From Nitrospira sp. (lineage in GTDB: Bacteria > Nitrospirota > Nitrospiria > Nitrospirales > Nitrospiraceae): a DNA stretch of 64,000 nt. The position numbers and the translations under genes are program-made. Of this stretch, positions 1 through 64,000 are shown one piece after another; the first letter of the stretch is position 1, and every line of letters begins with the position of its first letter. The DNA lies in NCBI GenBank assembly GCA_005116835.1, contig SWDM01000013.1:124001-188000 (forward strand). The letters are read 5' to 3'. Below the pieces are notes generated by a model. That model was given only the letters and a program-made list of their open reading frames with translations, was not told the origin of the DNA and did no database searches.

Positions 1-1336
1 GCACTTGCTGCTTGCCCTCTTTGAACTGCGCCACCTGTGTCTGGTTCTTTGCAAGCACGTCGCCGATGATCTTGTCGAGCGCCCCTTCGTCGGATACTTG
101 AATGAGCCCTTTTTCTTGAACAATCTGTTCCGCTGTCTTTCCGCTGCTGTAGATCTCTGGAAAAATCTCGCGCGCGACTTTCAAACTGATCGTCCCCTGC
201 TCGACCAACTGGAGAAGACTGACGAGCCGTTCGGGTGAAACAGGGGAAGCGCTGGCATCGGTGCCGGAATTATTTAGTTCTCTGGTCAGCTCACCCATCA
301 CCCAATTACTCACCGTCTTGGGTTGATTGAACAGCTTTACACAGGATTCGAAGTAATCGGCCACCGCCTTCGATGCCGTCAATACTCCTGCATCGTATTC
401 GGACAACGCAAACTCGTGAACAAACCTCGCCAGCCTGGAAGCAGGCAATTCAATCATCTGCTTCCGACACCCTTCGATCCATTCCTTCTCCAACTTCAAC
501 GGCACCAGATCGGGATCGGGGAAATAACGATAATCGTGCGCTTCTTCCTTGGAACGCATCACCACCGTCTCGCCTCGGTCGAGATTCCATAGACGGGTCT
601 CCTGGTTGATCTTGCCACCCTCGTTCAGCACCTTGGCCTGACGCTTGATCTCGTATTCGATGGCATCCTTGACGAACTTGAATGAATTGATGTTCTTAAG
701 CTCAACCTTGGTCCCGAATGCCTTCTGACCCAACGGACGAAGAGAAAGATTCGGCTCGCAACGGAAGCTCCCTTCATCCATATTGCCGTCACAGACCTCA
801 AGATACATCAGCACATCGCGAAGGCCTTTCAAATAAGCCACGACTTCATCGGCTGACCGCAAGTCCGGCTCTGTGACGATTTCCAACAATGGGGTTCCCG
901 CCCTATTTAAATCGACGCGGCTCCCGTTGGCACCGGCGACATGAACACTCTTTCCCGCATCCTCTTCCAGATGGGCACGACGGATACGGACGCGCCGTGA
1001 GCCTTCACTTCCCGTAATCTCGATCCACCCATGCTCACAGATCGGCGCTTCGTATTGCGAAATCTGGTAACCCTTGGGCAAATCCGGATAGAAATAGTTC
1101 TTGCGCGCAAAGACATTGTTCGCCGCAATCGTGCAGTTCAGCGCCAGCCCTGCGCGCACCGCCATCTCCACTGCCGCCTGGTTGATCACCGGCAAGGTGC
1201 CCGGAAGCCCCAAACACAAGGGACAGGTCTGGCTATTGGCCGTGAGCCCGAAGACCGTCCCGCAGCCGCAGAACAGCTTGGACTTCGTCCGCAGCTGCGC
1301 ATGCACTTCCACGCCGATGACGACTTCGTACACCAT
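1..1336 (-). CDS. gatB: Aspartyl/glutamyl-tRNA amidotransferase subunit B (partial)
   Basis: Subunit B of the GatCAB complex, which turns misacylated Glu-tRNA(Gln) or Asp-tRNA(Asn) into Gln-tRNA or Asn-tRNA. About 445 codons are visible; the C-terminus (roughly 30-40 residues of the tail domain) lies beyond the left edge. The N-terminus carries GVEVHAQL (residues 8-15). It is followed by a zinc-type cysteine set, C23, C25, C38 and C41, in FCGC...CPLC. The ATG at 1336 lies 3 bases after the stop of the YtxH gene, so the two are probably co-transcribed with the gatA group upstream. Identification rests on these motifs plus gatA and gatC close by; alternatives are unlikely. Confidence 0.95.
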
Positions 1337-1339
1337 CGT

Positions 1340-1660
1340 TTACCCCTGGGGCTCTCCATGCTGCCGATCGCGCTCGCGTCGCATCGCTTCACGTCCGGCG
1401 TCGAACGCTTCGCGCAAGACCGCCTTCTTCGAATCCACAAACTGTTTCCCCTCTCCCACGACCTCTTCGAATGTTTCGCCTGCGCAACCAGCCAGATCCC
1501 GCAGATTGCCTTCTGCGCGGCGGGCATAGCCGCGCAATTGCTCCCGCGACTCGCTTCCGGCCTGCGGAGCCAGCAATAACGCCGCCACCGCGCCTAACGC
1601 CGCGCCGCTCAAAAACGCAAGCAAGACCCCCGCTGATGAGGAACCTCGATCATCCGCCAT
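1340..1660 (-). CDS. YtxH-domain small membrane protein
   Basis: A 106-residue protein with one glycine/alanine-rich transmembrane segment at about residues 10-32, then a charged helical cytoplasmic tail rich in Arg, Glu and Ala. The pattern of hydrophobic anchor, LLAPQAGSESREQLR and coiled tail is typical of the YtxH family, often called general stress proteins, whose biochemical role is unknown. It overlaps the DUF948 gene upstream by 11 bases. YtxH and DUF948 (YtxG-like) proteins are commonly encoded together, which supports both calls. It ends 3 bases before gatB. Confidence 0.8.
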   Translation of the reverse strand: MADDRGSSSAGVLLAFLSGAALGAVAALLLAPQAGSESREQLRGYARRAEGNLRDLAGCAGETFEEVVGEGKQFVDSKKAVLREAFDAGREAMRRERDRQHGEPQG

Positions 1661-2057
1661 TGTGATGCCCTCCTTCTTCTCGAAACCGTTCCTTCATGAC
1701 TTGGGTTGCGGCTTTAACTCCTGCAACCATACTTGCCACATTGGCCAACATCGATCCGCTCGAACCTCGGACGGCATTATGAACCTGCTGTACCGATTCC
1801 CCTACTTCTCCGACCGCATGCAAGAGAACGGTCGCATGCTCCACTCCCCCGCGGGCCTGTTCAGCCAAATCGTTCACCTTGTGACTCATCGTCCGGAGCT
1901 CGTCTATCAGCGGCGGCAAGTCGTGGTTCATCTTGGCGAGAAGCTGTTCGGACTCCGCCACGGTCTTGCGAATTTGAACCAACATGGGCACGAGAAAACC
2001 CACCAGCACGGCAAACGCAACAGCTACAAGGATCGCCGCGATTTCAACGAATGTCAT
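1650..2057 (-). CDS. DUF948 (YtxG-like) membrane protein
   Basis: A 135-residue protein with an N-terminal transmembrane helix (about residues 5-27) followed by a long amphipathic, coiled-coil-like region in which hydrophobic residues recur with heptad-like spacing. This layout fits the DUF948 family, whose function is unknown and which is often paired with YtxH, as here. A good Shine-Dalgarno (AGGAA) lies just upstream of the ATG at 2057. A hairpin repeat separates it from gatA, so transcription from gatA may be attenuated before this pair. Confidence 0.75.
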   Translation of the reverse strand: MTFVEIAAILVAVAFAVLVGFLVPMLVQIRKTVAESEQLLAKMNHDLPPLIDELRTMSHKVNDLAEQARGGVEHATVLLHAVGEVGESVQQVHNAVRGSSGSMLANVASMVAGVKAATQVMKERFREEGGHHNGG

Positions 2058-2070
2058 AGTTCCTCCACAT

Positions 2071-2169
2071 CGCGTGAAACGTGAGACGTGAAACGTAAAA
2101 TGTAGGGGAACAAGACCGGCGTCTCTATCTCACTCTTGCGTTTCACTTTTCACCTTTTACCTTTTACGA
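2071..2169. repeat. Word-repeat hairpin, GTGAAACGT family (copy B1)
   Basis: Left arm is repeated words GTGAAACGTGAGACGTGAAACG; the right arm carries the inverse GTTTCAC/TTTTCACC words, with a loop containing GTTCCCCTACATTTTACG on the minus strand. The loop resembles that of the copy at 31205-31303. It lies between gatA and the DUF948 gene and could act as a terminator or attenuator. Confidence 0.7.
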
Positions 2170-2170
2170 C

Positions 2171-3637
2171 TTACCGCACTGCCGGCTTTTTGGCCCGCCA
2201 TTGCGTACTCTGTTCGTAGGCATAGGCCGCCCGCAAGAGCGTTTCTTCTTCAAACGGACGACCGATCAGTTGCAACCCGATGGGAAGCCCAGTCTGACTG
2301 AAACCGCAGGGCACTGAAATCGCCGGCACACCGGCAAGGTTCGCCGATATGGTGAAGATGTCCGACAAATACATCTGGAGCGGGTCGTCGCTCTTCGCTC
2401 CAAACTTGAATGCCGGCGTGGGTGTCACAGGTGTCACGATAAGATCGACCTCCTGAAACGCCGCCTCGAAGTCCTGGCGAATCAACGTTCGCACCGCCTG
2501 TGCCTTGCCATAATAGGCATCGTAATATCCGGCACTGAGGACATAGGTTCCGAGCATGATCCGGCGCTTCACTTCTGGCCCGAACCCCTCCTGACGCGTC
2601 TTCATATACAGGTCAAGCAGGTCTTTGGTTTCTTTGGCGCGAAGTCCGAACTTCACTCCGTCATATCGGGCCAGATTCGAGCTGGCTTCGGCCGTGGCAA
2701 TCACATAGTAGACGGCGACTGCCGCGTCTGTACGAGGCAACCGGATTTCCTTGATCTCCCCGCCGAGCGCCTTCAGTTGCTCAATCGCCGCCCGCACCGC
2801 CTGTTCCACTTCCGCATCAAGCCCCTCAGCGAAAAACTCGACCGGCACACCTACTTTTAGTTTCTTGAGATCTTTTTTCTTGAGCGCCTTCAAATAATCC
2901 GGTACCGGGACATCGGCCGACGTCGAATCCAACGGATCGTGACCGGCAATGGCTCCGAGAAGGAAGGCGGCATCCCTTACATCTTTGGTAATCGGCCCGA
3001 TTTGATCGAGCGAAGAGGCGAACGCGATCAACCCGTACCGAGAGACCCGCCCATAGGTCGGTTTGAGACCCACCACTCCGCAGAATGCCGCAGGCTGACG
3101 GATCGATCCGCCCGTATCGGAACCCAAGGCTGCGACACATTCGTCGGCTGCGACAGCCGCTGCGGATCCTCCGCTGGACCCACCGGGCACACACTGCAAA
3201 TTCCAGGGATTACGGCTGGGGCCGACGGATGAATTCTCAGTCGATGAACCCATCGCAAATTCATCGAGGTTGGTTTTCCCGATCAGCAGATACCCCTGCG
3301 CTCTCAGCCTGGCAATCACCGTCGCATCGTATGGAGGCACGAAGTTCCCGAGCATGCGCGACGCGCAGGTGGTAAGCACTCCCTCGGTACAGATATTGTC
3401 TTTGATCGCCAGTGGCATGCCCATCATCGGCAATGTCTTGCGCCAACCTTTTAACGAGGCATCGAGCGCGGTGGCTTGTGCAACCGCCGCATCTTTGGTT
3501 TGCGTGATGTAGGCCTTCACTTTGGGCTCGACCTGGCCGATCCGCAATCCATAGGCGCGCACGATCTCTGTGGCCGTCACTTCGCCAGCCGTGAACTTTT
3601 CATGGAGCTCATAGAGCGAGAGCTTAGGGATCGACAT
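2171..3637 (-). CDS. gatA: Aspartyl/glutamyl-tRNA amidotransferase subunit A
   Basis: The glutaminase (amidase-signature) subunit of GatCAB; it releases ammonia from glutamine, which is channelled to GatB. The 488-residue length is normal for the family. The catalytic Ser-cisSer-Lys triad can be read as K79 (LAIKDN), S154 (PGGSSGGS) and S178 ([11 protein letters not shown]). Its ATG overlaps the stop region of panD by one base. The order gatC-panD-gatA implies a single transcript with panD embedded in it. Confidence 0.97.
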
Positions 3638-4002
3638 CAGCGTTTTGGTTTCCCCGCCACAATCCGGTTCATCCCATCAACCTGGACGATCTTGGGAACA
3701 TGCCGCTTGATTTCCTCATCTGAATAATACTCATAACAAAAGATGATAATCTGATCGCGGACCGCGCCCTTCCGCGCCGTCGGTCCATTGAGGATAATCT
3801 CACCCTCGCCCCGCTTGCCCGCCACAGCATACGTCATGAACCGTTCGCCGTTATTCAGATTGGAGCAGACGATCGCCTCATAGGGCAAAATCCCCGCGGC
3901 CTCCATGAGGTCCTCGTCGATTGTCAGACTGCCTTCGTAGTCGAGGCAGGACTCCGTGACCGTGGCCCGATGGATTTTCGACCGTAACATTTGTCTGAAC
4001 AT
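3637..4002 (-). CDS. panD: Aspartate 1-decarboxylase precursor
   Basis: Makes beta-alanine from L-aspartate for pantothenate and CoA synthesis, using a pyruvoyl group formed by self-cleavage. The cleavage site is visible as Gly24-Ser25 in DYEGSLTID. Other family features are K9 in [20 protein letters not shown] and the NGPTARKG turn. At 121 residues the length is normal. It sits between gatC and gatA. The insertion has no obvious functional link to tRNA amidation beyond aspartate metabolism. Confidence 0.95.
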
Positions 4003-4013
4003 TCGGACCTCGT

Positions 4014-4316
4014 TTAAAGGGGTTGGCGATCTTCGATAATTTTCGGCACAACAAAAAACCCGTCGGCTGATTCCGGCGCATTGCTCACCGAGCGATCCAC
4101 CGGCAGAGACGGACGCGCGATGTCGGGGCGAAACACATTGACTTGCCCCAGCACCGTCGCCGTCGGTTCAACGCCTGTGGTGTCGTATCGGCTCAATGTC
4201 TCCACATGCGTAAGAATCTGACTCAGCTGCTTCGTAAACGCCGCCTGCTCACTCTCCGTCAACTCCAGCCGCGCCAACTTCGCAACTTTCTCTACTTCCT
4301 GTTTCGTAATTTCCAT
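4014..4316 (-). CDS. gatC: Aspartyl/glutamyl-tRNA amidotransferase subunit C
   Basis: The small GatC subunit (100 residues) that clamps GatA to GatB. Its hallmark N-terminal helices are present (VEKVAKLARLELTESE, then FTKQLSQILTHVETLSRYDT), as is the conserved C-terminal RPD motif followed by a long loop. It is the first gene of the gatC-panD-gatA group; upstream lies only a hairpin repeat and the 3' end of glmS. Its promoter must therefore lie in or near that repeat, unless transcription continues from glmS. Confidence 0.93.
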   Translation of the reverse strand: MEITKQEVEKVAKLARLELTESEQAAFTKQLSQILTHVETLSRYDTTGVEPTATVLGQVNVFRPDIARPSLPVDRSVSNAPESADGFFVVPKIIEDRQPL

Positions 4317-4328
4317 AAAAATTTGTCT

Positions 4329-4450
4329 CTCAAGTCGTCAAGTCGAAAGTCGTCAAGTCCAAAGTCATCAGGTCCAAAGTCTTCAAGTCTCGACGAGAAA
4401 TCAGACATTCGACTTTGCAGACTTGAAGACTTGACGACTTTACGACCTTC
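4329..4450. repeat. Word-repeat hairpin, AAGTCGTCAAGTC family (copy C1)
   Basis: About six tandem variants of the word AAGTC(G/C)(T/A)(C/A)AAGTC on the left arm, with inverse words (GACTTGAAGACTTGACGACTT) on the right arm and an unrelated loop. It fills the glmS-gatC gap. The next members of this family lie at 26755-26860 and 27236-27300. Confidence 0.75.
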
Positions 4451-4457
4451 TGATTCA

Positions 4458-6287
4458 TCATTCGACAGTGACACTTTTCGCCAGATTCCGTGGCTGATCC
4501 ACATCCGCCCCCCTCAACACAGCGATATGATACGCCAAGAGCTGGAGTGGAATCGTAAACAAGATCGGCGAGAGCAACGGATGGGTATCGGGAATCGTGA
4601 ACACCGCATCGGCAATCTTCCCCAACTCCCGCTCGCCTTCTGCCACGAGCGCAATGACCGGCGCGTGCCGGGCTTTCACTTCCATCAGGTTGCTGACGGT
4701 CTTTTCGTACAGCCGATCTTTCGGCGCCAATACGACCACCGGCATATCCTTATCGATGAGCGCAATGGGGCCATGCTTCATCTCTCCGGCAGCGTAGCCT
4801 TCCGCATGAATGTAGGACACTTCCTTCAGCTTCAAGGCTCCTTCAAGCGCGATCGGATAGTTGATCCCGCGGCCAAGAAATAAGAAGTTCCGCTTCTTGT
4901 AATACCGCTTGGCAATCGCGACGATCTCGGCCTCGCGGCTGAGCACCCGCTCGACCAATACCGGAAGCCGGACAAGCCGATCGAGCCAGGCCTTGCCGTC
5001 GGCGACAGACAGGGTTCCGCGCACGCGGCCCATATGCAACGCCAGCATATAGAGCGCCGTGAGCTGCGCGGTGAAGGCTTTGGTCGACGCGACGCCGATT
5101 TCAGGCCCGCAATGCGTATAGAGCACGCCGTCCGATTCACGGGCCAGCGTACTGCCCACCACGTTCACGATCGACACGACACGGGCTCCTTTGTCCTTAG
5201 CTTCGCGCGCAGCGGCCAGCGTGTCCGCCGTCTCGCCGGACTGGGAGATGGTGATAAAGAGATCGTTCTTACCGACCAGCGGATCACGATAGCGGAACTC
5301 GCTCCCGATATCGACCTGCACCGGCCTGCGGACCATTTCCTCCAACAGATACTTCCCCACCAGCCCCGCGTGCCACGAGGTACCGCAGGCCACGATCCAA
5401 GTTCGTCCAGCTTCGGCAAACTCTTTCGGCGTCAATCCGATGTCCGGCAGATCCGCCTCGCCGGTATCGTACGAGTAGCGCCCGCGCATCGTGTCGAGAA
5501 TCGTTTGCGGCTGCTCGTGAATCTCCTTCAACATGAAGTGCGGGAATCCACCCTTTTCTGCCGCAGCGGTATCCCATATAATCTTCGTGAGTTTCCGTTT
5601 AGCCGGATGTCCATCAACGTCGGTAAAGTGAATCTCCGTGGCAGTGACCACCGCCACGTCGCCCTCTTCGAGGTAGGTCACATCACGGGTATGGGCGAGC
5701 ATGGCCATGACGTCGGAGGCGACGAAGCATGCCTTGGAAGTTTTCCCCACAACCAGCGGACATCCGGAACGCGCCGCGATCATCGTTCCCGGTTCCCGCT
5801 CCGAAATCACGGCGAGCGCATAACTCCCTCGTACCTCTTTTGTAGCGGCTCGCACCGCTTCGGCCAACGTCATGCCCTGCTCAAGATATTTGTCGATCAG
5901 ATGCGCCACAACCTCCGTGTCCGTTTCCGATTGAAACCTATAGCCCTCCGCTTCCAATTGATGTTTCAGCGGCTGATAGTTTTCGATGATGCCGTTATGC
6001 ACCAGCACACAGCCTTTCGAGCGGTGTGGGTGGGCGTTTTGCTCCGACGGCTTTCCGTGCGTGGCCCATCGCGTATGGCCGATCCCCACAGTCCCCTTGA
6101 GCTCTTTCTCTTTGAGTGACTTCTGAAGATTGACCAGTTTGCCGACCGTACGCCGAATTTCAATCTTCTCGCCTTGCAGGACTGCGACACCGGCCGAGTC
6201 GTAGCCTCGATACTCCAGCTTGGCAAGTCCGCCGATCAGAATCGGCACCGTCTCCTGATCCCCCACATATCCGACTATTCCACACAT
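4458..6287 (-). CDS. glmS: Glutamine-fructose-6-phosphate aminotransferase (isomerizing)
   Basis: Makes glucosamine-6-phosphate from fructose-6-phosphate and glutamine, the first committed step to UDP-GlcNAc. At 609 residues the length is normal. The nucleophile Cys2 is at the mature N-terminus (MCGIVGYVG). The glutaminase domain spans about 1-220, followed by two SIS domains (about 285-430 and 455-600), and the conserved C-terminus ends KSVTVE. It starts 2 bases after the glmU stop, so GlmU and GlmS are made from one transcript. No glmS ribozyme is expected or seen, because its 5' side is filled by glmU. Confidence 0.97.
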   Translation of the reverse strand: MCGIVGYVGDQETVPILIGGLAKLEYRGYDSAGVAVLQGEKIEIRRTVGKLVNLQKSLKEKELKGTVGIGHTRWATHGKPSEQNAHPHRSKGCVLVHNGIIENYQPLKHQLEAEGYRFQSETDTEVVAHLIDKYLEQGMTLAEAVRAATKEVRGSYALAVISEREPGTMIAARSGCPLVVGKTSKACFVASDVMAMLAHTRDVTYLEEGDVAVVTATEIHFTDVDGHPAKRKLTKIIWDTAAAEKGGFPHFMLKEIHEQPQTILDTMRGRYSYDTGEADLPDIGLTPKEFAEAGRTWIVACGTSWHAGLVGKYLLEEMVRRPVQVDIGSEFRYRDPLVGKNDLFITISQSGETADTLAAAREAKDKGARVVSIVNVVGSTLARESDGVLYTHCGPEIGVASTKAFTAQLTALYMLALHMGRVRGTLSVADGKAWLDRLVRLPVLVERVLSREAEIVAIAKRYYKKRNFLFLGRGINYPIALEGALKLKEVSYIHAEGYAAGEMKHGPIALIDKDMPVVVLAPKDRLYEKTVSNLMEVKARHAPVIALVAEGERELGKIADAVFTIPDTHPLLSPILFTIPLQLLAYHIAVLRGADVDQPRNLAKSVTVE

Positions 6288-6289
6288 AC

Positions 6290-7894
6290 TTACCCCCTGG
6301 TGCGTTTCTTCACTTGCCTGCCCGTTGAAGCCTTCGGTCGTTTCTTGGTCAGGCGAACAGACTTCGTTTTACGTTTCACGTTTACCGGTTCACGCGTTGT
6401 GCCAGTCTGCAGCGCGCGCCGGCGCGCCGCCCAGCCTGCGCGGTTCAATTGAGGCACTCGCCCAATGACCAAGGCATCTGCCGGTACATTCTCCGTGACG
6501 GTGGTGCCGGCTGCGATGATGGCTCCCGCCCCCACTGTCACCGGAGCAACTAGCTGTGTATCGCTGCCGAGAAACACTCCATCCCCTATCACTGTCTGAA
6601 ACTTTTGCATGCCATCGTAGTTACACGTGATGGTGCCGGCGCCGATGTTGACACCCTTCCCGATCTTTGCGTCGCCCAGGTAACTTAGGTGGTTGGCCTT
6701 CGATCCTTCGCCCAGGTCGGTTTTTTTCATCTCGACAAAGTTCCCGACCTTGGCCTTCTTCCGCACCACCACACCGGGACGCAGATGGGTAAAGGGGCCC
6801 AGATGCGCGCCATCCTCGATGCGAGTATCGGTAAATACACAATGATCGAGAATCTCGACACCGTTGCCGACCACGCAATCGGTCAATCGTGTAGAGGACC
6901 GCACCACACAATCCTCCCCAATAACCGTGGCCCCTTCGAGCATCACGTTGGGATACAACACCGTGTCTCGTCCGATTGTGACCGCCGCGTCGATCCAGAC
7001 TGACGCCGGATCGACCATCGTCACCCCGGCATCCAGCCAGCGGTCTCGAATCTGCTTCCGCACGACCAGCTCAGCTTCAGCAAGCTGTCGGCGTGTATTC
7101 ACACCAAGTCCTTCATCAGGATTGCCGAGCGTCACCGCTGCCACACGATGCCCCTGTCCCGATGCGAGGTGGATGATATCCGTCAAATAATACTCACCCT
7201 GCGCGTTGCTGGGAGTGAGCTTCTCCAAGGCGCTGAACAGAAACTTGCCGTCGACCACATAGGTGCCCACGTTGATTTCTCGAATTGCTTGCTCCTCTGC
7301 ATCGGCGTCTCGATCCTCGACGATACGCAAGACTCCCCGCTCAGCTGTCTTCGCACGCACAACCCGTCCGTACCCGCTTGCGTCTTCGAGCATCGCGGTC
7401 AGGACGGTTACGGTAGCGCCTGCTGTCTCATGAACACGAAGGAGTTCGCGCACAGTCGTTTCCTGAAGCAGCGGCGTATCGCCGTTCAGAATCAAATAAC
7501 TGGACGGGGCGCCGTTTGCTCCCACCTCGAACACCGGGCGGCTCTGTAACACCGCATGGCCTGTGCCCAATTGTTCCCGCTGCTCGACAATGGCCACGGG
7601 AGAACTGCCGCTCTTTCCCGATGTCGCGCGATCGATCACCTGCCGAACCAGATCGGCCTGATGACCCACCACGACAGCGACAGCCCCCCCGGCCACGCGT
7701 AATCCAAGCCCGACCGAATAGAGCACCATCGCCTGGCCGGCCACCGGATGCAGCACCTTCGCTTGCTTTGAGCGCATGCGCTTCCCAAGCCCGGCAGCCA
7801 TCACGACCACCGCAAGACCTGCGATTTTTCCCTGCTGATCGGAGCTGACCGGCTTCTTCACCGTCAAGGCGTCTGTGGCTCGTGAACGATTCAT
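6290..7894 (-). CDS. glmU: Bifunctional GlcN-1-P acetyltransferase / GlcNAc-1-P uridylyltransferase
   Basis: Completes UDP-GlcNAc synthesis for peptidoglycan and LPS. The uridylyltransferase domain begins near residue 27 (VVVMAAGLGKRMRS), with LNGDTPLL as its metal site. A left-handed beta-helix acetyltransferase domain follows from about residue 265. At 534 residues it is longer than the usual 450-480: there are about 26 extra N-terminal residues and a very basic C-terminal tail. Part of that tail (VNVKRKTK) is encoded by a GTGAAACGT word repeat at 6364-6394. The ATG overlaps the DUF502 stop as ATGA, which favours this start and translational coupling. Confidence 0.93.
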   Translation of the reverse strand: MNRSRATDALTVKKPVSSDQQGKIAGLAVVVMAAGLGKRMRSKQAKVLHPVAGQAMVLYSVGLGLRVAGGAVAVVVGHQADLVRQVIDRATSGKSGSSPVAIVEQREQLGTGHAVLQSRPVFEVGANGAPSSYLILNGDTPLLQETTVRELLRVHETAGATVTVLTAMLEDASGYGRVVRAKTAERGVLRIVEDRDADAEEQAIREINVGTYVVDGKFLFSALEKLTPSNAQGEYYLTDIIHLASGQGHRVAAVTLGNPDEGLGVNTRRQLAEAELVVRKQIRDRWLDAGVTMVDPASVWIDAAVTIGRDTVLYPNVMLEGATVIGEDCVVRSSTRLTDCVVGNGVEILDHCVFTDTRIEDGAHLGPFTHLRPGVVVRKKAKVGNFVEMKKTDLGEGSKANHLSYLGDAKIGKGVNIGAGTITCNYDGMQKFQTVIGDGVFLGSDTQLVAPVTVGAGAIIAAGTTVTENVPADALVIGRVPQLNRAGWAARRRALQTGTTREPVNVKRKTKSVRLTKKRPKASTGRQVKKRTRG

Positions 7895-8592
7895 CCGATC
7901 GGCACCCCCGTTTCAGGCTGTTTGACCCTCTCCCATTTCGTCGCGGCAGTCACGGCAGATGCCAACGACACGGACGGCGCGCAGAGCCCGCCTGAGACAA
8001 TGAGCTTCATCGCCTCTTCTACGCTCATATCGACAGCCGTCACCTCATGCTCCGGCACCAACAGGAAATAGCCGGACGTCGGATTCGGTGAGGTCGGCAC
8101 ATACACATGGATCAGCGGCTCCGGCGCGAGATCCTGCATTTCCCCTTTTGTCACGCCTGTGACGAAGGCAATCGAGTAGTGGCCATTCTTGGGAAATTGA
8201 ATCAGCACGACGCGATTGTATGAGGCATGCTCTGAGAACGGCAAAATATCCATCACGGACTTCAAGGTCGAGTAGATCCCCCTCACGAGCGGCACCCGAT
8301 TCAATAATCCTTCCCACCACCTCACGATTTGCCGGCCCATAAAATTGGTGGCAAACAATCCGACCGTGAAAACCAATACAATCAATGCCAGAATCCCAAG
8401 GCCCGGCACGTAATGACTTGGCACTAACCGGACCAGCAGATCACCAAGAATCCCGTCGACCACCACGAACAGAGCCTTCAAAATAAGGATGGTTCCCCAG
8501 ATGGGGATAATCACGAGCAATCCCGTCAGAAAGTAGCGTTTTACCAAGGTTTTCAGCATAAATATGACCAGGCAGAACTTGCTCGCCATCAT
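7891..8592 (-). CDS. DUF502 family membrane protein
   Basis: A 233-residue inner-membrane protein with two strong transmembrane helices, at about residues 20-45 and 65-90, and a soluble C-terminal domain. The motifs GLLVIIPIWGTILI, IPLVRGIYSTLKSV and VPTSPNPTSGYFLLVP are typical of DUF502, whose function is unknown. The true start may be the internal Met at 8559 (MLKTLVKRYF), where family members usually begin; neither start has a strong ribosome site. It precedes glmU with a 4-base overlap. The gap to the divergent tmk (8593-8689) must hold both promoters. Confidence 0.85.
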   Translation of the reverse strand: MMASKFCLVIFMLKTLVKRYFLTGLLVIIPIWGTILILKALFVVVDGILGDLLVRLVPSHYVPGLGILALIVLVFTVGLFATNFMGRQIVRWWEGLLNRVPLVRGIYSTLKSVMDILPFSEHASYNRVVLIQFPKNGHYSIAFVTGVTKGEMQDLAPEPLIHVYVPTSPNPTSGYFLLVPEHEVTAVDMSVEEAMKLIVSGGLCAPSVSLASAVTAATKWERVKQPETGVPIG

Positions 8593-8689
8593 ACAGAGAA
8601 TTCCGAGGCCCTCGCAAGCCTTTTCTTGCTATTTTCAACAACTTGGAATACCATCCCGCCCGTTTTCTATCCCGGTGTGACGCCAAGCA

Positions 8690-9355
8690 ATGAGGATGAA
8701 AAAGCAATCAACTTGTGGCCTATTGATTACCCTGGAGGGGATTGAAGGCAGCGGGAAAAGCACCCAGGTTCGGTTCCTCGCCGAGATGCTCACTCATGCA
8801 GGCTACCGCGTACTCCAAACCAGAGAACCAGGTGGCACAACCACGGCCGAAGCGATTCGCCACATCCTTCTCACCGCAGTATCCAGCGAACCGGTCACGC
8901 CTCAGACCGAAGCCCTGCTTATCCTCGCTGCAAGATGTCAGCACGTCACGCATGTCATCGTGCCGGCACTGAGGCGCGGTACGGTGGTACTCTGCGATCG
9001 GTTTTCCGATTCTACCTTTGCCTATCAAGGATTCGCGCGTGGCCTCGACCTTGAATGGCTGAGGGCAGCCAATGAGGTTGCGACCGGCGGGCTTAAGCCG
9101 GATCTCACCCTCATACTCGACCTGCCTGTTTCAGTGGGCTTGGCTCGGCGGCGAGCCGATCGTGGACAACAGAATCGGCTGGACCATGAGACAGAACGTT
9201 TTCATCGTAAGGTGCGCCGAGGATTTCTGGCGCTCGCAGCCAAAGAGCCTGACCGCATGAGGATCGTGAATGCGAATCGGCCTGCGCAAGAATTACAGGA
9301 CGAGCTCAGTAAGATCGTGGTAGGCTGGATCGCTCGACCACGCCGCCGGAGCTAA
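8690..9355 (+). CDS. tmk: Thymidylate kinase
   Basis: Phosphorylates dTMP to dTDP. At 221 residues it has the P-loop EGIEGSGKSTQ (about 17-27), the TREPGGT substrate loop, the DRFSDSTFAYQG motif and a LID region with RRADRGQQNRLDHE. It is divergent from the DUF502-glmU-glmS group and is followed 1 base later by holB, a common bacterial pairing. A start a few codons later (the second Met) is equally possible. Confidence 0.95.
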   Translation: MRMKKQSTCGLLITLEGIEGSGKSTQVRFLAEMLTHAGYRVLQTREPGGTTTAEAIRHILLTAVSSEPVTPQTEALLILAARCQHVTHVIVPALRRGTVVLCDRFSDSTFAYQGFARGLDLEWLRAANEVATGGLKPDLTLILDLPVSVGLARRRADRGQQNRLDHETERFHRKVRRGFLALAAKEPDRMRIVNANRPAQELQDELSKIVVGWIARPRRRS

Positions 9356-9356
9356 C

Positions 9357-10385
9357 ATGCCATTCCGCGACTGTATCGGCCATCAACAATCCATCGCGTT
9401 CTTGCAATCAGCCGTGACCCATGAGCGGTTGGCTCACGCCTATCTGTTCCATGGCGAGGATGCAGTGGGAAAACGTCTGACGGCCGTTCGCCTGGCGCAG
9501 GCGCTGAACTGCGAGCGGCCTCCCGAGACACAGGGTCTCGACAGTTGCGGCGCCTGCCGATCCTGCCGACAGATCGAAGCCCGTACGCACCCTGACTTCT
9601 TCATCATCGAGCCGGATCCGGAACAGGCCACCAGACAAATCAAGATTGAGCAGGTCCGCGATATCGAACACCAGATCATGTATCGTCCGCTCATCGGCGA
9701 GCGAAAAATCTGTCTGATCGACGATGCCGACCGTATGACGATCGGCGCAGCCAATGCGCTCTTGAAAACGCTGGAAGAACCGCCGGCCCATAGCCTCTTC
9801 CTCGTCATCTCCAGTCGCCCTGCTGCCCTTCCAGCGACCATCCGGTCACGCTGTCAGGCCCTTCGTTTTACGACGCCGGCTCGCACACAGGTGGAAGCGG
9901 CGCTCATTCTGCAACGCGAACTCCCTCCCGCGGACGCGCGATTCCTCGCCATCGTCAGCGAAGGTCGCATCGGAGAAGCCCTCACCGCCGATGTGAAAGA
10001 CACGCTCGCGCGCCAGCAGGAACTCGTGAGCCTGGTCCGGCCCCAATCCTTACAATCGATCGGATCTATCTTGTCCTCGGCGGAAACGATTGCAAAGACC
10101 GATCGTGGACAGGACATGCTCGTCTGGCTGGCCCGCTGGATTCGCGACCTCGTCCTACTTCAGATCGAAGGAGATCGCGACCAAATACTTAACCTCGATG
10201 ACCTCGCAACCCTCGAAACCTACGCCCAGAAAGCCGACACCGATGCTCTCTTGGACCTGCTCCATGAGATTGAACTAACCGAGCAGCGAGCCACCAGGCA
10301 CCTCAATCTCCAGATGGCGCTGGAAGTGATCTTGCTCCGCCTACGCGATGCAGTCACCGCATCGCCCGTCCCGCAATCAACCTAG
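9357..10385 (+). CDS. holB: DNA polymerase III subunit delta prime
   Basis: Clamp-loader subunit delta', 342 residues. The N-terminal AAA+ fold contains a degenerate P-loop (GEDAVGKRL) and the zinc module CGACRSCRQIEARTHPD. These are followed by LIDDADRMTIGAANALLKTLEEPP and an SRPAALPATIRSRCQ arginine-finger-like region. The helical C-terminal domain ends with a leucine-rich segment typical of the subunit. It follows tmk directly and is spaced 39 bases from metG. The order tmk-holB-metG suggests a housekeeping operon. Confidence 0.92.
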   Translation: MPFRDCIGHQQSIAFLQSAVTHERLAHAYLFHGEDAVGKRLTAVRLAQALNCERPPETQGLDSCGACRSCRQIEARTHPDFFIIEPDPEQATRQIKIEQVRDIEHQIMYRPLIGERKICLIDDADRMTIGAANALLKTLEEPPAHSLFLVISSRPAALPATIRSRCQALRFTTPARTQVEAALILQRELPPADARFLAIVSEGRIGEALTADVKDTLARQQELVSLVRPQSLQSIGSILSSAETIAKTDRGQDMLVWLARWIRDLVLLQIEGDRDQILNLDDLATLETYAQKADTDALLDLLHEIELTEQRATRHLNLQMALEVILLRLRDAVTASPVPQST

Positions 10386-10424
10386 CTTTCGCCGGTTACG
10401 ACCTGATATCTTTTATCACGCCAC

Positions 10425-12440
10425 ATGAGTGACCAGAATAGCTTCTACATCACCACGCCGATCTATTACGTAAACGATGTCCCGCACATTGGCCACGCCT
10501 ACACGACCGTGGCTGCCGATGTGCTGGCTCGCTACTGGCGCCTCCGTGGGCGTGACGTCTTCTTTCTCACCGGGCTCGACGAACATGGGCAAAAGGTTCA
10601 GCAGGCCGCAGCCAAAGCCGGCATCGATCCGCAGGCCCATTGCGACAAGCTGGCGCCACAATTCCAGAGCCTCTGGACGCGGCTGAACATCTCGAACGAC
10701 GCCTTCATCAGAACGACGGATGCTCCCCATAAAGTAGTTGTTCAACGATACCTTGAGCTACTATTCAGTAAAGACATGATCTATAAGGCTGACTACACCG
10801 GATGGTACTGCACATTCGATGAGCGGTTTTGGACGGAAAAGGATGTTGAGAGCGGCCTCTGCCCTGACTGCAAACGGCCGGTCGAACGGATTAGCGAGCA
10901 TAACTATTTCTTCAAGATGGGGCAGTATCAGGCTGACCTGATCGAACACATCAAACGACATTCGAGCTTCATCCGCCCTGAGTCTCGGCGCAATGAAGTC
11001 CTGGGATTCCTGACCACGCAAAAGCTCGGCGACCTCTCGATCTCACGACCAAAATCGCGCCTCTCATGGGGGATCGAACTCCCGTTCGACAAGGACTATG
11101 TCACCTACGTCTGGTTCGACGCGCTGGTCAACTACATGTCAGCCCTCGACTATCTCCGACCGACACCCTCGCAAGCCCAATTCTGGCCGGCTAACGTGCA
11201 TCTCGTCGGCAAGGACATTCTCACGACACATGCGGTCTACTGGTCCACGATGCTGATGGCATTGAATCTGCCTCTACCCAAAACGATCTTTGCCCATGGC
11301 TGGTGGACCGTCGACGGAGAAAAGATGTCGAAGAGCCGCGGTAATGTCGTCGACCCCAACAAGATGGTCGACGAGTTCGGCGCCGACGCCTTCCGGTATT
11401 TTTTATTGCGCGAAGTACCCTTTGGACAGGACGGAGACTTTTCGCAATCTGCGTTGGTCACCAACCTCAATAGCGACTTGGCCAACGGAATCGGAAACCT
11501 CCTCAGCCGCACCCTTACTATGATCGAGCGGTTCGCCGGCGGGACGATTCCCGCGATCGGCACCCCGGCCATTCCAGAGCTTGAAGCCCTGATCGCCACA
11601 ACAGCAACAGGCCTGCCGGAACGAATCGAGCATGGATTCAGCGCCCTCGCTTTTCGAGAGAATCTCCAAGCTCTCTGGGAACTCGTCGGTTTGTGCGACG
11701 AATACATCGACAAGGCTGCGCCCTGGAAGCTTGCTAAAAACCCCGAGAGCCTTCCACGCCTGAACACGGTGCTCAATACTGCGTCGCGAGCGCTCCGCTT
11801 GCTGTCAGTCCTCCTGTATCCCTACATGCCTCAAACAGCGGCACAACTCGCACAACAACTCGGCCTCTCGTTCGACTTTTCAAAGCCGATGCCGCAAACA
11901 GCCTATGGATGGGAGACACCGCTTGCCGGGGTAAAGATCTTCAAAGGCCCAGGCCTCTTTCCACGTATTGAATCAACACCACAAGGAGCCAAGACCGAGA
12001 GTGATGCAACGACTACCCCGCAACCGACGACTGTGACACCAATGCCAACGACCCTACCGCCATGCCCGACCGCCAGCGCTTCGAGCCCTGCGCCACAAGC
12101 CCCTGCACCAGCCCAGATCACCATCGACGAATTCATGAAAATTCAACTCAAGACCGCGAAGGTTCTCAGTGCGGAACGCGTCCCCAAGTCAGAGAAGTTG
12201 CTCAAGTTACAAGTCAGTCTTGGCGAGGGAATGGAGCAGCGGCAGATTGTGGCCGGCATCGGAAAGAAATATGAGCCGGAGGCCTTGATTGGGAAAACCA
12301 TCGTCATCGTGGCCAATTTAAAGCCGGCAAAATTGATGGGGATCGAGTCGCAAGGTATGGTCCTCGCGGCAGGCGACAGTGAAGTCCGGGGCCTCCTTAC
12401 GCTCCTGGAAGACGTTGAGCCGGGCACGAAGGTAAAATGA
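10425..12440 (+). CDS. metG: Methionyl-tRNA synthetase
   Basis: Charges tRNA(Met). The 671 residues contain the HIGH motif as HIGH in VPHIGHAYTT (about 21-24), one zinc knuckle (CTFDERFW...CPDCKRP) and the KMSKS loop (GEKMSKSRGNVV, about 300). The C-terminal 110 residues form an EMAP/Trbp111-type tRNA-binding domain (IDEFMKIQLKTAKV...). A low-complexity Thr/Pro/Ala linker at about 525-560 joins it to the anticodon-binding domain. The last codons overlap the next gene as ATGA. Confidence 0.96.
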   Translation: MSDQNSFYITTPIYYVNDVPHIGHAYTTVAADVLARYWRLRGRDVFFLTGLDEHGQKVQQAAAKAGIDPQAHCDKLAPQFQSLWTRLNISNDAFIRTTDAPHKVVVQRYLELLFSKDMIYKADYTGWYCTFDERFWTEKDVESGLCPDCKRPVERISEHNYFFKMGQYQADLIEHIKRHSSFIRPESRRNEVLGFLTTQKLGDLSISRPKSRLSWGIELPFDKDYVTYVWFDALVNYMSALDYLRPTPSQAQFWPANVHLVGKDILTTHAVYWSTMLMALNLPLPKTIFAHGWWTVDGEKMSKSRGNVVDPNKMVDEFGADAFRYFLLREVPFGQDGDFSQSALVTNLNSDLANGIGNLLSRTLTMIERFAGGTIPAIGTPAIPELEALIATTATGLPERIEHGFSALAFRENLQALWELVGLCDEYIDKAAPWKLAKNPESLPRLNTVLNTASRALRLLSVLLYPYMPQTAAQLAQQLGLSFDFSKPMPQTAYGWETPLAGVKIFKGPGLFPRIESTPQGAKTESDATTTPQPTTVTPMPTTLPPCPTASASSPAPQAPAPAQITIDEFMKIQLKTAKVLSAERVPKSEKLLKLQVSLGEGMEQRQIVAGIGKKYEPEALIGKTIVIVANLKPAKLMGIESQGMVLAAGDSEVRGLLTLLEDVEPGTKVK

Positions 12441-13303
12441 CCCGCCCACTGCAGCTGATCGTGGCCATTGCTGCATGTTTAATCCCCGCTCCTTGCCTCG
12501 CAATCCCTGCCGCAGAAGGAGCTCTCTCCGACCTTCAGCTCAACAATCCAACACCGACGACCATCCTTGTGCGGGTCGTGGCACATGGTTCGATGGTCCT
12601 AGGAAAAGAGGTCGGAGGCGCGCGCGTCACCATCACCGATGTCGCCACAAAACAGATTCTGGCCACCGGCATCCAGCATGGCGAAGCAGGCGACCAGAAT
12701 CAAATCATGCGGACACCGCGTCTCATGGAAGAGCCGCACTACAGTTCACGGCCTGCGGCAGCCTTTACTGCAACCTTCGACTTACGCCATCCCACATTGG
12801 TCGAAGTGACCGTCGACGGTCCTCTCGCCTACCCTGCCTCGTCCCAGCGAGCCTCCACGACAGCGTGGCTCGTCCCAGGGCAAGACATGACCAACGATGG
12901 GATTGTCCTTCATCTCTACGGCTACATTGTCCAGATCGAACATCCGAAACCCCAAGAACCTTTAATTGCAAAAGACGATGTGATGCTGCGCGCATCCGTG
13001 CGCACCCTCTCCGGGGCTCTTGTCCGCCCGCATGGGGACTGGGACTCTCGCAAGACCCATATTTACGGTGAACTGATGGTCGGTGACCGTGTGCTTGAGC
13101 GGCTTCAACTGTTCTATAGCGGTGAGCGCGCCACCTTCGAAGCCCCGTTCTTCGTTCCCCTCTCGAACGATGCGCCGGACGGAATCACCCTCCGCGTGAT
13201 CGCCGCTGATCCCGCCAACGGAAATGTTGGGATCGGCCAAGCCAAGTACCCTGTCCTGAGCGAACGCCTTCGCCACAACTCATCAAGAACTGAACCCCGC
13301 TGA
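12437..13303 (+). CDS. Secreted protein of unknown function
   Basis: A 288-residue protein with a clear signal peptide (hydrophobic segment 6-22, likely cut after PCLA). The mature part is rich in beta-strand-like segments such as TILVRVVAHGSMVLG, GARVTITDV and LVEVTVDGPL, resembling Ig- or transthyretin-like folds. I do not recognise a named family. The sequence alternates strands with predicted periplasmic or extracellular character. Translation is probably coupled to metG through the 4-base overlap, which does not imply a shared function. A metal or envelope role would be speculation. Confidence 0.7.
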   Translation: MTRPLQLIVAIAACLIPAPCLAIPAAEGALSDLQLNNPTPTTILVRVVAHGSMVLGKEVGGARVTITDVATKQILATGIQHGEAGDQNQIMRTPRLMEEPHYSSRPAAAFTATFDLRHPTLVEVTVDGPLAYPASSQRASTTAWLVPGQDMTNDGIVLHLYGYIVQIEHPKPQEPLIAKDDVMLRASVRTLSGALVRPHGDWDSRKTHIYGELMVGDRVLERLQLFYSGERATFEAPFFVPLSNDAPDGITLRVIAADPANGNVGIGQAKYPVLSERLRHNSSRTEPR

Positions 13304-13352
13304 CTTCGTGACTAGTCAGGTAGATAGGCTGAAGGGGTTCAGGCCGAAGGGG

Positions 13353-13395
13353 CCGGTCTGTCTGGTTATTTGGTCTGTCTTGTCTCTCTGGTTGG
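13353..13395. repeat. Single arm of the GGTTTGTTTGG word family (A1)
   Basis: Words GGTCTGTCTGGTTATTTGG and TCTGTCTTGTCTCTCTGGTTGG occur without an inverted partner, so this is a partial copy of the hairpin family seen complete at 21191-21274 and elsewhere. Confidence 0.5.
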
Positions 13396-13476
13396 ACTAG
13401 CAGGCTGCGGAACAACTCGGTTTATCCACAAAATGCTCTTGAAACCTTTCACGTGGAACTGATGCTCAATTTGTCG

Positions 13477-13643
13477 CAGGATGCTCAAAAAGACCGTCCA
13501 GCAAGGCCGCAGCGAGCGTTTACTTACTAAGGGGTGGCTGGGATGATCCCAATTGCGCGCGTCCAACGAGGGGAGTCTGCGACCGCGCGTTGCGCGAGCA
13601 CGGGGATCGTCCCAGCCACCCCATCCCCTTTTTCAGCATCCTG
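13477..13643. mobile_element. Nested-palindrome MITE-like element E1
   Basis: Outer inverted repeat: CAGGATGCTCAAAAAG on the left, CTTTTTCAGCATCCTG on the right. Inner inverted repeat: GGGGTGGCTGGGATGATCCC near 13526 against GGGATCGTCCCAGCCACCCC near 13602, with one mismatch. A GCGCGCGT/ACCGCGCG hairpin sits at the centre. The core GCAAGGCCGCAG is shared with elements at 16965 and 22894. No coding capacity. Confidence 0.7.
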
Positions 13644-13688
13644 ATAGATCGCTTGCCGCTTCGGTGCCCACATGCGACACTATTGTCT

Positions 13689-14633
13689 ATGAGCACCCAT
13701 GCCTCCTATGCACATCTCCGCAGCCGTCTCTACCTCGCGCTGGTATTGAACGCAGTCATCATCGCCGCGGAGTTCATCGGCGGATGGCTCCTCGATAGCA
13801 TCGGTCTCATGAGCGATGCCGGCCATAACCTCGTGGACCAGGGCGCCCTCTTTCTGGCCCTCTATGCCCATCTCCTCACGGCCAGGCCTGCGACAGAAGC
13901 CAGAACATTTGGGTATCACCGAGCCGGCATCATTGCGGCCTTCTTGAACTCGTTCGTCCTGTTACTCATGGCCCTCGGTATCACACTCGTCGGGCTGAAG
14001 CGGATTTTGCAGCCCATGCCGGTCGACGGCGGCTGGGTCATGGCAATTGCCGCCCTGAGCTTCGCCGCCAATCTGTCCGTCGCGCTCCTGTTACAGCGAG
14101 GAGCGAAGGACGATCTGAATATCCGTAGCGCCTTCTGGCACATGCTGGGCGATGCCTGGGTCTCCCTGGGCATTGTCATCAGCGGCGGCGCCATTTTACT
14201 GACTGGATGGACCGTTCTTGACCCATTGATCAGCCTGCTGGTCGTCGTGGTCATCGCGAAAGGAGCCTGGCCGCTCTTCAAGGAATCGCTGGATGTCTTA
14301 TTGGAGTCCACTCCTCCGAAGATCAGCGCCTCGCACGTAGCCGCGACCATTGAGGCGATTGCCGGCGTAAAAAATGTCCACGACCTCCATATCTGGGCGG
14401 TCGAGCCCCGTTTAATTATGATGACCTGTCATATCCTCGTTGACGGAGACGATTCGGCGCTGACCAATCATTTGCTTCACACCATCCGCGCCAGGGTTAG
14501 CACTGATTTTGGGATCAAACATCTGACGATTCAGATGGGAACCCACTGTTGCCACGCGGACGAGATCCACTGCGACCTCACCACCTTGGCGATGCAGCAC
14601 CAGGATAAGGGGATCGCGCATGTGCATCACTAA
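13689..14633 (+). CDS. CDF-family cation efflux protein (CzcD/ZitB-like)
   Basis: Inner-membrane antiporter that exports divalent cations such as Zn, Co or Cd. From the chosen ATG at 13689 it has 314 residues with six predicted membrane helices. Two paired metal-site motifs are visible: DAGHNLVDQ in helix 2 and HMLGDAWVS in helix 5, each an H-x3-D pattern. The C-terminal cytoplasmic domain contains VHDLHIWAVEPR and ends in a His/Cys-rich stretch (THCCHADEIHC). A longer frame from 13590 is rejected because it reads through the repeat element. The next gene is a COG0523 GTPase, suggesting zinc homeostasis. Confidence 0.9.
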   Translation: MSTHASYAHLRSRLYLALVLNAVIIAAEFIGGWLLDSIGLMSDAGHNLVDQGALFLALYAHLLTARPATEARTFGYHRAGIIAAFLNSFVLLLMALGITLVGLKRILQPMPVDGGWVMAIAALSFAANLSVALLLQRGAKDDLNIRSAFWHMLGDAWVSLGIVISGGAILLTGWTVLDPLISLLVVVVIAKGAWPLFKESLDVLLESTPPKISASHVAATIEAIAGVKNVHDLHIWAVEPRLIMMTCHILVDGDDSALTNHLLHTIRARVSTDFGIKHLTIQMGTHCCHADEIHCDLTTLAMQHQDKGIAHVHH

Positions 14634-14649
14634 AAGCGCGTTCCTCGTG

Positions 14650-14735
14650 AAGCGTGAAGCGCTTGAAGCCGGGGCGAAACATGAAGAATCCGACTCCGGA
14701 ACGCAATACGCTTCACGAACGACGCTTCACGGCAG
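14650..14735. repeat. Word-repeat hairpin, GTGAAGCG subtype (copy B2)
   Basis: Left arm CGTGAAGCGTGAAGCGC, right arm GCTTCACGAACGACGCTTCACG, with a loop containing CTCCGGAACGCAATACG. The right half is almost identical to the copy at 34667-34775. It separates the CDF exporter from the GTPase gene. Confidence 0.7.
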
Positions 14736-14750
14736 ACACAGCTGGTTGAG

Positions 14751-15713
14751 ATGATGTCTACCACCCCAATACCCTTTTACATCCTCTGCGGCTCTCTCGG
14801 CGCGGGAAAGACCACGCTCCTCATGAGACTGCTGGAGCATTGGAAGAGCCAGGGCAAACGGGCCGGTGTCTTGATGAACGAAGCGGGGGAAGTGAGTATC
14901 GACGGCCCTCGCGCCGGCACCATCGCCGAACAGGTCATGAACCTCGCCGGCGGCTGCGTCTGTTGCGATACGAAGGAAGATCTTTCCTGGGGAATTGCCC
15001 AACTGGTGCGGGACTACGAATCGGATGTGATCGTGCTGGAATGCTCAGGCATGGCCGATCCTGCCGAGGTGATCGACGGGGTCACAGATCTGTACACCGC
15101 GCGGCTTGCGCACCTGGAAAAAGTTATCGCCCTTCTGCATCCGATTCCCACAGACAGAGACAGTATGGGGGGATTCGTCACCAAACAGGCAATTCGCTGC
15201 GCAGACGAGCTCATTCTCAATAAGCGAGACCTCTATGTCCCCGGACATTGGGAAACCTTCAAAGCCTCGATCACTGCTCAGAATCCTTACGCGCGAGTCT
15301 GGGAAACCAGCCATGCCAGGGTGGAACCCTCTTTACTGCTGGAGCCGATAGTCCGCCTGTCGCCCGCGCAGACAGTGAATGTAGAATTCGGGGTGCCGAG
15401 ACCTTCCGCTACGAGCAAGCGGGCCTCCTATCATCCCATTGCCACGACAGTTCGATTACCGGGTCCGTTAAATCTTGTACGGTTCCTCAGCTGGATGAAG
15501 ACCCTCCCCCCAGAACTTGAACGGGCAAAAGGTTTCTTTCGCTTTGCCAAGGGACCGGAGCTCCAAGAGTTTCAATATGCCCCGCCAGGCAACGCCACCA
15601 TTACACCGATTACATTGCTCGACGAGCCAAGCCACGCGATCGTGTTGATTGGACGAGGCTACGACCAGGAGCACTGTCAGGCAGAACTTTTACGCTGTCT
15701 TGAGAACTGCTAG
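14751..15713 (+). CDS. G3E-family (COG0523/CobW) metallochaperone GTPase
   Basis: A GTP-driven metal-insertion chaperone of 320 residues. Motifs: P-loop GSLGAGKTTL (about 13-22), the metal motif GGCVCC (about 67-72), the Walker B/G3 segment ECSGMADP and the G4 motif NKRD. The C-terminal half (about 215-320) matches a CobW-C type domain (ARVWETSHA, then FFRFAKGPE). COG0523 proteins often act in zinc homeostasis. The neighbouring CDF exporter and TonB system fit that role, but the metal is an inference. The first two codons are both Met. Confidence 0.85.
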   Translation: MMSTTPIPFYILCGSLGAGKTTLLMRLLEHWKSQGKRAGVLMNEAGEVSIDGPRAGTIAEQVMNLAGGCVCCDTKEDLSWGIAQLVRDYESDVIVLECSGMADPAEVIDGVTDLYTARLAHLEKVIALLHPIPTDRDSMGGFVTKQAIRCADELILNKRDLYVPGHWETFKASITAQNPYARVWETSHARVEPSLLLEPIVRLSPAQTVNVEFGVPRPSATSKRASYHPIATTVRLPGPLNLVRFLSWMKTLPPELERAKGFFRFAKGPELQEFQYAPPGNATITPITLLDEPSHAIVLIGRGYDQEHCQAELLRCLENC

Positions 15714-15735
15714 CCCGCATTATCCATGACGGTTC
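15711..15735. repeat. Fragment of the element E4 terminus
   Basis: TAGCCCGCATTATCCATGACGG immediately after the GTPase gene matches the left end of the element at 23079-23293 with one difference, but there is no right end here. It is a solo terminus or a remnant. Confidence 0.6.
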
Positions 15736-15777
15736 GAGGTCAGAAGTTCGAAGCTTCCGGAACTTCGCAGCTGACCC

Positions 15778-15818
15778 TCGTTTCACGTTTCACGTCTAAC
15801 CTTTCACGTTTTCTGGGA
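15778..15818. repeat. Single arm of the GTGAAACGT family (B3)
   Basis: GTTTCACGTTTCACGTCTAACC and CTTTCACG words occur without a clear partner arm, next to the 3' end of the PAP2 gene. Just before it (15733-15765) are TTCGAGG-type words. Confidence 0.5.
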
Positions 15819-16350
15819 GCGAAGCGCGGACACGCCAGAAGCGCAGGATCAACCACGCGGCCCCGGCTCCGAAGAATCCGCCGATTGCCCATCCTCCCAA
15901 CACGTCCGTGATGTAGTGGGCTCCGATATAGACGCGAGAGAGACCGATCAGTCCGACCAACGGCCAGCTCACCCAGCCTGACCGCGGATACAACACATGG
16001 AAAAAGGCTGCCGCCGTTGCGGTATTAATGGCGTGATTCGACGGAAAACCAAAGGTCTTGCCGCAGGCTTCGATCTGATGGATATCCGGAAGCCCCATGC
16101 AGGGTCGTGGTCGAGCCGCAAGGTCTTTGATCCGTGCCCCGACAAAATCCAACAAACCGATGGAGGCGGCCAGTATCGGGGCTCCCAGCAATGCCTCCCG
16201 CCAGGATACCCACAACCAATAGCTGGTCAGTAGAATCCCGGGCACCCACAGTAGGCCTGAATTGGAGAGCCCAAGCGCCAACCCATCGAGCCAATCAGAC
16301 TGCCCGGCAAGCCCATTGATGGCACGAAGCAGGGATTCATCCACACTCAT
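15796..16350 (-). CDS. PAP2-family membrane phosphatase
   Basis: A 184-residue membrane protein with about five or six helices. It carries the three phosphatase motifs of the PAP2 superfamily: KDLAARPRP (motif 1), FPSNHA (motif 2, with the usual PSGH as PSNH) and SRVYIGAHYITDV (motif 3). Such enzymes dephosphorylate undecaprenyl pyrophosphate, phosphatidylglycerol phosphate or lipid A at the periplasmic face. The substrate cannot be told here. The C-terminal codons run into GTGAAACG words at 15796-15815 (ENVKG). Nothing ties it to the metal genes on either side. Confidence 0.85.
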   Translation of the reverse strand: MSVDESLLRAINGLAGQSDWLDGLALGLSNSGLLWVPGILLTSYWLWVSWREALLGAPILAASIGLLDFVGARIKDLAARPRPCMGLPDIHQIEACGKTFGFPSNHAINTATAAAFFHVLYPRSGWVSWPLVGLIGLSRVYIGAHYITDVLGGWAIGGFFGAGAAWLILRFWRVRASLPENVKG

Positions 16351-16461
16351 GGGGATGACGATAAAGCGTCACCCGTCATTCGTCAACCGTGAACCATGAA
16401 AGAGCGGGAAATAATCCGGCAGGTCTATCAGCTATAAGCCATACGCCATCGGCTCTTGCTT

Positions 16462-16923
16462 TCACCTCGCGCGGAAGTGGATGCGAACAGTCAACTCCCC
16501 GTCGACCGGCTCATCGCCTTTCATTTGGGGCTCGAAGGTCCATTTATTCAACGCTGCCATGCCAGCGATGGTGAGTTCACGGTGTTTGGCTGGTTCCAAC
16601 ACTACCACTGTCACCGCCGCATCCTTGGAGACCAACATGCGCGCTTTCATCCAATCGTCGAGCTCTTTGCCATCTAAGGCTGGTGGAACAGCAGGCCAGG
16701 GTGTGGCTTTGGGAACCGGTCCAAGCTGTTGATCCTTGTTGAGCGGAAGACCATGGACATGGACCTCGGGCAACTCCAACACGTCTTCCAGGTGATCGCT
16801 CTCATGCGTGGCCTCATCACCCGGCACCGCAAATGCGAGTGCAGGCAGGAGCAATACGGCCAGGCCACAACTCAAGACGATATGTTGAATATACCGTGGA
16901 CTTGAAAAATTCAGAAGTTTCAT
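16462..16923 (-). CDS. TonB C-terminal domain protein
   Basis: A 153-residue protein with a hydrophobic N-terminal segment (about 15-32) ending in ALAFA, which looks like a signal peptidase site rather than the uncleaved anchor of a classical TonB. The mature part is short and lacks the long Pro-rich spacer. Its C-terminal 80 residues (AAVTVVVLEPAKHRELTIAG, then ALNKWTFEPQ and LTVRIHF) match the TonB_C fold. It lies downstream of the receptor gene on the same strand and could work with it. No exbB or exbD is nearby, so energy coupling is uncertain. Confidence 0.7.
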   Translation of the reverse strand: MKLLNFSSPRYIQHIVLSCGLAVLLLPALAFAVPGDEATHESDHLEDVLELPEVHVHGLPLNKDQQLGPVPKATPWPAVPPALDGKELDDWMKARMLVSKDAAVTVVVLEPAKHRELTIAGMAALNKWTFEPQMKGDEPVDGELTVRIHFRAR

Positions 16924-16964
16924 GATGCACTCCCCAGCCTATATGCCCTTATATCATACTCCAG

Positions 16965-17087
16965 CAGATGCCCAACAAGGTCATCCAGCAAGGCCGCAGG
17001 GAGCCCAGCGACTGAGGCGTACCCTTGGGGTACGTCGCAAGGAAATGGGCGACTGAGAACGATGCTGGTGACCTTGTTCGGCATCTG
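16965..17087. mobile_element. Nested-palindrome MITE-like element E2
   Basis: Outer repeat CAGATGCCCAACAAGGTCAT on the left and TGACCTTGTTCGGCATCTG on the right; central palindrome GGCGTACCCTTGGGGTACG; core GCAAGGCCGCAG shared with E1 and E3. It ends one base before the stop codon of the receptor gene and may serve as its terminator. Confidence 0.7.
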
Positions 17088-17088
17088 A

Positions 17089-19506
17089 TTAGAAGAACCA
17101 TTGGGCACGGAAGAAAAACGACCTCGGCATCCCAGCATGGGACACACCCAATCCGATATTCCCCTCGCCTTGGTTGATGAAATACTGCTGATCCAGCAAG
17201 TTCACCACGTCGAAGCCCAGCAGAAGTTTCTGGTTATCCCACGGCAAGGGAATGATATGCGTGAGGGATATATTATAAATCGTGTACGAAGGGCTATGGG
17301 TGGAATTGGTCTTGCCCCCCTCTTCCGCCGTACGCAGCCCAGAAGCGAACAACGTCTGGCCCGTGAGTGTCGTCCGCTCCAAAAAGCGATAGGCGACCAC
17401 TGCCGAACTCGTGAGGGTCTGCTGATGATCGCAATGCACCCCGCCTTTCGAATTGATATCGGCAATTTCCGCCGCTTCGAGCAGGGTGTGGCCGGATTGG
17501 AGCCCATACCCTTTACACTGCCCCCAGGCCACGTTGCCGCGCGCCGTTACGTTATCCGTGAGTTGGAGTTTCAGGGCTCCATTGATGCCCCTGGTCCAGC
17601 CTCTTTCAAAGGCAAAGTAATTCAATAAGGGCGTCGTCCCGAACTGCCCAGCATCGGACAGATAGTTGGCAAGCTTGTAGTACCCGGTCAGTTGTAAGGT
17701 CGCCCAGCGTGAAAGGGCGTGGTAGCTGCCGACCTCGAAGTAATGTGCCCGTTCAGCTCGAACTGTATTATTCGTTGTATCTTCCGGCGCCGCCTTTGTT
17801 CCGGCTGTATTGAGCTTCGCAAAAGAAATCGCTTCGAGATTCGGCGGCGTAAACTGCCGCCCGTAGAAGGCATGAAATACGTTCGCCTGATCGGCCTTGT
17901 AGGTGACCCCGACCCGCGGGCTGATCTGAGCCTCATCGCGTTGATATTGTACCGCATCGGCCCGCACACCAAGATTGAACGTCCACCGATCGTTCGGGCT
18001 CCACTGATCTTGGATCCAGAACTCCTGCCGATAGCCGATCAGCCGATTATCCGCGTCCAGACCCAACACATTCCCTATCGGAAGGCCCCCGGCATCCTCG
18101 AAGGTAAACAGTCTCGTCTTATTCCACGTCTGTGTCCGATCGACCTGGAATCCAGCCTTGATCACATGCTCTTTGTTGGGAATATAGGTGTGATCGAATC
18201 GAACTCCGCCCGAATAGGCGTTCCGATCCTGGCTGGCAGCAGAGAACGGCTCAGCCGGGTTAGCAGTGTAGGCGAGCACATTAAATGGATCCGTCCGAAA
18301 CGTGGCCCGCGTTTGACGAACATATCCGGAAAGGCTGAAAAAATTCTTACTGTTCACATCGTGCCGCCAGACCATGTGCCCGTATTGGTTATTTTCCTTT
18401 TGGTTTTCATCGATGGCCTGGGACGCAACGGGACTGAAGAGCGGATTCTGCGCTTGCAGCAACCCCGTCGTAAACACATTGGGCTGGCCGTCAGGCGACG
18501 TGGGAATCTGATACTTCGCCACGGAATTCAAGAATACAAACGAGAAATTATTCGAATTGTCGAGCTGATAGTCCCCACGAATGAACGTCTGATTCCGCTC
18601 ACTTTGTCCGTGAAAAACCGAATGGCCAAGCGTCGGCGGCTCAATGCCACGATTCGTCGCCGTATGGCTGTTCAGCGCGTAGAACCGGAACTTTTCGCCG
18701 ATCGTGCCCCCGTATTCGATCGACGGATTGATCGTGTTGTTCGACCCGCCGAACATTTGGGCGGACCCAAACCCTGGCTTGGTCCCGCTTTTGGTCGTGA
18801 TATCCAACACTGCGGCAGTCTTGTTTCCGTACTGCGCTTCCATACCGCCGAGGATGATATCCGCCCGTTCCCACGCGCGTGGAGAGATCACATCTGAGAA
18901 GGTCGATGACACAGTATCTGGAATCGGCACACCGTCGATTCGCAGCTGGAGATTGGCATGATCCTGGCGAATATGCACTTGCTTGAGCGACCCATAGACG
19001 GCACCAGGAATCGTGATGAGCACATCCTGTAACTCGACATTGTTGCCACGCGGCAATGTTTCTATATCTTTTCGACTCACCGAGTAGGTCTCGCTCGACG
19101 CCTTGTATTGAATCGGCGCCAAAAGCGACCGCACTTCGAGTGCGATCTCTTTGGTCTTGGACAGGGTCAGGGTGATGGGATCGGACGCCTCGATCCCAAT
19201 CTTCAGCACGATATATTCGCTTCGATAGGTATCTTGTACGGCGCTGACGGAATAGGTTCCATCGGCAGGGACGGGAATGCTGAACTCGCCGGCATCATTC
19301 GAGACGCCGGTCGTCACTAACGTTCCCTCTTGATTCTTCACTTCGACGACCACTTGTCCAATTCGACGAAGATCCTGATTCTGAACTGACCCAACAATGT
19401 GATTGGGCTCGACCGCAAAGGCACGAGCCTGATGAAGAAAACTCATACAGACGACACAGAGACATATCGAACGAACAATAAGATGGCTCCATATAATGGA
19501 TCGCAT
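17089..19506 (-). CDS. TonB-dependent outer-membrane receptor
   Basis: A roughly 805-residue outer-membrane transporter. After a signal peptide (hydrophobic segment ending LHQARAFA) comes a carboxypeptidase-regulatory-like beta-sandwich (about 30-115, VVVEVKNQEGTLVTTGVSND). A plug domain follows (about 130-250, with LQLRIDGVPIPD and ADIILGGMEAQYGN), then a beta-barrel. The last residues are FFFRAQWFF, the terminal-Phe sorting signal. The ATG at 19506 has a GGGGGA site 5 bases upstream and is preferred to a TTG at 19521. The substrate is unknown. Metal uptake is suggested only by the neighbouring CDF, GTPase and His-rich genes. Confidence 0.9.
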   Translation of the reverse strand: MRSIIWSHLIVRSICLCVVCMSFLHQARAFAVEPNHIVGSVQNQDLRRIGQVVVEVKNQEGTLVTTGVSNDAGEFSIPVPADGTYSVSAVQDTYRSEYIVLKIGIEASDPITLTLSKTKEIALEVRSLLAPIQYKASSETYSVSRKDIETLPRGNNVELQDVLITIPGAVYGSLKQVHIRQDHANLQLRIDGVPIPDTVSSTFSDVISPRAWERADIILGGMEAQYGNKTAAVLDITTKSGTKPGFGSAQMFGGSNNTINPSIEYGGTIGEKFRFYALNSHTATNRGIEPPTLGHSVFHGQSERNQTFIRGDYQLDNSNNFSFVFLNSVAKYQIPTSPDGQPNVFTTGLLQAQNPLFSPVASQAIDENQKENNQYGHMVWRHDVNSKNFFSLSGYVRQTRATFRTDPFNVLAYTANPAEPFSAASQDRNAYSGGVRFDHTYIPNKEHVIKAGFQVDRTQTWNKTRLFTFEDAGGLPIGNVLGLDADNRLIGYRQEFWIQDQWSPNDRWTFNLGVRADAVQYQRDEAQISPRVGVTYKADQANVFHAFYGRQFTPPNLEAISFAKLNTAGTKAAPEDTTNNTVRAERAHYFEVGSYHALSRWATLQLTGYYKLANYLSDAGQFGTTPLLNYFAFERGWTRGINGALKLQLTDNVTARGNVAWGQCKGYGLQSGHTLLEAAEIADINSKGGVHCDHQQTLTSSAVVAYRFLERTTLTGQTLFASGLRTAEEGGKTNSTHSPSYTIYNISLTHIIPLPWDNQKLLLGFDVVNLLDQQYFINQGEGNIGLGVSHAGMPRSFFFRAQWFF

Positions 19507-19600
19507 ATAGTCCCCCACCAATCACGTGTTTAAAAGACACCGCAGCGGCAGGCAGTCCGAGGACAACCGTGCCAGAATGACGTGACTCGAGCTGACGTGA

Positions 19601-19933
19601 CTAATTGCAGGGGGGAGCGCGAGAAGGACCGGGCGTAGATAATTCAAAGGAAAGCAGAACCGAGTCCGCTGGAAGTTCCAGCAGCTCGACGAGTTCCTGT
19701 GCCGTGAAGAGAGGAGCGCCGAGATCGAGAAACCCGGCCGTGTGGTGTTTGACCCACTGGCAGAGGTCGTTGTCGGAATGTTCATGCCCATCGTGATCAG
19801 CCGCCGCCAACTCGTGATGGACATCCTGCGCCACGGCAAACGGCGCGATGGTGAGCAACAATAAGACGAGGCCCAGCGCCACAGCACTCCGTGCCTGGAA
19901 GGCCAAACGCCGTATGGAAGTATGCAGAATCAT
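19601..19933 (-). CDS. Small His-rich secreted protein
   Basis: A 110-residue protein with a signal peptide (hydrophobic 17-33, likely cut after AVA or AQD). Directly after it is a histidine/acid cluster, VHHELAAADHDGHEHSD, followed by CQWVKHHTAG. The rest is Leu/Pro-rich. The cluster could bind zinc, copper or cobalt. DUF2946-like proteins encoded beside TonB receptors have a similar layout, but I cannot confirm membership. It lies about 95 bases upstream of the receptor gene on the same strand and is probably co-transcribed. Confidence 0.65.
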   Translation of the reverse strand: MILHTSIRRLAFQARSAVALGLVLLLLTIAPFAVAQDVHHELAAADHDGHEHSDNDLCQWVKHHTAGFLDLGAPLFTAQELVELLELPADSVLLSFELSTPGPSRAPPCN

Positions 19934-20132
19934 TGGGGTCAGCTACGTACCATAGCCTTTCACGGTTTGTCAAACAACGGAACCGCTTCGCCAAATCAAG
20001 CCGTCGCCGGATGCCTGCACTGTACCCCAGTGGATATTACTTGGAATCTACGCTATATTTTACGCGTCAAAGCGCATAACGCCCCAGCACGCTAAACGAT
20101 AAAGAGCCCTTCGTATGTGAAAAGGCACGACC
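19934..20132. promoter_or_regulatory. Divergent promoter region
   Basis: This 199-base gap separates the minus-strand receptor group from plus-strand aroG, so it must hold both promoters. No convincing -35/-10 pair or operator could be assigned by eye. AT-rich stretches (TTGGAATCTACGCTATATTTTACG, near 20040-20062) are the likeliest core for aroG. Confidence 0.35.
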
Positions 20133-21191
20133 ATGCAGAGACCACTCGATAACCAACATATCATTGAGATCAAGCCGCTCCCCTCTCCGCGAACGATCAA
20201 GTCAAAACTGCCGATTACCGATCAAGCAGCAGCGCTGGTCGTTGAAACCAGGGATGCCGTTCGCCACATTCTACACGGCCAAGACCGTGACCGCTTACTG
20301 GTGATCGTCGGCCCCTGCTCCATTCATGACCCCGAAGCTGCCTACGAGTATGCCGACCGATTGAAACCAGTGGCGGATGCGTTGCGCGACCAGTTGCTTA
20401 TCGTCATGCGCACCTACTTTGAAAAGCCCCGCACCACAGTCGGATGGAAAGGACTGATCAACGATCCGCACCTGGACGGCACCTGCGATATCGCCACCGG
20501 CATGGAACTCGCGCGAACGATTCTTCTCAACATCAACAAACGCGGGGTTCCCTGCGCGGCAGAAGCCTTGGATCCGGTCTCCCCCCAATACATCGCCGAT
20601 CTCTGGAGTTGGGTCGCCATCGGCGCCCGCACCACCGAAAGCCAGCCGCACAGAGAAATGGCCAGCGGGCTCTCCATGCCGGTCGGGTTCAAGAACGGAA
20701 CAGAGGGTAATCTTCAGGTCGCCTGGAACGCTATGGTTGCGGCTAAACAAACTCATCATTTCCTCGGAGTCAATGCCGACGGGCTTACCTCTATCATCAA
20801 GACCATGGGCAACCCCGATCGCCATATCGTCCTGCGGGGGGGCGGCGGAAAAACCAACTATGAGGCTGAGCATGTGGCCCGCGCGGAAGCCCTTGTCGCG
20901 AGCGAAGGCATCGTTCGTCCTATCATGATCGACTGTTCACATGACAACTCCAGTAAAGATCACCGACGCCAGAGTGTGGTCGCCCGTGAAGTCATCCGCC
21001 AATTCCGCGAAGGCCGCCACTCCATCATGGGGCTGATGCTCGAAAGCAACCTCAACCCCGGCAAGCAGACCTGGGAGCAGGGGAAAACGCTGGCCCACGG
21101 TGTCTCCATCACCGATGCCTGTCTCGGGTGGGGTGAAACAGAGGCCCTGCTCGGCGAACTGGCCGGCATGATCGTCACGAAACCCATCTAA
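20133..21191 (+). CDS. aroG: 3-deoxy-7-phosphoheptulonate (DAHP) synthase, class I
   Basis: First enzyme of the shikimate pathway; it condenses phosphoenolpyruvate and erythrose-4-phosphate. The 352 residues match the AroFGH type: IVGPCSIHDP (about 58-67), MRTYFEKPRTTVGWKG, LINDPHLDG, VGFKNGT, GGGKTNY and CSHDNSSKDH. An AAAGG-type site lies about 8 bases before the ATG. Its feedback class (Phe, Tyr or Trp) cannot be decided from sequence. It stands alone and is followed at once by a hairpin repeat. Confidence 0.95.
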   Translation: MQRPLDNQHIIEIKPLPSPRTIKSKLPITDQAAALVVETRDAVRHILHGQDRDRLLVIVGPCSIHDPEAAYEYADRLKPVADALRDQLLIVMRTYFEKPRTTVGWKGLINDPHLDGTCDIATGMELARTILLNINKRGVPCAAEALDPVSPQYIADLWSWVAIGARTTESQPHREMASGLSMPVGFKNGTEGNLQVAWNAMVAAKQTHHFLGVNADGLTSIIKTMGNPDRHIVLRGGGGKTNYEAEHVARAEALVASEGIVRPIMIDCSHDNSSKDHRRQSVVAREVIRQFREGRHSIMGLMLESNLNPGKQTWEQGKTLAHGVSITDACLGWGETEALLGELAGMIVTKPI

Positions 21192-21274
21192 CTGGTTGTT
21201 TGGTTCATTTGGTTTGTTTGGTTTATTTGGTTCGTTTCGTTCAACCAAATAAACCAAACAGACCAAACAAACCA
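21191..21274 (+). repeat. Word-repeat hairpin, GGTTTGTTTGG family (A2)
   Basis: Left arm repeats GGTTTGTTTGGTTTATTTGG, right arm is its inverse (CCAAATAAACCAAACAGACC), with loop TTCGTTTCGTTCAAC. The loop TTYCGTTCRAC recurs in A4, A5 and A7. The repeat begins at the aroG stop and ends beside the tatD start, so it may terminate aroG transcription. Confidence 0.8.
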
Positions 21275-21276
21275 GT

Positions 21277-22056
21277 ATGTTGATCGACACCCATACCCAT
21301 CTTGACGATGCCCGCTACAATGACGACCGGGAGGTAATGATCTCCCGCGCCAGGGAGGCCGGTGTCACAACTTTCGTGACTATCGGCTGCGACCTATCCA
21401 CCAGCCAGGCGGCGGTCGCTCTGGCGGAGCGATACCCCTTCGTCTATGCCTCCATCGGCGTCCATCCCCATGAAGTGAAGCACATCCTGGATAGCTGGTA
21501 CGACGAGTTCCGTCGGTTGGCGCACAGCAAAAAGGTCGCTGCCTATGGTGAGATCGGCCTCGACTACCACTACAACCATTCTTCGCCGAAGGAACAGCGC
21601 GAACGATTCCGTGAACAGGTCCAGCTCGCGCGCGAACTGAACCTCCCCGTGATCATCCACACGCGGGAAGCCCAAGAAGACACGATGACGATTTTGAAAG
21701 AAGAAAAGGCGTCAGAAGTGGGCGGGGTGTTTCATTGTTTCTCAGGGGATGCCTGGCTGGCAAAAGATGCGCTGGATTTGGGGTTCTATCTCTCCTTCTC
21801 CGGGATACTCACGTTTCAGAATGCGACGATGCTTCGAGACATCGCGAAAACCGTGCCATTGGACCGACTTCTCATTGAAACCGACTGTCCCTACCTGACG
21901 CCTAGCCCCCATCGAGGCAAACGAAACGAGCCGGCCTATGTGTCATTCGTCGCGCAAAAGCTGGCGGAGCTTCACGCCGATGTCCCAGGCATGTCTCTCG
22001 AACGCATCGGACACATCACGACCGAGAACGCGAAGCGCCTGTTCAAAATCGCTTGA
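21277..22056 (+). CDS. tatD: TatD-family metal-dependent hydrolase (DNase-like)
   Basis: A 259-residue TIM-barrel nuclease. Metal ligands are visible in order: DTHTHLDD (residues 3-10), GEIGLDYHY, IHTREA, HCFSGD and ETDCPYLTP. Family members act as 3'-5' DNases and in tRNA or DNA quality control. The ATG lies just beyond the A2 hairpin, with no obvious Shine-Dalgarno. The 3' end overlaps the convergent YacP/NYN gene by 14 bases. Confidence 0.93.
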   Translation: MLIDTHTHLDDARYNDDREVMISRAREAGVTTFVTIGCDLSTSQAAVALAERYPFVYASIGVHPHEVKHILDSWYDEFRRLAHSKKVAAYGEIGLDYHYNHSSPKEQRERFREQVQLARELNLPVIIHTREAQEDTMTILKEEKASEVGGVFHCFSGDAWLAKDALDLGFYLSFSGILTFQNATMLRDIAKTVPLDRLLIETDCPYLTPSPHRGKRNEPAYVSFVAQKLAELHADVPGMSLERIGHITTENAKRLFKIA

Positions 22057-22576
22057 GCTGGCGGCTCCGCTGCCGTTGCGACTTCGGTAATTTTCGGGGA
22101 TTCCCCTTCTTGCCGGGCCTTCGATTTGGGAGAAGATCCTCTCCTGTATCCAGCTCCTTGTGTGCCGATACAACGGCCGAGTTCGGTCCCTCACGCAATT
22201 TCCCGGCAAACTCCTGAGCCTTCATCACAAAGGCCCCCTGCGCCCTGGCAAAGTCGACAATCTCACGATCGGAACTCACCACCGCGCAGTCAGACCCATA
22301 TTCAGCAGCTAACCGTTGAATGACCTGATCGGCTTTCTCGCCCCGCCGAGAAAAAATGATCTGAAGACCAAGCCGGTGCTCACGGTGTTCCGTGCCCCAT
22401 CCCTGTTGCCACCCGTCAAAGACCACCGTGATCGCATGGGATTTCCGTTGACGGTATGACGCAAGGTCGTGCAGGAGGGACTCGCGCCCCATTTCAGAAG
22501 ACAATTTCGTCTCTGCACCAATCCGGCCCGTCTGAGCCAAGAGATTGTAGCCATCGACGATCAAGTGGAGTGCCAT
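22043..22576 (-). CDS. YacP-like NYN-domain endoribonuclease
   Basis: A 177-residue protein starting with HLIVDGYNLL, the Asp-containing motif of NYN/PIN-like nucleases. It also has ITVVFDG and CAVVSSDREIVDFARAQG, where further acidic residues form the metal site. The family includes Bacillus Rae1/YacP, which cleaves mRNA on ribosomes. The C-terminal 30 residues are very basic (RRPGKKGNPRKLPKSQRQR) and probably bind RNA. It converges on tatD with a 14-base overlap. Confidence 0.85.
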   Translation of the reverse strand: MALHLIVDGYNLLAQTGRIGAETKLSSEMGRESLLHDLASYRQRKSHAITVVFDGWQQGWGTEHREHRLGLQIIFSRRGEKADQVIQRLAAEYGSDCAVVSSDREIVDFARAQGAFVMKAQEFAGKLREGPNSAVVSAHKELDTGEDLLPNRRPGKKGNPRKLPKSQRQRSRQLKRF

Positions 22577-22591
22577 AATGAACAGTGCCAG

Positions 22592-22679
22592 CCCGGTCTA
22601 TCTGGTTGATGGTTCATCTGGTCTATCTGGTTTGTTTTGTTCTGAGCTCAAAGAAAACCAAATAAACCAGACAAACCTA
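22592..22679. repeat. Word-repeat hairpin (A3)
   Basis: GGTCTATCTGGTTGATGGTT and GGTTTGTTTTGTTC words face AAAACCAAATAAACCAGAC. The loop (TGAGCTCAAAG) differs from the usual TTYCGTTCRAC. It sits directly upstream of the YacP/NYN gene start. Confidence 0.7.
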
Positions 22680-22759
22680 TTTATCAAGCTTTCTTCGGAC
22701 CCTACTGGCTCACACCGCTATCTGTCAATCGGCGCACGACAAGCGAGCGGAACGGGTTA

Positions 22760-22833
22760 CTCTGGTTTGTTTGGTTCAGTTGGTTCATCTGGTTAGTTTC
22801 GTTCGACCAAATAAACAAAACAAACCAGAGCAA
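22760..22833 (+). repeat. Word-repeat hairpin (A4)
   Basis: Left arm TCTGGTTTGTTTGGTTCAG, right arm CCAAATAAACAAAACAAACC, with conserved loop AGTTTCGTTCGAC. Same orientation as A2. Confidence 0.75.
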
Positions 22834-22893
22834 CTACGGCAACCAGTATGGCCATTCCACTTGACAACGGCGCATACATCTGAGAAAAACCTC

Positions 22894-23080
22894 TAGGAGT
22901 CTGTCCGAGTAATCCTTCGTTGCGAGGCAAAGGAGCTGTTGGTAGATGCGAGGCCGCAGGCTCGAAAAAACCGGAGGCGTATTCGCTGGAATACGTTGAG
23001 GATTTTTTCGGGCCGAGAACGACGCAGATACCTCCAGATCGTTTGCCGCAGTAGAATGGCATTACTCGTACAGACTCCTA
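22894..23080. mobile_element. Nested-palindrome MITE-like element E3
   Basis: Begins TAGGAGTCTGT and ends ACAGACTCCTA. Inside, CTCGAAAAAACCGGAGGCG and GTATTCGCTGGAATACG, followed by TTGAGGATTTTTTCGGG, form a strong hairpin, preceded by GCGAGGCCGCAGG. It shares its final TA with the first TA of E4. No coding capacity. Confidence 0.75.
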
Positions 23081-23293
23081 GCCCGCATTATTCATGACGG
23101 TTCGTCGTGAAATCGCGCAGTCGCCATGCGAGACAGGCGCGTGGAGCCGCGAGGGAGGGAGGCATACTTCAAACAGTATGTTGACCGACCGAACGGCGAG
23201 CCCGCCTGCCTGGACGCCGGGCCACCGCGTCTAGGCTTGTCGTAGCGGCGAATCCGCGATTGCAGCAGAAGCGTTCATGAATAATGCGGGCTA
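23079..23293. mobile_element. Nested-palindrome MITE-like element E4
   Basis: Perfect terminal repeat TAGCCCGCATTATTCATGA / TCATGAATAATGCGGGCTA, with central GGCATACTTCAAACAGTATG and a GGAGCCGCGAGG core related to E1-E3. It is bounded by TA at both ends, as expected for insertion at TA. A solo left end occurs at 15711. Confidence 0.78.
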
Positions 23294-23319
23294 GATCCCT
23301 TCACAGGCAGTGAACACCC

Positions 23320-24603
23320 ATGAGATCAGCCTTTTGGCGCATCCTCACCCTCGCCTTCCTGGCGGGACTCTTCGATCTCTCTGGGCATACCCTCGACCTG
23401 TTTCACATCGGTGAGGCAGTCGCGGCGACGAATGTAGCCGCTCAAGAGCCTACCGGCAAGCCCAAGCAGTTACGCACCGCACCGGTCCATTTAGCTCCCA
23501 CTACAATCGGCCTGACGACGATTCAAAACCTCCGTTCAGCCAGCTCGCCTAGATTCACAAGGCTCGTGCTCGATCTTGATTCCGAGGCCAGCCCCAACCG
23601 ACATCCCAAGCTACAGACTGACGGACTGACCATCGAAATTCCCAATACCACATTGAGCCCATCCGCCAGGAAAAAACTAAGCGCCGGTCGGATCGCCAAA
23701 CCGTTTATCATTACCCAATCGTCCGAACGATCTGTTGAAGTGTCTCTCCCAGTTGGTTCTTTTCAACACTATTCGCTGCTCACGTTGTCGAATCCCCATC
23801 GGCTGGTCATCGATGTGGTACCGTCAAACCAGCCGACACTGGCTCCTTCTAACGAATCGACGCCAAGCCAGAGACTTCCCTACCCCACTCCTCCTCAACC
23901 TGCTCAGCCGCGAAGCAAGTCGTTTACGACTATCGTGATTGATCCCGGACACGGGGGGAGAGATCCTGGCGCACGGGGCCGGCGTGGAACGGAGGAAAAA
24001 GACATTACGCTCAAGGTCGCGTTGAAACTACGCGATCTCTTAAGCCGACAGCCGGGAGTCCGCGTCCTCATGACCCGTGAACGGGACCGGTTCGTCGAAT
24101 TGGAAGACCGGGCGAAATTTGCCAATGGACAAGAAGCAGATCTCTTTGTGTCGATCCATGTGAATTCACACCCTCAACAGTCTGTGAAGGGTATTGAAAT
24201 CTACCACTTCGGAGAAGCCAAGGATCAACGGGCACTCGAAGTGGCAGCCCGCGAAAACGGAACCCCGCTCAGCAACACCGGCGTAGGATGGGAATATCTC
24301 GTCGCCGACCTCCTGACCGCCAAGAAGATCGAAGAGTCCCTCGAACTGGCTTGGACCGCCAAGGAAGCCATGGTCACCAACCTAACCGGCCAGTACGACC
24401 TGGTGGACCATGGGGTAAAGACCGCGCCCTTCTATGTCCTCCGTTTCACGAGCATGCCCAGTATCCTGGCTGAGATTGCCTATATCTCGAACTCCGATGA
24501 GGAAGACCTGCTCCGAACCACCCGCTTCACCACTCGCGTGGCGGAAGCCCTCATGGAAGGCATCAAATCCTTCCTCTCTTCGGCAAAACCCTCGACGCGA
24601 TGA
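23320..24603 (+). CDS. amiC: N-acetylmuramoyl-L-alanine amidase with AMIN domain
   Basis: Periplasmic zinc amidase that cuts the stem peptide from muramic acid, usually at division septa. The 427 residues comprise an N-terminal export segment (about 1-36) and an AMIN domain (about 65-170, FTRLVLDLDSEAS...HRLVIDVVPS). A Pro/Ser linker and an amidase_3 domain (about 200-425) follow. Zinc ligand motifs are DPGHGGRDPG, RRGTEEKD and VSIHVNS, and the catalytic Glu is in ILAEIAYISN. It is followed 28 bases later by truA. Confidence 0.93.
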   Translation: MRSAFWRILTLAFLAGLFDLSGHTLDLFHIGEAVAATNVAAQEPTGKPKQLRTAPVHLAPTTIGLTTIQNLRSASSPRFTRLVLDLDSEASPNRHPKLQTDGLTIEIPNTTLSPSARKKLSAGRIAKPFIITQSSERSVEVSLPVGSFQHYSLLTLSNPHRLVIDVVPSNQPTLAPSNESTPSQRLPYPTPPQPAQPRSKSFTTIVIDPGHGGRDPGARGRRGTEEKDITLKVALKLRDLLSRQPGVRVLMTRERDRFVELEDRAKFANGQEADLFVSIHVNSHPQQSVKGIEIYHFGEAKDQRALEVAARENGTPLSNTGVGWEYLVADLLTAKKIEESLELAWTAKEAMVTNLTGQYDLVDHGVKTAPFYVLRFTSMPSILAEIAYISNSDEEDLLRTTRFTTRVAEALMEGIKSFLSSAKPSTR

Positions 24604-24631
24604 CTGCCGTACGATTCCGCCCATCACACCA

Positions 24632-25369
24632 ATGCCAACGGTCAAGTTAGTCTTGGAGTACGACGGAACCTGCTACGCCGGTTGGCAACGCCAACCCGAT
24701 CTCCCCACGATCCAAGGAGCAATCGAACAGGCCATCCGGCAAGTCAGCCAGGCCACGGTATCCGTCGTCGGCGCAGGCCGCACAGACTCTGGCGTACATG
24801 CGCGCGGGCAAGTGGCAAGCTTCCACACTGACCTAGATTGGCCCGCCTCAAACTGGATGAAAGCACTCAATGCCGTGCTGCCGAAAGACATCGCCGTCTG
24901 TTCCTCTGCCATCATGAACGATTCATTTCATGCTCAACACAATGCGCGAGGCAAGCTCTACACCTATCGACTCATTCATCGTTCTGCCCGCCCGACCATC
25001 GATCGCGCCTTTGCCTGGCACATCTACAAACCGCTGGATGACGTTGCCATGCAGCAGGCAGCGTCGACGTTGATCGGGTCACAAGACTTTTCTTCCTTCG
25101 AAGGCAGCCTCACCGACAACGAGAATCCCATCTGCCATCTCCAGCGGCTCACGGTTATCCGCCACGACGACCAGATCCTCATCGAGGCCTACGCCGACCG
25201 GTTTCTGAAACACATGGTCCGCGCAATAGTTGGAACGCTGGTCGAAGTGGGACTGGGCAAGCGAACGGCCAACAGTCTCTCGGGGGTTCTCCAGGCGCGA
25301 GATCGATCTGCCGCCGGCCAAACCGCTCCACCTCATGGCCTCTATCTCATGCGCGTGGACTACGAGTAG
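24632..25369 (+). CDS. truA: tRNA pseudouridine(38-40) synthase
   Basis: Modifies uridines 38-40 in the anticodon arm. From the ATG at 24632 it has 245 residues and starts with the canonical VKLVLEYDGTCYAGWQRQ. The catalytic Asp is in GAGRTDSGVHARGQV. RFLKHMVRAIVGTLVEVG is the conserved C-terminal motif. The frame stays open upstream to 24434, but that part overlaps amiC and does not resemble the family. Confidence 0.95.
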   Translation: MPTVKLVLEYDGTCYAGWQRQPDLPTIQGAIEQAIRQVSQATVSVVGAGRTDSGVHARGQVASFHTDLDWPASNWMKALNAVLPKDIAVCSSAIMNDSFHAQHNARGKLYTYRLIHRSARPTIDRAFAWHIYKPLDDVAMQQAASTLIGSQDFSSFEGSLTDNENPICHLQRLTVIRHDDQILIEAYADRFLKHMVRAIVGTLVEVGLGKRTANSLSGVLQARDRSAAGQTAPPHGLYLMRVDYE

Positions 25370-25385
25370 CAGGCTAGTTGCGGAA

Positions 25386-25450
25386 GTTTATTTGGTTTGT
25401 TTGGTTGAACGGAATGAACCAGATGAACCAAGTAAGCCAGACAAACCAGA
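25386..25450 (-). repeat. Word-repeat hairpin (A5)
   Basis: Arms GTTTATTTGGTTTGTTTGG and CCAGACAAACC around a loop that, on the minus strand, reads CATTCCGTTCAACC, matching the conserved loop. It follows the truA stop. Confidence 0.7.
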
Positions 25451-25526
25451 TCAATCTGCTTCGCCGGCCGCGCTGCCGCAATACCGCCCACAGAAAATTA
25501 ATAATGGAAGTATTCCTAATTTAGTA

Positions 25527-25555
25527 GGGACAGGCCTGAGAGAATTTGCTATGCT
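25527..25555 (+). promoter_or_regulatory. Candidate sigma-70 promoter of the PsiF gene
   Basis: GGGACA (25527-25532) and TATGCT (25550-25555) are spaced 17 bases apart, 45 bases before the PsiF start codon. The -10 matches four of six consensus positions. No operator is recognised. Confidence 0.4.
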
Positions 25556-25599
25556 CCGTTCGTCCATCTACCCCCTCACTTTCACAAAAGGAGATGCAT

Positions 25600-25920
25600 A
25601 TGACAAAGACAGCCGGCATTGTGACGATATCCCTCTTTGTGTCAGGGCTGTGCATCGCGCCGTTTGCCAGCGCGGCGCCTACGAAGCAAAGCAAGATGGC
25701 GGTATGCAATGAACAAGCGAACGACAAAGGGTTGGGTGAAGGGAAAGGAGACGAGAGGAAGGTATTTATGAAAGAATGCCTCTCCGCAAAAACGGCAAAG
25801 GCAGTGAAGACGGGGGGAACTCAGCAGAGCAAGATGAAGTCATGTAACACAGAAGCAGGTACGAAGGGCCTCAAAGGCGACGAACGTAAAACATTTATGA
25901 GCGCTTGCCTTTCCAATTAA
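25600..25920 (+). CDS. PsiF-repeat periplasmic protein
   Basis: A 106-residue secreted protein. The signal peptide (about 1-26, ending ASA) precedes two copies of the PsiF repeat. The first reads KMAVCNEQANDKGLGEGKGD...FMKECL; the second reads KMKSCNTEAGTKGLKGDERK...FMSACL, each with two cysteines. PsiF was named as a phosphate-starvation-inducible protein of unknown function. The ATG has a strong AAAGGAG site 6 bases upstream. No Pho box was recognised. It stands alone with its own promoter and terminator, suggesting good expression. Confidence 0.88.
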   Translation: MTKTAGIVTISLFVSGLCIAPFASAAPTKQSKMAVCNEQANDKGLGEGKGDERKVFMKECLSAKTAKAVKTGGTQQSKMKSCNTEAGTKGLKGDERKTFMSACLSN

Positions 25921-25926
25921 CAACAT

Positions 25927-25956
25927 CGCCCCGCGGCCCATTCGGGCCGCGGGGCG
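25927..25956 (+). terminator. Strong GC hairpin terminator after the PsiF gene
   Basis: CGCCCCGCGGCCC pairs with GGGCCGCGGGGCG around ATTC, a perfect 13-base stem 6 bases after the stop codon. The run of T that normally follows is weak (TATTCTC). Confidence 0.7.
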
Positions 25957-25991
25957 TATTCTCACACCTCACACCAACCAAGCCGGTTCCT

Positions 25992-26094
25992 CTTGTTCAT
26001 TTGGTCTATTGGTTTGTTTTGTTCATTTGGTTGAATCGGACTAATCGGAGAAACCAGATCAACCAAATGAACAAAACAAACCAAACAAACCAGT
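25992..26094. repeat. Word-repeat hairpin (A6)
   Basis: Left arm TTGGTTTGTTTTGTTCATTTGG, right arm CCAAATGAACAAAACAAACC, with a loop diverged to GAATCGGACTAATCGGAG. It lies between convergent PsiF and cysE and could terminate both. Confidence 0.75.
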
Positions 26095-26097
26095 TTT

Positions 26098-26748
26098 CTA
26101 GAGCAGGCGGGGGGGATCCTGGTTTTCCAGTTTCTTCCGAAGTTCGATCAGTTCCTGTTCAAGGGAAAAAAGCCGATCGTGGACTGGGTCAGGCATGTTG
26201 CTATGGTCCATGGTGGCGTCTGGTAATCGCTCGCCTTGAGTCTTGATGACGCGGGCCGGCACTCCAATGACGGTGGAGTTGGCGGCGACATTCTTCAGCA
26301 CCACCGAATTGGCGCCGATCTTCACATTGTCGCCGATGGTGATCCCGCCAAGAATCTTGGCGCCGGCCCCGACGACGACGTGATTGCCGAGCGTGGGATG
26401 GCGTTTCCCTCGCTCCTTCCCCGTGCCCCCAAGCGTCACACCCTGAAAGAGGGTGACGAAATCTCCGATCTCTGCCGTCTCGCCGATCACGACACCCATT
26501 CCATGATCGATGAAGAACCCAATGCCGATCTTCGCCGAGGGATGAATCTCAATCCCTGTCAACACACGGGCCACTTGAGAAATGGCGCGGGGGATGAAGG
26601 GGACATGTCGAACCTTGAGCCAGTGGGACAGGCGATAGGCCAACATGGCATGAAAACCTGCATAGGTCAGCACGACCTCATACCAGCTCGTAGCAGCTGG
26701 ATCTCGATCGAACACGGCCCGCAAATCTGATTTAATGGCTTTAAACAT
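26098..26748 (-). CDS. cysE: Serine O-acetyltransferase
   Basis: Acetylates serine to O-acetylserine for cysteine synthesis. The 216-residue short form has a brief alpha-helical N-domain (about 1-60), then a left-handed beta-helix with hexapeptide repeats. Catalytic-site motifs are [17 protein letters not shown] and [17 protein letters not shown]. The C-terminal tail is helical and charged ([16 protein letters not shown]). The final codons reach the A6 repeat. Upstream is a word repeat of the AAGTC family. Confidence 0.92.
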
Positions 26749-26754
26749 AGCGTC

Positions 26755-26860
26755 AAAATGTCGTCAAGTCATAAAGTCATCAAGTCGAAAGCCTTCAAGT
26801 CGTAATGTCGGAAAGTCGTCAAGTCATAACGTCATCAGGTCGAAAGTCACAAGTCCTCAC
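26755..26860. repeat. AAGTC word repeat, left arm (C2)
   Basis: Tandem words such as GTCGTCAAGTCATAAAGTCATC and AAGTCGAAAGCC. The inverse arm is on the other side of the four-helix-bundle gene (27236-27300), so that gene sits inside the repeat as its loop. Confidence 0.7.
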
Positions 26861-27231
26861 AGCGGATCCTTCGAAGCTAAATAGGTTATAAACCCGGACA
26901 ACGACCTCGCAACCTCTTCGGATTTTGTCCGAAGATCAGAAAACTCCTCGTCAGAGATATACCCCAAGTCCAGTGCGACGAACAGATGACTGCGGACTTC
27001 CCCTGCCGAGCCTTTCGCGATGTACAGAAACCGGTGAAACTCCCTGTCGGAACCTCGTTCAAAACCTTCCGCGATATTGGCCATTACAGAAACTGATGCT
27101 CGCTGAATCTGATCACGGAGGCCAAAATCCTTCTCGAATTTCCCTCTCCCACTGACACGATAGACAGCTGAAACCAGTTCCCTTGCTGCTTGCCAAGATT
27201 TGATATCCTCAAATCGCTCTATCGTAGCCAA
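26857..27231 (-). CDS. Four-helix-bundle protein (23S rRNA intervening-sequence type)
   Basis: A 124-residue protein of the S23/IVP-like four-helix-bundle family. Family features are FEDIKSWQAARELVSAVYR, FGLRDQIQRASVSVMANIAEGFERG, FHRFLYIAKGSAGEVRSHLFVALDLGYI (residue positions about 7, 36 and 66) and a closing helix. In some bacteria homologues are encoded inside 23S rRNA intervening sequences; here the gene is free-standing. Its role is unknown. It is flanked on both sides by inverted AAGTC word repeats and its start overlaps none of the neighbouring genes. Confidence 0.85.
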   Translation of the reverse strand: MATIERFEDIKSWQAARELVSAVYRVSGRGKFEKDFGLRDQIQRASVSVMANIAEGFERGSDREFHRFLYIAKGSAGEVRSHLFVALDLGYISDEEFSDLRTKSEEVARSLSGFITYLASKDPL

Positions 27232-27235
27232 TATT

Positions 27236-27300
27236 CACTCTTCAACTTGATGACCTGACGACTTGATGACTTTCCGGCTTTATGACATTCCGACTTTCAG
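27236..27300. repeat. AAGTC word repeat, right arm (C3)
   Basis: Words AACTTGATGACCTGACGACTT and GACTTTCCGGCTTTATGAC are the inverse of those in C2. The last bases reach the stop of ispF at 27297. Confidence 0.7.
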
Positions 27301-27770
27301 ACCTTCTCAATCAAACACACTGCTTGCGCGGCGATCCCTTCTTCCCGGCCAATCATGCCGATTCCTTCTCCACTCTTGACCTTGACGTTGACGAGGTCCG
27401 GATCAATCCCGAGCACCTGCGCCATCTGCTGTTGCATCCCGGCCAGATACGAACTGAGCCGAGGAGCCTGCGCGATAATGACGGTGTCGACGTTGACGAT
27501 ACGATACCCCTTTCCCCGCAACTTCCCGACCACGTCCTCCAGCAGCTTCAGGCTTGAAATATCTTTGAACTTCTGATCGGAGCTGGGATAATGCCGGCCC
27601 AGATCCCCTTCGCCCATTGCTCCAAGCAGCGCATCGCAGAGGGCATGGACCAAGGCATCGGAATCGGAATGTCCCAACAAACCCTTGCTATGGGGCACCT
27701 CGATTCCGCCAAGAATCAGTTTCCGTCCTGCTCCCAGCGGATGGATGTCGTAGCCGCAACCGATTCGCAT
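27297..27770 (-). CDS. ispF: 2-C-methyl-D-erythritol 2,4-cyclodiphosphate synthase
   Basis: Fifth step of the MEP isoprenoid pathway. The 157 residues show GYDIHPL (residues 6-12, zinc Asp and His), LLGHSDSDALVHALCDALLGA (zinc His) and GDLGRHYPSSD. The conserved KVKSGEGIGMIGREEGIAAQA is the C-terminal substrate-site segment. It is separated from ispD upstream by a word repeat, although the two are often fused or overlapping in other bacteria. Confidence 0.95.
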   Translation of the reverse strand: MRIGCGYDIHPLGAGRKLILGGIEVPHSKGLLGHSDSDALVHALCDALLGAMGEGDLGRHYPSSDQKFKDISSLKLLEDVVGKLRGKGYRIVNVDTVIIAQAPRLSSYLAGMQQQMAQVLGIDPDLVNVKVKSGEGIGMIGREEGIAAQAVCLIEKV

Positions 27771-27784
27771 GCGCTTCGCTCCTC

Positions 27785-27875
27785 GTTATTCGTTAAACGT
27801 CAATCGTTAACCGTGGAAGAAGCCTAATCCTGTGAGACATATCGCATTTCGCGATTAACGTTGAACAATTCACGT
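27785..27875. repeat. Word-repeat hairpin, GTTAAACGT subtype (B4)
   Basis: CGTTAAACGTCAATCGTTAACCG faces CGATTAACGTTGAACAATTCACG and TTTAACG, around a short loop. It fills the ispD-ispF gap. Confidence 0.6.
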
Positions 27876-28568
27876 TTAACGCCCCTTCCGCGAAGCCAAG
27901 ATCGCTTCGCCGATCACCATGTCTTCAGGCCTCGTTACCTTGATATTCTCCCCGCTTCCCTCCACCACCGTGACTGAATATCCCAGCCACTCGACCAGAA
28001 AGGCGTCATCGGTAGCTCGAATCCCTTCGGCATGCGCTTTCTCGTGGGCCATCTCAATCCAGTCCCGTCGAAAGGCCTGCGGAGTTTGAGCCAGCCACAA
28101 GGGAGCGCGATCGACGGTTCGCTCGATTGTTCCATCGGTCCGTACCTGCTTCACAGTGTCCCGCATCGGAAGCGCGATAATTGCCGCGCCCTCTTTTCTC
28201 GCCGCAGCCACAACCTCGGCAATCATCCCGATAGTCATAAATGGACGGACTGCGTCATGGATGATGACGATCTCTGTGTCTGAGGGAACCTGCGCAAGCG
28301 CGTGCCTCACTGAGTCCTGGCGCTCGGCGCCGCCCGCCACGACCTTTGTAACCTTGGTGAAACGATGCCGCGAGACGATCTCCTTCTCGCAATAGTCGAT
28401 ATCGGCAGACGGAACGGCAAGAATAATCTGGTCGACTACGGAAGCGGCTTGCAAGGTTCGCAACGACTGAACGATCAGCGGCTCACCGCCCAACGATAGA
28501 AATTGCTTGGGAACGGAGCCGCCCATCCGAAGCCCGCGGCCGGCTGCAGGCACGAGCGCCACCACCAA
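27876..28568 (-). CDS. ispD: 2-C-methyl-D-erythritol 4-phosphate cytidylyltransferase
   Basis: Third step of the MEP pathway, forming CDP-ME. The 230 residues begin VALVPAAGRGLRMGGSVPKQ, the CTP-binding signature. HDAVRPF and RATDDAFLVEW are the later conserved motifs, and the length is typical. It starts just inside a word-repeat hairpin (28582-28658) that separates it from the HtrA gene. Confidence 0.95.
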   Translation of the reverse strand: MVVALVPAAGRGLRMGGSVPKQFLSLGGEPLIVQSLRTLQAASVVDQIILAVPSADIDYCEKEIVSRHRFTKVTKVVAGGAERQDSVRHALAQVPSDTEIVIIHDAVRPFMTIGMIAEVVAAARKEGAAIIALPMRDTVKQVRTDGTIERTVDRAPLWLAQTPQAFRRDWIEMAHEKAHAEGIRATDDAFLVEWLGYSVTVVEGSGENIKVTRPEDMVIGEAILASRKGR

Positions 28569-28581
28569 AGGAGCCTCCTCA

Positions 28582-28658
28582 CTTGTTTATTTGGTTTGTT
28601 TAGTTTGTTTAGTTGAACGAAACTAACCAGATGAACCAAATCAACCAAACAAACCAGC
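28582..28658 (-). repeat. Word-repeat hairpin (A7)
   Basis: TTGTTTATTTGGTTTGTTTAG on the left; CCAAATCAACCAAACAAACC on the right. On the minus strand the loop reads AGTTTCGTTCAAC, the conserved form. Confidence 0.75.
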
Positions 28659-28676
28659 TTATTCTTCCGCAACCAG

Positions 28677-30194
28677 TTAAGGCCGCAGCGTGAGATAGAT
28701 CGCCTGGCCCTTCCGTTTCAGCAGCAAGAGCACCGCTTGATCCTTGGCAAGGCCTGATGCGGCATGCTCGTAAGATTTGAGCGATGTCACCGCTCGCCGA
28801 TTGACTTCGAGAATCACATCGCCTTCACGGACACCCATCTCTTCCGCCGTGCTTCCGGACTTGACCCGAACCACCACCACGCCACGCTCGACGCCCTTTA
28901 ATCCGTACCGAGTCGCTAACTCTTCGTTGACTTCGCGGACTTCAATGTCCGAAAGGAGCCCCGTCGGCACCGCTGACTCCCTGCTCTCTTCTGCACCGGG
29001 CTGGCCTAACGATTTTGGCTGTTCGACAATGGTGACATCAAGCGTCTTCGGCTTCTTGTCTCGGATCAGCTTGACCGAGACCTTCTTACCGATCGGAGTC
29101 TGCGCAACGGCATTCCGCAAATGCGTCGGCGAATCCATCGACTTGCCGTCATATTCGACAATGACATCCGCCCGCTCGAAGCCCGCCTTCTTCGCCGGAC
29201 TCTCCTCCATAATATCGCTGACGAGCACGCCTTTCGTCTCCGTGATCCCGAACTGCATGGCCAACTCAGGCGTCAAGTCTTGAATGGCGACACCGAGCCA
29301 GCCGCGGACGACCTTCCCCGTCCGCACCAACTGATCCATGATGGAACGAGACAGATTGCTCGGCACGGCAAACCCTATGCCCATGTTGCCGCCGCTTTGG
29401 CTGAAGATCGCCGTATTGATCCCAACCAATTCGCCCCGCACATTGACGAGCGCGCCTCCTGAATTGCCCGGATTGATCGCCGCATCGGTCTGGATGAAGT
29501 CTTCGTATTCGGCTATACCCATGCTGGCCCGGCCGACTGCGCTCACGATCCCCATCGTCACGGTCTGGGTCAGCCCGAATGGACTCCCAACGGCCAATAC
29601 ATACTCCCCAACCTCCAGCTGGTCGGAATCGGCCCAGGGAATGGTCGCGAGCCCTGTCGCCTCGATTTTCACGATCGCGATATCTGTCTTCGCATCGGTT
29701 CCGATCAACTTGCCTTTAAACTCCCGCTTGTCCGATAAAAAGACCCGGATATCGTCGGCCTTGTTCACCACATGGTTATTAGTGACGATCAAACCGTTAG
29801 ATTCGACAATCACTCCGGACCCCTGGCCCCGTTCTTTCGGCTCTCGCTGCGGACCATCGCGCTTGAACAATTCATCGCCGAAGAACTTACGGAAAAATGG
29901 ATCGTCGAGCGGCGAACCGTGAGGGCCCTCTCCTGATTTTCCGCTTCTCGTCGCCGCAATGTTGACGACCGCCGGCTTGACCGACTTGGCGATCTCGACG
30001 AAGTTTTTTCCACTGCCCCCTCCCATCGGCAACTGTGGCGCAGTCGCCACAGGAAGAGCGATGGGGCTGGGAATCGGCTCAGGCCCGGCCGTACCGGTCG
30101 GCAACCAACCCATGTTGGAGGCCACCACGACCCCGATAATGATCCCCCCTGTGAGCAGGGTAAAGGGAAGCAGCCACGTACGAATGAGTTTCAT
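28677..30194 (-). CDS. HtrA/DegP-type periplasmic serine protease
   Basis: Periplasmic quality-control protease of 505 residues with an N-terminal membrane anchor or signal (about 8-27). The catalytic triad is H141 (TNNHVV), D171 (KTDIAIVK) and S245 (NPGNSGGALV). Two PDZ domains follow, at about 285-390 (GVLVSDIMEESPAKKAGFERAD) and 405-500 (GVVVVRVKSGSTAEEMGVREGD). The layout matches DegP/DegQ. It is likely to be stress-induced in life, but no sigma-E or CpxR site was recognised. Confidence 0.94.
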   Translation of the reverse strand: MKLIRTWLLPFTLLTGGIIIGVVVASNMGWLPTGTAGPEPIPSPIALPVATAPQLPMGGGSGKNFVEIAKSVKPAVVNIAATRSGKSGEGPHGSPLDDPFFRKFFGDELFKRDGPQREPKERGQGSGVIVESNGLIVTNNHVVNKADDIRVFLSDKREFKGKLIGTDAKTDIAIVKIEATGLATIPWADSDQLEVGEYVLAVGSPFGLTQTVTMGIVSAVGRASMGIAEYEDFIQTDAAINPGNSGGALVNVRGELVGINTAIFSQSGGNMGIGFAVPSNLSRSIMDQLVRTGKVVRGWLGVAIQDLTPELAMQFGITETKGVLVSDIMEESPAKKAGFERADVIVEYDGKSMDSPTHLRNAVAQTPIGKKVSVKLIRDKKPKTLDVTIVEQPKSLGQPGAEESRESAVPTGLLSDIEVREVNEELATRYGLKGVERGVVVVRVKSGSTAEEMGVREGDVILEVNRRAVTSLKSYEHAASGLAKDQAVLLLLKRKGQAIYLTLRP

Positions 30195-30258
30195 AGGTAT
30201 TCCTTGTTCGTCATCTCTTATGAAGCAACCAGTTCACAGGGCATGCGCATCCACCGCA

Positions 30259-31182
30259 TCACTTTGTCTCGCCGGAATAGATCCCCATGATGGTATGGAG
30301 AAATTTGATGGCCTCCGCTTTAGGCCGTTGGAATGAGTTCCGCCCAATAATAGAGCCAAACCCGCCGCCGTCGCGAATGGCTCGCGCCTCCTCAAACACA
30401 TGCTGATCCTCGCTCTTGGCCCCTCCGGAGAAAATCACGATCCGGCGCCCATCGAACGAACTCTGCACCACATGCTTGACCCGCTCCGCCAGGGTCGCGA
30501 CCGGAATCTTCACCGATTCATACACCTTCTTCGCGGCTGCCTGTTCAAGATACGCCGTGGGCAGCTTGACCTTAATGACATGGGCGCCGAGCTGGGCTGC
30601 AATCTGCGCTGCATAGGCCACCACATCGATCGCGGTCTCCCCTTCCTTACTGAGTATCGACCCTCGCGGGTACGACCACACGACGACCGCCAGGCCGGAT
30701 TCCTTCGCCTCTTCTGCAATCGCGCGTAATTGTTCATACATGGCTTTGCAGTGCGATGACCCTGGATAGATCGTAAATCCGACCGCCGAACAACCGAGCC
30801 GGAGCGCATCCTTCACGCTGCCGGTCACCGAGGGCAAGGGGTCTTTCTCGTCGTGCAAGACATCATGATTGTTCAACTTGAGAATCAACGGAATCTGGCC
30901 GGCGAATTCAGCTGCGCCTGCCTCAAGAAACCCCAGCGGAGCCGCATAAGCATTGCATCCTGCATCGATCGCCAACTGAAAATGATAGGAGGGATTGTAC
31001 CCCCCTGGGTTGGCGGCAAAGCTCCGAGCCGGACCATGCTCGAACCCTTGATCCACCGGAAGGATGACCAGCTTCCCAGTCCCTGCCAACTTGCCGTGGC
31101 GGAGCAGACGGGCGATGTTCGTTCTCGTTCCCACATTGTCGCTGCTGTACCAACTCAGAATTTCCTTCACCCGATCAGCCAT
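30259..31182 (-). CDS. fbaB: Class I fructose-bisphosphate aldolase (DhnA/FbaB type)
   Basis: A Schiff-base aldolase of 307 residues, of the DhnA type rather than the Zn class II type. Visible motifs are LPVDQGFEHGPARSF (about 38), VGFTIYPGSSH, VVVWSYPRGS and the Schiff-base lysine region VIKVKLPTAY, followed by GRRIVIFSGGAKS. It precedes fbp by position (fbp is just upstream on the same strand). The two together serve glycolysis/gluconeogenesis, separated by a GTGAAACGT-type repeat. Confidence 0.9.
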   Translation of the reverse strand: MADRVKEILSWYSSDNVGTRTNIARLLRHGKLAGTGKLVILPVDQGFEHGPARSFAANPGGYNPSYHFQLAIDAGCNAYAAPLGFLEAGAAEFAGQIPLILKLNNHDVLHDEKDPLPSVTGSVKDALRLGCSAVGFTIYPGSSHCKAMYEQLRAIAEEAKESGLAVVVWSYPRGSILSKEGETAIDVVAYAAQIAAQLGAHVIKVKLPTAYLEQAAAKKVYESVKIPVATLAERVKHVVQSSFDGRRIVIFSGGAKSEDQHVFEEARAIRDGGGFGSIIGRNSFQRPKAEAIKFLHTIMGIYSGETK

Positions 31183-31204
31183 GTCTCTCCTCCCCTGGAT
31201 TCAT

Positions 31205-31303
31205 TGAACGTTAAACGTGAGACGTGAAAAGTGAAAAGTGAAATGTCAAAAACCTGACCGTGCTCCCCTTCATTTCACGTTTTACCTTTCACGTTTCACG
31301 ACG
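31205..31303. repeat. Word-repeat hairpin, GTGAAACGT family (B5)
   Basis: Left arm GTTAAACGTGAGACGTGAAAAG with GTGAAAAGTGAAATG; right arm CATTTCACGTTTTACC and CTTTCACGTTTCACG. The loop (GTGCTCCCCTTC) resembles that of B1 read in reverse complement. Confidence 0.75.
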
Positions 31304-31304
31304 A

Positions 31305-32309
31305 TTACCGTCTGCCTTGGATAAATACCTCTGCGTCGCGCACGTCCTCCGCACTGCCAATGATCAAGGGTACCCGCTGATGCAGCTGCTTGGCCTCCAC
31401 GTCGAGGATGCGCATCGTACCAGTACTGGCACGGCCACCGGCCTGTTCGACCACCATTGCCAAGGGATTCGCTTCATATAATAACCGAAGTTTGCCCTCC
31501 GGTTTATCCAGCTCGCCAGGATAGAGATAGATGCCGCCTCCAAGAAGAATCCGGTGTACATCCGCCACCAAACAGCCGGAATAGCGGACGCTATAGGGGC
31601 GCTCGGTCGCTGTATCCTTGACTTTCAGGCTGTCGATATACTTCTGCGTCCCTCCGGACCACTTATGATAGTTGCCTTCATTCACACCATACACCTTGCC
31701 GCGAGACGGAGTGTGGATCTGCTCATGCGACAGGAGATACTCCCCAATGCCAGGTTCCAACGTAAATCCGTGAACTCCTTGTCCAATTGTATAAACCAGC
31801 ATCGTACTCGACCCGTAGAGGAGATAGCCGGCTGCAATCTGCTCAGTTCCCTTGTGGACCAGGTCATGCTCGGTAGGCATCCGGTCCTTATCTCGCAACC
31901 TCACAATGGAAAAAATCGTCCCAAGCGGCATGTTGCAGTCCGTATTCGATGAACCATCGAGAGGATCGAAGAGCAACATATATTGGGCCTGCGGCCAATG
32001 ATCGGGAAGCAAGACCGGTTTCTCCATCTCTTCCGAGGCCAGTGCGCAGACAAGTCCACTCTGCTGAAAGACCTTGAGGAACGTCTCGTTCGCAATCTCA
32101 TCAAGTTTCTTGACTGTTTCTCCCTGCACATTGACTTCGCCGGTCGTTCCCAGGATATCGATCAGCCCGGCGCGTCTAAGATCCTGCGCGAGAAGTTTCC
32201 CAACCAGGCCGACCTGGACTAAAAGCCTAGCTAACTCCTGGGTGGCTCCCTGGTGGTTCGCCTGCTTCTGGGTGATAAAGCTGCTTAAAGTAAGAGGAAA
32301 TTGTCCCAT
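31305..32309 (-). CDS. fbp: Fructose-1,6-bisphosphatase class I
   Basis: Dephosphorylates fructose-1,6-bisphosphate. From the ATG at 32309 it has 334 residues. The metal and phosphate motifs are GEVNVQGETVKKLDEIANE (about 70), ALASEEMEKP and LFDPLDGSSNTDCN (about 113-126). KYIDSLKV and YLYPGE belong to the substrate site. The upstream extension to 32417 lacks family resemblance. It is the gluconeogenic partner of the aldolase downstream. Confidence 0.94.
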   Translation of the reverse strand: MGQFPLTLSSFITQKQANHQGATQELARLLVQVGLVGKLLAQDLRRAGLIDILGTTGEVNVQGETVKKLDEIANETFLKVFQQSGLVCALASEEMEKPVLLPDHWPQAQYMLLFDPLDGSSNTDCNMPLGTIFSIVRLRDKDRMPTEHDLVHKGTEQIAAGYLLYGSSTMLVYTIGQGVHGFTLEPGIGEYLLSHEQIHTPSRGKVYGVNEGNYHKWSGGTQKYIDSLKVKDTATERPYSVRYSGCLVADVHRILLGGGIYLYPGELDKPEGKLRLLYEANPLAMVVEQAGGRASTGTMRILDVEAKQLHQRVPLIIGSAEDVRDAEVFIQGRR

Positions 32310-32367
32310 GATGTTGAGGGCAAGTATAACTGTTTTGAGCGAGGCGGGCAATGAATGGCTGAGGTCG

Positions 32368-33174
32368 TTACCGGGCCGGTGCCTCAGCCGGCAATCCGCT
32401 GACGAGATCGGCCACAATCGACCCGATGATGACCTTGGCCTTCATGCGAACCGGAATACGCCGATCGTCGTTCGTAAACCAGACCCGGATGTTGCCTTGG
32501 TTGAGGAAGAGCCCTTGGAACGGCATGACGACCAACACACGAGCCGTTTCAACCTCCCCCCACGGACCGCTGACCGTTTCGATCTCCTCCACATGTACTT
32601 CGAGCTTGCGATTCTTTTTATCATGATAGACGTTCATCGTCATGGTTGCGCCTGGCTGTAGCGGCAACATGCTGCGAGCAAAATAGAGGCAGGAGATGAC
32701 ATCCTGGGTGCCAGGCGGGATCTCCGATGTTTCAGTCACCCCATCTTTGACAGCCGTGACCGTCCCCTCTTTATGATGGAACCTGTACTCGATATCTTCC
32801 TTCTTCTTCCCTTCACGCCGCTTGAAAGTCAGATGCTCCGGAAGCAGCGTAGCAGGATCTACGATCGACTCAACCCAGTTATCCACGGGGAAAAACTTGG
32901 TGATGGCAGGCCTCGACTGGGCCGTGGTAATCAATTTTGCCAGCGGCCGCTCTCCATCCATGCCGGCACCGTTGATCGTCATCACAGCTGTGCCGGCTGT
33001 GATATAGAGCCAGGAAATGTCGTAGGTAAGTTGTTCGCCGACTTGGAAGGATCGGGTTGAGGGTGGATTATCCCCGGGCTCCGCCCATGAGACCGAGCCA
33101 TTCACTGCACCCAAGATCAGGCAGGCCAGAACGAGCCAGGCACGGAACTGGTTTGTTTTGTTTATTTGGTTCAT
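32368..33174 (-). CDS. DUF3108 periplasmic/outer-membrane beta-barrel-like protein
   Basis: A 268-residue protein with a signal peptide (hydrophobic 11-31, likely cut after SWA). It matches DUF3108: FQVGEQLTYDISWLYITAG, DNWVESIVDP and FLNQGNIRVWFTNDDRRIPVRM are typical. The function of the family is unknown. The first ten codons (MNQINKTNQF) are supplied by the word-repeat at 33148-33174, so its start codon lies inside a repeat. This makes the true start uncertain; no other in-frame ATG lies before the hydrophobic segment. Confidence 0.82.
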   Translation of the reverse strand: MNQINKTNQFRAWLVLACLILGAVNGSVSWAEPGDNPPSTRSFQVGEQLTYDISWLYITAGTAVMTINGAGMDGERPLAKLITTAQSRPAITKFFPVDNWVESIVDPATLLPEHLTFKRREGKKKEDIEYRFHHKEGTVTAVKDGVTETSEIPPGTQDVISCLYFARSMLPLQPGATMTMNVYHDKKNRKLEVHVEEIETVSGPWGEVETARVLVVMPFQGLFLNQGNIRVWFTNDDRRIPVRMKAKVIIGSIVADLVSGLPAEAPAR

Positions 33175-33250
33175 TTGGTTTGTTTGGTTTAACTAAATAA
33201 ACAAGAAAAACCAAATAAACGAGACAGACCGAACAGACCAAATGAGCCAG
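33148..33250. repeat. Word-repeat hairpin (A8)
   Basis: CTGGTTTGTTTTGTTTATTTGG and TTTGGTTTGTTTGG face AAACCAAATAAACGAGAC and CCAAATGAGCC. It overlaps the start of the DUF3108 gene and reaches within a few bases of the next upstream gene's stop. Confidence 0.75.
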
Positions 33251-33253
33251 CCC

Positions 33254-34654
33254 TTAGTAACCGAGGGCCTGTTGGGCCACGCGAAGCTCGTCTTCAATGA
33301 CGGCTCGGATGGCATTCATTCGCGCCAGGGAAGTGGCTTCAAACCGCAAGACCAGGGCAGGCTGTGTATTCGAGGCGCGAATCAGACCCCAGCCGTCATC
33401 AAAGGTGGCGCGTACTCCATCGATGGTGACAACATCGCGGATTATCAACTTGGTTGGACCAAGCTCCTCGCGTTTCTCCTTGCAGTCTGCCAACCGTTTC
33501 TGCACCTGCATGACCAACTGGAATTTGATGGCATCCGACACATCGACGCGAATCTCCGGAGTGACGGAGGTCTTCGGCAGATCCGCCACTAACGCAGAGA
33601 GCGGCTGTGTGCTCTTGGCCAAAATCTCCACCAGCCGGCACGAGGCATAGATCGCATCGTCATAGCCAAAATAGCGATCAGCAAAGAACATGTGCCCTGA
33701 CATTTCGCCGGCCAAGACTGCCTGTTCGCTCTTCATCTTCGCCTTGATCAGAGAGTGGCCGGTTTTCCACATAATCGGACGGCCGCCCCGCTTCGCAATA
33801 TCGTCATAGAGGCTCTGCGAGGATTTGACCTCGGAGATGATTGTGCTCCCCGGCTTGGCCGCCAGAATATCGCGGGCATAGACCACCATTAAGCGATCCC
33901 CCCACAGCACATTCCCCTGCTCATCGATGGTCCCAATCCGATCCGCATCGCCATCGTAGCCAATCCCGACATCGGCCTTATGCCGTGTGACCGCCTGAAT
34001 CAGATCGTCAAGATTTTCCAAGACCGTGGGATCCGGATGATGGTTTGGGAACCGCCCATCGAGGTCGCAATAGAGCCCCGTCACGCGACAGCCTAGAAGC
34101 TCCAATGCCTGTTGAGCTACCAACGCCGCCACTCCATTCCCGCAATCGATGACCACGTGCAGGCGCGCCGCGTTGACATGAGCAAAACTCTGCTTGAGAT
34201 AGGCCAGATAGTCGGGAATGATGGGATGTTCCGAGAGCTGCCCAGAGCCAGAGACAAACGAACCGGTCTCCATCACCGCCCGCAGTGCCAGGATCTCCTC
34301 TCCATGAATGGCATCTTTCCCAATGCAGATTTTAAACCCGTTATATTCTGCCGCATTATGGCTCCCGGTGATCATGATGCCGCCGTCGACCGGAAGCTGA
34401 AACAAGGAGAAGTAGACGAGGGGTGAGGGACAGATCCCGATATCGACCACATTGAGTCCGCCGGCAAGCAGCCCCCGCACGAGCGCCTGGTGCAGCATGG
34501 GTGAACTCAGCCGGCCATCTCGCCCAACGGAGATTGTTTTCACCCCCCGATCTTTCACATAGGTGCAGTAGGCGCGCCCAACCTGCACCGCAATCGACTC
34601 GGTGAGTTCCTGGCCTACGATGCCACGCAGATCATATTCGCGAAATAAACCCAT
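33254..34654 (-). CDS. Phosphomannomutase/phosphoglucomutase (AlgC/ManB type)
   Basis: Converts sugar 6-phosphates to 1-phosphates for GDP-mannose or related nucleotide sugars. At 466 residues it has the active-serine loop TGSHNAAEYNGFK (about 110-122) and the metal loop DGDADRIGTID. GEMSGHMFF and a C-terminal phosphate-binding RASNTQP complete the alpha-D-phosphohexomutase set. The manC gene is just upstream on the same strand, which fits a mannose-1-phosphate route. Confidence 0.92.
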   Translation of the reverse strand: MGLFREYDLRGIVGQELTESIAVQVGRAYCTYVKDRGVKTISVGRDGRLSSPMLHQALVRGLLAGGLNVVDIGICPSPLVYFSLFQLPVDGGIMITGSHNAAEYNGFKICIGKDAIHGEEILALRAVMETGSFVSGSGQLSEHPIIPDYLAYLKQSFAHVNAARLHVVIDCGNGVAALVAQQALELLGCRVTGLYCDLDGRFPNHHPDPTVLENLDDLIQAVTRHKADVGIGYDGDADRIGTIDEQGNVLWGDRLMVVYARDILAAKPGSTIISEVKSSQSLYDDIAKRGGRPIMWKTGHSLIKAKMKSEQAVLAGEMSGHMFFADRYFGYDDAIYASCRLVEILAKSTQPLSALVADLPKTSVTPEIRVDVSDAIKFQLVMQVQKRLADCKEKREELGPTKLIIRDVVTIDGVRATFDDGWGLIRASNTQPALVLRFEATSLARMNAIRAVIEDELRVAQQALGY

Positions 34655-34666
34655 GGGCCTCGTTAC

Positions 34667-34775
34667 TCGTGAAGCGTATCACGTGAAGCGTGAAGCGCTA
34701 GAAGCAGGCTCGAACCATAACGCGTCCGTCTCCGGAACGAAATACGCTTCACGAACGACGCTTCACGCTTCACGC
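34667..34775. repeat. Word-repeat hairpin, GTGAAGCG subtype (B6)
   Basis: CGTGAAGCGTATCACGTGAAGCG facing CGCTTCACGAACGACGCTTCACG. The loop side TCCGGAACGAAATACGC is nearly identical to B2 at 14650-14735, 20 kb away. It runs into the 3' end of manC, whose last codons (VKREA) come from it. Confidence 0.75.
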
Positions 34776-36250
34776 TTCACACCTCGCCCATAATCATCCT
34801 GAAACCGGACGATATCGTCTTCCCCCAGATAGGGCCCGTTTTGGACCTCAATGATATGCAAGGTTTCTTGTCCGGGGTTTTCCAAGCGATGAGGAGTTTC
34901 GATAGGAATTTCCGTGCTATGGCCGACCTTGAGATCGAAGACCTCATCGCCCCTGGTCACCCGCGCCGTCCCGGTGATCACCACCCAATGTTCACTCCGT
35001 CGATGGTGAAGCTGTAACGAAAGCCGCCCTCCGGGGTTCACCGTCACACGCTTGACCTTGTAGCCTAATCCTTCTTCCAGAATCGTATAGGACCCCCAGG
35101 GCCGTTGGACGGTCAAATGTTCCAGATGTTCCGGCGCGTTCTGCTTCTTGAGAATTTCGACCAACTGTTTCACATCCTGCGCGCGGGATTTTGGACAGAC
35201 TAACGTCGCGTCCGGCGTATCGACCACTACCATGTCCGTGAGCCCGATCGTCGCCACAAGACGGCGGTCTCCGTACACAATCGACCGGCGACTCCCAATG
35301 TCGACCACGCGCCCGATGACGACATTGCCGCCCTTATCCTTCGGCGCCACCTCATCCAGACTCCCCCAACTCCCAACATCGGACCATTGAAATGATACAG
35401 GCACGATGGCCGCTTTCTTCGATCGCTCCATCACTCCCGTATCGATCGAGACCGGCGTGAGGGTCCGGTAAGCATCGTCGATGGCCTGCCTGGTCGCCCC
35501 GGCCTGTATCAACTGGCCAATCCGCTCGATCCCGCGGGAAAGAGCTGGTTGATGGCGTCGAATTTCATCAAGAATTGTCGTCGCGCGCCACACGAACATG
35601 CCGCTGTTCCAGTAGTAATCCCCGGCCTTGAGATACTGTGCCGCTTTCGTGGCATTGGGCTTCTCCACGAATCGACTGACCGGATGGCCCTTGAGCCTGC
35701 TCTCTGTGCCCAAGGTCATCTTGAGATTAGGCCTGATGTATCCATAGCCGGTTTCCGGACGGATCGGCTTAATACCAAAGGTCACCAGATAATCCTGTCC
35801 GGCCAGTGTCGCTGCCAAGGATACAGCAGCATCGAACGCGCGCTGCCCGGTGACAATATGATCGGCCGGCACGACCAGCATAATCGCGTCAGGATCCCGA
35901 CGAAGCAGTTCTAACGCGACCAAGGCAATGGCCGGAGCCGTATTGCGCCCTTCCGGTTCCAGTACAAAGTTCTCGGCCAGCGCCTCTTTCCATTCACTCA
36001 GCTGGACGCGGATGGACTCGGCTTGGGCGGGATTCGTGGAAATCAGCACCCGGTTCGGCGCCGACGCACAAACTACTCGGCGCATCGTCTGCTGGATCAA
36101 CGTGTCCTCGCCCAGAATCCGCAGCAGCTGTTTCGGAAATAACTGTCGGCTCAGCGGCCAAAACCTGGTACCGCTGCCTCCTGCCATGATCACGGGATAG
36201 AGATGGTTATCAAGTTCGAGGTTTGAAGTTCGAGGTTCGAGGGAAGCCAT
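34763..36250 (-). CDS. manC: Mannose-1-phosphate guanylyltransferase / mannose-6-phosphate isomerase
   Basis: A bifunctional type II enzyme that supplies GDP-mannose. The 495 residues contain the GTP signature VIMAGGSGTRFWPLSRQ (about 20-36) and VVPADHIV. The C-terminal cupin isomerase part has GGRLSLQLHHRRSEHWVVI. Both ends are altered by repeats: the N-terminal SLEPRTSNLELD comes from TTCGAGG-type words (36211-36243) and the C-terminal VKREA from GTGAAGCG words. A shorter start at the Met of VIMAGG would delete the family's usual N-terminus, so the long start is kept. Confidence 0.92.
   Translation of the reverse strand: MASLEPRTSNLELDNHLYPVIMAGGSGTRFWPLSRQLFPKQLLRILGEDTLIQQTMRRVVCASAPNRVLISTNPAQAESIRVQLSEWKEALAENFVLEPEGRNTAPAIALVALELLRRDPDAIMLVVPADHIVTGQRAFDAAVSLAATLAGQDYLVTFGIKPIRPETGYGYIRPNLKMTLGTESRLKGHPVSRFVEKPNATKAAQYLKAGDYYWNSGMFVWRATTILDEIRRHQPALSRGIERIGQLIQAGATRQAIDDAYRTLTPVSIDTGVMERSKKAAIVPVSFQWSDVGSWGSLDEVAPKDKGGNVVIGRVVDIGSRRSIVYGDRRLVATIGLTDMVVVDTPDATLVCPKSRAQDVKQLVEILKKQNAPEHLEHLTVQRPWGSYTILEEGLGYKVKRVTVNPGGRLSLQLHHRRSEHWVVITGTARVTRGDEVFDLKVGHSTEIPIETPHRLENPGQETLHIIEVQNGPYLGEDDIVRFQDDYGRGVKREA
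36211..36243. repeat. TTCGAGG word repeat at the manC start (D1)
   Basis: CAAGTTCGAGGTTTGAAGTTCG followed by AGGTTCGAGG. It encodes part of the N-terminus of ManC. A similar TTCGAGG/AGTTCG stretch occurs at 15733-15765. Confidence 0.5.
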
Positions 36251-36268
36251 ACAGGGGGGTTCCTAACG

Positions 36269-36862
36269 CTACGACCGTTTTCCGGAATGTGGAACTTGTA
36301 ATTTTGAATTATCAATTTTGAATTTTGAATTTGCGCCCTGCGCTTCCAAAATCATCTCAACGATTTCTCGAACCGCTCCCTCTCCGCCCTTCTTCTGACA
36401 GATATAATCGACTGCTGCAACAACTTGGGGCATCCCATCGGCCGGTGTGGCGGAAAAGCCCACTGCCTTGAGCGCCTCAAGATCGTTGATGTCGTCACCG
36501 ATATAGGCGACCTGGCTCAGGGTGAGCCCATGTCTGGTTGCCATTTCACGGATGAGCGACAACTTATCCATCACCCCTTGATGCAACTCTGGAATCGCGA
36601 GCTTCTCAGCACGGCGCGCCACAAGCTTGGTCCGCTCCTGCGTCACAATCGCAGTGATGATCCCAGCCCTTTGCAACAATTTGATCCCCATGCCGTCACG
36701 CGTGTTGAACTTCTTCCACTCATCGCCGGACTCGGCATAGTACATGCCTGCGTCCGTCAAGACGCCATCGACATCGGTGGCAAACAAACGGACCTGGCTG
36801 AGCAGCTTACGCGAGATTATTCCGAAGCGGGCCGGTTTCTGAGCAGACGATCGAGAAGCCAT
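36269..36862 (-). CDS. kdsC: KdsC-like HAD phosphatase (Kdo-8-phosphate phosphatase)
   Basis: A C0-type HAD phosphatase of 197 residues, probably acting on 3-deoxy-D-manno-octulosonate 8-phosphate. Motif I is ATDVDGVLTDAGMYY (about 28-42) and the conserved loop NTRDGMGIKLL follows. Motif III/IV is QVAYIGDDINDLEAL. The C-terminal 20 residues (from SKFKIDNSKL) are encoded by AATTCAAAATTG words at 36293-36332 and are not part of the family. N-acylneuraminate 9-phosphatase is an alternative because the locus makes a nonulosonic acid. Confidence 0.85.
   Translation of the reverse strand: MASRSSAQKPARFGIISRKLLSQVRLFATDVDGVLTDAGMYYAESGDEWKKFNTRDGMGIKLLQRAGIITAIVTQERTKLVARRAEKLAIPELHQGVMDKLSLIREMATRHGLTLSQVAYIGDDINDLEALKAVGFSATPADGMPQVVAAVDYICQKKGGEGAVREIVEMILEAQGANSKFKIDNSKLQVPHSGKRS
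36293..36332. repeat. AATTCAAA word repeat in the kdsC 3' end (D2)
   Basis: TTTTGAATTATCAATTTTGAATTTTGAATT on the plus strand, an AT-rich word repeat read by the ribosome as the tail of KdsC. Confidence 0.5.
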
Positions 36863-37106
36863 GTTGTTTTACTCTCAGTGTTGACCTGTTGCCATATTAC
36901 GACTCTTACCTAACGGTGCACACGAATACTGAGATAAAGGTAAATTGATGGGTCTGGATGCAAGATTTGCTTCTAGTTACGCTCCTGACAACTATGCAAC
37001 AAGCGATAGTTATCGAGACGCCGTAGCGCCCGCCTCTGTCACGCAGGCACAGCGCAGGTTGTTGTTAGCTGTTTTGCTGGCAGCTTTAGATCTGGATATC
37101 AGTAAG

Positions 37107-38501
37107 TCAATAGGCATTCTTGTGAACGAATCCTTGCCATATCGTCAGCCACATAATCTTCAGATCGAGCCAGATGGACCAATGCTCAATGTAATACAGG
37201 TCGAACTCAATTCGTTTATCAAGCGAGGTGTCGCCGCGCCAGCCACAGACTTGCGCCCACCCTGTAATCCCGGCTTTCATCTTATGCTTGAGCATGTAGA
37301 GGGGAATCTGCTTTCGAACTTCCTCGACCACCCAGGACCGTTCCGGCCGCGGGCCCACGACACTCATATCGCCTTTCAGCACATTCCAAAATTGAGGCAG
37401 CTCATCGAGGCTCATTCGGCGCAAAAACTTCCCGATTGGAGTCACGCGAGGATCATTTATTGGAGTCAACAACACTGTGTCGCCCGGTTGATCAATCTGC
37501 ATCGTACGAAACTTGAGCATCATGAACGGTTTCCCATCCAGCCCCATCCGCTCCTGTTTAAAGAGAACCGGCCCAGGAGAAGTCAGTTTAATCAGCAACG
37601 CAATCAATGCCTGCACCGGCAACGTAAGGAACAGGGCAGTCAAGCTACCGAGCAAGTCACTACTACGCTTGAGAACAACGTTCCATCCATATAGAGGAGA
37701 ACCCTGCAGCGTGATAACCGGCAATCCTTCAAACATCTCCGCTTCGCCGCGGAGAGTAATAAACTCATAGATCGAGGGGATGACTTTCACCTCGATGGTG
37801 GTGGTCGCGAGATATCCCAACATTTTTTCCACTTGCGGCTCTGCCTCAGGAGGCAAACAAACAAAGACAATGTCCAACGCCGGCGCATATTTCTCCAGAT
37901 CCCCGTACAGACCGATGACCGAGACCCCTGCAAAAGTTTGCCCCAATTTCTGCGGATGGCGGGTCAAATAGCCTTGGATCTTCAGACCGAACTCCGGATG
38001 AAGTGACAGTGAGTGGGCAACTCGCTGCCCCAGTTTGCCTGCCCCAACGATCAAACTGTGCCGCTGGTTATAACCCTGCCTTCGGAAAAACCTCAGGCCC
38101 TCGCGAAAGACCATTCGCGAGAAACCTAGCGCGACAAGGTTCAGGACCCAAAAGTACAGAAAGACAAGGCGTGAATATTCGAACTGACGCACGAAGAACG
38201 TCAACCCGATGAGAATCAACACCGACAGGGAGTTGGCTACAGCGATGTCGAATACCTCGGCCAGGTGGGAACCCATCCGTCGAGGCCGATACAAATTAAA
38301 TGCTCTAAAAGATAATCCCCAAACGATCAGAATCGGCACAAGTAAGTAAACATAGATTTCCAGAGATGGAATACCCTTTTCAACCGGCCCCCATCCGCCC
38401 ACGAACCGAATGTAGTAGGCTGCCATCCAGCAGGCAGAGATCAGGGCCAGATCAAACAGAAAGAGGAGGCTTTGAAGAAATTGAGAGTGGCGCTTCAGCA
38501 T
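37107..38501 (-). CDS. Undecaprenyl-phosphate glucose/galactose phosphotransferase (WcaJ-like)
   Basis: Initiating enzyme of a lipid-linked polysaccharide: it transfers a sugar-1-phosphate to undecaprenyl phosphate. The 464 residues begin with four or five transmembrane helices (to about 125), then a Rossmann-like CoA-binding domain (about 140-260). The catalytic polyprenyl-glycosylphosphotransferase domain (about 270-464) has SSDLLGSL, FMMLKFRTM, LPQFWNVLKGDMSVVGPRPE and the terminal LKIMWLTI. It stands at the downstream end of the polysaccharide locus. Confidence 0.93.
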   Translation of the reverse strand: MLKRHSQFLQSLLFLFDLALISACWMAAYYIRFVGGWGPVEKGIPSLEIYVYLLVPILIVWGLSFRAFNLYRPRRMGSHLAEVFDIAVANSLSVLILIGLTFFVRQFEYSRLVFLYFWVLNLVALGFSRMVFREGLRFFRRQGYNQRHSLIVGAGKLGQRVAHSLSLHPEFGLKIQGYLTRHPQKLGQTFAGVSVIGLYGDLEKYAPALDIVFVCLPPEAEPQVEKMLGYLATTTIEVKVIPSIYEFITLRGEAEMFEGLPVITLQGSPLYGWNVVLKRSSDLLGSLTALFLTLPVQALIALLIKLTSPGPVLFKQERMGLDGKPFMMLKFRTMQIDQPGDTVLLTPINDPRVTPIGKFLRRMSLDELPQFWNVLKGDMSVVGPRPERSWVVEEVRKQIPLYMLKHKMKAGITGWAQVCGWRGDTSLDKRIEFDLYYIEHWSIWLDLKIMWLTIWQGFVHKNAY

Positions 38502-38545
38502 GGCAGATTACCAGAGTTTATTAGAGGCAGCGTCATCGTAGCAAG

Positions 38546-39448
38546 TCAGGCAGAGTGCATGCTCACACGCTTCAATACCGCTCCTGGCAATTGCTTGTAG
38601 TAATGTCCAAGCCTATACCCAATCAATTTGGCCGCAGCTCTCATCAAGCTGATTGGGAGCAGGTGCAGCAGCCCGCGAGACCCAAGATAGGATAACTCAG
38701 ACCGCACAAACCTAATCCCCTCCCCTTCAGGTCGTCCGAACTCCTCAAGCAACCAGCGTTCCTTTTCGAAGAATACCCCCAAGTCAAAATAGCGCTTGAA
38801 CTCTTGCGCCACCGTGTAATTATGGGAATGATACACCGCTGCCTCCGCAACGTATCTCAGCTTGTAGCCTTTCATAAGCATTCTGGCGCATATATGCATA
38901 TCTTCCGCAAGGACAAGATTCTCCGTAAACCACCCCACCTCCTCGAGCGCGTCCCGCCGATATGCAGCAAAAGAATTTGAGCAGAAGGCCGCCTTGATCC
39001 CGAAAGCGGTACGGTCTGCATATGTGCGGATATAGGATTCAGGCGGGTAATTGAACAGTCGGAGGTGTTGGGCAAAAGGTGTGGCATCCTGATATGGGAT
39101 CTGCCTGCCAAATGCCGCTGCGCATTTTTGTTCCGTAAGAAGTGGCCGAACTAGAGTCTCAATGGCTTTCTCATCATAAGGCAAGGCGTCCTGAGTCAGG
39201 TAAACAAGGATATCCCCAGGCGATCGAGTTTTTCCAGCCAGAGTCCTGGTTCCCCCATGGTCAAACTCTCTCTTCGGAATAGTCACAGCTTGAACCGAAT
39301 ACTGCTTGGCAATATCCAAGGTCTCATCGGAAGAAGACGAATCGATAATGAGAATGTCGAGGTCCTTCACAGTCTGCGAGCGCAAGGCTCTCAACTGGGC
39401 ATCGAGATACCGCGAGGCGTTATACGTTGGAATTACAACACTGACCAC
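38546..39448 (-). CDS. Family 2 glycosyltransferase (rhamnosyltransferase-like)
   Basis: A GT-A fold transferase. With the GTG start at 39448, which has a GAGG site 5 bases upstream and directly precedes VSVVIPTYN, it has 300 residues. LIIDSSSSDETL is the nucleotide-binding loop, YLTQDALP the DxD-equivalent and AEDMHICARM the catalytic region. The open frame continues upstream to a GTG at 39664, overlapping the next gene by 103 bases; a GTG at 39526 is another possible start. Rhamnose transfer is suggested by general resemblance to WbbL-type enzymes only. Confidence 0.8.
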   Translation of the reverse strand: MVSVVIPTYNASRYLDAQLRALRSQTVKDLDILIIDSSSSDETLDIAKQYSVQAVTIPKREFDHGGTRTLAGKTRSPGDILVYLTQDALPYDEKAIETLVRPLLTEQKCAAAFGRQIPYQDATPFAQHLRLFNYPPESYIRTYADRTAFGIKAAFCSNSFAAYRRDALEEVGWFTENLVLAEDMHICARMLMKGYKLRYVAEAAVYHSHNYTVAQEFKRYFDLGVFFEKERWLLEEFGRPEGEGIRFVRSELSYLGSRGLLHLLPISLMRAAAKLIGYRLGHYYKQLPGAVLKRVSMHSA

Positions 39449-39561
39449 GCGCCCCTCACTCCCCCCACAAAGAGAACTGGCCGTCGATCGGTGTGAGAAT
39501 TTTCGATGGCTCCGCGTTATCGACACACTTTGATGTCCGTCCCTCGCTGAGGTTTTCAACT

Positions 39562-40557
39562 CTAGTGCGGCACTGCCCCGCTCGGCGATACAAGCAATCG
39601 CCAGTACAATAAAAGTTGCCTGAACAATCCCTGCCGCCGTAACCTCAGCTGAAAGACCGTCCACAATCGCCGAAATCGGCCTTCATATGCACAAGCGGCA
39701 AACCTTTTCAGCAGCCATAACGCTTCAGCCGAGCAGGGAATGTTTAGCGAAGCGACTCGCTCGCCCAGCAAAGCCGCGTGCCTGATTGAGCCGAACACAT
39801 AATACCCGCTTCGTCCCAAGCGACGCTCCGAAGCCTCAGACAGTGGATTCACCATAGTGAAAAATCCCTCCGCCCCGATCTGGTTTGCACCGTGCTGGCG
39901 ATACCGGACCAACGCATGAGGAAGATACTCGATGCGGCCACAGGCGGCCGCGCAAAGTGCAAGCCACCAATCATGCATGATAACGTCCGCAGGCAGTGGG
40001 TTAGCCAACTCCAGTAGAGGACGATTAATTACCGTGGCACAACCAGTCACAAAGTTCTGGGTCAGCAACACACGAAGTGGATCCCGAGACTCATGAGTCA
40101 AACCCTGGTAGCTCATGAAAGAAGGGTGGGTCCCTTCGAGTTGCTGAGTCACCACCTCCAAATCTGAGTAGACAAGAATGGGAGTCTTCTGCCCATGCTG
40201 TGACTCCATTTCCTTTAGGTACGTCAGCTGGTTTGCGATCTTGTTGGATACCCACACATCATCCTGATCTGAAAAGAAAATATAGTCAGCCCCCTCTGCA
40301 TGGGCGATTCGCATCAACTCTCCGAAGTTCCCAACAACCCCCAAACGGCCAAGCCTGTCACCGATGCAACGGATACGCTCATCACGTCGGGAGAAGTCTG
40401 CAATCACCTCCATGGTCCCATCCTGAGAACCATCATCTCTTATAAGAAGTTTCCAAGTTGAGACGGTCTGACCTTGAATGCTTTGAATCTGCTCTCCGAC
40501 AAACCGGCCCCCGTTGTATGTTCCTAAAAGAATGGCAATATGCACAGCATCAAACAA
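39562..40557 (-). CDS. Family 2 glycosyltransferase
   Basis: A 331-residue GT-A glycosyltransferase that probably adds a sugar to the repeat unit. Motifs: IAILLGTYNGGRFV (residues 7-20), LIRDDGSQDGTME, FFSDQDDVW (DxD site) and VIMHDWWLALCA. The C-terminal third is rich in Arg and hydrophobic residues, suggesting membrane contact. The start ATG is clear. The sugar donor cannot be told. Similar proteins are often labelled rhamnosyltransferases. Confidence 0.85.
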   Translation of the reverse strand: MFDAVHIAILLGTYNGGRFVGEQIQSIQGQTVSTWKLLIRDDGSQDGTMEVIADFSRRDERIRCIGDRLGRLGVVGNFGELMRIAHAEGADYIFFSDQDDVWVSNKIANQLTYLKEMESQHGQKTPILVYSDLEVVTQQLEGTHPSFMSYQGLTHESRDPLRVLLTQNFVTGCATVINRPLLELANPLPADVIMHDWWLALCAAACGRIEYLPHALVRYRQHGANQIGAEGFFTMVNPLSEASERRLGRSGYYVFGSIRHAALLGERVASLNIPCSAEALWLLKRFAACAYEGRFRRLWTVFQLRLRRQGLFRQLLLYWRLLVSPSGAVPH

Positions 40558-40733
40558 GCGTGTCAGCCTCCGATGGAATTTTTGGCAGGGAAATGACTTA
40601 AGCTACTTCAAGCTGGCCGACTTTCCTGAACAAGCAGTGACTCAAATCTATGAGTTATCTACTTGTGGGATTTAAACACCTCATCCGTCGACCTGGTGTA
40701 GTAATCCTCTGAAATCACGCCACTGGGTTGATT

Positions 40734-41465
40734 TCAGAGGCGGACTCCATACCTTAAGTAGCGATACATTTTCGATATTGGTCGATATAAATTTCCAAGC
40801 AGCGCATAGGGGGTGCCCAATGATGAGCGTAATAAGGAAAGCTTTATCTTCTCAAACTCAGCATCTCCACACGACGACCCCCCCTTGTCGTTGAATACCG
40901 AAACCACTTCTGCCACGTAAACGAACGGAACCCCGAGACCAACTAATTTGAGGTTATACGCGTAATCTGCCAACCACCTATATTCCAAACTGTAGGAATA
41001 CTTTCCGTATACTGATCTGGGGTAAAAGGTCGACTGATGGCAGAAATTCATCCGCACCAACCTGCGTTTTGAAAACTTACCACCGTAAATCTTGCCACTG
41101 GAACGGAGAACTACATTTCCGTAATAGACGGAATCTGGATCGGACATTTTCCCCGCTACATTGCCGAGCGTATCCAGGAGTACATCGTCACAACCAAGGA
41201 AAATCAGCCAGTCGCCAGTCGCGAGCGAACACACTTTGTTCATCGCGTCATAGATCCCCTTATCCGGCTCGCACACCAGCGTAGAGATGTATTGAGCATA
41301 TTCATTCAGGACGTGTTGAGTGCCATCTTTGGAAGCACCATCTACAACAACCAGCTCAATGTTCTTATAGGTCTGCTTCGTGATGCTATCCAAAGCACTT
41401 CTGATGTGCTCGATCCCGTTATAGACAACGACGCCCACGGATATTTTGGGGAGATTGCTATTCAT
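40734..41465 (-). CDS. Family 2 glycosyltransferase (WcaA/PgaC-like)
   Basis: Starting at the ATG at 41465 it has 243 residues: ISVGVVVYNGIEHIRSALDS (about 7-26), IELVVVDGASKDGTQ, VCEPDKGIYDAMNK and LIFLGCDDVLL. The pattern EPDKGIYDAMNKG is common in GT2 enzymes that follow an initiating transferase. A GTG 30 bases upstream opens the same frame but has no family resemblance. About 176 bases to the downstream gene hold nothing recognisable. Confidence 0.83.
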   Translation of the reverse strand: MNSNLPKISVGVVVYNGIEHIRSALDSITKQTYKNIELVVVDGASKDGTQHVLNEYAQYISTLVCEPDKGIYDAMNKVCSLATGDWLIFLGCDDVLLDTLGNVAGKMSDPDSVYYGNVVLRSSGKIYGGKFSKRRLVRMNFCHQSTFYPRSVYGKYSYSLEYRWLADYAYNLKLVGLGVPFVYVAEVVSVFNDKGGSSCGDAEFEKIKLSLLRSSLGTPYALLGNLYRPISKMYRYLRYGVRL

Positions 41466-41498
41466 TTCACCAGGAAAGCCATACACCTCTAACACATA

Positions 41499-42188
41499 TT
41501 ATTTGTAATACCTGTCGATTACTTTTTCGAGATAGTCATTGCCAAATTTGACGCCTGCCTTCTCCAGCACAGGGAGCATAACGCTCGTATCTATAAAATA
41601 CTCTGAACCGCGCTCAACAACGTCATACACTGCGCGCTTGCCAACGACACGCTCCATTTCATGGACGATGTCAACCATTCGATAATTAACTACATTTGCA
41701 ATGTACGCTACAGTGTTCTGCACCGAATTAATCGCTATCAATTGTTCGGCAATTGCCGCCACATCTTCCACGTCAATGATGCTGCGTTTAGCCGAGCCCC
41801 ACAGCTCAAAAGACTCACTACGGGAAATGCGCGCATATAAAAAATTTAATAATGTGTGCGGATTCGGCGTTTTCCCTACAACTTGCGGTAAACGCAAGAT
41901 CAGACACCGCGGATGTGTGCGGACCAATTGCTCCATTGCCAGCTTGTGCTGCACATAAGGCGTGTTTCGTGCTCCAGGATCGGAAACACTGCAAGTCCCG
42001 AAGTACACAAAGGTATTAACATACAAGGCCTGCTGCACTGCCTGTGCAAGGCGTTGACGTTCACGTTCAAACTCATGCGTATTTGTACAGCTTGAGTTAG
42101 AAACTCCTGCTGCATAAATGCATACATCCGCGCAGTGCAAAAACTCGCGAGAAAAAGCATGAGCCAATAAACCAGAACCAATGATCAT
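41499..42188 (-). CDS. NAD-dependent epimerase/dehydratase-like protein (short SDR)
   Basis: Extended-SDR fold of 229 residues. The ATG at 42188 gives MIIGSGLLAHAF at the N-terminus, a glycine-poor Rossmann loop. CIYAAGVSN, VYFGTCSV and the YxxxK pair in YVQHKLAMEQLV (Tyr and Lys four apart) follow, and DVEDVAAIAEQLI is the C-terminal part. It is shorter than nucleotide-sugar epimerases (about 310), so it may be a reductase or a degraded form. Frame and composition look intact. Confidence 0.72.
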   Translation of the reverse strand: MIIGSGLLAHAFSREFLHCADVCIYAAGVSNSSCTNTHEFERERQRLAQAVQQALYVNTFVYFGTCSVSDPGARNTPYVQHKLAMEQLVRTHPRCLILRLPQVVGKTPNPHTLLNFLYARISRSESFELWGSAKRSIIDVEDVAAIAEQLIAINSVQNTVAYIANVVNYRMVDIVHEMERVVGKRAVYDVVERGSEYFIDTSVMLPVLEKAGVKFGNDYLEKVIDRYYK

Positions 42189-42219
42189 CGTTATAAAAGC
42201 AAGTATGGAATACAGGCGG

Positions 42220-43452
42220 TCATTTGAGCATGCTTTGATAAAGCGCCAAATAGCGATTCGCAATGGCTAGCAAAGGATAGCGCTCCACCACCGTCTGGCG
42301 CGCCCGCTGCGAAAGGATGGCATGGCGATCCTTGTTTTCTAGCACCCACATCATTCCGCGTGCAAGATCGGTCGGCTCAAAAGGGGTCGCTAAGTAGCCA
42401 TTTATTCGGTGATCAATCATGTCGGGCATGCCTCCAATATTAAATGCGACAACAGGTGTCCCGCACGAAAGGGATTCCAAAACGGTATTGGACAGATTCT
42501 CTTGCATAGAGGGGGCAGCAACGACATCCGCGGCAGAATAAAGTACAACCTGGCTTATCTCGTCATGCAAATGACCCATATAATGCACCTTCATTCCCAT
42601 CTCGTGGGGGACTTCAGGCCTGGTTGCACCGATGATCACAAGTTCGGTCTTTGATCCCCAGCCAGCCTGTGACATTATCTCTAACGCCCGTGCAAGAAAC
42701 TGATTGCCTTTGCGTTTGTCGGAAGTTGCATTAAATGCAGAAAATAATATGAGATGCTTGTCTTGAGGCAACATGTACGCTGCACGCGCCGCCTCTTTAC
42801 TCATAGGCTTATATTTTTCTGTATCTATGCCATTAGGTATCACCTCAACTCGTCGATCTCTGAATAGAGAACTTGAGCGTGCCATGTCTGCGAGCCAATA
42901 ACTTGTAGCAACTACAACTATCGGCACACCCTCCCAAGACTTTCGTTTACGCGCCCAAACGCGTCGTGATAAATCATGCTCCGATTCCGAACGCAATACC
43001 GGACAATTTCCACAAGATTGCCGAAATTTCCCACACTCATCGTCGTAGTGGCACCCACCTGTAAAAGGCCACATGTCATGCAGCGTCCAAACAATCGGCT
43101 GTTTAAATGTTTTTAATGTTTCAATTCTAAAGAACCCATCGCTCACCCAAAACAAATGGACAATATCCGGACTAAACTTTGCCACCTTGGAGGCCAACCT
43201 CTCCGGAAGCCAGGCGGGAGAGAAAAGCGATTGCTGATGCCCACGAAACAACTTTGCAGAAACTCTAACCAATTTTGTGCGAAGAATAGCACGGGCCCTT
43301 TCCCACTTATTGAGTGGGCCTATAACACTGCAGTCGTCGGTTCCCTTGCGCAACACCATCATGTGGGAATCTACCCCTACGGAACGTAACCCGCGGTGGA
43401 GCCGATAGGTGGCAATCGCCGCGCCACCTGCACTATCGTATGAGTTGAGCAT
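42220..43452 (-). CDS. Family 4 glycosyltransferase
   Basis: A GT-B transferase; from the ATG at 43452 it has 410 residues and starts LNSYDSAGGAAIATYRLH, the usual N-terminus of WcaC/WcfS-like enzymes. VWTLHDMWPFTGGCHY and CGNCP are conserved in this group. The donor site is EVIPNGIDTEKY, AAPSMQENLSNTVLESLSCG and PVVAFNIGGMPD. The frame continues upstream to 43674, but that part reads as a transposase relic. A shorter paralogous fragment lies at 44846-45024. Confidence 0.88.
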   Translation of the reverse strand: MLNSYDSAGGAAIATYRLHRGLRSVGVDSHMMVLRKGTDDCSVIGPLNKWERARAILRTKLVRVSAKLFRGHQQSLFSPAWLPERLASKVAKFSPDIVHLFWVSDGFFRIETLKTFKQPIVWTLHDMWPFTGGCHYDDECGKFRQSCGNCPVLRSESEHDLSRRVWARKRKSWEGVPIVVVATSYWLADMARSSSLFRDRRVEVIPNGIDTEKYKPMSKEAARAAYMLPQDKHLILFSAFNATSDKRKGNQFLARALEIMSQAGWGSKTELVIIGATRPEVPHEMGMKVHYMGHLHDEISQVVLYSAADVVAAPSMQENLSNTVLESLSCGTPVVAFNIGGMPDMIDHRINGYLATPFEPTDLARGMMWVLENKDRHAILSQRARQTVVERYPLLAIANRYLALYQSMLK

Positions 43453-43738
43453 TATCAGATTCAAGGCTGCGGTTCTCTTATCTTGAGCCGGATTGTACCT
43501 CAAAGGGGAATCAATCCAAATATTTACGCGTGACCCTGGTAACCAGTGCCAGCAAAGCTGACGACTCTTTCTTGGGAGAGATCCTGCGGTAGGTCTGGAA
43601 TGCCGCCATCGGCTCTGGGTCAGGTACTTGATGCAGGCCTGAGGTGTGGAGAAGCGTCTGCGGAGCTCCCGCATGTCCTTCGGATATTCCGGTCAGCCCA
43701 TGCCCGCACAGTTACAACAAGATCAACCGGAGTCAACC
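43453..43738 (-). pseudogene. Relic of an IS1595-like transposase 5' end
   Basis: On the minus strand an ATG at 43674 opens RRRFSTPQACIKYLTQSRW, which resembles the N-terminus of IS1595-family transposases (F-x-EEACxxYLxxxRW, then a zinc finger). The expected zinc-finger cysteines are absent and the frame is lost. At the upstream end, GGGTTGACTCCGGTTGATC (43720-43738) looks like a terminal inverted repeat. The remainder of the element is missing. No other gene is supported in this 286-base stretch. Confidence 0.45.
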
Positions 43739-44611
43739 CTAGAAGCATTTCATTGTATTGAGCAACGGGCCAATTAGTTTTGCGATTGAATTCAAAAGAA
43801 TGAGCTTATTTTCCTCAATCTTACCCACCCTTTTAAAAACCAGCGCATGGTTTGCACCATCCACGCGACCCTCAAACTTGAGACCCATACCTCTAACCAC
43901 ACAATTGAACGTATGTCGCAGATAAAAAGTTGAAGGTAAGTGGCACTTAATCACAGGATAAAAACAATTGGCAAAAATGAGATGCCCACCCATCTTGACT
44001 GCTTGCACCATCTGCTCGGTCAGCAGCAGAGGTTGCTCCACATGCTCAAGGACATCCTGAGCAATGACACAATCATACTGCCCATCCAATTCATTAATGA
44101 ATTGGATTCCGGCTTTACCCGCCACTCTCAGCATGCCTAGCTTTGATGGATAAGGCTCCACAATATCTATCTGAATTTTTGGAGCAACCGCGTGCAACCT
44201 CAATGCAAGCTCACCGAATCCACCGCCATAATCTGCGACACGTTTCATACCAATTCGGCTAACGAATTCAACAATCGAGTCGCGATGTTGAACGGAAACC
44301 GGATCGACAGCCGAAAACACACCATTAACCACCCAAACTGGGTGTGAATAAAATTCACCTATCGATTGCCCCTGCAATGCTCTCCCGTTTTCAAGACCTA
44401 GGGCATTCCAAACACGATCCATCTCCTGCCATATCCACTCTACAGGAGGTCTCTCTAGAGTCACGGCCTTCTCCAAATAGTTGATCTCAGCCTGCTGCAA
44501 TGCAACTGTAGGCAACGAGACACCCCAAATAACAATTTGCTGCGTCGATGCCTGATGAGTAACCACAGTCAACCTTTGAAATAAGTCGAAATTCTTAATC
44601 AATTCAATCAA
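43739..44611 (-). CDS. SAM-dependent methyltransferase, possibly 5'-truncated
   Basis: The 290-residue frame has a class I methyltransferase core: KRVADYGGGFGELALRLH (SAM loop, about 126), IDIVEPYPSK, YDCVIAQDVLEHVEQPL and GGHLIFANCF. It most likely methylates a sugar or small substrate in the polysaccharide. It begins with TTG at 44611. The same frame stays open about 85 bases further upstream with no ATG or GTG, so the original start may have been lost. A longer parent protein is possible, or a weak TTG start. The downstream stop lies at the edge of the transposase relic. Confidence 0.7.
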   Translation of the reverse strand: MIELIKNFDLFQRLTVVTHQASTQQIVIWGVSLPTVALQQAEINYLEKAVTLERPPVEWIWQEMDRVWNALGLENGRALQGQSIGEFYSHPVWVVNGVFSAVDPVSVQHRDSIVEFVSRIGMKRVADYGGGFGELALRLHAVAPKIQIDIVEPYPSKLGMLRVAGKAGIQFINELDGQYDCVIAQDVLEHVEQPLLLTEQMVQAVKMGGHLIFANCFYPVIKCHLPSTFYLRHTFNCVVRGMGLKFEGRVDGANHALVFKRVGKIEENKLILLNSIAKLIGPLLNTMKCF

Positions 44612-45048
44612 AGCAGCAAAATATCGTCTCCGTTTTCGAATTGCAGAAAGTGCTATGTTTTTTTTCTCTACTTGAGTTCTAACTCCAAATGCAACACTTC
44701 AGGCCCTGATCGGCTAAGGTATTGCCATGCCAAAGAAATGCTATACGCATCATGAGTGTTGAAGATCGTGAAACCCTGAACCTGGGACTGGCCCACGGCC
44801 ATTCATTGCGGTGATAGTATCGGAAAAATTCCACCAATGACAACGCTAACGCTCAAAGGCTCCAAGACCTGCTGACGTTCTGATAACATGCGGATTATCA
44901 GTTTGCTTAGCAAACACCAGCATCGCGAATCCGCTCCAGTATCCCGCATGTTGCAGTGCAACCGGCAGGCTGCAGTAAAGCCACCTCCGCCTCGGTCCTG
45001 TGTAGCAAGATGCAAAATTCTCACAAAAGAATCTAAAAAAATCAGCCA
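44612..45048 (-). other. 437-base decayed stretch
   Basis: It holds a frameshifted glycosyltransferase fragment (44846-45024) and, from about 44668 to 44800, a further open frame on the minus strand with coding-like composition (FTIFNTHDAYSISLAWQYL) that has no start. An A8 run at about 44658-44665 (minus) could favour slippage. I see no intact gene. Confidence 0.5.
44846..45024 (-). pseudogene. Frameshifted N-terminal fragment of a GT4 glycosyltransferase
   Basis: From GTG 45024 the frame reads RILHLATQDRGGGGFTAAC, RLHCNMRDTGADSR. It then loses the frame near 44920-44928 and continues in the next frame as MLVFAKQTDNPHVIRTSAG up to a stop at 44846. Joined, the two pieces match the first 60 residues of the intact GT4 enzyme encoded at 42220-43452 (SAGGAAIATYRLH, then DSHMMVLRKGTDD). 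About 350 further residues are absent. Confidence 0.7.
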
Positions 45049-46266
45049 TCACGCCTGCTGCCTCTGTACATAGTGGAACGCGCGAATGTAGCCATCGAGC
45101 ACGGTGCGTATGTTCACTTCATTTCGTATGATTTCCAGGGACTTGAGCCCCATCTGTTGCAATTCACCAGCATGTTCAAAACACCAGATGATCTTTTCAT
45201 GCAAATCTTCCTCGTCGCCATCGCGGAAATATCTGCCATTCACACCCTCGCGAACCAATACTTTTTCGGTACCGTCGCAGACCGAGCAAAGTACAGGCAG
45301 TCCAAAGCACATGGCTTCATTGATGGAAAGCCCTCCCATTCCGGCAAGAACATAGAGTGAAGACGCCATGTAGTATTGTCCCAACATGCGCGGATCGTAC
45401 ACTCCGCCCGTGAAGGTAACTGATGTGCCAAGGTTTAAGTCATCGCCAAGTTTTTTCAGCGACGCCTCCTCAGGTCCTGTTCCGATAACAAGCAATTCCG
45501 CTTTCGGCCAGCGCTCCCTCACACGAGAAAAGGCTCGCATCAGCATATCAACTCGCTTCCATTTCACTAAACGCCCAACGTGCAACAAACGGTAGGGATT
45601 CCGAGGCAGAATCTGCGGAACATTCTCCAATGCGTTTTTAACGCCGAACAGCAAGTCGGTGTCAGGGGAATTCCGAGTAACAAATATTTTCTCCCTGGCT
45701 ACGCCATAGCTGGCCCACAGCTCATGCGCCTCAACATAATTGACATGAGCATCGGGAAGACAGAATGCGCGTTTGTTGATCTCAAGCCACAAACGCCTGG
45801 CAAGCTTTATCAGCCCCGTTGCAATGAGTATACGATTCATCAGAATGGGAAGCCTGGCAAATCCTGCAGATACTTCATTGCAAGCCTCCTGATACGCAAG
45901 AAGCCTAAAGGGTATCGATTTAAGAATCAGACCGGCTCGAATATGTTTCATCGCCATTACAACCGATAGGTCGACAAGAAAAGACATCAGGTAATTTTCA
46001 AATACAATAACGACAGTCGGCCTCTCTTGCCGAATAACACCCCCCAAGCCTTCAAACGTTGTACAGAAACCAAATCTTTGCGTCTCGTTTAACCTGATGA
46101 CTTTAAAATTAATACCATCTTTCGTCTGGTAAACACCCTCGCCGATATCAGCACCGCGTCCGCCGGGAGCAATTACAACCACCTCGATACCAGCCTCACT
46201 GTTTAGCCGCGAGAGGACGAGGTTATAGTAGTGGGTCAGTCCATTCGCGATAAAAAGAACCTTCAT
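45049..46266 (-). CDS. Family 4 glycosyltransferase
   Basis: A 405-residue GT-B enzyme. N-terminal domain: VLFIANGLTHYYNLVLSRL and VVVIAPGGRGADIGEGVY. Donor domain: YRLLHVGRLVKWKRVDMLMRA (about 223-243), LLVIGTGPEEASLKKL, GQYYMASSLYVL and GLSINEAMCFGLPVLCS. The ATG overlaps the upstream methyltransferase stop as ATGA, showing translational coupling. It is the last intact gene of the 45.0-48.9 kb block. Confidence 0.9.
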   Translation of the reverse strand: MKVLFIANGLTHYYNLVLSRLNSEAGIEVVVIAPGGRGADIGEGVYQTKDGINFKVIRLNETQRFGFCTTFEGLGGVIRQERPTVVIVFENYLMSFLVDLSVVMAMKHIRAGLILKSIPFRLLAYQEACNEVSAGFARLPILMNRILIATGLIKLARRLWLEINKRAFCLPDAHVNYVEAHELWASYGVAREKIFVTRNSPDTDLLFGVKNALENVPQILPRNPYRLLHVGRLVKWKRVDMLMRAFSRVRERWPKAELLVIGTGPEEASLKKLGDDLNLGTSVTFTGGVYDPRMLGQYYMASSLYVLAGMGGLSINEAMCFGLPVLCSVCDGTEKVLVREGVNGRYFRDGDEEDLHEKIIWCFEHAGELQQMGLKSLEIIRNEVNIRTVLDGYIRAFHYVQRQQA

Positions 46267-47012
46267 TGGGTGGGAGAACTCGTTGCACGAGTCTTATTGG
46301 CCGGCTTTACAAATGACAAACAGCACAGTTGATGACGATCCTTTCGGGTTACCCTGGCTGGATGAGAAAGCTTTTCGCCACATGTCCAGAACTCGCCTGA
46401 AAAAAACTGCCAGTATTCTTGCTCGAGCAACTCGAATGCGCTGTCTGAAAGCCAACTAGCCAGTTCTTTGCGAGAAAATGCTTGGGTCGCGAAGGAGAAA
46501 TCGTCACGCACAGAGGAATCGGGCAATTTGTAGACATTCGACACGTAGGTGTTTTCATTATATGGGCAAGTAAGGATAAGACGACCTCCGGGTTTGAGTA
46601 ATTTGTACATGGATATCATGGCTTCCCGATGCCCATGAATATGCTCCAAGACGCTGATACACGTAATCACATCAAACGTTTCTGTAAGTGCGGTTCGTGT
46701 AATGTCGTCATTGACGACGTGATAATGGCGATTTGTCATCCCCGCTGGCCAGTAATCCTTTATATTGTCAGTTGCCGTGACAAGAAAACCACAATTTCGC
46801 ATTAAATGCGGTAACGCCGTCATCCCTGTACCGACATCTAGGATCGTCTTAGGCCAAAATTCAGCAAGCTGACGGAAAAGGAAAGCAAACTCAATAGGGC
46901 GCTCATTGATCCCCAAGTATTTCTGTTTTCTGTACTCGCGAGCACATAAACTGCGCACATAGAGCATACCCAAACGATTAAGAAACGATTTTAGCGGCCC
47001 GACGATATTCAT
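46263..47012 (-). CDS. SAM-dependent methyltransferase
   Basis: A class I methyltransferase of 249 residues: KTILDVGTGMTALPHLM is the SAM-binding loop (about 56), followed by FDVITCISVLEHIHGHREAM and LKPGGRLILTCPYNEN. It probably methylates a sugar hydroxyl of the glycan. It overlaps both neighbours by 4 bases (ATGA), so these genes are translated together. Confidence 0.85.
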   Translation of the reverse strand: MNIVGPLKSFLNRLGMLYVRSLCAREYRKQKYLGINERPIEFAFLFRQLAEFWPKTILDVGTGMTALPHLMRNCGFLVTATDNIKDYWPAGMTNRHYHVVNDDITRTALTETFDVITCISVLEHIHGHREAMISMYKLLKPGGRLILTCPYNENTYVSNVYKLPDSSVRDDFSFATQAFSRKELASWLSDSAFELLEQEYWQFFSGEFWTCGEKLSHPARVTRKDRHQLCCLSFVKPANKTRATSSPTQ

Positions 47013-48232
47013 GCTGGAATAACCAGCTGTTGACCGTAGTTGATCTTCATAAGTAGCGCATCCGCAAAAAACTTGGCGGCCCAGTTTGGGAACCCATTCG
47101 GCATGTAACCGTGTGAGAATGGGTAGGAGCCAGCTATTGCTCCCCTTATTGGCCGTATTGATGTTTCGATAATCTGGGTACGTTTTGTGGCAGACAAGAC
47201 ACTATCAGCTACTGCTCGATACTTCAGATCGCGAGTACAATGGGATAGGCGATACAGGAAACATGCTAGCTGGGCATTCCCAGTCAAACAGGAATCATTA
47301 TCTTGGCTTTGCCAGTTCTTATCAAAAGCCGTGGGCATCATGCCTGAGATGTTGGCAACGGGATGCTCTTGCAACTTACGGCAAAGGGCATCGGCCCCCT
47401 TCACAACCGCGGGCATGATTCCGAGATCGTTCACCACTGCATTATTTATCAGTGCGCATTCCAACAGACCACGCAACGTATAGACTATGACATGCATGAT
47501 CGGCAGGTCTTGATTGAAGCCGCACTGATCGAACCAGCCGTTATCCAATTGCTGTTCAAGAACCCATCGTAGATTCTTGACTGCAGCAGCAGCATAACGC
47601 TCAACATTGCTAATTTGAGCAAGACGGAGTAATGCCCAATCGACTCTGGCATGGTAGGCCCGAGCTCCACAGTAAGTGTCCTTGCGCCACGCGCCGTCTG
47701 CCTCCTGCTCATTGAGCAAGTAATCCCCGGCGCGTATGGCAGCCCGGAGATATTTCGCCTCTTCTGTACGCTCGAAGAGCATGCACCATCCGAGAATCAC
47801 CTGGCCGGTATTGAACACGCGGGTTTGTCGTAGTATTTCGCTGGAAAATGTCCCACCATTTGGTGCCTGAATATCGATCTCCCAATCACCAATTTGCGCC
47901 GCTCTGGCAGCAAAACTCTTGTCGCCACTATAGTCGGCATAGACAAGAAAAGTTGCCAGGATGTATCCACTTGTTTCAGGATATGCAACACCCCAACCAC
48001 TCTTCAGGAAAAACACGTTTGCTACACCCTTGCCATCACAAATATCTTGGGCTCGGGCAAGCCACTCCATCGTTGCCTTCAGATGAATTTCGTCGCTGTA
48101 CTCGGGGAATAACCCTCCAGCCAGATAATACTGAAGCACCCTCACTTGCTCGACTCCTAACCCAAAGGCTTTCAGAAAATACACCGTCGTTCTGAGTTGA
48201 TTCGAATATGGGAGATTAGCGACAACACTCAT
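47009..48232 (-). CDS. Protein with (alpha/alpha)-toroid repeats, function unknown
   Basis: A 407-residue protein with no signal peptide. Internal repeats of paired helices carry G-W and aromatic motifs: GYILATFLVYADYSGDKSF, FNTGQVILGWCMLFERTEEAKYL, ADGAWRKDTY and DNGWFDQCGF. This suggests an (alpha/alpha)6 or terpenoid-cyclase-like toroid, found in glycoside hydrolases, lyases and C5-epimerases. No catalytic signature could be assigned. Its position between two methyltransferases, with 4-base overlaps, places it in sugar modification. A C5-epimerase or cytoplasmic glycosidase role is speculation. Confidence 0.75.
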   Translation of the reverse strand: MSVVANLPYSNQLRTTVYFLKAFGLGVEQVRVLQYYLAGGLFPEYSDEIHLKATMEWLARAQDICDGKGVANVFFLKSGWGVAYPETSGYILATFLVYADYSGDKSFAARAAQIGDWEIDIQAPNGGTFSSEILRQTRVFNTGQVILGWCMLFERTEEAKYLRAAIRAGDYLLNEQEADGAWRKDTYCGARAYHARVDWALLRLAQISNVERYAAAAVKNLRWVLEQQLDNGWFDQCGFNQDLPIMHVIVYTLRGLLECALINNAVVNDLGIMPAVVKGADALCRKLQEHPVANISGMMPTAFDKNWQSQDNDSCLTGNAQLACFLYRLSHCTRDLKYRAVADSVLSATKRTQIIETSIRPIRGAIAGSYPFSHGYMPNGFPNWAAKFFADALLMKINYGQQLVIPA

Positions 48233-48891
48233 TTAACAGCCTCTAAAAAGAACATCTGGTCTGGCCTGTTGTCGATCAATTCAATATCCTCAAGGCGACT
48301 CTCCCTGAACTGTTTTTTATCGATAATGGAAAAGCCAGCTGTTTTAAATAAATAAGCAAGTGAGTCATAATCGTAAAAATATTTGCAAGGCATACCTTTG
48401 ATCTCAAACCCATAAAACCAGGCTGCAAACTTGTCGCCAATCGTCGCCCCCCCGAACCGATCTCTGCCATCAGGAAGCTTCTGAAAGAAAAATTCTGTGT
48501 CGTTGCGCAAATAGCGCTCTGCAAGAGCCCGCATATCTTGAACACCCATTCGGCACACTCCGCCTGGGCGCAGAACCCGAAACGTTTCGAGCACAAGTTC
48601 TTCCGCTCGTCTACGTGTGAAATAGTTAATCGCCGACATGCAGACGACAGCCTCCAGGGTGTCGTCTGCGAATGGAAGGTCGCACAGAGAAAGGTCCAGA
48701 CGAAGATCGCATCCAGCAGTGAAATCGATACCAAAATACCCAGGCACCGGCTTCGGCCCGCAACAGAGGTTGACTTTCTGCACTCCACGCGACTGCAGCC
48801 TATACTCCAACAGCTTACGCCTTAAGCGAGAAGCTGCCCACCTCACTTTCCCAAGGGAATGATAGATTGATCTAGCCGCCGCACGATACAT
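48229..48891 (-). CDS. SAM-dependent methyltransferase (COG4627-like)
   Basis: A 220-residue methyltransferase: KVNLCCGPKPVPGYFGIDF is the SAM-binding motif (about 39-57), followed by DLPFADDTLEAVVCMSAINYF and FRVLRPGGVCRMGVQD. The C-terminal half contains AYLFKTAGF and a terminal FFLEAVK strand. It is the first gene of a tightly overlapping set of four that runs to 45049. Confidence 0.83.
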   Translation of the reverse strand: MYRAAARSIYHSLGKVRWAASRLRRKLLEYRLQSRGVQKVNLCCGPKPVPGYFGIDFTAGCDLRLDLSLCDLPFADDTLEAVVCMSAINYFTRRRAEELVLETFRVLRPGGVCRMGVQDMRALAERYLRNDTEFFFQKLPDGRDRFGGATIGDKFAAWFYGFEIKGMPCKYFYDYDSLAYLFKTAGFSIIDKKQFRESRLEDIELIDNRPDQMFFLEAVK

Positions 48892-48972
48892 AGCTTCAGA
48901 TCAGTCTTCCCAAACGCGTTAGTATCTCCCCAGCATATTGTGAGCCTACACTTCGACTAAAGGGGCTCTATG

Positions 48973-50787
48973 TTAGGAATCTGGGGGATTGTCATGCAAG
49001 TGGTGCAATACAGGCTCTCGAACAGGCTTAGGAACTGCCTCGGACTGGGCACCGTACAGAGATTGATACGCCCTGCAAGACTGAAGCAATTGCAGATGAG
49101 TGCCGCTGCCCACGATGCGCCCTTCATCGAAAACATGAATAACATCACAATGGACTACAGTCGACAATCGGTGCGCCACGATGACGAGTGTTTTCGCCCC
49201 CGAGAGCATCTCGATCTCCTCGTTGAGTTCTCGCTCCGTCACGTTATCGAGCGAACTGGTTGCTTCGTCGAAAATCAGTATCTCTGGGTCACGGTAAAGT
49301 GCCCGGGCAATGCCGATTCGCTGTTTCTGCCCCCCCGATACGCGCACGCCATTTTCACCGACTAACGTCTGGAAGCCTTCGGGAAGCGACTCAATAAATT
49401 CTTTTATGCGTGCCACGCTGGCTGCTCGCTGTAAACGATCGTGATCTGGTTCAATATCGAAAGCGATATTAAATGCAATTGTGTCGTCGACGAGGGTGAC
49501 GTTTTGCGGCACATACCCGAGAAGACGTCGTAGCGCATCAGAACGGAACGGATCGAATGGTCGATCATCCATGAGAAAGCGGCCGGCTGCAGCCTGTCTG
49601 AGGCCCGCGATCACATCCAGCAAAGTGGTCTTTCCTGAGCCAGAAAGACCGACGATGCCCACCGAACTTCCCTTGGGAATTACCAGCGACACGTCTACCA
49701 GCACAGGCTTGTCACCGTGAGAGAAATTGAGGTTTTGGATCTCCAATGATTTCCGGAACTCCAGAGTTTCGCGAGCAGGAATAACTTGCCTCTGGGACAG
49801 ATCTTCAAACAGCCCGCAAATCAAACTCAAAGACGGCTTATAGTAATTGAAACTGCCGTATGACCCAACAACGCGGGAATATGCGGGAACAAGTCGCAAT
49901 GAGCTAACCGCGAGGAAACCAAGGAACGGAAGAGTCGATTTGATATCGACGCTGCTCAATAACATGAATATGCACGCACCTAGCAATCCAATCATCACAA
50001 ACGACTCCAAAATCGCTCGAGGCTGAGTTTGATACACCTGGAAGGAGGTCATGGCCTGGGCGTAACGAGAGTTGAGCAGACGATGCTCCTTTTCGATCGA
50101 CGCTTCGAGGCCGAGTATCTTGATGTCCTTGATTGCGCCCACCACACTGAATAGGAAACTGTATTGTCGCAGATGAACCTCGGACTGAGCCGATCCGAGG
50201 CGGGTTATCGATTTTAATATGCCAAAGTAAAGCAGAATGCTGAGGAGAATCAGCGCCGCGATCAGGACAAAGGCGAGTTTGGCATCGAACGCGATGATGG
50301 CGATGAGTATAAAGAGGAAGAACAATGACTCAGTCGCAATTGTAATGACTGAGTCCAGGCAAATCGTCGCGTGGACGGTCTGGGAGATGATGATTCCCGT
50401 CATCTCAGACACGCTCTTGTTGACGAGGTGACCGTAGTCTGCATTCAACAACAGGCGGAGGAGATCGTCTGACAGCCTTATTGTGACGTTCACATAGGCC
50501 TGTGCCCGCATCCTGTTTAAAGCGTATCCCAACGCGAACTTTATGCCGAAGAAGACCATTAGGATGAGGGACACGGTCACTACGAACTCGGTGTGTGAGC
50601 CCGAACCCAGCAACCGGTAGGCTGCTGCCGCGTAAGCATGCACACTGTCTGGCGAGTCGGCTGCAACAATCGAGAGATAGGGAAAGATGACGGCTACGCC
50701 TAACAGATCAAGAATTGCCAGCAATGTGCTGGCAATCGCGAGGCGCCACAGATCACTCTTGACAACGTGTTGTAGTAGGGAGCGCAT
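48973..50787 (-). CDS. ABC-type flippase/exporter (MsbA/PglK-like)
   Basis: A half-transporter of 604 residues from the ATG at 50787. The N-terminal part has six membrane helices (to about 310). The ATPase domain shows Walker A GLSGSGKTTLLDV, a Q-loop YVPQNV, the signature VSGGQKQRIGIARALY, Walker B LIFDEATSSLD and the switch His in VIVAHRLSTVV. It could flip the lipid-linked glycan across the inner membrane, because no Wzx-type gene is in view. Earlier starts to 50967 overlap the upstream gene and lack similarity. It ends close to a convergent stretch with no other gene. Confidence 0.88.
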   Translation of the reverse strand: MRSLLQHVVKSDLWRLAIASTLLAILDLLGVAVIFPYLSIVAADSPDSVHAYAAAAYRLLGSGSHTEFVVTVSLILMVFFGIKFALGYALNRMRAQAYVNVTIRLSDDLLRLLLNADYGHLVNKSVSEMTGIIISQTVHATICLDSVITIATESLFFLFILIAIIAFDAKLAFVLIAALILLSILLYFGILKSITRLGSAQSEVHLRQYSFLFSVVGAIKDIKILGLEASIEKEHRLLNSRYAQAMTSFQVYQTQPRAILESFVMIGLLGACIFMLLSSVDIKSTLPFLGFLAVSSLRLVPAYSRVVGSYGSFNYYKPSLSLICGLFEDLSQRQVIPARETLEFRKSLEIQNLNFSHGDKPVLVDVSLVIPKGSSVGIVGLSGSGKTTLLDVIAGLRQAAAGRFLMDDRPFDPFRSDALRRLLGYVPQNVTLVDDTIAFNIAFDIEPDHDRLQRAASVARIKEFIESLPEGFQTLVGENGVRVSGGQKQRIGIARALYRDPEILIFDEATSSLDNVTERELNEEIEMLSGAKTLVIVAHRLSTVVHCDVIHVFDEGRIVGSGTHLQLLQSCRAYQSLYGAQSEAVPKPVREPVLHHLHDNPPDS

Positions 50788-50899
50788 TAGTCCATGAGAG
50801 GGCGCGTCAGGGCTCTTTGGATTCAACCATAAGAGGAGCAGATTTAAAATGTCTTGCTTACGTTCGCCCCGCAGGTGAGGGCGCAGCAGAAGATCCCTA

Positions 50900-52450
50900 C
50901 TACACTGCAGTAGAAGTAGATGAAGGAATTCCAATCTTTTCTGGCAAGCTAGATCTGTGCCGCGCAATCATATGCAAAACAGAAAGGATCTTGTCATCCT
51001 GACGAGACAATCCGAAAAAATCCGCCTTTTGCCTCATTGATTTAAGTAGATATGGATCCTCCGGCTCGACCAACTGCGGGGCCTCCTTGAGACTATTAAC
51101 AAGCACCAGCGCAATCTCTCGTGAGGGCCGGTACACCGAATTGCCAGCCAGATGCGCGCTATTGATATTGAAGACGTCAAAGAGAGCCTCCTCCATCTGA
51201 GAAGTCAGCTCAAACCTTGATGGGGTTCGTAGGTGCTCCGCAACCACTGTAGGAAGTTTCGCGATGTCCACGAGCATGGTCGACAACTTCGCAAAGTCTG
51301 AATCCTTCCGTCGAGGGTAAATGGCCTCGGAGTACACGAAAGCCGAAGGAATCTTAAGTAAAATGGACTCGGCTAGAGTCGTTGATCCGTAGTGCAGGAA
51401 CAATCCGCACCGCTGAAGAAGCTGTCGCACCGGCACGTTCTGAACATAGAGAATGTTAGAGTACCCATTCAAAGCTGTATACGGATCATGTTTCAATTTC
51501 CCCTGAATGAGGGACTCCAGGGGGTGGCATTTCAGGATGTGGAGCACTTCAGGATTCAACTTAGCGCTTTCAATCGTTTTTTCAATCCAGTACTGTTTAA
51601 AACGACCTATATTCTCAACCTCTGTCAGAGCCCATCGCAACTTTTCGTCTGCATCTGGCGCTAAAGGATCATACCAATCTTGAGCATTGATAATATCTTC
51701 TTTGGTGTATAGCGACCCATGGAACCCCGTTACGAGAAGGATTGTTCGTTCTTTGGAATAGCAGTCAATCCTTTTCGCAATTTCCAATGGAAGATCGGGA
51801 AATTCCTCCTCGGGTGATCCGAAGTAACTCTCATATTCGGGATAGCCAACAACGCCTATCCTATCAGGCGAGCTCAACTTCTCCTGCTTTAGCAGCAGTG
51901 GAACAGCATACGCAGCCATCTTTCGACCCCAAAAGAGTTCGCGATCAACCAGAGTCGGCCCATAACAATCGTAGCCGACAAAGAAGGTGTTATCGACTAT
52001 CACCCCGCTGTAATCTAGCAGCCCCCCCTCAGCTCGATACGTGATGATACGGCAATTGGTAAGAAACTTTATCGGATAAAACCTGTCCGCTATTGTCACC
52101 GCCGTAAATGGGAAGGTCATGATTACCTGCGGTCTAAAATCAATCGCCTTCTGAAGGAACATTACATCCCGGTATTCGAGAATCTCGACTTTCACACTAG
52201 GAGCCAATTCAAGAATTTGCCGCCGAATAGCTTCGAAATGGGTTCGCTCACGGATAGGATGGTTGAGGACAAGGAGTATTCTTTCGTTACTCATCGTGGG
52301 GCTCTCGATTCCTCTGATAAATGCTCCCAAAGAATACCGGCACCTCAAGGTTCTCCAAAAAAAGAATAGTAGGGCATGGACCGCCTGAAATACGCCACCG
52401 AAACGTTCAGATTGTGTAGCTGACGGTACGAAATGTTTGTGACTATTCAT
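50900..52450 (-). CDS. Putative surface-polysaccharide biosynthesis protein (GT-B-like)
   Basis: A 516-residue protein whose core begins at about residue 53 (NERILLVLNHPIRERTHFEAI). RILLVLNHP, the long alpha/beta segments, CHPLESLI and LLQRCGLFLHYGSTTLAESI resemble the GT-B fold of surface-carbohydrate and CDP-glycerol glycerophosphotransferase-like proteins. The specific reaction is unknown. The ATG at 52450 overlaps the upstream methyltransferase stop as ATGA, so the long start is given. A shorter start at the internal Met at 52294 is possible, since the first 52 residues lack resemblance to a family. Confidence 0.65.
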   Translation of the reverse strand: MNSHKHFVPSATQSERFGGVFQAVHALLFFFWRTLRCRYSLGAFIRGIESPTMSNERILLVLNHPIRERTHFEAIRRQILELAPSVKVEILEYRDVMFLQKAIDFRPQVIMTFPFTAVTIADRFYPIKFLTNCRIITYRAEGGLLDYSGVIVDNTFFVGYDCYGPTLVDRELFWGRKMAAYAVPLLLKQEKLSSPDRIGVVGYPEYESYFGSPEEEFPDLPLEIAKRIDCYSKERTILLVTGFHGSLYTKEDIINAQDWYDPLAPDADEKLRWALTEVENIGRFKQYWIEKTIESAKLNPEVLHILKCHPLESLIQGKLKHDPYTALNGYSNILYVQNVPVRQLLQRCGLFLHYGSTTLAESILLKIPSAFVYSEAIYPRRKDSDFAKLSTMLVDIAKLPTVVAEHLRTPSRFELTSQMEEALFDVFNINSAHLAGNSVYRPSREIALVLVNSLKEAPQLVEPEDPYLLKSMRQKADFFGLSRQDDKILSVLHMIARHRSSLPEKIGIPSSTSTAV

Positions 52451-53466
52451 AGCTTTTGAGCGGCAACAAGCATATGAGACGAAAGCAAATTATTAGAAAG
52501 GAAAGATTGAAAGGCTAATCCGGTTTCTTGCCACCTATCAATCAGAATCTGCCTTAGAAATGGCTGCTCCGTAAGATCAAGTGCGCCATCCAGCACCTCC
52601 TTCCTGACAAGCTCTGCATCGAGCCTCCCCGGCGTTGCTTGCTGGACCACCCTAAATCCACTGACCTGAAGTAGCGCAGACAAAGAATCAAGATTGAAAA
52701 GATTCAGATGCCCCAAATCAATAGCATTCCATTTTTCGCCCAAGACAACGGAGTCAAACCCCGCAGCGTTGGGTGAGGAAATGACAAGCAATCCGCCGGA
52801 CGAAAGAAGAGCCTTGCATTTTTTCAGGAATGCCTGCGGATCATAGAGATGCTCGATAACCTCAAAGCATGCCAGTACATCGAGGGAAGCATCTGCAATG
52901 GCAACATTTTCAAATGGCTGTTCGAGCGTCTCAATGCCACGCTCTCGACAGCTGCGCGCCAAATCTGGGCTCGGTTCAATAGCAAGTACTCGGTCAAAGA
53001 CTCGCACCTTCTTAATTTCTTCGCAAAAAATGCCGAAACCAGCGCCCACCTCGGCAATGGTACGCGTTGCCGTTTCAAATCTCTTGCACATTTCAAGCAG
53101 CGCGTTTACTCGAGGCAAAAAAAGTTTTTCTCGACGAGCCTTTTCGCTTGCTGGAAAGACATATTTATTCCAGTACGCCCAGTCCTCAGATTTCACATAA
53201 TATTCGGCAAGATGATCAGGCCGCGGCCTCGGGTTCACATAAATGGTGTGACACATACCACATGATGCGTATCGAAAGCCGTATCTCTTGAAGTTCTGTG
53301 CTTCATTTCTGCTCCCGCAAGCCGGACATGCTATTTCCACAAATTGATGTTCGTATTTTAATAATAGCTTGGCATCATTAAGCGTACGCTGTCGCTGGCC
53401 GACCATAACTATATCGGGTCGTATGTCATTTTCTAGAAATGGCAATATGTTATCTGTTTCTATCAT
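52447..53466 (-). CDS. Methyltransferase with N-terminal zinc-ribbon
   Basis: From the ATG at 53466, which has a GAGG site 8 bases upstream, it has 339 residues. CPACGSRNEAQ and CGMCHTIYVNPRPR form a zinc-ribbon (about 47-80). RTIAEVGAGFGIFCEEI is the SAM loop, and DVLACFEVIEHLYDP and LLVISSPNAAG complete the class I fold. C-methyltransferases of nucleotide sugars (NovU/TylC3 type) share the zinc-plus-methyltransferase layout. That is a possibility, not a call. Coupled by a 4-base overlap to the next gene. Confidence 0.82.
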   Translation of the reverse strand: MIETDNILPFLENDIRPDIVMVGQRQRTLNDAKLLLKYEHQFVEIACPACGSRNEAQNFKRYGFRYASCGMCHTIYVNPRPRPDHLAEYYVKSEDWAYWNKYVFPASEKARREKLFLPRVNALLEMCKRFETATRTIAEVGAGFGIFCEEIKKVRVFDRVLAIEPSPDLARSCRERGIETLEQPFENVAIADASLDVLACFEVIEHLYDPQAFLKKCKALLSSGGLLVISSPNAAGFDSVVLGEKWNAIDLGHLNLFNLDSLSALLQVSGFRVVQQATPGRLDAELVRKEVLDGALDLTEQPFLRQILIDRWQETGLAFQSFLSNNLLSSHMLVAAQKL

Positions 53467-53623
53467 TTGTAAACCTCTATTAGGGCATTCCACTGCACAG
53501 GCTGGATGTTGTCTGTTCTAAGTCCATGATTCAGCCCGCACGGTTCGTTTAGTTAAGAACCATGAACATAAGGCTCACGCTATTCATGTCGTCTCCGACA
53601 AGACTGTCTGTTGACACGCAACC

Positions 53624-54427
53624 CTACTTTGTAGCTTGCGTTTCTGGAACGACATCGAAATTCCAATAGGCAAGTTGCACATCGTTCTTTTGGATAAAAT
53701 CACGCGCCTTAGTTAGCCCGTCACCGAGGAAGTTGAAGATGTTCGCCGTCGATACTCCAGTGACATTCTCAATCTGCAGTCCTTCGAGAAAGTGCCTAAA
53801 GTCCCCCACGCCGCCCGACGCGATGACTGGAACACGGCAAGCTCTTGATGCCCACGATACCGTCTCAAGGTCGTAACCTTGTCCAGTTCCATCCTGATCA
53901 ATAGAGGTGACATACAGCTCTCCTACTCCACTATCCTCTGCCAGCACAATCGCCTGTTCGAGTGTCAAGCCTGATGGACGTTGCCCATTCTCCAGTATCG
54001 CCTCTGCGCCGAGGGCTGTGGACTTGTAGTCAAGAGATGCCACAATACACTGCCTGCCGAAGACCTGCACTAGCTCCCTGACCAAATCCGGTCGTGTAAA
54101 CAACGCGCTATTCACGATGAGTTTGTCCGCTCCAGAATCGAGTAGCCGATGGGCGTCGTCCAGGCTCTGGATGCCGCCTCCCGCAGCGATCGGCATAAAG
54201 CAGAACGAACTGAGCTTAGAGACATCCTGGCAGAAGGACTCCATGTGTTTCTCACCGCGCGCCACATTCAGCAGCACCAGCTCGTCCACGGATCGCGAGA
54301 TGGAACTGAGATCGTAGTACTTGCGCAGCCAGTCCAGATTGCCTACGGCTTGCAGAGAAAAGTTTCGACTAAGCTGGAATACGCCATTTTGTGACAGTAG
54401 TGTGAAAATGAGTCGTTTTTTTAGCAT
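53624..54427 (-). CDS. HisF-like subunit for sugar amidination
   Basis: TIM-barrel protein of 267 residues related to HisF. At position 11, where HisF carries an essential Asp (CLDV), it has Leu (TLLSQNG). The second catalytic Asp is kept as D133 (ASLDYK). Phosphate-loop segments AAGGGIQSLDDA and IASGGVGD are present. Such paralogues pair with HisH and PseA/WbpG enzymes to make amidino sugars. A histidine-pathway role is unlikely because no other his gene is here. It is the last gene of the nonulosonate operon and follows hisH by 4 bases. Confidence 0.85.
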   Translation of the reverse strand: MLKKRLIFTLLSQNGVFQLSRNFSLQAVGNLDWLRKYYDLSSISRSVDELVLLNVARGEKHMESFCQDVSKLSSFCFMPIAAGGGIQSLDDAHRLLDSGADKLIVNSALFTRPDLVRELVQVFGRQCIVASLDYKSTALGAEAILENGQRPSGLTLEQAIVLAEDSGVGELYVTSIDQDGTGQGYDLETVSWASRACRVPVIASGGVGDFRHFLEGLQIENVTGVSTANIFNFLGDGLTKARDFIQKNDVQLAYWNFDVVPETQATK

Positions 54428-54431
54428 CAGG

Positions 54432-55046
54432 TTATACCCGTAAGAACCGACTGAGCACCCTCAGGCCGTTGGCCTGACTCTTCTCGGGATGGAATTGGGT
54501 TCCAAACACATTGCCTCGCTCTATGCCAGCAACGAAGTGGCCATGGTAATCGCACCAGGCAGCTACATCTTTGGGCTCCACACAGCGCAAGTGGTAGCTA
54601 TGTACGAAGTAAAAATCAGTGGGATCCCTCTGATTTCCCAGCAATGTGGTCGATGGTGAGGCCTCCCACACATTGTTGAAACCGATGTGTGGGAGGCGGA
54701 TGCTCGAGTTCTCGAACTCGAACTGGACAACCTCGCCTAGGATCCACCCCAGACCGTCAATACCTCCGTCTTCATAGCCATAGCTCGCCATGAGCTGCAT
54801 ACCCAAGCAGATACCGAGTACTGGAATCTTACGTCCTAGAACGGCTTCAGATAGGGGTTCCTGTAGCCTGCGAGTTCGTATGTTCTCCATCGCACGGCGA
54901 AAGGAGCCTACACCGGGAAGGATGAGTTTGTCGCTCGCAATGATTTCCCGTGGATCCGAGCTGATCTTTGCCTCCTGGCCAAGGTGTGTCACCGCATTAT
55001 ACACTGATCGTAAATTGCCCATTCCGTAGTTGACAATGGTTAACAT
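54432..55046 (-). CDS. HisH-like glutamine amidotransferase
   Basis: A class I glutaminase of 204 residues. The Cys-His-Glu triad is C80 (LGICLGMQLM), H186 and E188 (TQFHPEKSQ). It provides ammonia to a partner protein; in the histidine pathway that is HisF. Here it sits between a HisF paralogue and a PseA/WbpG-like amidotransferase, the arrangement seen in loci for acetamidino sugars. The ATG is unambiguous, 4 bases upstream of the hisF stop-start junction. Confidence 0.9.
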   Translation of the reverse strand: MLTIVNYGMGNLRSVYNAVTHLGQEAKISSDPREIIASDKLILPGVGSFRRAMENIRTRRLQEPLSEAVLGRKIPVLGICLGMQLMASYGYEDGGIDGLGWILGEVVQFEFENSSIRLPHIGFNNVWEASPSTTLLGNQRDPTDFYFVHSYHLRCVEPKDVAAWCDYHGHFVAGIERGNVFGTQFHPEKSQANGLRVLSRFLRV

Positions 55047-55070
55047 TGATACCTTACCTCGTCCTCACGC

Positions 55071-56186
55071 TCAGCTTACCTCGAAGGTGGGCATCCAACG
55101 ACCGTTCTTCTTCTCGAAGAGATCCTTATTAGCCCACTTGTCGAACACCGCTTCCAGTTCTTCGCGTTTCATATCGAAGAAATCCAGGTAGGCGTCGATA
55201 TACTCCTCAGGATAGTGACCATCGAAATTACGGACAAGTTGCAATCCCTGCCCGCGCGACATCGCACTACGGCGGATATCAATGCCGACATCCTGCGTGC
55301 AGCGCCCGTAGCCGAATTTGAGATACATAAGGTAAGTGTGAATGTCGTAGAGGCACGTGTCGGTCTGGGCAAAGTTGTTGTAAGTGCCCACTGATGCCAT
55401 TTCTTTCTCCCGCATCCCACACTTTTCCTTGGCTACTAGATAATGCTTGTAAGGATCCCAATCCTCGAAGTAGGACCAATGTGCAACCGCTAGATTAGCA
55501 GCACGGAACTGCTGCTCACTCGGATAAAGCCACCAATACAACTCCTTCTCGCTGAATTCATCCAAAAACTGTCGTGGATCGACACCGCTCAAATAGAGGC
55601 GGATACTGTCTTCCATATCGTAGACCGGTGTATTCTTTAGCTTGGATGAACCACCGTATTCAGTTTCTCCCTCCTCACCAAACATGACCAGTGGAATATG
55701 TAAGTTGATCGCCAACTTGAACACAGCGACCTGGACATTAATGATCCAGCTCATCAGCGGTTGACCGTAGTCAACGAGTGTCCGCCTGGATATTCGCTTG
55801 GTAATGAGTGGGTTAGAAACAATACGTAGACAATCGTAACCTGTATTGACAAAATTCTCCAGATTTTGGCGTCCAACATCGAACTCAAGCGGTGGAATAA
55901 TGTTGACGCATAGGGGATGCATGCCCAGTTCATGCTTCATCATGTATGCAACATATGAACTGTCTTTACCCCCACTGACTGGAATAATGCAGTCAAAATT
56001 GCCCTCGCGCGATCGGTACTTCTCATAAAGTCCTGCAAGCTGTGACTTTCTTTCTGTCCAATCCACTACGCGACGTTTCTCTTCAGTCCACACACAGGCG
56101 TTACACCAACCGCGCCCGTCAAAAGTAATGCGTGGCCGCGTGGACGGCATCAAACAATTTTTGCAATATTGAAGCTTGAATGTCAT
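55071..56186 (-). CDS. N-acetyl sugar amidotransferase (PseA/WbpG-like)
   Basis: ATP-pyrophosphatase-type amidotransferase of 371 residues that converts an N-acetyl into an acetamidino group. A zinc site of four cysteines is visible: C8, C11 (YCKNC), C28, C31 (WCNAC). The PP-loop is VSGGKDSSYVAY (71-76 SGGKDS). It belongs with the HisH and HisF genes downstream, as in Campylobacter (hisF-hisH-pseA) and in Pseudomonas wbpG clusters. The upstream GNAT gene overlaps it by 4 bases. The acceptor is probably the nonulosonic acid made by the operon. Confidence 0.9.
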   Translation of the reverse strand: MTFKLQYCKNCLMPSTRPRITFDGRGWCNACVWTEEKRRVVDWTERKSQLAGLYEKYRSREGNFDCIIPVSGGKDSSYVAYMMKHELGMHPLCVNIIPPLEFDVGRQNLENFVNTGYDCLRIVSNPLITKRISRRTLVDYGQPLMSWIINVQVAVFKLAINLHIPLVMFGEEGETEYGGSSKLKNTPVYDMEDSIRLYLSGVDPRQFLDEFSEKELYWWLYPSEQQFRAANLAVAHWSYFEDWDPYKHYLVAKEKCGMREKEMASVGTYNNFAQTDTCLYDIHTYLMYLKFGYGRCTQDVGIDIRRSAMSRGQGLQLVRNFDGHYPEEYIDAYLDFFDMKREELEAVFDKWANKDLFEKKNGRWMPTFEVS

Positions 56187-56770
56187 ATTTTCCCTTCCCC
56201 AAACTTACTCACCAAGATATGGTCAACTACCCCCCCCCTGAAATACAGTTGTTCTCTAAGGACCCCCTCAACATGGAAACCGTTCTTTTCAAAAGCTCGA
56301 CGCATGCCGATGTTAATGGCATGGTAGCCAGCCGTGACCTTCCGAAAACCTAATTCATCGAAGATGAAACGACAGGCTGCACGAATCGCTGCCGATGCAA
56401 TACCCTGACCCCATGCCTTTGGGTCGCCGACCACAATCCCGATGGACGCCCGACGTGCCAGCTGGTCCAAATCATAGATCTTGAGCGTCCCCACAAACTG
56501 CTCAGATGCACGAGGCGAACGCCTAGCGTAGATGGCCAAAAACATCGTTGTGTCGGTATCAATGTTGTTGAAATACGCCACGAGCTTGGCCTTGCTCACC
56601 GGAAAGAGATAGTCGAAGCGACCGATAGTGCGAGTGACGCGCGGGTCGTTCATCCATCGCAGATAGTCTGAAGAATTCAAATTGCGCCGAGTAAATGGCC
56701 TTAGCACCACATTACCTTCGCGCAAAAAAAACGGCGATCTTAGACGATCAGCTTGACCAGGCATAGACAT
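56183..56770 (-). CDS. GNAT N-acetyltransferase (PseH/RimJ-like)
   Basis: A 195-residue acetyltransferase: NVVLRPFTRRNLNSSDYLRWM (about 20), IGIVVGDPKAWGQGIASAAI (acetyl-CoA loop) and YHAINIGMRRAFEKNGFHVEG. The pattern is that of RimJ/RimL and PseH, which acetylate amino sugars in nonulosonate pathways. It starts at 56770, or six bases later at a second Met. It overlaps the amidotransferase gene as ATGA. Confidence 0.82.
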   Translation of the reverse strand: MSMPGQADRLRSPFFLREGNVVLRPFTRRNLNSSDYLRWMNDPRVTRTIGRFDYLFPVSKAKLVAYFNNIDTDTTMFLAIYARRSPRASEQFVGTLKIYDLDQLARRASIGIVVGDPKAWGQGIASAAIRAACRFIFDELGFRKVTAGYHAINIGMRRAFEKNGFHVEGVLREQLYFRGGVVDHILVSKFGEGKI

Positions 56771-56839
56771 AAAGAAACTTGAATTTAGGAAACACAGTTA
56801 CAGCCAATGAACCGCGGCAGGCGTCGAGTTCGCGAAGAG

Positions 56840-57613
56840 CTATAGCGAAAACCCATCGTCAACGACAAGCGCATGACCATTCACGAACTTTGAGAGATCG
56901 GACAGCAGGAACAGGAGCGCGCCACAGACGTCCTCGTTGTCTAGCATCCCCTTGCTGAGACAAAATTCGCTGTAGGCTTTAAGGAAGGACACAGGCTGCC
57001 TATCACGTACTCCGCCTGGGCTAATCGCGTTGACCCGAATGTTGCTGCCTCTTAAATACTTGCTAAGGTACTTCGTCAGTTGGAGGATGCCGGCCTTGAG
57101 CACCGCATATTCCACGGGCATGGTAATCTGAGTCCCACGGTAGATCTGAAACCGCGGAGCTATCATGCCATATACGGATGCCATGTTAATAATGTTACCG
57201 TGCCCCTGCTTGCGGAAAAATTTAATGAATTGCTGTGTGGCCAGGAAATACCCGCCCAGATGTAGCGCCACGTTCTCAGTAAAATCAGCCAGGGCTACGT
57301 CTTCGAACTTTCGCCCATAGCGTTTATTCCTGGGATATGCATTGTTGACCAGGGCATCAATCGTCCCGAAGCGGCGACTTAGTGATTTGATCACACGTCC
57401 AATCGAGGCATGATTGTTAATGTCAATATGTGCAAACACCGCACGGCCCGCGAGTCCTTTAGCATTTAACTGACTCGCTACCTCCTCACCCCGTCGCTGA
57501 TCTAGTTCAGCAACTATCGCAACGCCTCCGTTTTCTGCTACGGCATGACAGAACGCTCGGCCGAGGAGCCCGGCGCCACCAGTAATCACAACCACCTTGT
57601 CTTTCAACATCAT
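56840..57613 (-). CDS. SDR-family oxidoreductase (PtmA-like)
   Basis: Short-chain dehydrogenase of about 257 residues. The coenzyme loop is VVVITGGAGLLGRAF and the NNAYPRNKRY motif is the SDR NNAG variant. The catalytic Tyr/Lys are in YAVLKAGILQ and the C-terminus is GHALVVDDGFSL. PtmA of Campylobacter occupies the same context beside ptmB and ptmE. The start is one of two adjacent ATGs (57613 or 57610); a GTG at 57625 is less likely. There is a gap of 24 bases from the aminotransferase. Confidence 0.82.
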   Translation of the reverse strand: MMLKDKVVVITGGAGLLGRAFCHAVAENGGVAIVAELDQRRGEEVASQLNAKGLAGRAVFAHIDINNHASIGRVIKSLSRRFGTIDALVNNAYPRNKRYGRKFEDVALADFTENVALHLGGYFLATQQFIKFFRKQGHGNIINMASVYGMIAPRFQIYRGTQITMPVEYAVLKAGILQLTKYLSKYLRGSNIRVNAISPGGVRDRQPVSFLKAYSEFCLSKGMLDNEDVCGALLFLLSDLSKFVNGHALVVDDGFSL

Positions 57614-57637
57614 CAAGTTGACCACTCTGTGAATTAG

Positions 57638-58930
57638 TCAGTTGAACTTTCTGAAAACCGGCTTGAGTACTGGCCCCAGCAGATAGGTCTCTACTCCATT
57701 CCGTAAAGCCTTTCGATAGACCTCGAATGTAGCCCGCAGCGCCTTCTCGGTCAGGGAAAACTCTTCTTCGCGGTGTCGATAGCTTAATGAAAGCCAGGGC
57801 ATAAGAACTCCGTTTCGAATCATCTCCTGTGAGAACAGTGTACGTAGAGGGAGGGACGGCTCCCCCTTGAAATCCAGGGTCACGAAGTAGGGAGAACACG
57901 GGACTCCCGCGGCTTTGAAGCTGCCGTCCACGCCATACTCACGAGCCACGTTGTTCATCAGCTCTATTAGACGGCGACCATAAGACCACAGATGATCCAC
58001 CACTGCCTCGCGCTGCATATACCTAGCCGTGGCAACGAAAGCACCCATTCCACACATCTCAGCTCCATGCGTGGTGGACAGAAAGAATACGCGCTCCTGA
58101 CCCTCGGGCCCAATTGAGCCAAGCTCCATGATCTCTCGCCGTCCGGCGACACAAGACACTGAGTAGCCATTTGCCATTCCTTTGCCAAAAGTGCATAGGT
58201 CCGGCATAACTTGGTAATAGTGCTGCGCGCCCTTCATGTGCCACCGAAATCCTGTAATCATCTCATCCAGAATCAATATGACACCAAGGTCGCTACAAAG
58301 GGTTCGCACCTGCTGCAAGTAACCTTTTGGTGGGTGATCTAACGTGGCTGGCTCCAATACCACACAAGCAATTTGAGATGGGAATTCCTCAAACAAATTT
58401 TCCAGTGAACTAATATCACCATAGTGAAAGAGCTTGGTCTGACTGACAGTCGAGACCGGAATGCCTCGCGTGATCAGTGTGGACCCGATGAACCAATCAT
58501 CAAAAGAGAAGAACGGATGTTGAGCACAGCGGGCGATCAGCTCCCGCCCGGTGAAGGCTCGAGCTAGCTTTACTGCGGCCGACACTGAATTTGATCCGTT
58601 TTTTGCAAACTTGACCATCTCTGCCGACTTGATGAGGCTGCACAGCGACTCCGCTGCTTCCAGCTCGATTATCGAAGGTCGTGTTAAGTTGTTCCCATTG
58701 CGAATTTCCCGAATGGCTGCCTCGTCGATCTCATCCTCAGCGTAACCGATTGTTACTGCCCGGAGAGCCATTCCATAGTCCAAGTATCGAGTACCCTTTT
58801 CGTCGAAGACATAGGCGCCTTTACCTCTGGATAGAATATTTGGAGCGTTGGCTGGAAACTGGTCAGCGCCACGAGAATACGTGTGTGCTCCTCCAGGAAT
58901 AACTCTTTGTAAGCGTTGAGTATAATCCAT
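57638..58930 (-). CDS. Class III aminotransferase (glutamate-1-semialdehyde aminomutase-like)
   Basis: A fold-type I PLP enzyme of 430 residues: VIPGGAHTYSRGADQFP (about 10-26), GSNSVSAAVKLARAFTG (112-128), LDEMITGFRWH (D222) and the Schiff-base lysine K250 in CTFGKGMANGYSVSCVAG. It resembles HemL, but the context is sugar biosynthesis, so it probably aminates or isomerises an amino sugar precursor. It is a component of nonulosonate loci that I cannot place in a known step. It starts 3 bases after the preceding oxidoreductase's stop. Confidence 0.85.
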   Translation of the reverse strand: MDYTQRLQRVIPGGAHTYSRGADQFPANAPNILSRGKGAYVFDEKGTRYLDYGMALRAVTIGYAEDEIDEAAIREIRNGNNLTRPSIIELEAAESLCSLIKSAEMVKFAKNGSNSVSAAVKLARAFTGRELIARCAQHPFFSFDDWFIGSTLITRGIPVSTVSQTKLFHYGDISSLENLFEEFPSQIACVVLEPATLDHPPKGYLQQVRTLCSDLGVILILDEMITGFRWHMKGAQHYYQVMPDLCTFGKGMANGYSVSCVAGRREIMELGSIGPEGQERVFFLSTTHGAEMCGMGAFVATARYMQREAVVDHLWSYGRRLIELMNNVAREYGVDGSFKAAGVPCSPYFVTLDFKGEPSLPLRTLFSQEMIRNGVLMPWLSLSYRHREEEFSLTEKALRATFEVYRKALRNGVETYLLGPVLKPVFRKFN

Positions 58931-58933
58931 GGG

Positions 58934-59926
58934 TCACACCGCCAAACGCTCGAGAGCACAGAGAGTCTGTAGCACCGCGTAGTCATTAAGCAAGGTATTG
59001 GGAAAGGCAGCGGGGTTGTTCGTCTCCACCGCTTGCAGAAAGTCGCACAACTCGCCGACATACGGCTCTTCAGCATTGATGTACCCGTCCTCTGCTCGCC
59101 CTCTATGTAACTCGAACTGCGTCCAAGCATCCGACCCTAGCGTACGCATACGGACTACATTTTCAGTCGCGCTAAATACCACTTGTCCCATAGTGCCAAG
59201 TACACGCATCTCACGCGTAACTTCAGGTCTGGATAAAACCTCTATGGTGATGTTAGCCAAGGTGCCTCCCGGATATCTCAGCCAAAAATGATAGATGTCG
59301 TCAATGTCGACTGACATATCCCCAACGCGGTCGCGAAGACAGGCCAATGGCTTTGGCTCACCGAACACATCATTTAGCCATGTAAGTTCAAACGGCACGA
59401 TCTCTCGACACCCTCCGGTCAGTCTCTTAGAGACATAATAGCTCTCAATCGGCTCCCAAGGATGCCAATCCTTCAAATACTGACCGGTGTGGTAGTTAAT
59501 GTTGAGCACTTTTCCGATTGCGCCTGCGCGTATTAGTTCCTTCACTTTGGCTGGCCCTGGAAAATAACGCATGGTACAAGATGGTGCCATAATTGGCCCC
59601 CCTTCACGAATGAGGTTGTGCAATTCCAAAATTTTGTCAGCATCCACTACTGACGCTTCAATGAAGCATGGTAGGCGATGACGATAGCCAAAGAAGGCAT
59701 AGTCCATATGCCGATCCGGCGGTGTAGCGATGACTAGCGCAGACGGGGCGAATGCCGCTACCGCTTCTTCGACACTGGAAAAGGTCGGCACCGCGAACTT
59801 GCTAGCGCTTTCTTCACGCCGATCTTCGCGAGGATCAACCCCTCCAATGTTTTTGACTCCGAGCGTTTGCAGGTTTCGGATACGACGCTTCCCCATAGAA
59901 CCTAGGCCGATAACAAGCATTCTCAT
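58934..59926 (-). CDS. Gfo/Idh/MocA-family oxidoreductase
   Basis: A 330-residue NAD(P)-dependent sugar dehydrogenase: MLVIGLGSMGKRRIRNLQTLG is the nucleotide-binding loop. EAVVDADKILELHNLIREGG, YHTGQYLKDWHPWE and PFELTWLNDVFGEP follow in the C-terminal domain. Its ATG overlaps neuA by 4 bases. In Campylobacter, ptmF is in the equivalent place; the correspondence is inferred from position and fold. Substrate unknown. Confidence 0.85.
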   Translation of the reverse strand: MRMLVIGLGSMGKRRIRNLQTLGVKNIGGVDPREDRREESASKFAVPTFSSVEEAVAAFAPSALVIATPPDRHMDYAFFGYRHRLPCFIEASVVDADKILELHNLIREGGPIMAPSCTMRYFPGPAKVKELIRAGAIGKVLNINYHTGQYLKDWHPWEPIESYYVSKRLTGGCREIVPFELTWLNDVFGEPKPLACLRDRVGDMSVDIDDIYHFWLRYPGGTLANITIEVLSRPEVTREMRVLGTMGQVVFSATENVVRMRTLGSDAWTQFELHRGRAEDGYINAEEPYVGELCDFLQAVETNNPAAFPNTLLNDYAVLQTLCALERLAV

Positions 59927-60639
59927 GCCAGCTGCCGCCTATGTCGCATGATCGATTCCACGCACAGAAAATCATAGACATCGTCGATCTCGTAGTTTTG
60001 GTAATGCTTAATCATGTGGTAGGTGCAGCGACGTGTATAGAAGGTCTGCCCCTCCAGCAGGGATACGGTTTTTGCGATGTATGCTACGCCGTAGGGGAAG
60101 TAGGCAGGTTCGTTTTCCTGGCGGCGCGTGGTTTGAGCGAGATCCTGACAGAAGGGTTCAAGCCCGTCACCTCGCAGGCGCTTCATGATCGACGGGTGCT
60201 CACGGACTTCCCCCACACTGACAATTGAGTCAAACTCTGCCCAACCGGTGTACAACCGTTCCAGCATGCGATCGATATCGTCGTCCTCCCGAAGAGGTGA
60301 TGTCGGCTCAATCAGAACCACAAGATCGAAGGTACGACCATACCTTTCTCCGTAAAAGTCCAAGGCATGCTTCACGACCACGAAGGTAGATGCTGTGTCA
60401 GTGGCGAGTTCGATCGGCCGGAGGAAAGGTACTGACGCCCCCACCCCCAGTGCGATATCAGCAATTTGTTGGTTTTCTGTGCTTACTACCAATTCATCGA
60501 TAAACTTAGATTTAAGACCTGCTTCGATAGTCCAAACAATTAATGGCTTCCCGCACAAGGCCTTGATATTTTTCCCAGGGAGGCCTTTGCTCCCACCTCG
60601 AGCCGGAATGATTGCAATCACTTTCTTGTCACCGATCAT
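59923..60639 (-). CDS. neuA: CMP-nonulosonate (acylneuraminate) cytidylyltransferase
   Basis: Activates a nonulosonic acid with CTP, the last step before transfer. Starting at the ATG at 60639 it has 238 residues and opens with the P-loop-like IAIIPARGGSKGLPGKN, the signature of the family. LVVLIEPTSPLREDDDI and the YGVAYIAK segment follow. The start shares one base with the TAA of the previous gene (TAATG), showing translational coupling. CMP-legionaminate synthetase (PtmB/LegF) is the likeliest homologue. Confidence 0.93.
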   Translation of the reverse strand: MIGDKKVIAIIPARGGSKGLPGKNIKALCGKPLIVWTIEAGLKSKFIDELVVSTENQQIADIALGVGASVPFLRPIELATDTASTFVVVKHALDFYGERYGRTFDLVVLIEPTSPLREDDDIDRMLERLYTGWAEFDSIVSVGEVREHPSIMKRLRGDGLEPFCQDLAQTTRRQENEPAYFPYGVAYIAKTVSLLEGQTFYTRRCTYHMIKHYQNYEIDDVYDFLCVESIMRHRRQLA

Positions 60640-61685
60640 TATGACGTCACTCCCCACTCTCGTTGCGCCCGCTCAAACTCCTCCAGTCGCCCGATATCCA
60701 GCCAGTATTCCCGCAATGGATAGGCTGCTGTAGTTTTACCAGCGGCGATGAGGTCTTCGAACAGGTTTGGCATGTCGAACATGGTTGATGCCGGCAGATG
60801 GTCCAGCGCTTCCGGTGATAGCACATAGATGCCGGCATTAACGAAAAACCTCTGCACCGGCTTTTCATCGATGGCTTCGATACGCGCGCCATTAAGCCGT
60901 ACCACACCATAGGGCACCTGAAAGTCATATTCGCGCACGGCCATGGTGGCAACGGCGCCTTGAGCGACGTGAAACTGCAACAGGTTATCGAAATTGGCAC
61001 GTGTGAGCAGGTCACCGTTCATCACAACAATTGGGGCAGTCGGCCGTTCCGGCAACAGCGACAGCGCGCCGGCGGTACCGAGGGGGATGCTTTCTTGCAG
61101 GTACTCCACCTGTACTCCCCAGCGATCACCCGGGCCAAAGTGGTCGCGGATCATCTGGGCCAGATGATTAACAGACAGGAAGATTCGCTTGAAACCCTGT
61201 TCGGCAAAGCTCTCGAGGATAGTTTCAAGAATTGGCCTGCCACCCACCGCCAATAACGGCTTTGGGCATTCATCGGTAAGCGGTTGCAGACGGGTACCCA
61301 AACCACCAGCCATCAGCACCACCCAGTTAGGGCGCTCTTTGGCACCGATGAGTTCATCGAGAGTGACCAGCCCAACGACTCGCCCAACATCATCCACCAG
61401 GGGTAAATGGTGAAACACTTTGAGGCGCATGAGGGCAAGTATTTCATCCCGTGGCGCGGATACAAGAGCCACGGTCGGTGTGCGATTCATTGCCTCTGAG
61501 ACCGGGATCTGCAGCCCTTGTCCACGCAGAATTGCTCGACGGATGTCGCCATCAGTGAGTATGCCCGCCAGGGTACCATCGGCGTTCAAAGCCAGTGCAG
61601 CCTGAAGTGCGGAAGCATCGATCTTTGCAATCGCACTGCCAAGCGGAGTCTCAGGCGAGACAATTACGTCTTTCCAGTTTTCCAT
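60639..61685 (-). CDS. ptmE: CBS-domain nucleotidyltransferase (PtmE-like)
   Basis: A fusion of 348 residues: two CBS modules (about 1-115, DASALQAALALNADGTLAGI, then TDGDIRRAILRG) precede an NTP-transferase domain beginning VVLMAGGLGTRLQPLTDECP (about 122). It ends with LDIGRLEEFERAQREWG. The same architecture occurs in PtmE of Campylobacter, a GlcN-1-phosphate guanylyltransferase in the GDP-linked legionaminic acid route. The CBS modules may bind a nucleotide ligand and regulate flux. It overlaps neuA and the acetyltransferase by one base each. Confidence 0.9.
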   Translation of the reverse strand: MENWKDVIVSPETPLGSAIAKIDASALQAALALNADGTLAGILTDGDIRRAILRGQGLQIPVSEAMNRTPTVALVSAPRDEILALMRLKVFHHLPLVDDVGRVVGLVTLDELIGAKERPNWVVLMAGGLGTRLQPLTDECPKPLLAVGGRPILETILESFAEQGFKRIFLSVNHLAQMIRDHFGPGDRWGVQVEYLQESIPLGTAGALSLLPERPTAPIVVMNGDLLTRANFDNLLQFHVAQGAVATMAVREYDFQVPYGVVRLNGARIEAIDEKPVQRFFVNAGIYVLSPEALDHLPASTMFDMPNLFEDLIAAGKTTAAYPLREYWLDIGRLEEFERAQREWGVTS

Positions 61686-62326
61686 TATTTGTTTATGCCA
61701 ACCTTGGCTGCGGGATTACCTGCGACGATCCAGTTATCAGGAACACTTTTGATAACTACTGCACCGGCGCTGATTATAACATTTGTACCGATCTGAATAC
61801 CGGGCAACACAACTGCCCCTGCACCAATGAAGGTTGACTCACCCACCAACACATCCCCACTCAACACGACGCCAGGTGAAACAAAGCTGTGCATGCCAAT
61901 AATACAATCATGGTCAACGCTAGCATGAGTGTTGATTACGACGTTATCTCCTATTCTGGCCTGACTCTGCAAAACTACACCCGACATGATTTGCGAACTT
62001 TCACTCAAACTACACTCCAGACCAATCACGGACGAAGGATGTCGGACTGCTTCAAATGAAAAACCTCGCATCCTCATATCTTCGAACAATCTCTTTCGAT
62101 TGCGCACATAGGGATTGGCCCCAAGACCATTGACCAACAACACATCTGTTGGGGCGACCTGGTCCAGAAATTCATCGCTGCCCAGCACCGGCACACCAAA
62201 CACTCGAGCACCAACTTTGAGACCAGAGTCAAGGATACCGACAACGTTCACAGCACTTGAAAGCAGCGCATCTAGGACAACCCGACCATGTCCCCCGCCA
62301 CCCAGCAAATAAACCGGTTTAGCCAT
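61685..62326 (-). CDS. NeuD/PglD-like sugar O/N-acetyltransferase
   Basis: A left-handed beta-helix acetyltransferase of 213 residues. VYLLGGGGHGRVVLDALL is the N-terminal Rossmann-like loop of the PglD/NeuD family. The hexapeptide repeats (IGDNVVINTHASVDHD, VGESTFIGAGAVVLPGI) contain the catalytic His region. Its partner in the pathway is probably an amino sugar intermediate or the nonulosonic acid. It overlaps neuB by 8 bases. Confidence 0.88.
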   Translation of the reverse strand: MAKPVYLLGGGGHGRVVLDALLSSAVNVVGILDSGLKVGARVFGVPVLGSDEFLDQVAPTDVLLVNGLGANPYVRNRKRLFEDMRMRGFSFEAVRHPSSVIGLECSLSESSQIMSGVVLQSQARIGDNVVINTHASVDHDCIIGMHSFVSPGVVLSGDVLVGESTFIGAGAVVLPGIQIGTNVIISAGAVVIKSVPDNWIVAGNPAAKVGINK

Positions 62327-63407
62327 CCAGTGCCTCGTCAGCTACATAACTTCGAGGGGCTGTTTGACCAAGTATCAGCCAATACGAAGACGGGCTGACA
62401 CCGGTTCCCGGCCGCTTGCAAGTGAGATTTTCTTCTGTAAACATTTCACCTGCTTTAATCGCCTTCGCTGCCATAAGACTCTTGCGCGCGGCATCGCGGT
62501 TTTTCCACTCGGAGGCAGTAGGCCGTTTGATGCCATCACCCAATGCCTGTTCAATTTCGCGGATCTGGCGTACCAGTTGACGCAGTTCGTCAGGCTCCAG
62601 CGACGCCTTATGATCCGGGCCCCGCAGGCTGCGATCCATGGTGAAGTGTTTTTCAATGACTCGCGCTCCACGCGCCACGGCGGCAAGCGAGACATGAATC
62701 CCCAGCGTGTGATCAGAGTAACCCACCGGCAACCCAAATGCCGCAGCTAAGTTATCCATCGCACGCAAGTTCACCTCATTAATTGGTGCGGGGTATTCGG
62801 TGGTGCAGTGCAGAATGGTCACGCGGTCTCGCAGGGTCTGCTGGCCCGATTCAGAGGCGAAGGCCTTCTCAAAATCACCACGCTGAGGCGTAACGGTGGC
62901 ATGTGAGGTAAACCCGAATGCCAACACACCCAAGGCTGCCTCCACTTCGGCCAGTGTGCTCATGCCGGTGGAGAGAATAAGTTGTTGTGCAGCCCGGGCA
63001 ATGGCGAGCAGAAAAGGGGCGTTAGTTATTTCTCCCGATGGGATTTTGACCATCTGCAATCCAAATCGCTTGGTGAGGAGGTGCAGACTCGGCACGTCGA
63101 AAGGGGTAGACAGAAATGCAATTCCTCGCGCTTGGGCATGAGCAATCAGAGTACCGTGATCGGTCTCGCTCAACTCGAGTTTACGGATCATCTCGAACTG
63201 GCTTTCAGTTTCGTCTGTAGTTCGAGTTTGATAGTCAGCTTTGAGCGCATGACGACTCACTACCTGCTCGGCACGAAATGTCTGAAATTTCACTGCGTCG
63301 GCGCCTGCATCGACGGCAACATCGATCAATTGCTTCGCGAGATTCAGATCGCCATTATGGTTGACCCCGGCTTCGGCGATTATGAAGGCCCTCAAATCAG
63401 TACCCAT
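62319..63407 (-). CDS. neuB: N-acylneuraminate/legionaminate synthase
   Basis: Condenses phosphoenolpyruvate with a hexosamine to make a nine-carbon acid. From the ATG at 63407 it has 362 residues: FIIAEAGVNHNGDLNLAK (about 8-25), KFQTFRAE, KIPSGEITNAPFL, ILHCTTEYPAP, GYSDHTLG and a C-terminal SAF domain (about 290-362). The start overlaps neuC by 11 bases; an earlier Met 39 bases upstream is possible. The enzyme's specificity for legionaminic rather than neuraminic or pseudaminic acid is inferred from the cluster only. Confidence 0.94.
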   Translation of the reverse strand: MGTDLRAFIIAEAGVNHNGDLNLAKQLIDVAVDAGADAVKFQTFRAEQVVSRHALKADYQTRTTDETESQFEMIRKLELSETDHGTLIAHAQARGIAFLSTPFDVPSLHLLTKRFGLQMVKIPSGEITNAPFLLAIARAAQQLILSTGMSTLAEVEAALGVLAFGFTSHATVTPQRGDFEKAFASESGQQTLRDRVTILHCTTEYPAPINEVNLRAMDNLAAAFGLPVGYSDHTLGIHVSLAAVARGARVIEKHFTMDRSLRGPDHKASLEPDELRQLVRQIREIEQALGDGIKRPTASEWKNRDAARKSLMAAKAIKAGEMFTEENLTCKRPGTGVSPSSYWLILGQTAPRSYVADEALDG

Positions 63408-64000
63408 GATCGATATCGAAGAACGATTTTTTCGATCCAATGACAATGCCCTTCAGGGTGTTTTTGACTCGACGGCTCACATCACCCGAACCATAGAGGG
63501 ATTTTGTCGCTGGTAGGCCGGCGAGAAACTCCTCTGACAGCGCCTCATTAATCGCGGTTACAATTGCTCTTTTGCTCTCCTCCGTGTCGAGCACGGATGT
63601 CGCCTTGAGACGACCCTTCTGGCGATCGCCCATATTCACCGCTGCTTTTTTGAGCACAGGTGCCTCAATCAAAGCGCTCGAAGAATTTCCCAGGATCACG
63701 TCGGACTCTCGCATGAGGCTTAAGTAACGTTGTTGACCCAAGGAAGCCCATACTGCGGCGCGGTGCTTATTAGCTGCAACCCACTGATTAAGTCGCTCGA
63801 TCAGTGAGCGACCACCCGTGTCTGCATTCGGATATGTGAAGACAACCGTTGCGCCTGAAAATTCATCTAATGCTGCCAGCAACTCATTCATTGCTCCGAT
63901 GGGTTCCCGTTGACCTAACGTGGCGGGGTGGTAGGTAACCAGAATGACTGGCGGTGCAAGTTTGAGCGCTAACGATTTTTCCAAAGACGGTCTATCCATC
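63397..64000 (-). CDS. neuC: UDP/GDP-sugar 2-epimerase (hydrolysing), C-terminal part
   Basis: Partial: about 200 residues, truncated at the right edge. ILVTYHPATLGQREP and the glycine-rich SDVILGNSSSALIEAPVLKKAAVNMGDRQKG correspond to the C-terminal nucleotide-binding half of NeuC/LegG enzymes, which form the free hexosamine used by NeuB. It precedes neuB with an 11-base overlap in the same direction. Upstream genes of the pathway (4,6-dehydratase and aminotransferase) would lie beyond the window. Confidence 0.88.
   Translation of the reverse strand, partial: MDRPSLEKSLALKLAPPVILVTYHPATLGQREPIGAMNELLAALDEFSGATVVFTYPNADTGGRSLIERLNQWVAANKHRAAVWASLGQQRYLSLMRESDVILGNSSSALIEAPVLKKAAVNMGDRQKGRLKATSVLDTEESKRAIVTAINEALSEEFLAGLPATKSLYGSGDVSRRVKNTLKGIVIGSKKSFFDIDHGY

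Follow-up and report, generated by a model that had tools for sequence, protein, structure and literature searches.

REP sequences of the GTAG and CGTC superfamilies are high-copy intergenic palindromes dispersed mainly in tandem and convergent gaps, where they lie near stop codons and form stable RNA hairpins with G.U pairs on one strand (PMC3733652, PMC12306157). REPs of E. coli reduce translation when they lie no more than 15 nt from a stop codon (PMC12306157). MITEs and REPINs (PMC3116915), together with RU-type repeats (PMC2759123), are non-coding intergenic hairpin units that spread as whole units without a transposase of their own, and the TAACTGA repeats of Beggiatoaceae (PMC4679880) are intergenic, in-register arrays of a short unit confined to one lineage. 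The Nitrospira palindromes analyzed here resemble each of these systems in the respects named, and they are, as REPs are, extragenic palindromes in many dispersed copies. They constitute a large dispersed repeat family built from 9-nt units and about 65-125 bp long. No specific description of such palindromes was found in the literature on Nitrospira; the family is sizeable and, as far as the papers found show, undescribed.

Hairpin copies in the window and across the genome

The window, meaning the whole 64,000-nt stretch that was analyzed (positions 124001-188000 of its contig, from a genome of 3.94 Mb), was searched with the word TGGTTYRTTTGGTT, allowing up to two mismatches. The search returned 46 matches against 1.55 expected, and no shuffled sequence reached 46. 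The original prediction had placed seven hairpins and one single arm in this region. Direct reading of all eight places confirmed the layout, with inverted repeats at seven of them and a GC-richer arm (GGTCTGTCTGGTTATTTGGTCTGTCTTGTC...) without a partner arm at the eighth (13353; 13355-13395, plus strand). Compared with dinucleotide shuffles, the seven hairpins gave fold z scores of -3.6 to -8.5, whereas the single arm showed no significant fold (z -1.5). The arms consist of in-register 9-nt units, NGTYYRTYT on one side and the reverse complement on the opposite side.

Copy A1 (21192-21276, plus strand; z -7.0 and -8.5) is a complete hairpin with the core loop TTTCGTTC on the plus strand, and it occupies the whole gap between the stop codon of the DAHP synthase gene (21189-21191) and the ATG of tatD (21277). 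A2 (22594-22681, no strand assigned; z -4.1) has a centre of its own, GTTCTGAGCTCAAAG, and lies 18 nt from the start of an NYN-domain gene; A3 (22758-22836, plus strand; z -5.5), with the loop TTTCGTTCGAC, is located in the divergent gap between the NYN and amidase genes. Directly 3' of the truA stop codon lies A4 (25386-25451, minus strand; z -6.6), which reads TTCCGTTCAAC in its loop on the minus strand. A5 (25985-26093, minus strand; z -6.8) is a long hairpin with perfect inner arms of 26 bp, an additional outer run of units and a degenerate centre. The gap between the degP-like protease gene and ispD holds A6 (28583-28657, minus strand; z -3.6), with the loop TTTCGTTCAAC on the minus strand. 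A7 (33148-33250, plus strand; z -8.5), a long hairpin whose centre lacks the shared loop, has the stop codon of a PGM/PMM gene (33254) on one side and a DUF3108 gene on the other. The loop TTYCGTTCRAC was present in the four copies for which it had been predicted, on the plus strand at 21191 and 22760 and on the minus strand at 25386 and 28582; the centres at 22592, 25992, and 33148 were different or partly different.

Genome-wide, a pattern of the loop and its flanks gave 81 matches, compared with 0 and 1 for the reversed control. The information profile of 86 oriented copies stayed high between roughly -44 and +47 relative to the loop, with background levels beyond, and the oriented consensus of approximately 90 nt reads GGTTTGTTT TGTTTATTT GGTTGATTT GGTTCATCT GGTTAGTTT CGTTC AACCAAAYAAACNARACAAACCAAAYAAC. 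Element length had a median of 95 nt, with a 10-90% range of 68-125 nt. A sequence-only model built from 34 copies matched the same genome at least 165 times (both strands counted, 150 candidates scored). A search of Rfam gave no family at the gathering score, microRNA-type hairpins alone being matched, far below the threshold, and BLAST against plasmids and phages with the low-complexity filter on gave no match to the element.

Hairpins with arms of other short words (GCGTGAAGC, CGTGAAACG, GTTCGA, GGCTGAAGG, CGCGAGAC, and GGTTGAGG) were also observed at 14638-14725, 27791-27881, and 31220-31294 of the window, at about 11390-11460 of locus L104, and in the degP-ispD gap of L110 and L121; the family that occupies a given junction differs between species. 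Between A3 and the amidase gene (22897-23300), the inverted pairs GAGTCTGTMCGAGTAAT and AGCCCGCATTATTCATGA...TCATGAATAATGCGGGCT look like nested MITE-type inserts and are absent from most relatives. An unrelated insert with the terminal repeats AGGGAAGGTCTGATTAAT splits a hairpin copy in the degP-ispD gap of L109 (about 16270-16515).

Position of the copies relative to stop codons

Gene edges are approximate, since the calls came from a simple scorer of hexamers that had been trained on the window. The original prediction that every copy is intergenic or at a gene edge held for all seven hairpins in the window, and only 2 of the 86 copies in the genome lay inside predicted genes, although the window is about 85% coding; the copies are accordingly not found equally inside genes. 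The remaining contexts were tandem gaps (53), convergent gaps (16), divergent gaps (9), and locus edges (6).

In tandem gaps, the copy was closer to the upstream stop codon than to the downstream start in 44 of 53 cases, and the same was true of 25 of 32 copies in three further members of the genus. Copies lay a median of 9 nt from a stop codon both in the genome of the window and in the relatives, compared with about 70 nt under uniform placement, and none of 5000 random placements came as close. Copies within 15 nt of a stop codon numbered 45 of 68 in this genome (23 expected under uniform placement) and 23 of 35 in the relatives (12 expected). This closeness to stop codons is the strongest new fact about the family. 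Some copies furnish the stop codon themselves, with GGTTGA or CTAG at the boundary. Beside the copies, CTAG stops were somewhat enriched (16/94 versus 27/288) and TGA stops were depleted (18/94 versus 98/288). Copies in divergent gaps, which have no stop codon nearby, made up 16 of the 121 with a clear context (9 in this genome and 7 in relatives).

Orientation relative to the genes was inconsistent, with 33 of 42 tandem copies of this genome pointing one way but ratios of 36:17 when the set was widened and 18:14 among the relatives. A gene-relative orientation bias was not relied on because it weakened in the wider set and in the relatives.

Orthologous copies, taxonomic range, and spread

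The A1 site (aroF-tatD) was surveyed at 80 tatD loci of named Nitrospira genomes. CG24C (L104) has a copy there in the same orientation, five species (L105, L106, L109, L110, and L121) have one with a flipped core, the site is empty in three (L107, L111, and L112), and others hold a different repeat. For copies of the genome under study, G026 (which is CG24C), G023, and G019 carry partners at the corresponding gene ends. Over 16 orthologue pairs, the elements were 0.87 identical, compared with 0.80 for the non-coding flanks and 0.81 for coding sequence, and unrelated (paralogous) copies aligned in the same way were 0.81 identical. The average excess over the flanks is small, and constraint on single copies therefore appears weak overall. 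Two copies stand out as conserved where fourfold-site identity is 0.60-0.63: A2 is identical to its L105 orthologue at 88 of 88 bases, and A6 is identical to its L104 orthologue over the aligned element except for an 18-nt (two-unit) deletion in one arm. The L104 orthologue of A5 has diverged. At the A6 junction, relatives in the opposite orientation occur in L116, L120, L123, L124, and L151, where this older relative overlaps the start of ispD.

Indels of 9 and 18 nt, that is, of whole units, separate orthologous copies, in keeping with the original view of the arms as slippage-prone simple sequence; that view does not extend to the units adjoining the loop, which carry identities of their own (GGTTAGTTT at -1 and GGTTCATCT at -2). 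The clearest in-place inversion was found between L232 and L066, which are 98% identical when inverted (89 bases) versus 81% in direct alignment (125 bases); a second flip, between L261 and L083, was weaker. Orthologous copies were thus shown to be inherited at the same gene ends over long times, to lose and gain whole units, and to flip in place.

With the sequence model, every one of the 31 further genomes of the genus yielded copies, as did at least 14 of the 29 remaining genomes of the family; no copy was among the matches listed for the 39 genomes that represent other families of the order. In six genomes from other genera (G035, G043, G045, G046, G033, and G036) and in one genome of the same genus (G012), the 9-nt NGTYYRTYT grammar was kept and the centres varied from copy to copy. 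Because these genomes have the same arms and different loops, the fixed loop is, judged from the genomes compared, a mark of the subclade to which the window belongs and not of the whole family. The original reading of the loop as an element kept by constraint gave way to that of a subfamily mark.

The consensus occurs at dozens of unlinked loci in a single orientation-defined form, and unlinked copies with a long oriented consensus point to dispersal as whole units. A second repeat, TAGCAGGATGCTGAAAAAGNCCGCCAGC...AAGAAGACCGTT, with TAGCAGGATGCTGAAAAAGNCCGCCAGC as one end, gave 94 matches genome-wide compared with 0 for the reversed control. Its inner end meets the element in the junction AAGAAGACCGTT|ATTTGG, which was seen again and again, at about 24 of 129 copies. 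This junction is out of register with the 9-nt unit, and its recurrence indicates that the copies spread as composite wholes. The proposal that the units spread as whole elements was therefore upheld by the unlinked copies, the oriented consensus, and the recurrent junction. The compared empty and filled pairs were too distant to show a target duplication, and no clean empty site with one was found; we therefore infer the insertion itself. The second repeat often starts at the TAG stop codon itself; its palindromic inserts are about 150 bp long, and it flanks copies at, for example, L099 and L095, with related loci at L108, L113, L129, and L136.

The genome has three Y1_Tnp genes (L101-L103; on contigs C23, C5, and C4), and neither the unit words nor the loop flank any of the three. 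A link between the element and a RAYT was rejected on this ground. Repeats of the GGGGACAGGCTACTTT type lie on both sides of the Y1_Tnp gene in L102, and this gene and its repeats are probably the true RAYT/REP pair of the genome.

Competing explanations and comparison with known systems

We consider the copies to belong, with a probability of roughly 0.5, to a REP-like palindromic repeat that is dispersed in the Nitrospira family, is unusual in build, and has a hairpin acting after the stop codon. Runs of 9-nt units facing each other across a short centre spread as a whole, sometimes joined to the second repeat, by a copying machinery that is not visibly the Y1/RAYT transposases of the genome. 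The inverted repeat would extrude as a hairpin, or be crossed by replication template switching, so that its centre inverts in place; in-place inversion of the centre is the footprint expected from either process. When the upstream gene is transcribed, the mRNA would carry a hairpin right behind the stop codon, which may, like E. coli REPs at such a distance, lower translation of that gene through what is probably a stall of the last ribosomes, and could possibly also shield the mRNA end. A tmRNA gene is present in the genome, indicating that ribosome rescue is available. Weighing against this reading are the lack of covariation between the arms described below, the modest excess of orthologue identity over the flanks, the copies in divergent gaps, and the failure to find a clean empty site.

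The main rival, nearly as likely, is that the copies are neutral or selfish debris tolerated at gene ends: copied in trans, located at stop codons through insertion preference or purging elsewhere, and without a function for the host. The arms speak for it. Four tests revealed no compensatory stem changes of the kind expected of a structured RNA under pairing selection. Watson-Crick pairs between arms numbered 1838, compared with 1841 with shuffled partners, and allowing G.U pairs gave no excess on either strand; pair counting gave 74.6% versus 74.3% paired and a covariation score of 0.145 versus 0.140 for native and shuffled partners. Mean folding energy was -29.3 for native copies, -30.4 for arm-swapped copies, and -14.7 for shuffled bases. 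Arms of one copy pair no better than arms of different copies, indicating that they drift independently around a shared grammar, and swapping arms between copies does not impair folding, so that selection on pairing is not visible. The identity of orthologous elements, close to that of flanks and paralogues, and the occupation of one junction by different repeat families in different species also favor debris, and the CTAG enrichment and TGA depletion are compatible with a TA-containing target. Against it, copies are kept at the same gene ends although fourfold sites are only 0.55-0.63 identical, and the conservation of A2 and A6 exceeds the prediction of neutral drift.

Near the loop, C.A mismatches of the consensus correspond to G.U pairs on the opposite strand, and the inner 12 pairs are 91% paired on one strand compared with 75% on the other. 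This asymmetry could mark one functional strand, but it is weakened as a functional mark since copies flip in place. Concentric nesting of copies within other palindromes was seen in few cases and was not significant overall.

A broader and rather doubtful idea is that unrelated word-armed palindrome families (GGTTYRTTT, GTTCGA, GGCTGAAGG, CGTGAAA, and others) might be interchangeable post-stop hairpins forming a genome-wide layer of translation attenuation, with arms selected for unit grammar only, evolving by unit slippage and in-place flips, and made by an undescribed mechanism.

Intrinsic, possibly bidirectional, transcription terminators, a function raised in the original prediction, are an unlikely identity for the copies. 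They would account for the presence of stable hairpins 3' of genes, frequently in convergent or tandem gaps, but the elements have no U-tract on either side and thus are not canonical intrinsic terminators: the 8 nt after the element contain 1.8-1.9 T on average, compared with 2.0 in the intergenic background, and five or more T occur in 0-2% of copies versus 8.6%. The stem is moreover AT-rich, copies exist in divergent gaps, and a separate GC-rich hairpin (25925-25960) that precedes A5 looks like the actual terminator there. It is in our view very improbable that a DNA- or RNA-binding protein uses the 9-nt units as facing runs of binding sites, with the palindrome as a by-product; different genera share the unit grammar but not the loop, and the arms match by grammar and not copy by copy, as such arrays would, but no protein candidate was found and the strong thermodynamic folding suggests that the inverted arrangement matters. 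Complementarity kept by local mutation alone (template-switch correction of quasi-palindromes plus slippage, with no mobile element) can practically be dismissed. Mutation associated with hairpins does occur, as the unit indels and in-place flips show, but this explanation predicts a closer match and a better fold between the two arms of a copy than between swapped arms, which was not observed, and a single consensus at unlinked loci requires copying.

Our preferred reading, a REP-like repeat acting after the stop codon, has to be set beside the described systems. MITEs, REPINs, and RU-type repeats differ from the Nitrospira element, which is an inverted repeat over its whole length, in that the latter has no demonstrated target duplication or sharp terminal inverted repeat and varies in the number of its arm units. 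The TAACTGA repeats of Beggiatoaceae are direct repeats, whereas the Nitrospira arrays face each other as a palindrome. Minute loop inversions of hairpins are known from chloroplast DNA, where related genomes differ by an in-place flip of the central part of an inverted repeat; the Nitrospira flips differ in that they occur in members of a bacterial repeat family, and the orthologous copies provide a natural record of bacterial hairpin flips and unit slippage.

The comparison with REPs is the closest. The Nitrospira element is two to three times longer, has arms made of tandem 9-nt units, is not linked to the Y1/RAYT genes of its genome, and has loops that vary between genera; with a median of 95 nt, it is not a 20-40 bp unit with a GTAG or CGTC end, and neither end was seen in its edge profile or boundary list. 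Two-thirds of the Nitrospira copies lie within 15 nt of a stop codon, compared with about 11% of predicted E. coli REPs (PMC12306157), the two values being measured differently. The element is thus REP-like in place and shape, yet it falls outside the REP definitions applied here, both that of size and end tag and that of a RAYT link. Nitrospira is a genus of environmental importance that is mostly uncultured, and these results define in it a large palindromic repeat family that is unusual in build and tightly linked to stop codons. If its position at stop codons reflects function, REP-like control of translation would operate at many Nitrospira genes without the GTAG signature or a RAYT.

Follow-up and report, generated by a model that had tools for sequence, protein, structure and literature searches.

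An S23 four-helix-bundle gene within inverted heptad word arrays of Nitrospira, a probable copy of a mobile hairpin element

Degenerate tandem repeats of 7-nt words are known from cyanobacteria as STRRs. REP/REPIN–RAYT systems pair a protein family with a cognate family of hairpin repeats, the gene-less copies of which outnumber the gene-bearing ones; RAYT is a Y1 transposase, and REPs carry a conserved tag. Structures have been solved for the S23 protein family, which has a great number of database entries and an unsettled function. According to the available parts of the report on Coxiella (PMC4990558), the S23 ORF in the 23S rRNA intervening sequence (IVS) is directly preceded by tandem GACAGAT heptamers, the number of which varies between strains; rRNA IVSs replace the tetraloops of helices 9, 25 and 45 and are cut by RNase III, and the Coxiella S23 is probably not translated. 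The same parts describe the Coxiella IVS as a selfish element and cite an earlier idea that the IVS is a mobile element with an ORF serving mobility; the movement of rRNA IVSs has been a puzzle for decades. Heptameric repeats are abundant in bacteria and have so far been described genus by genus. The parts of PMC4692102 used here report GGGAATC repeats in Xanthomonas (two xanthomonad species have 70 and 75 inverted pairs) and, for Nostoc, GGGGA(C/T)T; a text search of that paper finds ‘S23’ nowhere. Class 3 heptad hairpins of Geobacter metallireducens are called regulator sites in the accessible part of PMC2700814. Finally, Avd of diversity-generating retroelements (DGRs) works with a reverse transcriptase, as stated in the part of PMC10053308 consulted (structures 4dwl and 8ub7). 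Among the papers listed by a literature search, with subscription journals mostly outside its reach, none connects S23 genes with heptad hairpins elsewhere than in rRNA in its title or displayed abstract.

In the window, i.e. the whole 64,000-nt stretch of Nitrospira sp. DNA analysed here, the first-pass annotation had seen a complete gene of the 23S intervening-sequence protein (23S-IVP) family enclosed by two arms that are inverse word repeats of one family. Both statements are borne out (Table 1). The gene product matches PF05635 (8.1e-37, 126.1 bits, curated cut-off 33.8) and TIGR02436 (6e-35, 119.8 bits, cut-off 24) in profile searches. The arms are inverted arrays of degenerate 7/8-nt GTC words, with an arm score of 23.5; their best pairing, 26787–26844 against 27241–27298, spans 58 nt at 76% complementarity, and five more overlapping pairings join them. 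Only the arm limits needed correction, since the arms reach about 26746 and 27302. The S23 ORF is thus enclosed by complementary termini, as IVS membership requires, but the site is ispF–cysE and not the inside of an rRNA gene, unlike an IVS. All three genes, ispF, S23 and cysE, lie on the minus strand, and at the filled window site the ispF stop codon is supplied by the outermost word of the arm (GTC TGA AAGTC). The TTG start of the S23 gene has an ATG at the equivalent position in locus L052. In the predicted RNA fold of the whole 571-nt element the arms close the gene (z −3.64, 0/100 shuffles as good). The further claim that C1 is the same repeat with a short loop also holds: C1 is a gene-less hairpin of GTC words with a fold z of −4.66.

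Table 1. Coordinates of the S23 element and of gene-less word hairpins in the window
Feature	Position	Strand	Remarks
Whole S23-bearing hairpin element	26746..27302	minus	between ispF and cysE; arms + loop; empty orthologous sites
S23 / 23S-IVP four-helix-bundle gene	26857..27231	minus	124 aa, TTG start; PF05635, TIGR02436
Upstream arm (gene sense)	27241..27302		GTC words; outermost word contains ispF stop codon
Downstream arm	26746..26850		GTC words in inverted orientation, spaced by 8 nt or by a 7/8-nt mixture
C1, gene-less short-loop hairpin	4329..4452		same GTC word family as S23 element; included in the GTC copy count
Other gene-less word hairpin/array	22756-22834		
Other gene-less word hairpin/array	26000-26092		TTTGGT
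Other gene-less word hairpin/array	27791-27881		
Other gene-less word hairpin/array	28600-28665		
Other gene-less word hairpin/array	31196-31300		
Other gene-less word hairpin/array	33143-33249		

We asked how general this arrangement is by local alignment of one flank of each S23 gene with the reverse complement of the other (arm score). Inverted word arrays flank 10 out of 10 PF05635 matches in the window genome (scores 16.5–34.5), and the vocabularies are all different, about ten in all, including AGCNNTC, AAGTC, GGGGTAA, AGTGCTG, GGCTGAA, AGTGGTG, TTTGGTTTG, GTTCTGA, CGTCATT and GGCGATCT. The GTC family described in the first-pass annotation is therefore real, but it is one of many word families. 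Across the genus, profile searches yielded 144 S23 matches in 28 of 32 genomes; 106 were placed in loci, and scores were computed for the 101 that have 250 nt or more of flank on both sides (L022, L027, L028, L090 and L118 were left out). The arm score is at least 14 in 84 of these 101 loci, compared with 0.9% of 2351 mismatched flank pairs, and at least 12 in 94 (null 5.8%), so that the proposed survey of other S23 genes in the genus came out positive. Direct, non-inverted flank similarity reaches 14 in 30/101 loci, partly because some elements lie in tandem or beside other hairpins. Among control ORFs from 464 kb of the window genome, 9 of 394 score at least 14; the window S23 gene is one of these nine, and the top-scoring others are located between two complete hairpins. 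Beyond the genus, 80 loci from many phyla were selected by the motif R[AS]AVSIP[SA]N in a genome-wide scan. Scores of at least 14 were obtained for 56 of the 78 usable loci (null 3.4%, n=2307), and 61 of the 78 beat 40 shuffles of their own flanks; a second draw, its loci partly overlapping the first, gave 22/30 (null 5.2%). Scores below 14 occur at 17/101 loci in the genus and at 22/78 in the cross-phylum sample, where some loci, e.g. L159, L189, L194 and L199, have no arms at all. Inverted arms are also present at 8 of 9 cyanobacterial plasmid S23 loci, hand-picked from 36 matching records and viewed without a null, and several of the plasmid elements are found between operon genes (nrdB–nrdA, cas6–cas4, cas10–cmr3). 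Of 282 arm sequences, 191 have 7 nt as their dominant lag. From the outer end inwards, the words are rich in G, with G > C in 118/141 elements; counted per cluster, G exceeds C in 109/132 and the opposite holds in 21, the figure outside the genus being 50/56.

Several individual loci deserve mention. Two S23 genes about 1 kb apart (L004 and L010, G000:C8:510944-512259) have different vocabularies. Three S23 elements (L319, L323, L326) lie within CRISPR operons; the cas6–cas4 insertions occur in two genera, L319 being annotated as type I-D, and the cas10–cmr3 insertion is in a type III-B operon. Insertions of this kind may have given rise, as an artefact, to the description of S23 as Cas-associated. 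PF05635 has 29 matches in the WOR-3 genome behind L161 (G042) and 10 in the 1.0-Mb Parcubacteria genome behind L184 (G052).

The AlphaFold model of the window S23 protein (pLDDT 94) has four helices, and its best PDB match is the Xanthomonas protein 2gsc (TM 0.85), followed by 2rld and, more weakly, by DGR Avd (4dwl). L202, a close homologue of XCC0516, a Xanthomonas protein of solved structure, sits inside GGGAATC arms. Estimates of omega are 0.05–0.10 in seven S23 clades, with many saturated pairs omitted in four of the seven, and 0.09 in the clade of the window gene. S23 is thus under strong purifying selection and maintained as a protein. It has no recognised catalytic domain, and the phage collection searched contained no S23 match.

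On the S23 tree, clades track word vocabularies, many of the loci concerned being orthologous. We therefore counted word/protein pairing solely for S23 pairs in different locus clusters. Words are shared in 69% of such pairs at S23 distances below 0.3 (n=16), in 44% at 0.3–0.6 (n=18) and in 1–4% above 1. In the GGCTGAAGG clade, S23 and words are common to five locus clusters (7, 13, 15, 20 and 22), and for genus pairs with S23 distance below 0.6 tblastx detected no homology between the flanks. The overall rank correlation between protein and word similarity is modest (−0.12, against −0.09 for the most extreme of 500 permutations). Since close S23 proteins share words at unrelated loci, gene and arms have evidently changed place together in this genus, and S23 seems to be a cognate component belonging to the element itself. 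The earlier description of a ‘cargo-bearing version of the repeat’ is accordingly right about a gene-bearing repeat, and it is the word cargo that needs changing. Concerted evolution of the two arms within one element is not supported, within-element similarity being barely above that of orthologous arms and, for GGTCA, below it.

Orthologous sites exist in several states. GTC-family S23 is found at 7 out of 28 ispF loci compared, some of them cut by contig ends or frameshifted; two further loci hold remnants (L043, L045), at two the S23 belongs to other branches and its words differ (L053, L058), and L048 has a GGCTGAAGG hairpin that lacks a gene. The remaining 13 are empty: 55–63 nt separate the ispF stop from a conserved cysE motif, and there is no hairpin (the tally leaves L046, L060 and L067 unread). 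The comparison of ispF–cysE orthologues proposed with the first annotation therefore supports the pairing, as S23 of the same clade keeps its GTC arms and other branches bring other words. At ispD–ispF, the word family differs among genomes, of which some have none, and three genomes have a hairpin nested within another hairpin's loop. Plasmids provide similar cases: the cas10–cmr3 element is present in a plasmid of Picosynechococcus PCC 7003 and absent in PCC 7002; the nrdB–nrdA element is present in N. edaphicum and absent in Calothrix NIES-4105; and an element beside a TraM-domain gene is present in Nostoc C052 and N. edaphicum, absent in C057 and represented by a gene-less hairpin of similar words in ATCC 53789. 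At these three filled/empty plasmid pairs no target-site duplication is evident by eye; in a fourth pair the other plasmid has unrelated sequence, and Anabaena 90 and Dolichospermum do not form a clean filled/empty pair at cas6–cas4. Taken together, site polymorphism strongly suggests that S23-hairpin elements are mobile, each single site fitting either insertion or precise loss.

Arms without the gene are not random either. In 464 kb of the window genome we found 47 degenerate arrays; the 15 paired arrays are mostly short-loop hairpins: the loop is 10–43 nt in ten and 112 nt in one, the 396-nt loop is that of the window S23 element, and three loops of 663–819 nt proved on reading to be joins of neighbouring hairpins. 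The window itself has at least six other gene-less hairpins or arrays with three or more vocabularies, and at 21187-21276 a hairpin of TTTGGTTTG words exactly fills the space between the TAA of one gene and the ATG of the next. Rfam gave only sub-threshold matches, mostly microRNA-like and to a neighbouring hairpin; the plant and animal microRNA families matched by the TTTGGT hairpin (26001-26093) are clearly spurious. Gene-less and S23-bearing TTATGGC elements have the terminus AAGAGC...GCTCTT in common. In a directed one-arm-motif test, a CGTGAAGCGTATCTCG-like arm lies beside TTATGGC loci in hairpin orientation in 9/30 cases and in the wrong orientation in 1/30; a nested-flank score by outer alignment gave no signal in 9 extracted elements.

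Whether gene-less copies follow their cognate S23 was assessed in the 32 genus genomes by one-sided rank tests, the p-values of which ignore phylogeny. Copy number follows S23 for TTATGGC (p=3.6e-5) and GGTCA (p=5e-4). The link for GTC (p=0.0025) becomes 0.53 after subtraction of 8 own-element matches, and that for CGTGAAG (p=0.027) becomes 0.13 when its own matches are subtracted. Genomes that carry the cognate S23 are not richer in AGCNNTC words (p=0.39), which counts against a trans-acting role of the protein. Gene-less copy number is therefore not a general proxy for cognate S23; trans action of the protein has support in some word families, clearly in two out of five, and none in others. 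GGGAATC has 67–486 matches in four carriers, Xanthomonas, Dokdonella, Luteimonas and Solimonas, which are mutually related and have one S23 match each, versus at most 16 in 26 other genomes.

These counts bear on the possibility that word hairpins are host repeats, such as terminators or nucleoid/supercoiling sites, generated by slippage, with S23 an unrelated passenger in the loop. Gene-less hairpins are indeed more numerous than S23 copies and nest in the loops of other hairpins, and AGCNNTC is abundant where its cognate S23 is absent, as in G022 (54 matches); the other S23-less genus genomes G001, G007 and G029 still have 28, 33 and 8 matches. However, a passenger would draw random word families, whereas related S23 genes carry the same words at unrelated loci, and the empty ispF–cysE sites are free of hairpins; we consider this explanation unlikely. 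An RNA-level unit, in which the stem is an RNase III site, binding of S23 to its own stem serves autoregulation or mRNA protection and mobility is incidental, agrees with the stable RNA stem, with the location of elements inside operons and with the cleavage of rRNA IVSs by RNase III described in the available text of PMC4990558. Yet it leaves unexplained the many gene-less hairpins, the link between word family and S23 in TTATGGC and GGTCA and the site polymorphism, and seems distinctly improbable.

Equally improbable is a REP/RAYT-like or retroelement system, in which a Y1 transposase or reverse transcriptase of the host moves the hairpins and S23 is an Avd-like helper. The structural match to Avd and a weak correlation of S23 and Y1 counts in genus genomes (rho 0.38, p=0.03) point towards it. 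The partner search covered two families, PF01797 (Y1 transposase) and PF00078 (RVT_1 reverse transcriptase). PF01797 has no match in 13 of 32 genus genomes, including G025–G027, which have these elements, and PF00078 has none in 24; the window genome has 4 PF00078 matches, all off the contig holding the window (C5), and there is no Y1 gene inside the window element. Nine genomes that have three or more S23 matches show neither family, and three of the nine (G025, G026 and G027) are 99% complete; we therefore rejected both enzymes as required partners. Chance or compositional artefact, to which the degenerate, low-complexity arms might lend themselves, is refuted by the mismatched-flank, cross-phylum and control-ORF nulls given above and by the total lack of arrays in first-order Markov sequence, against 47 in the real 464 kb, and has a negligible probability.

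The anatomy, generality and joint inheritance of S23 elements are thus well supported, and the window locus is probably one copy of a mobile hairpin element composed of an inverted heptad array, an S23 gene and a second inverted array. The best reading is that S23 is the resident protein of a family of mobile hairpin elements, that gene-less hairpins are its MITE-like derivatives and that 23S IVSs are its rRNA-resident members. This points to a family of mobile DNA that is widespread yet has drawn little notice, the known rRNA insertions being one special case of it. As to mechanism, S23, a pentamer in a solved relative and similar to Avd in structure, might recognise its cognate words, whether single-stranded or folded into a hairpin, and promote copying of the element to new sites, along with that of gene-less hairpins from its own family; we regard this as about evenly balanced between right and wrong. 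Preferred targets would be single-stranded or loop positions, as the nesting of hairpins in hairpin loops, the tight stop–start fits and the IVSs at tetraloops suggest. Because S23 has no recognised catalytic domain, enzymes of host replication or repair would perform the chemistry. At the transcript level, RNase III could excise the element by way of its long stem, as has been published for rRNA IVSs, and operons would then tolerate the insertion. More tentatively, and with somewhat less confidence than doubt, we propose a bacteria-wide class of transposable elements whose sole protein is an Avd-like helical pentamer reading 7-nt words; it would include 23S rRNA IVSs, the cyanobacterial STRRs, GGGAATC arrays of Xanthomonas and the word hairpins of this genus, with S23 delivering the hairpin into single-stranded loops via host enzymes rather than a transposase. 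The model predicts that each S23 binds its own words. The location of S23 genes usually inside heptad hairpins, with vocabulary shared by close relatives, ties together three puzzles: the function of S23, the heptameric repeats and the movement of IVSs.

Compared with known systems, S23 has the same fold as DGR Avd, as judged by the structure match, and differs from DGRs in that those 24 genus genomes have no PF00078 match. As in REP/RAYT, a protein family is paired with cognate hairpin repeats, gene-less copies being in the majority; the differences are that S23 is a four-helix bundle and that the vocabulary varies between S23 element families. The heptads of Xanthomonas, Nostoc and Geobacter are likewise degenerate 7-nt tandem words, arranged as hairpins in Geobacter, whereas the roles proposed for them in the available parts of the two papers are G-quadruplex formation or regulator binding, with no S23 gene named there (PMC4692102, PMC2700814). 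The link to rRNA IVSs would follow from the published Coxiella data (PMC4990558, as far as its accessible text goes). When S23 neighbourhoods of the loci then sampled were searched with three conserved 23S strings (at most 2 mismatches), a single match was obtained, more than 1 kb from the S23 gene. According to the available text of PMC4990558, the IVSs of Coxiella, Leptospira and Brucella have an S23 ORF in the loop of a terminal-inverted-repeat stem, like the present elements, but they lie within rRNA genes and are excised from rRNA, whereas the present elements lie between protein genes and have many word families, gene-less relatives and an intact S23 under selection.
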